DNA from: Asterionellopsis glacialis
Lineage: Eukaryota; Bacillariophyta; Plagiogrammaphyceae; Rhaphoneidales; Asterionellopsidaceae
Direction of reading: 5' to 3'
Length of the DNA stretch: 29,016 bases
Assembly: GCA_014885115.2 (NCBI GenBank)
Contig: WKLE02002844.1
Location: 1 to 29,016 of the forward strand
Shown here piece after piece: positions 1-29,016 of the stretch. Below the pieces are notes generated by a model that did no database searches, was not told the DNA's origin, and saw only the letters and a program-made list of their open reading frames with translations. Position 1 is the first letter of the stretch. Each line of letters opens with the position of its first letter. A program made the translations under genes and the position numbers.

Positions 1-1140
1 TTGCGATGTTCCGACAAAACAAGATCTCAAAGTGAACAGTAAAGGGCAATAGTGCGTCTGTCTGTCCGGCTTTTTTGTCGCCAATCTCTGTAGCTGACCA
101 TCGGGGGACTCCAAGTACAATCCAAGAGTTCTTTTTTCGAGCGCCAAAATCTGGCGCGAAAAGACTACGTAGGTACTAGGTCTCTCGTAGAACAATTATA
201 TGTAACTGTACCTTTATCTCTGGTACTGGTACGGGAAATTAAAATACAACATATGAATTGGTAAGATATTTTGTTTGTGTACATCGACAGGTTGAAATGT
301 GTAGAATTTTCTACCCTCTGTCTGCCGAACCTTTTCTTAATAATATTATGAAAAAGTTACAGAACAATTTTGCTTCTGTTCTTGATACTATATCGTGATA
401 CTATCCTATAAACCGGTTAAAAGAACCTCGAAAAAAGGTGAAGAATACGAGCCCGTACATTAGAAAAATCAAGAGAGGCACAACCGAGAAAACATTCTCC
501 TAATACTGCAATATTGAGTCTCTTTTAATAAAGTACTTTCTGCATGCCAATACTCTGCACGATCAGTAGTACGGAGCAAAAAAAATCAGGGTTTTTGTAC
601 GTTGTTTGGATTCCTGAACTTCAGGGGTTCGAGGCCTAGTAAATAGATCCATTCTGTGCGTCCATATTCTTGAGCAATTGTTGAAATTGAAATTATCGGA
701 GGATGCTCTACATATTTTGGCATCTTTTTATAACTACTGTATGCTAGCATTTGATTTTTGTGTCACATGTTCTTAGATCCTAGTTTTCTACAATCAACCC
801 AACAAACAAACGTGTCGTTGTTACATGATATACTGTGGTTACAGTGGATCAGCTTACTGCAGCAGTTCACACATATATATCTGTCTACAGCAAGAATTAT
901 GACCGTATTTATAACACGACCATGTTAACAATGATGGATAGCTTTTATTTTCAATGCTTTACTTGTGAACAACTCCCTTTTGCTTCTCATATCTTTTTTC
1001 TTGGAGGTGATGAGGGGTTTCATCCACTACTAGAGCTCAATGATGACTCCATGATGCCTCTTCTTGTATTATCTTTGGTTTCTTCGCATCTTTCTCCGAG
1101 GTCCTGGTATTTATGCGCTGCAATTTTACTCGGTTTTGGA
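1..1140. other. Gene-free stretch at left edge
   Basis: I see no convincing gene here. The longest open frame (835-1176, +) begins only at a GTG, has no recognisable domain, and its end overlaps the minus-strand candidate that follows. The sequence is AT-rich without obvious repeats. It could hold the 3' UTR of the minus-strand candidate at 1141-1386 or unseen non-coding RNA. Confidence 0.5.
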
Positions 1141-1386
1141 TTACGAGAACAGGTCTTCTGGATCAAGGGCGTCTAAGGCTTCCCCGATGATTTCGGTCAG
1201 CGGTCTTTTCGGTAAGTTACGAAGTAACGGTGATCTTATTGACATGCCTTGATTTGTAAGATGACGTTCTTGGATGCCAATTAATAGCGCACTTGAAAGA
1301 GACTCTTTGTTTTGACCTATGCGGAGCGTTCTGTCGAAAGGGGTAGTCTGTAACGTACTACTTGAGGAGGAAGTTGATTTTGTCAT
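1141..1386 (-). CDS. Possible 81-aa small protein, unknown function (copy A)
   Basis: I do not recognise this protein. From the first true ATG (1386) it is 81 residues: a Ser/Thr-rich N-terminus (residues 3-15), a middle section with ESLSSAL (28-34) and RSPLLRNLPKRP (51-62), and a C-terminal amphipathic helix containing LTEIIGEALDALDPEDLF (63-80). An in-frame TTG extends the frame 8 codons upstream but is an unlikely eukaryotic start. The reason to keep it is that a second minus-strand frame, 1.9 kb away at 3056-3301, is also 81 residues from its ATG and shows the same order of motifs (ESLxxAL, a Ser-Leu-Arg segment, then LxxI[IL]xxAL near the end). There is no signal peptide or membrane segment. 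It could still be a chance ORF. Confidence 0.4.
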   Translation of the reverse strand: MTKSTSSSSSTLQTTPFDRTLRIGQNKESLSSALLIGIQERHLTNQGMSIRSPLLRNLPKRPLTEIIGEALDALDPEDLFS

Positions 1387-1841
1387 TTTGTACTTCAGTT
1401 GATGCAGCAATTTGCTTGTGAAACTTATTGGCGCTCTGGCGTTATGAAATACTTCAGATGAAATTATGTCTTTAGGATCTTGCTGAAAAATATTTTATGA
1501 AAAAGACTTTGAGTCATACTCTTCGTATTGTTGAAGATATGAATATTGAACGTTTCTCAAACCGTTTTTCTATCTACTGAACATGCCAATATCATCGGAA
1601 CTGAGATGAATTCGGCAAAAGAGTGAGGCAGATCCTAGTTGAGCATGGAGGGGTTAAATTCCTAAAGTCTTAATCGAAACTTACTTCAAGTTGACAACGC
1701 AGCATGACAACACCACTGCAGAAAATGCGGTGAAGCATCCATGTTCTTATCTTAATAGGGGGAATGATAACTTAAGCCTATTAAAAAAACAGAAATATAT
1801 AGCTTAAGTAGGAGGATTACATAAATCCGTTACTTAAGTAA

Positions 1842-2052
1842 TATCATCGAATTGATACATATAAGAAAATAACCAGAAATTCCTGTGTCACATTTATTCC
1901 GAACAACAATTTATCACTGTATCTATAAATATTCCTGTTCTTATCTGCAATGACACGAAAAATTAATAACCGCATTACTATTAGAATGTCATCCGGTTGA
2001 CACAAATAAGAAAATCCGGCAGAAACTCCTGTGTCACATATATTCCGAACAC
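1842..2052. repeat. Diverged direct repeat, about 65 bp, two copies
   Basis: Bases 1842-1905 and 1987-2052 share most positions, including TAAGAAAAT, CTCCTGTGTCACAT/TTCCTGTGTCACAT and ATTCCGAAC. The copies start about 145 bp apart and are separated by about 80 bp of unrelated sequence. No coding content is apparent. The end points are approximate. Confidence 0.65.
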
Positions 2053-2660
2053 GCAGTGCGGTACGTACTTTTTATAAAACAGAATTTCGCAGTACCTGTA
2101 CATATGAATCTTTCATCTGTATTCCAAACCAGCTGCCTGGCCGAAGGTGAACTTCGTCACTTTTAGAAGACCAGAACATCTGGTTCCACGCAATCTAATA
2201 ATTGTTCATGAAACTAACCATGGTAGTTTTCCATATTAAAATAGGATGCTGTGACACACCAGTATTACTTTAAGTCACCCCCACACCCCACCCCATTTGT
2301 TTCTTGGCGTTTTTTGTTCTATATCTTTCTTTGAGTTAGGTATATTGTAATCTGTGTGTGCCCTCTCTTTCTCTTCTCACTCAATGCAGGTACTGTACGT
2401 TAGTGTTTGACAGTCAGCGTTGGTAGAGTATTGTAATCTGTTCAAAAAAATGTAGTTATTTTATTGTATTCATTGTAAACTATACTGTACTCTGTTCAGA
2501 AATCTTTTGTAAGAAACTCTGTTGTTAAATATATATATAGCGTTAAGCTCTTAGTCATTATTTTATTCAGTCTAAACTGCTTTAGCAACAAGCTCTATTT
2601 TTATACTGTATATATATGTACATTTTACAGTATTGATAGCAGAATGGCATCTTTCTCGTG

Positions 2661-2961
2661 CATACATATTTAGCTCTCTTGTGATCTTTCATTTTCCGTT
2701 CGGAACACTTTAGTAGTTAGAATCAGTTTTGATCCGTTTCTTTCTTCTTTCTCTTGTTTCATCAACTTTGGAGGACTTGTATTCCTTTTCTTCTGTTTTA
2801 CTTCTCTTCCTTTTACTAGTCCTTCATGTATGTTTAGCTCTCATGTGATCTTTCATTTTTCATACAAAAAAAATAGTTCGGATTAGTTTTGATCCGTTTC
2901 TTTCTCCCTTCTCTTTGTTTCGTTGACTTTGGAGGACCTGTATTACTTTTCTTCTGTTTTT
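2661..2961. repeat. Tandem segmental duplication, about 140 bp, two copies
   Basis: Bases 2661-2800 and 2825-2961 align nearly end to end. Shared blocks are TTTAGCTCTC, TGTGATCTTTCATTTT, GTTTTGATCCGTTTCTTTC, CTTTGGAGGAC and CTTTTCTTCTGTTTT. The copies differ by scattered substitutions and small indels (a run of A replaces a short block in the second copy). This suggests a local duplication that has aged. No open frame runs through both copies. Confidence 0.8.
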
Positions 2962-3055
2962 CAATCAGTTTTGCTTGTAACTGGAAAGCGATAATTTCGT
3001 AATACAAAAAATGATTCTCACCACAATATAGGTTTATCCTTTTTTCATTTCTTGT

Positions 3056-3301
3056 TTATTGATCGAAGAACTCATCATGTAAATTTGCCATATTCAATGC
3101 ATTTTCCAAAATATGTTTTAATGATGATCCGTGGTCTTGAACGGGTTCTGAATGAAGGTCACGGATTAAGGAGCTCACGGTATCCCGACGGTCAACACGC
3201 TGTCTCCCCATGTCCATCTTCAGAGCACATACCAGAGACTCTTGTAACAACCCTTGCGGGCAAGTCGTGTTGCTATTAGATGTGTTAGCTGTGCAGGTCA
3301 T
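3056..3301 (-). CDS. Possible 81-aa small protein, unknown function (copy B)
   Basis: This is an unrecognised protein of 81 residues when started at the first ATG (3301); the frame opens 18 codons earlier only at a TTG. Sequence just upstream of the ATG is A/C-rich (CTACAATATCAAAAAC), which fits a diatom start context. Residues 21-27 read ESLVCAL, residues 43-53 SSLIRDLHSEP, and residues 61-70 LKHILENALN, the same order as in the 81-residue frame at 1141-1386. The C-terminus is acidic/aromatic (DEFFDQ). No targeting signal or membrane segment is seen. Homology with the other copy is suggestive but weak, and there is no clear similarity at the DNA level. Confidence 0.36.
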   Translation of the reverse strand: MTCTANTSNSNTTCPQGLLQESLVCALKMDMGRQRVDRRDTVSSLIRDLHSEPVQDHGSSLKHILENALNMANLHDEFFDQ

Positions 3302-4503
3302 GTTTTTGATATTGTAGAAAGTTTGTGAAGAGAGGGTGCTTGTTTGATAACTCAATATTTTTTGTGTACCCTCGACTACAAAATGAAAGATTCATAAAAT
3401 TATGACAGGAATTTATCACAAAATAACATGTGGCATAAAAAGTCTCAACCAATTTTCTAGATGAAATCCTGTTGACTCCTGCGTTTCGCTCTAGTAGAGA
3501 GGCCTAAACTACCTCGCCCTTTGATGAGTTTCCTGCCCTACCTGTCTTCCTACAGTAGAAAGCAACATTATACTGTATCGTTTACACTGTACCCTGGGTA
3601 ATAGGTTAGATTCGCTTAGGTGTCATTGAAGTTGATCAATTCTGTGGAATTTATCATTACGGTTATGTGATTACTAACTGAAATTTTAATTATTCGTGAT
3701 TTGTTGTCGTTGAACTAACCACGAGCAATCCCACGCACTGTAAGAGGTCAAAAAAAAAAACGAACAAATGGATATTGGGAGAATTTGTATATCAGTAGAA
3801 AAACTTAGTATGAAAAGTAACTTCAATGTCGCATACATTTAACATTGAAATGCTTAAAAAATGCTCCGGGGTGGGCCGCAGACAATGTGCGATAGCGCAC
3901 AAAGAATATCATGCATATTTCAATTTTATTAGTGAATACAAAAAGCTTAGTGTCACATCTTAGCAACTTGTATTTATTAGGGTTCAAGTATAGACTCTGT
4001 TGAGGGCGTTGGTCTACTCGTAGTTTTAATCGTACATTGATACGATTGATGTAGTTTCCAGAAAGCAGTTGAATTGTACCAAAAGTAGTGGGTTTAAAAC
4101 ATCGATCTGTCTTGGTAACATTCTAGACTAGTACCATTCATCGTATCCATAAAATATCTTTACATTATTCTCAATCCAATTTGTCCGAATGATGTCTAAA
4201 ATAATTTTTGATAAACATCAAAGTTAGATGCAAAAAGAAATCATAGTGCAGTAGTTTCTCAAAATAACGCTGTAAAGTTCATGTTTTCACATTTCGAAGA
4301 ACACCCCATTAGACAAATACTTAAAATTCGGCATTGTATTATCATCTGGTCGTAATTGTAATCCTAGTTTTGGGATTTTTTGGCAAACGAAAAAATAATT
4401 CAGCAGGTTATTTTTATTTTCTCTGCCACGCAAGATAGAAATGTCATTTTTCATTACAACACGTGTTTTTGCAAACGTGCCCATGTATCATTTTCAGTGA
4501 CAC

Positions 4504-4560
4504 ACGTGGTTCTTCAATGATGAACGTGGTGCTTCAATGATGAACGTGGTTCTTCAAACG
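4504..4560. repeat. Tandem 20-bp repeat, about 3 copies
   Basis: The unit ACGTGGTTCTTCAATGATGA begins at 4504, 4524 and 4544; the second copy has one substitution (G for T) and the third is broken after 13 bases. More degenerate echoes (GGTGGTTTG near 4600; CAATGATAAACGTTGTTCTT near 4628) follow, so the array was probably larger. Confidence 0.85.
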
Positions 4561-4771
4561 CGCCTATTTATCTTTAATATCATTGTTCATTGACATAGGT
4601 GGTTTGAAAAACGCGCTTACGTCATTTCAATGATAAACGTTGTTCTTTTAACTCTTTTATCATTTTCACCGATTAATATATAATAAGCATACAGTACAAT
4701 TGTACTTTATATATCAGTCCGAAATCAATAACACAAGTGCCCATCATCCTATGCTTGTAAAGTAATATTAT

Positions 4772-5020
4772 GTATCTTTGGAATGAGACCAGAATCTATT
4801 ATATCAACGATGTTCAAGTACAATACATTATTTATAGCAAAGGTACTTGGGGCCTCTAGAGTATCTCTGGAATGAGACCAGAATCCATTCTATCAACGAT
4901 GTTCAAGGACAGTAAATTATTATTTATATCAAAGGTATTTGGGACCCAGTATCTCTGGAATGAGACCACAATCCATCCTATCAAAATTTTCGAATACAGT
5001 GCATCATTTTTTATACCAAC
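4772..5020. repeat. Tandem 88-bp minisatellite, about 3 copies
   Basis: Copies start at 4772, 4861 and 4949, each beginning GTATCT(T/C)TGGAATGAGACCA. The first two are 89 and 88 bp and nearly identical, both containing TATCAACGATGTTCAAG and an ATTTATA(G/T)CAAAGGTA block; the third decays after about 60 bp. No conserved reading frame crosses all three. Confidence 0.85.
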
Positions 5021-6542
5021 AAATTCATCTCTAGTCCTAAAATGTGCTGTACATACATCACAACGATGGTACAGAAGAAGATAGATGGTACGTCCAGTAG
5101 TCATCAAATTGTGAATACTACTATGCAGTATAAAGGATATTCACAATAAAAAATATCGCCACAAAATTACGATACATCACATCCTAGGTTATGAGTGTAC
5201 GTAGGATTCGCTTTCTTCACTTCACATGATATTGTTACAGTTGCAATGTCTACACTGTATACGTCACCAAATAAGTTCTCTTTCTGATTTCTGAGAGACA
5301 TTGTCGGGATACATACGTACAGTCAGTCAATCCCGCTTTGAATGTTCCTCTCTATTCTTGTTCCTTTTTCTGGGCTTTCATACGCTGCTGACTGGACGGT
5401 TTCTTTATTGCATGCAATATTTGAGAACATGACTGTTTATATCGAGCAATGAATGTTCGTCGGAAGTCTTGATATGAAAACGAGTCGTGATATGATCGTA
5501 TTTCTTTGTTCTTATCTATGAGTTATTAATTTAGCAGGTAATTACTAGAGAGAGCAGAGAATCATATACCAAGTGTATGGATGGTACAGAACTGCAGAGT
5601 ACTCTGTAGGAATGTTGATTTGATTTCGATGACAACGTGTTTCATACAGCACCCCTCTTTCGTGGAGAGAGGAAATATATATTTTTTTTTATTTTAAAAT
5701 CCTGTCAATTCATGGAGCTTTTGGTGGCTCTTGATGTAGGTTAGCTTGTGTACGTGGAGAATTCCGAGGAATTGAGTGTGATGCGTCTTTTTTTTCCTTC
5801 TTTTCTACTACCATATTGCTTCAAGTGCGCCTCTTTCATGAATAGGTCTCTCTTCTGTTAATCACAAGGCAAGATTTGTTTCTAGAACCACACAAGCTAT
5901 CATGGTAGTTGACAAAGGGGGAACGTTGTTGTGTTGGCAGAGTATAACGTAGTGTCTTTCTACTGTATGCTTGTCTAACACTACGTTCTCCAATTGAAAA
6001 TACTACATGTTTCTATGAATTAGTATCTATTTCACATGTGTATCCTTTCTTCTTCTTGTTTGACTACAACAAGATAACCACAAACCACTAGGTACAGGAC
6101 ACAGAAATAATACCAACCAATGAAGCAACGAAGGAATGAACCAATCGAACAGAAAAAGTAACGAATACCAGTAAAAGACTACATTCGTACTTGCGCTACT
6201 GAAACTCATTCAAAAAAAGGTAACACACAGCCCAATACTATTGTAGTTTAACTTGAACACATTCGTCCACATACCCCATTGTACTCAACACAAGCATCTC
6301 TCTATATATATGTATATATATCTCACGCATAAACACAAAACACACGCAACTTTAGATTGCTCTTCTCGCCCTTTTCATCAAACCTGTGTCTCCTTTGAAA
6401 TGTTCTTCCTCCTTTTTCGCATCACGCACTCTACAGTATAGGATGTGTGATTCCATGCATTTAATTTTAGTATTTTTCTTCTTACATTACATTATACTCC
6501 AGTACAGTTAGTATACTGTTCAATTTTGTTTTCGTTTTTTGT

Positions 6543-7046
6543 CTAGGACAATCCTGTTAAAATTAACAAGACCAACAATATAGTCAATCCTGCAATAATC
6601 ATGTACAACTTCCATAAACTGGACTTTTCCTTCAATTGGACCGCTCTCCTGGTTTCAATGTCCAGTCCATCCTGTGCCACATCAATATGCTCTTCCATGC
6701 CCTGTAACAAATTGACGTGCGCATTGGCTTCCTCTCCAATCATGTGGGTCTGTTGTTTGAGACGTCCCACACCGACCGCCAATTCATCAATCATATCATC
6801 TTGCTGTTGCATCGCACTTTGAATGTTGGACGGTGTACTGGACTGTTGCAAATGTTGAATGAGACGACGACGACGATCCACTTCTTGAGCCGTCAAGGGC
6901 AAATGGGTCAATTCGGAATCCAACCGTGCCAATCCTGCCTGTAAGGCTTGCTTCGATTGCACATCACTGGAAAATCCACGTGTCCGCATTTGACTTGCGG
7001 CACGAGCTAACCGTGCATATTCATTATCCCAATCTGCGGCTGACAT
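6543..7046 (-). CDS. Qc-SNARE, SYP5/syntaxin-8-like
   Basis: This is a tail-anchored membrane-fusion protein of the endosomal/vacuolar trafficking type, 167 residues. The N-terminal part has the plant SYP5 pattern: a Trp near the start followed by EY (residues 6-10), a helical region with RLDSEL (41-46), and an E-x-x-RRR block (55-61). The SNARE motif spans about 77-137 and aligns without gaps to syntaxin 8, including the ETRR segment at 131-134. A hydrophobic anchor (about 147-166) ends the protein, as expected for a C-tail-anchored SNARE. The start ATG is the first one and the length suits the family. Odd feature: the position where Q-SNAREs carry the zero-layer glutamine is His110 (codon CAC). 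The gene has no intron. It is divergent from the downstream Snf2 gene, with 884 bp between starts. Confidence 0.88.
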   Translation of the reverse strand: MSAADWDNEYARLARAASQMRTRGFSSDVQSKQALQAGLARLDSELTHLPLTAQEVDRRRRLIQHLQQSSTPSNIQSAMQQQDDMIDELAVGVGRLKQQTHMIGEEANAHVNLLQGMEEHIDVAQDGLDIETRRAVQLKEKSSLWKLYMIIAGLTILLVLLILTGLS

Positions 7047-7930
7047 TGTAGAGAATAGCTTTAAGTGTTATTGTAGTGAAGAGATGCAATGAGTTTCGAT
7101 ATGTTTCGAATGGAAATGGGGGCTGCTCTAGTAGCTGTCGCTGCTGCTGCTGCTATGGTACTGTTTTCGATTGATTCTAGTTCGCCTTCTCAGTACTGAC
7201 GACAAGCAGAAATTCGTTCCGTTTTTTCTCTAGACTCTCTAGACCTCTACTACGGATCGCTTCTGTTGGGCGCTGCTGTCTTCACTCCCGTAGATACAAG
7301 ACTAAAATCTACAGTATTAAAAACACTCTCTAGAGAGGACTATAATATAATTAATAATCGACTCATGATGAGGAGTTCTTATTTGTTCCAACAACTCAAC
7401 TCGATATAAATAATACTTCTTATTCATTAGGATTATCACGGCAAAAGTAAGACCTCCTCTCGCTTTCTTGCTTTCATCAGCTTTGGGCCAAACGAAACAC
7501 ACTATCCCATCAAAATTTCTTAAATATAGGCATACGTTAAAATATTGAACTAAACAAAATACTTTTATTATCATGTATAATAATTATTTGTAGTATGCAA
7601 TTTCTGTTTTACTGCAAAAAAGAATTTAATATAAAAAATTAGCATAATCCTTCATATAAACAGAAAGAAAAAGAATCATCTCACATCATGAGTCGTTTAG
7701 TTTGTCCATGACATCATCTTCATCTCTCCTTTCCTTCAGTTCATGACACATCCAGTGTGTCATTATCATCATCATCATCTATCTCTCTATTCTATATGAA
7801 ATCAACAAGAATCAAACCAAAATCTCCCATGGACGTATAGAAACGAATGCACATGACAAGAAACATCATAAAATATTATAGAGAAATCCCAACAACATCT
7901 ACAGAGTGAGCATCATACCTACAGAGTACA
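7047..7930. other. Divergent intergenic region (SNARE / Snf2 gene)
   Basis: The region lies between two oppositely directed start codons and so probably contains both promoters. It holds a small CTG run (7141-7154), a pyrimidine-rich tract, and an ATC run (about 7764-7779). A frame at 7317-7574 (-) has no domain or family look and is not called. No clear TATA or operator could be assigned. Confidence 0.4.
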
Positions 7931-10900
7931 ATGACATTACGATCAAAAGAAGAACGACGACGGAAAAAAGAAGAAAAACGTTTATTGTTACTTCAACAAG
8001 AACAAGAAAAACAACAATTATTATTTACAGCTTGTTCTTCTTTGTCTACCAAAACACCATCAACAACATTGCATCATCCACAACAACAGCAACAAGAACA
8101 AAAAGAAGAACAAAATAAGAATAATGATACATTTCCAACATTACGAATCACACAAACAAAGCAACAAGAACAAAATGATAAAAGTTCATCATCATTAGCA
8201 TCATCGACATTGCCATCCACTGCCACAAGAATAAGAATACGAAAACGACAAGAATATTCTACAAGAGCAATAGCACCAACATCAACTATAAAATCTTCAC
8301 CATCCTTAAAGAAGAAAGTTCAATATCGAAAACAACAAGAACAACATGAACAACACCAATCATCATTTTCCTCACCTTTTGCATCTCGTACGAAAACTAG
8401 AACAAAAAGTACACCTGGAAGTACTACTAGTAGTGATGGTGAGGACACTGGCAGCGAAAATGATGATGATGATGATGAGACGAATGTTAATGGTACTAAA
8501 CACCACAAATCATTACACCCTCCACAAACACAACAACCACATGATACAAGAACGACAAGAACAAAACCAGTAACCAAGTCTTCTTCTTTCTCTACAAACA
8601 AGAATAATACAAGAAGGAGTGAGACTGACAGCCAACGGAACTCGAAAAGTTGGACAACCAACAAGACAAAGAAACAATCATCTACAAAACAACAACAACA
8701 ATCATCGTCATCATCTTCTTCATCATCATCGCCCAACCCTATAGAAAAGAGAATATCAAACTCAGCTACTACCAGATTATCATCATCTTCGTCCTCCTCC
8801 TCATTGGAATCCCTTACTGCAAACAAATCTGCAACAGCAGCAGCTGATACCAATTCTTCTCCTTCTTCTTCTGCTACAAGTTGTGATACTAAAAAACAAA
8901 CACAAACAACAACAAGAATAGCAAAAATTAATACTCCAATATTTTTTGCACCCATGAATAGTGATAGTGATGATGACAGTGATGGTGATGAAGATTTACT
9001 TGCATACACAAAACTCGTTGAAGAAAAAAAACGTGCTGCTGCTTCAAAGTCAACAACAACGACGACGACGACAAAGGCTAATCGCAATGGTAGTAGTGGT
9101 ACTGCAAGTGATACGAGTTGCACTTCTAATCATAATTTGAATACTTCTCCTCCTTTGTCACCAACGAAACGTAAAACAGCACCAACAAGAATTTCTTTCA
9201 AATCTCATCCTTCAAAATCCAAACAACCACAAAGTAATAATGACGACAACAACAACAACGACGACGACAATGATGTTGATGATAGTAATAATAAACTTCC
9301 ACCAACACGACAACGACAACAAAGACGACGATGTCATAATCCTATTGCACTTGAAAAACAAGATAAAGAAGACTTTGCATACCTACAAACAATAACAACA
9401 ACAATAACGTCACCCGACCAACGACAACAACAACAACAACAACAAACAACCAAGAAGAATCGGTCATTTCCAAAGGTGGACGATGATTTCATGTCATCCG
9501 ATAGTAGTATAGAGGAACCATCATCCAAGAAAACAGCTTCCAAGAATAAGACAAATAAGGAAACGAAACAACAACGGGAAAAACGAAAACAAAAGACGAA
9601 GCCTACGTCTTTTTCCAATTCGGAAGATGACAGTCATAATGAACATGACAGTATTGTAAACAGTAGTGATGATGATAATGATGATACTACCAAACACCGC
9701 CACAAACTACTTCCACCGTCAAAGCAGAAACAACAAAGAAAATCATCATCTATACTGTCATCCAAGCGGAAAACAAAGAATCGAACAAATAATAGTAATA
9801 GAGGTGGTGGTGTCAACGTTGACTGTGACTATGATTACAAGGACAATGACGATAACTATGATACCTTGAAGGCAAAACTAAAACCTGAATTTGCCAATCC
9901 CAAATTAGGACCACCTTCCGACCTTGTACCTTTTGTGCTAAACAATCCTAATGCCACCAGTAATGGTGGCGATGCAACAACAAAAGAGAAAAAGGACATT
10001 GTTTCGTCCTTCACATCATGTTATCAAGTACCTGCATCTATGAATCGGTATTTACGATCGTTCCAACGTGAGGGCATACAATTTATGTTTAATGGTGTAT
10101 CAAAACATCAAGGTTTAATTTTAGGACATGATATGGGTATGGGTAAAACTATACAAGTTATATGCTTACTTGCAGCCTTATTAGGTAAAACGGGTACCGC
10201 ATTAGATCTTCACCACTTGCAAACCTTACATCGAAAAATCATTACAAAACAAGAAGAGGAACGAAAAGCATTGCAACAAACATGGTTACATGGAACTACA
10301 CAGACAACAAAAACAAAAACGACAGAGAACATTGGCAATAGTGACCAACCGCAGCCACACGAAGAACAACAAGCAAAGGAACGACGTCGTCAACAACATT
10401 CCCCTATACTTATTATAGTACCTAAGAGTGTGATTGACAATTGGAAGACAGAATTATCAACATGGGGACACTTTGCTGTGTCCATTTATCAAGATAAGAA
10501 TCGTGCGGAAGCATTAGAACGTATCAAACAGGGTATGGATGAAATCTTAATTTGTGGTAAACCAATCTTTGCCAAGCAAGATGATTTTCAAGATCTCTTG
10601 TTAAAGAACAGCCTTGATGGTGTAAAATGGAAATTGGTGATTGTAGATGAATTTCACGAATATAAGAATTCAACTGTAAAAGGATATGTTAATTTAAAAA
10701 AATTAAAAGACGAACATCAATGTACCATCATTGGTTTGACAGGCACCGTCATGCCGAATGAACACCGCGAATTATACAATCTGATTAATCTGGTTCAACC
10801 GAATCATTTAGGGACATGGAAAATGTTTGAAGAACGTGTATCTAGACCCTTAAAATACGGACGGTACGTTGAGGTTTGTGAGAAACTCTTCTTATTGATG

Positions 10901-13105
10901 TTCTTGCTCTCCTATTGCATTGAGAGTTGCGTCTAGTTGAAAGAACAAACAACGCACATACGATATTACTTTACTTTGCTCAACTCTGTTTTTTTTTTTC
11001 GTGTGTGTCGTAGAGCTATTGATGCCAAGGATGATCTTCTTAGTAAAAGTACACAATGCCAGAGTGAATTTGCCGAGTTGTTACGACCTGTATTTTTAGA
11101 GCGTAAGAAAGAATCTGTTCAAGAACTTCAAGAGGTGCTTCCCACGAAGGATGAAAAGGTTGTATTTTGTGAATTGTCACCGTTACAAAAACGTGTGTAC
11201 GAACACATATTGTCTTTGCCTGATTATCAGCTTCTAAAGAAGGCCAATGGACCCTGTGATTGTGGAGTAAATCAAAAGTTCTTCACTGAATACAAACTTA
11301 TGAAAACCAAAAAAGAACGTGCTGAATATACACGGAAAAACAAGGACAATTTGGTATCGCGAAAGAATTGTTGTTATCCTATTCCCTTGAATCCTAAGCG
11401 TTTAAAAGTTGGGCAACCGCGAATAGACCCAAAGGCAGTTCTTTGGATCGGACAGCACAAGGATAACATGCCATGTTCCGAAGATAAGGGTTCCAGTTGT
11501 CCTTTTTGTATTTTGTTGCCAGCGCTTCAAAAACTCTATAAAGTCTGTTCTCACATAGCATTACTTCAAGTGGATAAAGATCCTCAACATCTCAAAGAGG
11601 GGTCCAAGTTACGGCAAGAGAAGCAAAAAGTTCTTGACTTTGCGAAAGTTGCACTACCACCTAATGTCTTACAATACCTTCCTGGTAAATCCTACGTAAG
11701 ACAGGATGGAATTATGGACAATCATATGCTCTTGTCTGGAAAGATGGCAGCAGTAGACGAACTACTACGGGAATGTAGCAGTCGTGGTGATCGAGTTTTA
11801 TTGTTCTCGTATTCAACTACCACCTTGGATCTCATTGAACACTACGTGAAGTCCAAGGGAATCTCTTTTGTTCGTCTGGATGGGTCCACTACGACCAAAT
11901 CTCGGCAGAATTTGATTGATAAATTCCAAAACGATGAAACTATATTACTCTTCTTGATATCTACGTTGGCAGGAGGACTTGGTTTGAACCTTACCAGTGC
12001 AAATGTCGTCATTGTGTTTGATGTTAATTGGAATCCCAGTTACGATGAGCAGGCACAAGACAGAGCCTATAGGATCGGACAGAATAGGGATGTACAAGTA
12101 ATTCGTCTCGTCGCACGTGGAACAATAGAGGAACTCAAATACATTCGTCAATTATACAAAGTACAGTTGAAACAGGAAACTCTCGCTAATGCAGCCAAGT
12201 CAGCCCCGCGTCTCTTTCGTGGAGTTGCTGGAGACAATGAAAGGAAGGGGGAACTATTCGGTTCGGAGAACTTGCTGAAATTTAAGGACGGCAGTTTTAT
12301 GAGCGATATGTGGAAGTCTGCTAAGAGGCAAAACCCGACTAAAAAAATGGGCAATCTAGAGGTACAGCAGACAGCTGATCTAAGCAAGACGATATCAAAC
12401 ATGAGTATTCAAGAAATTGATAAGATTGCTGAAGACACAGAAGAGGAGCAGTCGAATGATTATGTTGTTCGTAAGCCCATAGTTAGTAAGGAGCATGCTG
12501 TCAACCATGAAGACTTTTTAAGGGGAGACCGCGGAGACGCGGCCTTGCATCCCGGCGACGAGGGTTATGATGAGGTATTAGGTGGATATAGCCAGGTTGT
12601 TCAAAGTGCTTATGAACACGGTGGCATATGCTGTACAAGCCTGGAAGAAGATGAAGAAACAGTAGATGTCATACATGATCGCTCAGCTCGTTTGAACTCT
12701 ATTCCTGAAGAAAACGAGCCAAAGATGGTAGAAGATGCTCCTCCTATGATTGTTAATATGGCGGAATTAGGTAATCAGACAGCCAATGGCAATAACGATG
12801 GCAATGCATACTCACAGGAAACGGTTCCAATCTACAAAGAATTGAGATCGGCAAAAGAACGATCCCGTGATCTGACAGTCAAAGAATCTGCCCTCCTGCA
12901 AGTGTCGAAAGGAGAAAATGTCAACACCACAACTAACAGAAAAGGCATACCTAAACCTGCTCAAACAAAAAAATCTGCGGGAAAGAAAAGACCACGGATT
13001 TGTCAGCGTGCCGATGTGGATGTTCTAATTATGGGGGTCCCTCAGAAAATACTAAAAAAGAAAAAAACCAGTTCACTGTTCACTGTCCGGGATATTTTGG
13101 GTTAA
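7931..13105 (+). CDS. ERCC6L2: ERCC6L2/CHR9-like Snf2-family DNA-dependent ATPase
   Basis: This is a nuclear chromatin/DNA-repair translocase. Two exons, 7931-10863 and 11014-13105 (intron in phase 2), give 1674 residues. Residues 1 to about 690 are low complexity (Gln, Ser, Thr, Lys runs, acidic patches). The Snf2 core follows: motif I GHDMGMGKT (732-740, Lys739), motif II as DEFH (906-909), a GLTGT motif III, then the second lobe with STLAGGLGLN (1294-1303) and QAQDRAYRIGQ (1324-1334, arginine fingers 1328/1331). The ERCC6L2 assignment rests on a Cys-rich insert (CDC 1059-1061, CC 1097-1098, then CPFC), which I recall in plant CHR9 and partly in human ERCC6L2, and on the ELFG block after the helicase (1391-1394). 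The family acts in DNA-break repair and genome stability. A CSB-type ATPase is the main alternative, but the insert and ELFG argue against it. Confidence 0.88.
7980..9830 (+). repeat. Trinucleotide-rich low-complexity coding tract
   Basis: The 5' end of the Snf2 gene is built of CAA, TCA/TCT, ACA and GAT/GAC runs that encode Gln, Ser, Thr and Asp. Clear blocks are the CAA run near 9425-9450 (seven Gln), the serine run near 8700-8730, and Asp codons near 8460-8480. This tract also produces long spurious open frames on the other strand (for example 8320-9123). Confidence 0.75.
10864..11013 (+). other. Intron of the Snf2 gene (150 bp)
   Basis: It starts GTACGT and ends after a pyrimidine tract (a run of T at about 10988-10999) with GTCGTAG. 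It interrupts an Arg codon (CG/A); removal joins KYG-R-AIDAKDD without a stop. Read through, the frame ends at TAG 10934-10936. The position falls between the two helicase lobes. Confidence 0.88.
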
Positions 13106-13159
13106 CGAGTGCAAATTTAGATATTTCAAATTTCGTAACGTAACAAGGCACTCTCTAGA

Positions 13160-13168
13160 NNNNNNNNN
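13160..13168. other. Assembly gap (9 N)
   Basis: Nine undetermined bases lie 55 bp past the Snf2 stop codon and 111 bp before the next start. No coding region is affected, but the true spacing between the two plus-strand genes is unknown. Confidence 0.95.
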
Positions 13169-13278
13169 TTGCGAGACGTGTTTGGAGACGTGCTACTGCT
13201 GCTCGAGTTGATCTGAGAAAGCAAAGGAGACACAACAATTTTTTGCTTTTCTATTTCCAGATCAAATCAAATTGAACC

Positions 13279-15667
13279 ATGTCAGATCTATTTGTAGGCT
13301 TTGTTGGTCTACTTGGTCTTTACGACGATCGCCCTAACAAACCCGTGGACAATGGAGAAAGTATTGCCGCACCATCAAGGATCGCATGGTGGTTCTCCTT
13401 GACTGTCAAAATTATCTTCTTTGCCACAGATTTTGTCAGCACAGCTCTTGACTGGCAAATTGTTTTCTCCCTTGCTAGAGGCAAATTCAAACTTGTATGG
13501 GCGGACGAAAGCGAGCAAGCGAACAGCACCGTCTCGCTTTGGTTCACCGTCGTCTTTGTTGTAATCATGATTCTCTCGCACTTAATTTTTTTGCGAGGAA
13601 AATGGTTCTATTTGCACAATAAAGATTGGGCCGCCTTCTCCATGACTGAAGTCGTTCTCTACGCAATTGAAGATGTAGCGGCAATTGAACTTTACATATT
13701 AGTTGAGGGTTTCTACAGTAATGATCGAGTTGTAGACAGGCTCAATGTTTTGCTCAGCAACTTCACTGGCTATATAGTGGTAGGAATTCTAACTTATCGC
13801 ATGTTTCAAAGTCCTCGTCCTCCCTGTGGAGCCTATATGTTTCTTTTCCTAACTTTGCTACTAGTCATACTTGTATCTTTGGCATCATATATTTCACTCT
13901 TTGCGGGTGGTTTTGAGGACGCTATCGACAAAAATGAATTCAATGGAGCATTGCTGTATCCAATCGCCGCTGGATCTCTGGGAGGATTGATCTTCTTATA
14001 TATATTGATTCTAGTCTGTAAATGGGATCAATGCCTCAGGTGGACTAGGACTCGAGCAGAGCAGGAAGATACCGAGGAACAAATTGACGACGAGGAAGGG
14101 GACTTGGCGATCTTGGCGAATGAGACCTCAATCTTGGAGAACAACGAACAAATTGAGCACAACAAGACCGCATTTATTATAATTTGGACTTTCGTTTTTA
14201 TTGGTTCAATTTTCTTAGGTCAATCCTTAGCCGATGAATCAAAAGAAGTAGGAAACATTGAAAATTTTCGGTAAGTTTTGTGAGAAAAGACATTTCGAGA
14301 CAGTGCTGATGCCTTGCTGTCATTGTCCTAATTTCTCGAGTCTTTTTCTTTTTGGCAGCTGGTCTCGTTCGTTTGACCAGACCAGGTTAGTCGGTAATAC
14401 AGATGGTATGAACATTTTCTTTGGACACAACGTCGATTGGGAAGATGTTGGGGATATCAACGGCGTCGGTTCAAGCATTACGATTGGTGCTATTTCGGAA
14501 CGCATTAGAAACGAAACCTACATGTACACCTCTATTTCTCGACTCCGAAGCCAGACAAGTTTCTGGGAAGAGCCTAGCTTTCCTTTAGTTTCTGTTCCAT
14601 CCTATGTTGTTGCAGCAAGTTTAAAAGGTAGAGTCAACGGAGGTTTTGTGACAAACACCACTGGCACGTATGGCTGGGTCTCTCTCTATTCGGACTATCG
14701 TGGTCCGTTGGTCCCAGATGATGGTCAGCAGTATCATGTCAGTGTCACTGTCGGAGGAGACAGTATTAAAAGATTTAAAACTCGTTTCGGTGCAGACACG
14801 GTTGTGGCAGATGTGAATTCAGTTCGTCGTGTTGGTGGTTTCCCTTATGCTGACAAATCTCGGGGATTTGTGCAAGCAGCCGGACCATGGCAGGTAGGTC
14901 GATGCACCTATGCTAGTTCCGACTGCATATGTCAGGGGGGAAGTAACGATTGCACTGTTACTAATTTTGTCGAAGAACTTGGGAATCCAATTTTGGGAAG
15001 CTTTCCGGGTGAAGAGTTCGGACGCCAACTTTCAATGGCTGAACTGAACAGTTCTGTTCTTGCAATTGCTTCTACTCGTCGACCTGAGACCAAAAACTCG
15101 GGTTCAGTAACAATTATGCACATGCCTTTTGCAACCAAGGAAGGGCAGACGCTAGCCTGGTCAAAAATGACTAGGAAACCACTCAGCAGTAACGAGGTAG
15201 AAGATCAATTTGCCCACAGTATAGCGATGAGTGGTGATGGTCAACGTCTCCTCGTTGGTGCACCAAAGGCAAAAGGAGGGGGAGCTGCATATGTATTTGA
15301 CTACAATGGTATTGACTGGTCACTACACACCAAGTTGACACCAAAGACAGGGAATGAAACCAGAGAGGTACAGTTCTATGGCTATGCAGTGTCAATCGAC
15401 GCTACCGGAAAACGTATTGCTATCGCTGCTGAAACTGACGACTCGTCCTACGTGTACACGTACGAAAATAGCGACAAGCAAACGACGACGTGGATAACGA
15501 TTGGTGGTGTCATTGGAGGTGGCCCTGCAGGTAACTATGCGGCAGGGTATGAGAATTCTCTTAGCCTAAATTACAAAGGCAACTTTCTTGCATTTGGAGA
15601 CATTGGAGTTGACGATTCGGCAGGTCGTGGCCGTGTGCGAATCTACAAATTTACAGAGCAGTTTTAA
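13279..15667 (+). CDS. Multi-pass membrane protein with C-terminal FG-GAP-like domain
   Basis: Two exons (13279-14270, 14359-15667) join in phase 2 to give 766 residues. Residues about 35-320 hold six or seven hydrophobic helices, including an acidic helix segment (VVLYAIEDVAAIELYIL) and a helix closing the region just before an NIENF segment. A charged loop (EQEDTEEQIDDEEGD) lies before the last helix. The remaining about 430 residues are soluble and end in FG-GAP-like blades: FGRQLSMAEL, FAHSIAMSGDGQRLLVGAP, FYGYAVSIDATGKRIAIAAE and a final LAFGD-x-RVRIYKF strand. FG-GAP repeats form beta-propellers as in integrin alpha chains and usually bind ligands outside the cell, so a surface receptor or adhesion role is possible (inference). 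I do not recognise the membrane domain. The start ATG follows AATTGAACC. It converges on the CHAT gene. Confidence 0.8.
14271..14358 (+). other. Intron of the membrane/FG-GAP gene (88 bp)
   Basis: The donor is GTAAGT and the acceptor TTTTTGGCAG after a pyrimidine tract. The split codon CG/C gives Arg; the joined protein reads NIENF-R-WSRSFDQ. Without removal the first frame stops at 14272-14274, three bases into the intron. Confidence 0.9.
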
Positions 15668-15710
15668 GTCTTACTTGAGTTTCCAGACATATTTTCCATT
15701 TAAGAACAAG

Positions 15711-18457
15711 TCAAACATTCAACTCTTTGGCAATGCTATCCAAAATTTCACACTCCAATTTACTGTAGGCGCATATTGTTATTTGTTTCAACCCTTTGTA
15801 GCCTTTGCATTGCGACAGCTCCTCTACAGCTATTCGTAAGGGATGTGCAGGATTCCCCCCAGATCTGATTCCAGAAGAGATAAGGCTGAAACCCACTGGT
15901 AAGATAAGAAAGCAAAATTAGATATAAATGATTGAGAGAGTCCACTTTATAGTCGGTTCACGATCCTGCACACTTATACACAAGTTTTACCTGCTTCTAG
16001 CCCATTCTCCTCAGCTCGCTTGAGACACGACCGGTATGCACAACGAAGTAAAATATCTTTTTTGTGTGTTGGACGTTTTTGCAGGAATGACATATAATTG
16101 TATGACGGTCCAGCTGTGAAAATCACGTAAGGCGCTTTAAGCCTGCCATAAGTTTTGGATTCTGAGCCTACAATCTGAGCATCTCCAGTATCACACCGCA
16201 TAACCCCCCAAGGTGTTGTAGACCCATGAATCTTTAATCTATCTATTTCTAAGCTATTACCACCTGCAGTCGCCACTGCCCAGTCAACCCCTCCAGGACG
16301 CGGGATGCACCCTTCATTGGTTGCACAGACTATCCCATACTTCTTGGACGATCTGTAAGAATAGTTGACCACAGAAGAACGTTTTTGTATAACAAACGAA
16401 AATGTCCGCTTAGTTCTAGGCCTAGCAACATTAATTTCTTCTTCCAGCCCTTCATTCATATATAAAATCTCAGAAGCTTGAACCTGATAAGATGGATTCA
16501 CCAATCGCTGTCGTAATTCGTTGTTTTCTTTTCTCAAAATTTCATTTTCTTTTCGTAAAAGCAAGATTTCTCTCTCTTTTGTAACTGCCTTTGTTTCGTC
16601 CACAAAATTTGCTACCGTTTTCTCAACTTTACTGCTGAACGTGATTTCTCTCCCTAAACTTTCCTGCACGTGCTCCAACTGTTTATGAATTTTAGAAGCT
16701 TCGGCGTACTTCCCTTTCGAATAGACTTTGTCAAAAGCCTCCTGTAGTTGCCTTTCTTTGACATGGAAGTCAGTTTGGATTGGAAATTGGTCCAAAAGGA
16801 AGTGGAGCTCTTCTATGATTTCTCTGTAATCCTTTGCCTTTTGGGGGTAACTTTTGGGATTGGCAACAATATCATTAAATTCTTGTTGTTTATGCCTGAT
16901 CTCAATTTCAATAGCCCGCCGTGAGTCGATGCGTGTTTCAAATTCTGGTTTTTTCCCAATATGGATAAGTGCCTCAAACTCGTGCTTTTGTATGCGTATG
17001 GCGTTATCGTAGATTTTTGAAGGATTGCCTTCCCCAATAATGCGAAAGATGGTTTTACATCTATTTGACATGAATTGATGGACTTCTGTTTCCTGTTTTT
17101 CGCCCTCTGGAACAAGGAGTTTGGAAAGCTCCGAGGCAGATTTCACGATTGTAAAATCTGTTGCCAATTCGGGACGTGTTGAAAAGAATATTATGCCAAA
17201 CAGCTTAACGGATCGCTCAACATCCAAAGGAGGAAGAACAACACGGACGTGGTTTGACAGTTTCTTAATATTGAGCTCCTCAGTATATGGGCAGACAACC
17301 AGGACACGATTGTACTCTGTGGCAGTAAAAAGATTACAAATGAATGCGCCAAGCTTTATCATCATATTTGACTTTAGCTCTCTTGCATCAATTACAAGTA
17401 ATGCTCTTTCTTCCTTCAGTATTTCGGATACACTTGCACAAAATCTTTGAAAAACTAAATCAGAACTCTGGAGAACTGAGAAGAGTTTGTGGAGCTCACC
17501 GAACGGGGTTCCACACTGGTCGTGATTCGGTTTCTCTTCAAGCCAAAGTATTGGTTTTATAAGGAACTGCCGAGGCCTTTCATAGATGTATTTGCACACA
17601 GCTCTGGCAAGACTTGATTTTCCTATCCCCTTTGGTCCGGTAATTTGAACAAGCCGAGCTGTCTTAATTTTGAGTGCTTCATGAATTGCCAATTCTCTCC
17701 CGAATAAAAAGTCTGGCTGTGTAGGGAAAATAGAGATATTATTCGTCTCTATCTGAGTCGCAGTTGTGTACCCTTTTGGAAAAACTTGGATGTCATGGTA
17801 ATTCTTATAGGACCGTTCTTTCTCTTTACTATCGGGCAGTAAAATGAACTTTTCTAACTCCGCTTTACTGACCATCGAAGATACGACTTTACTCGCCGTA
17901 CGAAAGGACTTGATCAAACTATGCCCACAGACAACACCGCGGTACAAAGACCGAGTGAATTCAATTGCAGCCAAATTGTTCAGCCTCTCCCCATTCTTGC
18001 AGCAAATTACATGTGGAATTCCAGCTGCAAGAAGTTCTCGTCCCATACTTTCAGAGTCACACATGGACAAAAATACAACCTTGACATTATTGTTGTGCGC
18101 TTCAAACAGCTGTTGAATTTCTCCCTGAACACGTCCTAGGACATGGACACCACCCTGTCCATCTTCAAAAAATGCATATGGCTGGGGGCTTGATGCTGCA
18201 TGTCCCGAAAAGTGCAGGATTGAACTACGACCATGGGCAAGAACAGCAGTCACATCATCTGTCGTACAACCAGAAAATTCTACATCAATCTCATTCCCTG
18301 TCTGATTTTTAGCTTCTTTCAGTGTTTCGTCCACGATAGTCTTCTCCTTTTCCAAATCAAGTGTGCGGATTGGTACAAGCTTTCCTGTTTTATCTGTTCC
18401 AGCCAAGGGTTTGGCATGAAAGACAGTGATCCGTCCATACCTTTTCGAATCACCCAT
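15711..18457 (-). CDS. CHAT protease / STAND-like NTPase / macro domain fusion
   Basis: Two exons, 18457-15991 and 15895-15711, joined in phase 1, give 883 residues. Residues 1-195: CHAT (caspase/separase-like peptidase) with both catalytic positions, His86 in LHFSGHA and Cys133 in VVFLSMCDSE, plus the GIPHVI turn. Residues about 250-490: NTPase with the STAND lead-in LFGRE (251-255), Walker A GPKGIGKS (274-281), Walker B LLVID (353-357), a PPLDVERSVKLF helix and a GNP motif near 477-479, resembling NB-ARC. Residues about 505-655: helical, with a coiled coil from about 625 to 652. Residues about 692-883: macro domain, with ATN (Asn714), PGGVD (Asp725), YVIFTAGP (777-784) and SLISSGIRSGG (826-836). 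Macro domains bind or remove ADP-ribose. No WD40, LRR or TPR sensor is seen. The likely job is a ligand-triggered protease switch in defence or stress death (inference). Confidence 0.87.
15896..15990 (-). other. Intron of the CHAT-macro gene (95 bp)
   Basis: On the minus strand the donor is CAG/GTAAAA and the acceptor TTATCTTACCAG after a T-rich tract. Splicing joins a split codon (G/TG, Val) and yields NGLEA-VGFSLISSG, exactly where a macro domain passes from its Glu-Asn-Gly helix end into the next strand. Retention ends the protein after five more residues, within the macro fold. Confidence 0.88.
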
Positions 18458-18467
18458 TGATGTCCAT
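18450..18467 (-). promoter_or_regulatory. Short upstream ORF overlapping the CHAT-gene start
   Basis: An ATG 10 bases before the presumed start opens a 5-codon frame (MDING) whose TGA overlaps the main start (ATGGGTGA). If it lies in the mRNA it could lower translation of the main frame. The transcript start is not visible, so this is only a possibility. Confidence 0.35.
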
Positions 18468-19295
18468 TTTCTTCCCGCAGTATGACAAAACAGAAGAACT
18501 TTGGAAATACAGTAGTCTATGGTTCTCCTTCGACAAATGTAAGTCTTAAAATATCACAAACATGACAAATCTCTAGTCAAGTCTCTCGTTGATTCTGGTC
18601 GTGTAAAATGATCTGCTATCGAATCATGATTTTGAAAAATCCCTTCTCCCTCCGCGCGGTCTCAACCCCCCTTACCGCGGGAGTTTGGGTAAAGAGATAA
18701 TTTTAACCCTTTCCATTCCTGTCCATGCACTGAAATTGCACATACAACTTTTCTCTGTTGGAGTCTGGTTTGATGAACTTATCGTGTTGCTCACATACTG
18801 ATTGTTGAACAATTTTCAAAAGGAATTGAATTGTAGACAAGTATGCTTTTGTGATTGGCTATTGGCAAACTTCTCACCCCAGCGTGTCAACATCTGCCGT
18901 GTACATGATGGTGTTATTGTGTAGTCCTATATAGTAGCACTACGAAGGTAGGGGGGCGAAAACGTTGAACAAAATTAATATATATGCACTACAGTCTTAT
19001 TTTCTACCCATATAAAACATTCTCGCACAAGCTATCGCGAAAGGAAAGACAAATGCGTATAGATAGATATAATAGGATGATTCAGATTTTAACTTGTGTG
19101 AACCACCTGTATGCCTTCTTTGCCATTTCCTCCTCTGTGTTTGTGTTTGATTGCGTACCTTCGCGTGTGATTGTGTGTGGTCCATTGTGTTTACGTAAGA
19201 GTGGGTAAGTGTTTCAAATAATAATATAAATAGGGTTCGAGAGTCACAACGTATGTTTGGCTCTACTTAGCATGTCTTTCTGTGCCAGAGTGAAA
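18468..19295. other. Upstream region of the CHAT-macro gene
   Basis: About 830 bp with no convincing gene, presumably holding the promoter of the minus-strand CHAT gene and the 3' UTR of the small Ser-rich gene. A short GC-rich patch (about 18648-18690, with CCGCGCGG and CCGCGGG) stands out against the AT-rich surroundings. Short frames at 18984-19208 (+) and 18997-19185 (-) overlap each other and look random. Confidence 0.45.
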
Positions 19296-19649
19296 CTAAA
19301 CACGTGTTAAATCATACGGTTGATAAAGTTTCTCTTGTTGTTCCATTCCTAATTCAACTTCAACTCCACCATCGTTTTTTTTTCCATCTTTTGATCGTCC
19401 TCCCGTAGAATGGCAAACAAAAAGACTTTCCACAGATTCATTTAATTTCATAGCCATATCAGTGAAAGATCTTCCTCTGCCACCCATACTGGCTTTGTTA
19501 CTCCTTGAGAGCATCGTTGAGGAGGAAGCAGAACGTGTGGTACGATAACTCTTATCTTCACTTGGCATACTGCGTATTTTCAAAGAGTCTTCATCACCGC
19601 AACTGTCAGTACTTTTCATACTGTGATTGATCTTTAAAAAGGATGACAT
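19296..19649 (-). CDS. Small Ser-rich protein, unknown function
   Basis: I do not recognise it. The frame is open from 19859, but the preferred start is the ATG at 19649, which follows an A/C-rich leader (CAAACAAACACCAACACC) like other starts here; this gives 117 residues. The protein is polar, with Ser/Thr/Arg-rich residues about 35-60, a Gly-Arg turn (GGRGRS) followed by an amphipathic segment (FTDMAMKLNESVESLFVC), then a Lys/Asp/Gly-rich stretch and a C-terminal QQEKLYQPYDL. No signal peptide or membrane helix is seen. The upstream 70 residues in frame are poorly protein-like. It may be a lineage-specific regulatory protein; the gene itself is likely but not certain. Confidence 0.5.
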   Translation of the reverse strand: MSSFLKINHSMKSTDSCGDEDSLKIRSMPSEDKSYRTTRSASSSTMLSRSNKASMGGRGRSFTDMAMKLNESVESLFVCHSTGGRSKDGKKNDGGVEVELGMEQQEKLYQPYDLTRV

Positions 19650-21117
19650 GGTGTTGGTGTTTGTTTGATTGAGTAAGTATTGAATCCAAAATAAAAAGAC
19701 AGAAACTGCGTCTAGAGTTTTGCTTGTTTTTCTCTGAAGTGTTCCAGCACAAAAACGGAAGAACAAATATGAATGGGTAGGAAAGATATGGTTTTTCTTG
19801 TGCTTGCTCGATCGGCGAATCGTGTGAGAAGATTTCCCAAAAAACGAATCATTGGTCATTTATCTCGAAATGATCGATTTATTTAGCCAAATATATTGCA
19901 TTCTATCTTACGGTACTATAAAAAATGTGAAGGCTTCCGCATTGATGTATTAAGGATCCATCTTCCGTTTGGTGGGAATAACAGCCTATGTGACATTTAT
20001 ACATATCCTCATTTTTGTATGGTATATATACAAAGGATGGATGAATCAGAATTTTTTTCATTCTTTCACAAGACTCCAATCCCTTGGGCTGGTGGTACAG
20101 ATAATTGATACCAGATAAAACAATATTGTACAATGTTCATTACCATAAGAAGAATCAATTATTGATCAGTCCAACCGACATTTGCCAACGAAACGAGTCC
20201 CGTATGTCAGAAAATTGAAGAATTGAGCGATCAAGCCTATCGGACGGTCTGTCTGTCTGTCTTCTGTGTATCTGTCTGTCGGACGGTCTGTCTGTCTTTC
20301 GATCGATTCTAAAATGAGACGGTTGGCACTTTGTAGAATGTAAAATTTACATATACTAAATTAATCGCATCTTTAAACTTTTAAAAAGTCATTGTATTGG
20401 AATTATCGATTTCTTGATTGGGAATGATAGTACATACTTGTATTATTAGCATATTCTACGCAAATTAAAAAAATAATATAAAAATACTTACTCAAAACGT
20501 CCATGTACCCGGTACGACATACAGGTAAATGTTCTTCTGTTTCTGTACAGTACTACCAATGATTACGTAGATAAGATCCCTGATAGGAACGATAATATGC
20601 GATGTTGAGTTCTTCAATTTTTGGTATCGTAGTGAATAGCTGTACCGTGTATACGGTACGAGCTCGTATAGATTCGGATAGGTGGGGTCCTAGAGAGGAC
20701 TACCAGCAGGTACAGGAACCACACGGAGGAGAGAACCACCCAATAACCGGATCAGAATACAGGCACATGCTGGACGTATTTGGTGTTCTCGTGCTTCGTC
20801 ACAAGTAGATTTCGTGTAGGTTTTGCTAGTACATCGACGTAGCCACAAAGCATTCAACGTCACGGACTCCGCATTCAAACACTTTATTATCGCACACATA
20901 TATCGATTGAACTCGGCTCTTGTAGTCACAAACAGCATAGTCTAGAGGTCCTACTGTAACCCTATCTCATCTATTTGTGTTCCTACTCACCTTTTCTTCT
21001 CCATTACGAAAATCGCAACGTAGAGACATTGAGAAGCAATTGTAATTAATAACGCCTCTTTAATCCACCAAAGCAACTTCAATTCAAACATCCGAAACTA
21101 AACCAAAAATAATAACA
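19650..21117. other. Intergenic region upstream of bZIP gene
   Basis: About 1.5 kb with no supportable gene. It includes a GTCT-rich simple repeat (listed separately) and a single ACGTCA (TGACGT reversed) half-site at 20857-20862, about 260 bp before the bZIP start. Frames at 19896-20108, 20602-20808 and 20690-20938 have no domain and look random. Confidence 0.45.
20241..20297. repeat. GTCT simple repeat with duplicated 18-bp block
   Basis: The block CGGACGGTCTGTCTGTCT occurs at 20241 and again at 20280, separated by more TCTG/TGTC units. This is a compound microsatellite with no coding role visible. Confidence 0.85.
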
Positions 21118-22060
21118 ATGTCGGATCCTAACGCCGATGCAACTGCGAATGCATCTCAAATGACTAATCCTGATGCAGCAACAGATGACAATGTTATGGA
21201 TGCGAGTACACACACCGACTCTGGCAATGAACTACTTGATGATGATACAAAAGCACGTAAGCGCAAAGAACGATTAGAACAAAATCGTATCTCGGCCCGT
21301 GAATCACGTAAACGTAAAAAGACAATGATTGAAGAATTGCAACGGACTGTCATTACGCTTTCGAGAGAAAATAAAGATCTAAATGAACGCAATGAAAGTT
21401 TACGTAGACAACTTATGGAGATCGGGACCAAGGTGTGTATGCATATGTGTCTCATGAAGTATGGTTTTCAAAAGTACTGTCCGTACTGCTCTGCTGAATT
21501 TTGCGAGAACCTACTCTTTCTTGCTGCCTGCGAGCGCCTTCTTTTTGTTGTTTTGTCTTTGTGTTGAAAGTCATTTTGTCAAAATATCTTTTTATTGTGA
21601 TTTTACTCAAGAACTAGGCATAATTCAGACTCGTTCTAACTCAATTCTTTTGTTCTCTTGTAATTTTTGTTCACGATGAAATTTGTCGCCTCTTCCAAAA
21701 ATTATATAGTATCCTAATGTAGTGCCTCTTCATGCGATCATGGGTGGACCACCACCTACAAATGCACCTGGTGGTTTGCCTACTGGTGCAGAAACACCAC
21801 AAGCAGCAGGTGGTCCATCAGCTGCACCTCCTACCGCAGGTGGTCCCGGTGTTGTACCTCCACCAGGAGCACCAGCAGGTATGCAAATGGGTTTCACACC
21901 ACAAGCTGCAGCTGCTGCGCAAATGTATAATCCTGCTGCAGCTATGCAACAACAAGCTGGATGGCCTGGTCAACAGGGTGCGGCACCACAAGCTGCATAT
22001 CCTGGAATGCAGCAGCAAGCACCACCTGCAGGAGCTCCTGCTGATGGAGGAGCCAAATAA
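21118..22060 (+). CDS. bZIP transcription factor
   Basis: Two exons give 221 residues (21118-21432 and 21710-22060, phase 0). After an acidic, polar N-terminus come the basic region (about residues 46-69) with NRISARESRKRKK, the family signature N-x7-R, and a leucine zipper with Leu heptads (ELQRTVITL, LNERNESLRRQL) to about residue 100. It therefore binds DNA as a dimer in the nucleus. The second exon encodes a Pro/Gly/Ala/Gln-rich tail (PPPTNAPGG, AAAAAQMYNPAAAMQQQ) that could act in activation. The basic region is of the kind widespread in diatoms. No LOV domain is present, so it is not an aureochrome. The splice choice is inferred; a second acceptor 13 bases downstream is possible. The start follows AAATAATAACA. 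Confidence 0.85.
21433..21709 (+). other. Intron of the bZIP gene (277 bp)
   Basis: Preferred donor AAG/GTGTGT and acceptor TTATATAG, both phase 0, joining IGTK-YPNVVPLHAIMGG. An alternative pair (donor GTATGC at 21437, acceptor TAG ending at 21722, phase 1) also keeps the frame and gives GTKV-L-PLHAI. Both remove the stop at 21565-21567. Confidence 0.65.
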
Positions 22061-22477
22061 GATTGTTGTTACAAGGTATTCGAAGGAATTTTAATATGAT
22101 TGCTTTGAATGAATTAGCAAGAGGGCGTTTCTTTTTACAAGCAAAATACTTACATCTGTCTCATGAGAGTAGTCACAGCAGGCGACTTCGGAGTAAATTC
22201 TGGATGGCGAGCACTGTTGCAAACAAATGATCAAAAAAAATGTATGGTGAATTGGGGGTCAATGTCCAGGAAAAGTGTTTGTGTCAAAGTTGAGTTGAGA
22301 AGTCTCACTTCTTTGTTTTTTTTTAAAAAGAGGTTTCCTAAAATTATATGTGTAAAACAAAATGATGAAGTATTACTTAGTATTTGAACGATCACACCAG
22401 ATTGTGTAACTGTTGAATACTGTACTTGTTTCTTGTTCCTGTTGTCCTCGCGCTTTGGTCATTTAAACGGTGTATAT
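22061..22477. other. Intergenic, convergent 3' ends (bZIP / ZIP)
   Basis: This stretch of 417 bp between two convergent stop codons contains the two 3' UTRs. I see no gene or strong hairpin. A frame at 22163-22387 (+) has no domain. Confidence 0.45.
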
Positions 22478-23563
22478 TTACCATCCTTCTATAGCAACAC
22501 GAATACCTAGCATAATACCTGTTCCTAGAGTGAACGATGCAAAATGTATTGAATTTCGTTTGACACCATGAAAGTGTTTTACTTCGGGGATTAAATCACT
22601 ACCACCAATATATAAAAAGTTACCCGCAGCAAAGGGAATCATAAATGCAACATCGATACTTTTAGATGCTCCGTAGGCAATTAGGCCACCCAAGGGGAAT
22701 GTCAATGCCGATGAAAAATTCATAAGTAATGCTTTAGGTCTTGACCAACCTCCGTGTACCAAGACTGCAAAATCACCTAATTCTTGTGGTACCTCATGAG
22801 CTGCAGCTGCTAACCATGCCGATACGCCCAATTCAACACTATCTACAAAACTAGCACCCACAAACATGCCTCCAAGGAAGTTATGGACTGCATCGGCAAC
22901 AATAATCAAGTATACCAAAGGGTGTTTTTTTTCACTGCTGGGTTGTGGTTGCGCTTGCACGTCATTAGGATTGGATGTTGTTGAGGACTTTTCATCCATG
23001 TGATTTCCACTAGTACTGGAGTACTCGTGTTCCTCTGCAGAAATAACAGCCAACTCGATATCTTTTTCTGCCTCTTTGTGGTCTATTATCTGAGCACCAC
23101 TATTTGAACATGCTGTGCTCTCGTCGTCGTTGTTACCTTCAATTTGTAATGGAAATCTACAGTCCAATCCACATAAATGAGTTTCAGATTCAGATGGCTG
23201 TTGGCGATGATTATGATTTGACATTTGAGGAAAATGATGTTCATGCTGTTCACCTCGAAAGGGACTGCAGGAATGTGAATGTGTATGACTATGATGCCAA
23301 TTCAAGAATTCTTCCAATGCATAGAATACCATAAATCCTCCACATAACCAACAATAAAGTTCCGTCTTGTTTCCCATTTTTTCTACAGCAGCAGGTATCA
23401 TGTGGAACATGGCACCACCAATAAGTGAACCAGCTGAAAATGCAACTAGGGGGAGGATCAATTTGTTCCATGTCTCTTGTCGCAGGAAGATAGTGAGACT
23501 TCCTACAAGTGCTATACAACTCATCAAAAAGCCAAAGATTATTATCCATAATAAGGTAGACAT
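22478..23563 (-). CDS. ZIP-family metal (Zn/Fe) transporter
   Basis: An integral membrane protein of 361 residues that brings divalent metal toward the cytosol. Three N-terminal helices (about 4-26, 35-58, 69-88) come before a long hydrophilic loop (about 89-213) that is His-rich (WHHSHTHSHS at 89-98, GEQHEHH at 104-110, NHNH at 116-119), a usual metal-sensing or binding loop. Helix 4 carries DAVHNFLGG (Asp224, His227, Asn228) and helix 5 HEVPQELGD (256-264), which together form the binuclear metal centre. Three further helices follow, the last reaching the end. This is the LIV-1-like branch by the HExP-x-ELGD motif, with Gln at the second His position, a variant I recall in many ZIPs. No intron. 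The first ATG is the start. Substrate is uncertain. Confidence 0.93.
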   Translation of the reverse strand: MSTLLWIIIFGFLMSCIALVGSLTIFLRQETWNKLILPLVAFSAGSLIGGAMFHMIPAAVEKMGNKTELYCWLCGGFMVFYALEEFLNWHHSHTHSHSCSPFRGEQHEHHFPQMSNHNHRQQPSESETHLCGLDCRFPLQIEGNNDDESTACSNSGAQIIDHKEAEKDIELAVISAEEHEYSSTSGNHMDEKSSTTSNPNDVQAQPQPSSEKKHPLVYLIIVADAVHNFLGGMFVGASFVDSVELGVSAWLAAAAHEVPQELGDFAVLVHGGWSRPKALLMNFSSALTFPLGGLIAYGASKSIDVAFMIPFAAGNFLYIGGSDLIPEVKHFHGVKRNSIHFASFTLGTGIMLGIRVAIEGW

Positions 23564-24154
23564 ACTGACTGGCTAAAAATTCTATATTATCTTCGTACTG
23601 ACTGACTTTGTTAGTGTTGTTGATCTAATGATCGATAGTCTATTGTTTTATGTTCTTGTCGACACGATTGGCTTGCATGGCTGTTTTCTTTGTAATAATA
23701 AATATGTGACCTCTTTCATTGTGACTCTTTTCAAGGGGGTCCTATATTTAGAGTAAATGGCCTATAATGGCCTTTTCAGATTTCTATGGAAGAATCCGAA
23801 TGCGAATACCTTTCCCATTTTTTTTGTCTTGGAACTTGTTCCAGAACATGACTTTTACGCTCAAAATCACTCAAGACTTGATAAACCTCTCTAGACTACG
23901 GTACGAGTGCTACAGAATTGCATGTGGAGAATCTTTGACATCGTATACGGAGTTTACTAACTAAAGGCTACAATTTTCTTTATAATGAGTAGTATCTATG
24001 AAATTATGAAACAATATACGGGCGCATACAAAGTTATAACAAGATTCGTTGTTGAAAACATCTGTATCACAATGGCAACATATATCCATTGCCTGATACT
24101 TTTAATCACTTTTTCAGGCGAAATAGAATTCCGTGCTGTGTATGAAAAGTTAAA
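23564..24154. other. Intergenic region upstream of ZIP gene
   Basis: 591 bp between the ZIP start and the HSF stop, both minus strand. It presumably holds the ZIP promoter and the HSF 3' UTR. The frame at 23767-23964 (+) has no recognisable domain. No metal-response element could be assigned with confidence. Confidence 0.4.
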
Positions 24155-25701
24155 TTACTGAATACTCTGAAGGAATGCAAGACAATTTAACAATCCTTTA
24201 TCAGCAGCTGATGATGATGATGATGATGTAGTGGTAGGAGGTGATGTGTTGTTGTATCTTGATTGTTGGAGTTGTTCAAGCAATTGAAGTTGTTGCTGCT
24301 GTTGTCTCTGTTGTTGAAGGTCTTGCACTTGTACTTGTTGTTGACGATCTTGCTGCTGATGGTGATTCAAGGCAGACGGGTAAGCTACATTTCCAGCTGC
24401 TGATTGACTTAGTAACATATTGGTCAATATAGACTGTGTATGGCTGCTGTTGCTGTTTCCACCATTCCTGGCGGCAGCAGCAAGTGCTGCAGACAACGCA
24501 TTGTTGGTCGACAAGGCTGCAGATAAAGTTGCTGCAACCTCCTTACGACGTTCTTCTTGTTGATGTTGCTGGACAGCTCTTAGTAAAGCTAGTGAATTTG
24601 TTGGGCTGTTGTTAACGGTGCTACAGCTTGCAGTATTAGTCCTGTTGTGGTCAGAAGAGTTTACACTACTCTGGTGATTCGTTGAACAAGACTGTTGTAA
24701 AAGCATAAGCATGGAGAGATCTGGGAGAGACGTTGCCTTGAGTGCTTCTGTAGGACTGGGCGAACTGCGGAAAGCACCTGTGCTAGTAGCGTTAGATGTG
24801 TTGAACATTCCTGCAGCACTACTGGCATTAGTGTAGTCGATAACAGATGGTAATGTGACCACACGTAGGAGACTGTTGGCAGAATTGTGGCTCGCAGTAC
24901 TATTTGCATTTGCACTTGTAGCAAGACCGTTATCATGATGAAGGTTGAAACTGCTACCAGTGCTACTAGCATTACTCGCAATCCTTGGGAATGGTAATGA
25001 TAGTGTACTCCTTGAAGAACGAAGTGCTGTTGCTCTACGGAAACCAGCATCACTGCTCATGTGATCAAAATTGGTAGTACCTCGTTTAAATTCAGAATTA
25101 CCAAAGACCATCCATTTATCATCTTCAATTTCACAACTTGCACTTTTGGATGTGCTACTGTTACTGCTGGTGCTTGTAGTAAGATTCTCCGAAGAAGAAC
25201 TTGTAGTAGATGAAGTGCTTTTGGTTGTAGAGCCTGAAGCATGAACATCACGATCGATACGTCCTGCAAAGACACGACGTTTCGTTTGATGAAAACCCCA
25301 GCGATACAAATTTCGGACAAAGTTTTTAAATTTACTTTTTCCTTCGAAGAAGTCCACCAATAAAGTTTTTTGAAATTCGTCAATATCACGAATAATGAAG
25401 GAGTTTCCATCGGGCAACCATGCGATTACAGACGGTTTGCCGGTTCTGGCCTCTTCTTCTGTTGCATAGTTTAACATTCTCATGAGCTGCACAGACAATA
25501 TTGGTGACAAAGAAACGCGATTAAGCTGAGTTAGTTAAGAACCAGGAAGATTCGGGAGATGGAATGGAGTCTTTTTACATGGAGTTTTCAGTCTCTACGG
25601 AACAAGCTCAAAAGCATTTGATCGCTGTAATAACATAACATTTATGTGCAACTTACCCTCTCTGGAAGCTTCTCTCTTGTGTAAGTGCGTGCGGCGACCA
25701 T
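24155..25701 (-). CDS. HSF-type transcription factor
   Basis: Two exons, 25701-25657 and 25486-24155 (phase 0), give 458 residues. The first exon supplies the initiating ATG and residues 1-15 (ending EKLPER), completing the start of the DNA-binding domain, which continues LMRMLNYATEEE. The domain (about 12-95) shows AWLPDGNSFIIRDIDEFQ and the recognition helix KFKNFVRNLYRWGFHQ, which correspond to the SFxRQLNxYGF signature of heat-shock factors. HSFs bind GAA/TTC repeats in the nucleus and control stress and other programmes; this family is much expanded in diatoms. The rest is Ser/Thr/Asn-rich with Ala-rich and Gln-rich tracts (QQQ runs about residues 395-435) and no clear HR-A/B trimerisation repeat, so the oligomer state is uncertain. 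Confidence 0.87.
25487..25656 (-). other. Intron of the HSF gene (170 bp)
   Basis: On the minus strand the donor is GAGAGG/GTAAGT and the acceptor ATTGTCTGTGCAG. Splicing in phase 0 joins LPER to LMRML. The frame before the acceptor opens only at a TTG, so the intron explains where the ATG comes from. Confidence 0.85.
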
Positions 25702-28409
25702 CTTAGAAGTTGTGTCTCAATTGTATTCTCTAAAAATTATGGAGTGTTTGCGATTGTCGCAAAATGAGCTATGATTGGAAAGGAAGCCTCGAGTAAAACA
25801 CGGTATTGGGGTCTAGGTATGTAAAGTCAAAGAGATTCTAAAGGAAATTGATTCCTATCTTTCAAATGGTGAGAATGACGGAATGCTCTCACAAGACATT
25901 AGCTGTTCTCAAGAAACCAAGTACTGTACATACGCATAGCTCTTCTTAAAAGAATCATCGTCTGAAACAGCTACTAGAACTATATATTACAAACAGTGAT
26001 AAGTCCGCGTCGTAGGTATCATCTGTCGGGCAATTGGTTTACTCTCGTCTGAGTAAATTAATTTTTGGTTGACGACAGGTGGTTCCAAATGCGAACCTCA
26101 ATAAGGGTCTAGAATACGCGTTAAGTATCAATTGTTGATTATTGAAAGTGTTTGTCCGAAGATTCGCTTTACAAGAACCGGCAATATTTCATGAATAAAG
26201 TAGGATTATTTTCCAGTACATTAATTAACTGGAATGTCAGTCTTACATTGGTTACAATGTTATGCCTATTTCGTACAGAAAGAACGACGCACAAATACGA
26301 TTAAATTCTTTCCATAGATTGTACAAAAACGCTTTTTCACACGCTCTTCTTACCACGTGTGATGAGTAATTCTGGTTCGATAAGTAGATATTTATTTGCC
26401 TTGTCTCAGTGGTACAAATAATGAATGATGATTTATTATTAATACAATTAATCCCATAAACTATGTGCGAAGTGAGAAAGAAAACGTTGTCAGAACAGGT
26501 CAGAAATGCACATTTCAAAACGAACATTCTGAATTGTTAGCACTCCCTGCCGAGGCACTACACGCACAATTGTGTACAGGCGTAAAAACATACAGTATTA
26601 CTATTACTTACTTGTACGGAAGAAGGCAAACATAACCCACAAGAATAGGACTACCGGTACTGTATCAGACCACGACTTAATATTGCCTTGTTCCTTTTCA
26701 AATACGGAGTAGTGTTGACTTCGTTTTGATTATGATGGAATAAGAGTAGGTTTCCCTCGAAACCGAAACCTCGGTGGGTTCGCAGTTGTATTTGTTGTTT
26801 TTTAGAAATATTTTTAATATAAGCCAGCCTAATGTGTTTTACCCGCTCTGACGTTTGTCACGATGTTCGCAGACGTTCATACAGGGGGAATGCGTCATAT
26901 TATTACCATGTACAAGTACTTGGTCTATTTTTACATCACATCATAATGTAAATTATAGTCTACTCCTGCAAATTTGGGAAGTACATTCAAACATACAATT
27001 GCACAAAAACGATGTACTTCTCCTCATCATAGGGTCCTATACAAGTAGGAACTAGGACTAAAAACGAGCACTATTTCTGGTCTCGTGTTCTATTCCTATT
27101 TCTGGTGGGACTATTTAGACTTGCATTGATAAACTCTATGGATAGTAAAATCTTTGTTGAATGATTGAGTAACGTTTTAAAAACGGTACTGTTAAGAATA
27201 CTGCACAAATAGTGAATGACACGTTCTGTCAAATCAATGATTAATCTGTCGTCTGCTGTCATGGAAAGAAATTATGCAATTTCTAGTTCAAAGTTGAAAA
27301 TTCATCAACTTGAAACTTGTAAATTTGAAAAGATTTCCCCGTGTATGAGCGATCCACGTCACAATATCGGGATTCAAGGTATCACGTACCGGGTATAAAT
27401 TGGCTGAAAATATTAGTAGGAGAAAATGGTGCATGTGATTCTCATATTTTGCTTCGTTTCGCAAGAAACGATTCAACTACCTCAGAGTTTTCTGAAGAAA
27501 ACGGCATTTTTCTTCATATATCACCACATTTTGATCGTTCGCCGGCGGGACAGGAACAAATTCGATTTTGTTCGTACCAATCAACTAATTCCAAATGGCG
27601 GTACAAACAGATTCGCAAACATGATGTTGTATAATAGAGTATCAGTTAAAAAGTAGACTATTCTTTAGATTTTGATGATGCTGTTATGACTAACAGGTAG
27701 AAGGCATTCAGATTTGCAACTGAGAGTAAAAAAGGTTGAAGGGGTATAGTCTGCGTTATGACTTCCGTGTGTCCGTGCTATTGATGACGGCTCTATTTTT
27801 CTGTCTACCGGTAAGCTATTTATATTTTTGCCTGAATTCCAAAAATGATAATAACAATTTTGATTGGTTGTTACGCATCATAAATGCGGATTTTTACGAA
27901 TCTAGCATTTCCGGGGATTTTCGAAGAATTTGAGAACTTTTAAGGCACTCCTCATGTGCAACATTAATGAGAAAGAAGTAGTAACTGGGTGAACCTTAAG
28001 GGGTGAATGATAGATGAGAACCTTTCAGATATAACGTCTGAATAACGTCTTCTGTCAGAATGAGAAGCCCACTGATAGCCCAGATGTCTCTGATCTCTGA
28101 CACTCTTGATCTTCTTCGCAAAGAATCGCCTTCGAAAGAAAAAATCGTAGATCTCACGCATACTAACACCAACAATACAAGAAAAAGATATTCCTCTTAC
28201 ATTCGTCTGTTACAACTTCAAGGAGACACTTCCTCTACTAGAGAAACACAAAATCCGACGACATAGATAAGGTAAATCGCGACATCAAAATTAATCAAAA
28301 AGACCCACCCGTGACGACGAAAAACGAATTTGAAACAAAGAAAGCCCTGTTTAGACAAACTTCTGTTTAGATTAGAGTACCGTACGTATATCTCTATTAT
28401 TGAATCATC
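25702..28409. other. 2.7-kb gene-free stretch
   Basis: I find no convincing gene. The HSF promoter must lie at its left end. Frames at 26252-26527 (-), 26855-27055 (+), 27341-27634 (+), 27426-27656 (+), 27736-27933 (+) and 28060-28266 (+) are short and domain-free. The last (68 residues, true ATG after CTTCTGTCAGA) is the least random-looking but remains unsupported. No transposon, tRNA or tandem repeat was seen. Confidence 0.45.
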
Positions 28410-28727
28410 ATGATTGGAAATTCTAAAGCTATAACACTTTGGATGGGTGTACTCGTCACAATGACGATGCTCCCTACAACCGCTACTGCTGCATTCCGTA
28501 CCAACACGGGTGGTCGTCGTGTCTTCGTGAGTACACCTGTGAAACTTCCCAAACGTGTTGTAGGTGATTGCATGTCCAAGGATGATGCTCTATTGTATGT
28601 CGAAGCTTCATCATCGGTAGATGAAGCAATTGAATTTTTATTTCAAAATAGATTAACGGGTGCGCCCGTACTAAATCAGCAACAAGAACTTGTTGGTATG
28701 ATAAGTCAATTTGATTTCTTATCCAAG
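28410..28727 (+). CDS. Plastid-type CBS-domain protein, first exon (partial)
   Basis: Only the first 106 codons are in view. Residues 1-28 form a signal peptide (hydrophobic core ITLWMGVLVTMTML) ending in ATAAF; an Ala-Phe junction followed by a basic, Thr-rich stretch (RTNTGGRRVF) is the diatom plastid-import pattern. From about residue 51 a CBS motif begins: VGDCMSKDD, VDEAIEFLFQNRLTGAPVL, then ELVGMISQFDFLSK. CBS domains occur in pairs and bind adenosine nucleotides; the nearest remembered type is the plant plastid CBSX group that modulates thioredoxin. At 28728 a donor (AAG/GTATGT) begins an intron in phase 0. The second CBS repeat must lie in later exons; I could not pick the acceptor, and frames after 28850 do not look CBS-like. 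Confidence 0.8.
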
Positions 28728-29016
28728 GTATGTATAACTGCATCATATCATGTCGCAAAGTTGCGCGACTTTGTCTTGTGCGTTGAAAGAATATGATGTG
28801 TAATCCAGTAGAGAGAGGTGTACGTATCTGTATCTGTTGCATTTTGTTTAGTCATTTGTGGTTTCAGTCGTTAAAGCGGAAAATCTTTTTAACATGTTGT
28901 CAAAGTAGCTTTTCTAAAATGTCAAAAGAAGGTATTCATGCGGAACTATATCCTTACATTCTTCGGCTCCCGTATTTTTGCGTGTTTGCTGTTGGGTTTC
29001 CTCCTCCATCTTAAAC

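Follow-up and report, generated by a model that had tools for sequence, protein, structure and literature searches.

The locus examined here raises two questions: whether a single diatom gene joins a CHAT protease, a P-loop NTPase and a macro domain, and what a protein built in this way might do. The gene lies on the minus strand at positions 15711..18457 of the window, by which is meant the whole stretch of 29,016 nucleotides of Asterionellopsis glacialis DNA that was analysed. Exon 1 (15991..18457, minus strand) encodes residues 1-822 and ends after the first base of codon 823; from the ATG at 18457 the frame is open for 822 codons, from the CHAT domain through most of the macro domain. A phase 1 intron of 95 bases (15896..15990, minus strand; GT...CAG) separates it from exon 2 (15711..15895, minus strand), which completes the macro domain (from VGFSLISSGIRSGG... 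onward) and includes the stop codon. The spliced product has exactly 883 residues, and addition of exon 2 raises the Pfam Macro score from 29.7 to 44.3 bits.

The assembly searched (40.3 Mb, 1503 contigs) contains a paralogue on a different contig, C179, with 874 residues from the first ATG and an identical domain order. Its intron, phase 1 and 107 bases long, occupies the same site, its exon 2 is 63% identical to that of the window gene, and in the alignment the start at 18457 is paired with an in-frame MG...GRITV of C179, upstream of which the C179 frame has an additional ATG. The gene model was made from sequence alone, and this leaves some room for the view that the CHAT-NTPase and macro parts are separate genes joined only through a gene-model or assembly artefact. 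However, the single open frame, the repetition of order and intron site on another contig and the identical order in a metagenomic protein, P0001, bring that view close to refuted and make it very improbable. As judged from the sequence, the gene at 15711-18457 is confirmed as real, and the first-pass annotation was correct in placing all three parts on one spliced gene. A silicon transporter match in the same assembly (E 7e-82) fits a diatom host.

The window protein and its paralogue are 44% identical over 837 aligned residues, with 47% identity in the CHAT domain, 46% in the NTPase, 25% in the helical linker and 58% in the macro domain. Synonymous sites are saturated, with a Nei-Gojobori dS of about 3 or above where it is defined at all; the three domains have dN values of 0.36-0.44 and the linker one of 0.82, and the copies differ at 0.63 of third and 0.29 of second codon positions. 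On these figures the two genes look old and kept. P0001, a protein of 1427 residues from a JGI metagenome (2 contigs), has the same four-part order from CHAT to macro and differs from the window protein by leucine-rich repeats (LRRs) in front, giving LRR-CHAT-NTPase-helical-macro. It scores 34.5 bits for CHAT, 50.7 for LRR_6 and 17.6 for Macro (cut-off 22, so under); the CHAT cysteine is replaced by tyrosine and the macro loops are degenerate. Nevertheless, its macro part aligns to the two diatom macro domains with scores of 148 and 183 against a shuffle maximum of 52 (200 shuffles each), and P0001 as query finds both diatom genes, including the window macro part (E 2.6e-5), so the region is homologous despite the sub-cut-off score. 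The search for the three-domain order outside the window that had been proposed thus gave at least two cases, C179 and P0001, although the Tyr substitution and degenerate macro loop of the latter mean that not every relative can work as the switch proposed below.

Searches of a set of 5.8 billion proteins gave nothing at E 0.001 with the 883-residue query among 7992 scored candidates, and nothing with the macro region alone among 464. Since candidates were selected by shared words, this absence of close orthologues is weak evidence. With a six-member alignment of CHAT loci that includes the window protein (A1), 14 relatives were found among 7991 scored candidates; P0014, the last, lacks a CHAT domain. 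Among viral contigs the macro alignment gave 37 pattern matches and among prokaryotic genome contigs the CHAT-NTPase alignment gave 16, with none confirmed in either set.

The CHAT domain (17777..18445, minus strand; residues about 5-227) belongs to the CHAT/separase type of caspase-like fold and carries a His-Cys dyad. His86 (codon 18200..18202, minus strand) is invariant in 6/6 members of A1 and in all 14 rows of a second alignment (A2), which also includes the window protein and consists mostly of oomycete-type relatives; Cys133 (codon 18059..18061, minus strand) is likewise invariant in the six A1 members. The dyad claimed earlier is therefore intact, and proteolysis itself is predicted. 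Profile scanning finds CHAT at E 0.01 in every A1 and A2 row, whereas the window protein alone scores 22.3 bits against a curated Pfam cut-off of 24, that is, 1.7 bits short; the family assignment stands at the level of the alignments and falls below the curated threshold for the single sequence. Among four other dyad-bearing diatom genes scanned singly, C1350, C1358 and C853 exceed the cut-off and C1082 does not. A profile comparison of A1 with A2 was dropped as circular, the window protein being in both; rows of the VIA-align alignment cover about residues 3-230 only. Foldseek matches of the first structure model to sugar kinases (E 3e-4 to 6e-4) had an rmsd over 10 and were taken as chance.

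The CHAT domain is followed by a P-loop NTPase region (16943..17710, minus strand; residues about 250-505) with a Walker A motif, GPKGIGKSS (17612..17638; residues 274-282), and a Walker B motif, LLVIDARE (17378..17401; residues 353-360). The sequence GEGNP (17021..17035; residues 475-479), picked out by eye, is a candidate for the G-x-P motif of the helical subdomain of STAND ATPases; its Gly477 is common to 5/5 members reaching that column. Pfam profiles placed the window protein over the cut-off of no STAND family: AAA_16 (E 3e-5) fell below, as did nSTAND1 (E 3e-4; 21.0 bits against 27.1). NACHT was found at E 0.01 in 10/14 A2 rows, the window protein not among them, and P0005, scanned singly, was over the NACHT cut-off. 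A separate structure model of residues 236-605 had a mean pLDDT of 54 and gave nothing in Foldseek at E 0.001, so that no conclusion is drawn from it; no winged helix was seen in the window protein, with model confidence low in the NTPase region. The second acidic Walker B position, E360 in the window protein, is N, K, K, H and H in the other five A1 members, and the Walker A lysine is kept in 4/6 aligned members and lost in 2/6, so that the NTPase is dispensable in some of them. The P-loop and Walker motifs of the proposed STAND/NB-ARC NTPase were thus recovered, its identification as a bona fide NB-ARC was not, and the evidence supports no more than 'STAND-like'. A weak PADLOC mad8 match over the P-loop (21.4 bits) was taken as a generic P-loop match.

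Between the NTPase and the macro domain lies a helical region (16493..16942, minus strand; residues 506-655) that is common to the paralogue and P0001. The predicted coiled coil is consistent with a long helix at residues 609-653 and with block-mean pLDDT values of 72-94 for residues 511-600 in the first structure model, which was built from exon 1 only. A by-eye resemblance of this linker to UVR-type hairpins is supported by no Pfam family and is not claimed.

The macro domain and its N-terminal strands (15711..16408, minus strand, intron-split; residues about 684-883) match Pfam Macro at 44.3 bits (E 2e-11, cut-off 22), as expected for a macro fold. Among the 36 sequences of solved structures matched at E 0.01 by a three-member family profile, MacroD1 (2x47, E 2e-9) leads, followed by MacroD2 and bacterial MacroD-type chains, and the C-terminal macro domain proposed for the sensor position is well borne out by these profiles. 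Its fold was left unresolved by the exon-1-only model (block means 25-45). The MacroD loop residues Asn714 (codon 16316..16318, minus strand; the last Asn of the canonical N-A-A-N, here C-A-T-N) and Asp725 (codon 16283..16285, minus strand), aligned with positions that are catalytic in MacroD enzymes, are both present in the window protein. Asn714 is kept in 3/3 sequences; Asp725 is Asn in the paralogue and Gly at that column in P0001, whose macro domain lacks loop 1 and the loop-2 glycine but can still be recognised as macro. In the window protein Asp725 is followed by Trp where MacroD has Gly, and the aligned MacroD-type chain has a loop 1 shorter by one residue. Both diatom copies retain the ISSG/ISAG loop and the CxTG motif; around residues 694-698, where macrodomains would have their adenine-binding Asp, the alignment was not reliable. 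Hydrolysis by the window domain is possible; however, the Asp725 substitution in the paralogue and the loop loss in P0001 mean that it is not a shared property, and the evidence goes against a conserved hydrolase role.

The assembly contains at least seven CHAT loci (window contig C930, C179, C1350, C1082, C1358, C853 and C296), and such family counts are lower bounds because the searches score only the best candidates. Macro was found in 2/7 of them, and the sole other Macro match in the assembly is a 208-codon frame, C209. The dyad is kept in 6/7 loci and the Walker A lysine in the fraction given above, so the protease is the more constant part. The long tail of C1350 is charged and of low complexity, and parts of it look helical by eye. 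In C1082 (L023, G000:C1082, 2451-4739, plus strand) a CHAT-NTPase ends in a hydrophobic stretch, seen by eye, that could be a membrane anchor. C1358 (L024, G000:C1358, 836-4705, plus strand) combines CHAT with a degenerate NTPase, Walker A lost, and a very long C-terminal part; a P-loop-like SPAGTGK lies close to the end of this first frame, and a second frame (4653-6839, plus strand) matched nothing in Pfam at E 0.01. C853 (L025, G000:C853, 4919-7999, minus strand) has LRRs before the CHAT-NTPase (LRR_1 22.3 bits, over cut-off), an intact dyad and Cys in place of the Walker A lysine. C296 (L026, G000:C296, 1937-6271, plus strand), left out of A1, is a 1445-codon frame with a WD40 array between two CHAT-like copies, both lacking the catalytic cysteine by eye.

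Forkhead-associated (FHA) domains stand ahead of the core in 9/14 A2 rows. P0002-P0011 are FHA-CHAT-NACHT proteins, 4/10 of them from named oomycetes (Pythium, Nothophytophthora), and represent a CHAT-STAND family of stramenopiles whose leading module is of phosphopeptide type. Their CHAT-NTPase core is homologous to that of the window protein and in identical order; unlike the window protein, they have FHA in front, and neither a helical linker nor a macro domain appears in their alignment. The comparison with NLRs is strengthened by the seven or more CHAT loci of the diatom assembly, among which the accessory modules are swapped: a constant core that takes exchangeable sensor modules has the appearance of an NLR repertoire, an analogy and not a test. 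An N-terminal effector and a central NTPase share one chain, as in NLRs; where NLRs have C-terminal superstructure-forming repeats the window protein has the macro domain, and no repeat family scored over its cut-off.

Phylogenetic trees of rows trimmed to CHAT and NTPase addressed the origin of the macro fusion. In a 17-row tree, which left out C296, P0006, P0012 and P0014, the three macro-bearing rows need 2 changes and do not lie on one side of a branch. Two further trees additionally omitted P0004, P0009, P0011 and P0013: with C1358 kept (13 rows) the macro-bearing rows group together at 30/0, and without it (12 rows, fewer outgroup rows than the first) they lie on one side at 71/68. The trees disagree, and a single origin is neither shown nor rejected.

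Retention of this order by both C179 and the more distant P0001 suggests that the protein could raise an alarm by turning an ADP-ribose signal into proteolysis. The reading preferred here, with a probability of about 0.4, is a single-chain, NLR-like proteolytic switch, and it builds on the domains and their order, the spliced model, the protease dyad, Walker A and the arrangement repeated in C179 and P0001. The resting protein would be held inactive until the C-terminal macrodomain binds an ADP-ribose-containing ligand, which may be a mono-ADP-ribosylated protein, free ADP-ribose or a derivative. Ligand binding would then change the state of the P-loop NTPase and the helical/coiled-coil linker in an on/off cycle and gather several copies; proximity in such an oligomer would activate the N-terminal CHAT proteases, which would cleave a substrate in the cell, possibly in defence, stress or cell death. 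Against this stand the NTPase without structural support, in which no winged helix was identified, its variable second Walker B acid, the Walker A lysine lost in two members, the CHAT score under the Pfam cut-off, the substituted cysteine and degenerate macro loop of P0001, and the disagreement of the trees on a single macro fusion. The earlier interpretation is partly upheld: it holds for architecture, dyad, coiled coil and macro position and not for a bona fide NB-ARC, while the ADP-ribose binding or hydrolysis, proteolysis and role in immunity or cell death that it proposed are putative.

The macro domain might instead be an eraser: by stripping ADP-ribose from partners or from its own chain it would reset the protease switch or set its threshold. 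In favour are the presence of both loop residues in the window protein and the MacroD type of its macro domain, a group of hydrolases to which the best PDB matches (MacroD1, MacroD2, bacterial MacroD-type chains) belong. The Trp after Asp725 and the longer loop 1 speak against it, and since the Asp is missing in two of the three sequences a role common to all three cannot need it; erasure is unlikely. Integrated decoys are known in plant NLRs, and a macro domain that has lost nucleotide binding could serve as a protein-recognition or decoy module in an NLR-like receptor, for example as bait for parasite or virus factors directed at ADP-ribose signalling. None of the three sequences follows the MacroD pattern in loop 1, P0001 keeps a recognisable domain with degenerate loops, and other members carry LRR or WD40 modules on the same core; yet between the paralogues the macro domain is conserved best, which would not be expected of a rapidly evolving recognition surface, and its loop and CxTG motifs are retained in both diatom copies. 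This role, too, is unlikely. In a setting of stress or DNA damage rather than immunity, ADP-ribosylated targets of a PARP could recruit a separase-like CHAT protease and be cut by it; we infer that the P-loop switch and the swapped-sensor repertoire suit surveillance better, incidentally no link to a repair gene was noticed, and this coupling seems improbable.

The proteolytic switch may be extended, tentatively, to a family of ADP-ribose-gated proteases in which a macrodomain replaces the repeat sensor of diatom CHAT-STAND receptors. Signals derived from NAD+ or from ADP-ribosylation, with PARPs, TIRs or the ADP-ribosyltransferase of an invader as their source, would then lead to caspase-like proteolysis and cell death. 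If this were so, the Asp copy would be a self-resetting sensor and the Asn copy a pure reader. The Asp725/Asn paralogue pair makes the question of sensor or eraser directly testable. Diatoms undergo virus- and stress-induced death, and the intracellular receptors that trigger it are poorly known; the CHAT-NTPase-macro protein is a candidate for direct coupling of an ADP-ribose signal to proteolysis.

Several known systems resemble parts of this architecture. MacroD-type macrodomains are not known to be fused to a protease or an NTPase; in the closest solved macro domains by sequence profile (MacroD1, MacroD2, bacterial 5fud and 5l9k), the aligned MacroD-type chain has an intact GGGGVDG loop, unlike the window protein. 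PRK13341, a bacterial AAA+ protein of RarA/MgsA type, combines a P-loop ATPase with a macro-like C-terminal part in one chain (NCBIfam NF009880, E 6e-6 to the window domain) and, unlike the window protein, has no protease. Prokaryotic SAVED-CHAT pairs a CHAT protease with a nucleotide-messenger sensor and, by the title of its entry, was solved as an activated filament (PDB 8tl0); an excerpt of PMC11417357 describes its SAVED domains as stacked. Its sensor is SAVED, against macro here, no P-loop NTPase is named, and the sensor precedes CHAT, which aligns at residues 302-461 of 496. In Craspase, the protease activity of TPR-CHAT is switched on by non-self RNA (PMC9729208, excerpt). Excerpts of PMC12881547 describe activation of gasdermin by a TPR-CHAT protease and fungal NLR-type sensors in which, as proposed here, CHAT is the signalling part of a multidomain NLR-like receptor; the repeats of these sensors are WD40, ANK or TPR, and 'macro domain' has 0 occurrences in that paper. 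Excerpts of PMC7159879 and PMC8195603 list macro domains among the modules of conflict systems in bacteria, and Thalassiosira pseudonana NB-ARC and NACHT proteins were tracked in a stress proteome (PMC5599023, excerpt), so that STAND proteins in diatoms are not new as such. CHAT and macro in one eukaryotic chain were not found among the matches listed from the open-access literature, by title or start of abstract; the earlier statement that the architecture is undescribed in a diatom fits this open-access literature. The window protein adds to these systems an NLR-like CHAT protease in which a macrodomain is the probable sensor.

The host assembly offers some context for ADP-ribose signalling. 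PARP catalytic domains were matched at two loci (three matches; G000:C213:9662-10330 and G000:C5:14743-15321, both minus strand); by an excerpt of PMC4245714, sequenced diatoms were thought to lack PARP until the Thalassiosira oceanica find. Two TIR_2 loci are present. NB-ARC is over cut-off in several long frames of 1195-2578 codons (G000:C480, C1323, C1386, C699, C965), and these may be a separate repertoire of NB-ARC proteins. Searches of the assembly for the gasdermin and PARG families gave no match, with both positive controls equally silent, so that true absence does not follow.

Within the window, a membrane and FG-GAP repeat gene in two frames (13279-15667, plus strand; FG-GAP_2 38.9 bits in the second frame) converges on the CHAT-macro gene, the two stop codons lying about 44 bases apart. 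Ordinary neighbours, named from Pfam matches, are an SNF2-type helicase gene (7931-10936, plus strand), a ZIP zinc transporter gene (22478-23563, minus strand) and a heat-shock-factor gene (24155-25483, minus strand).
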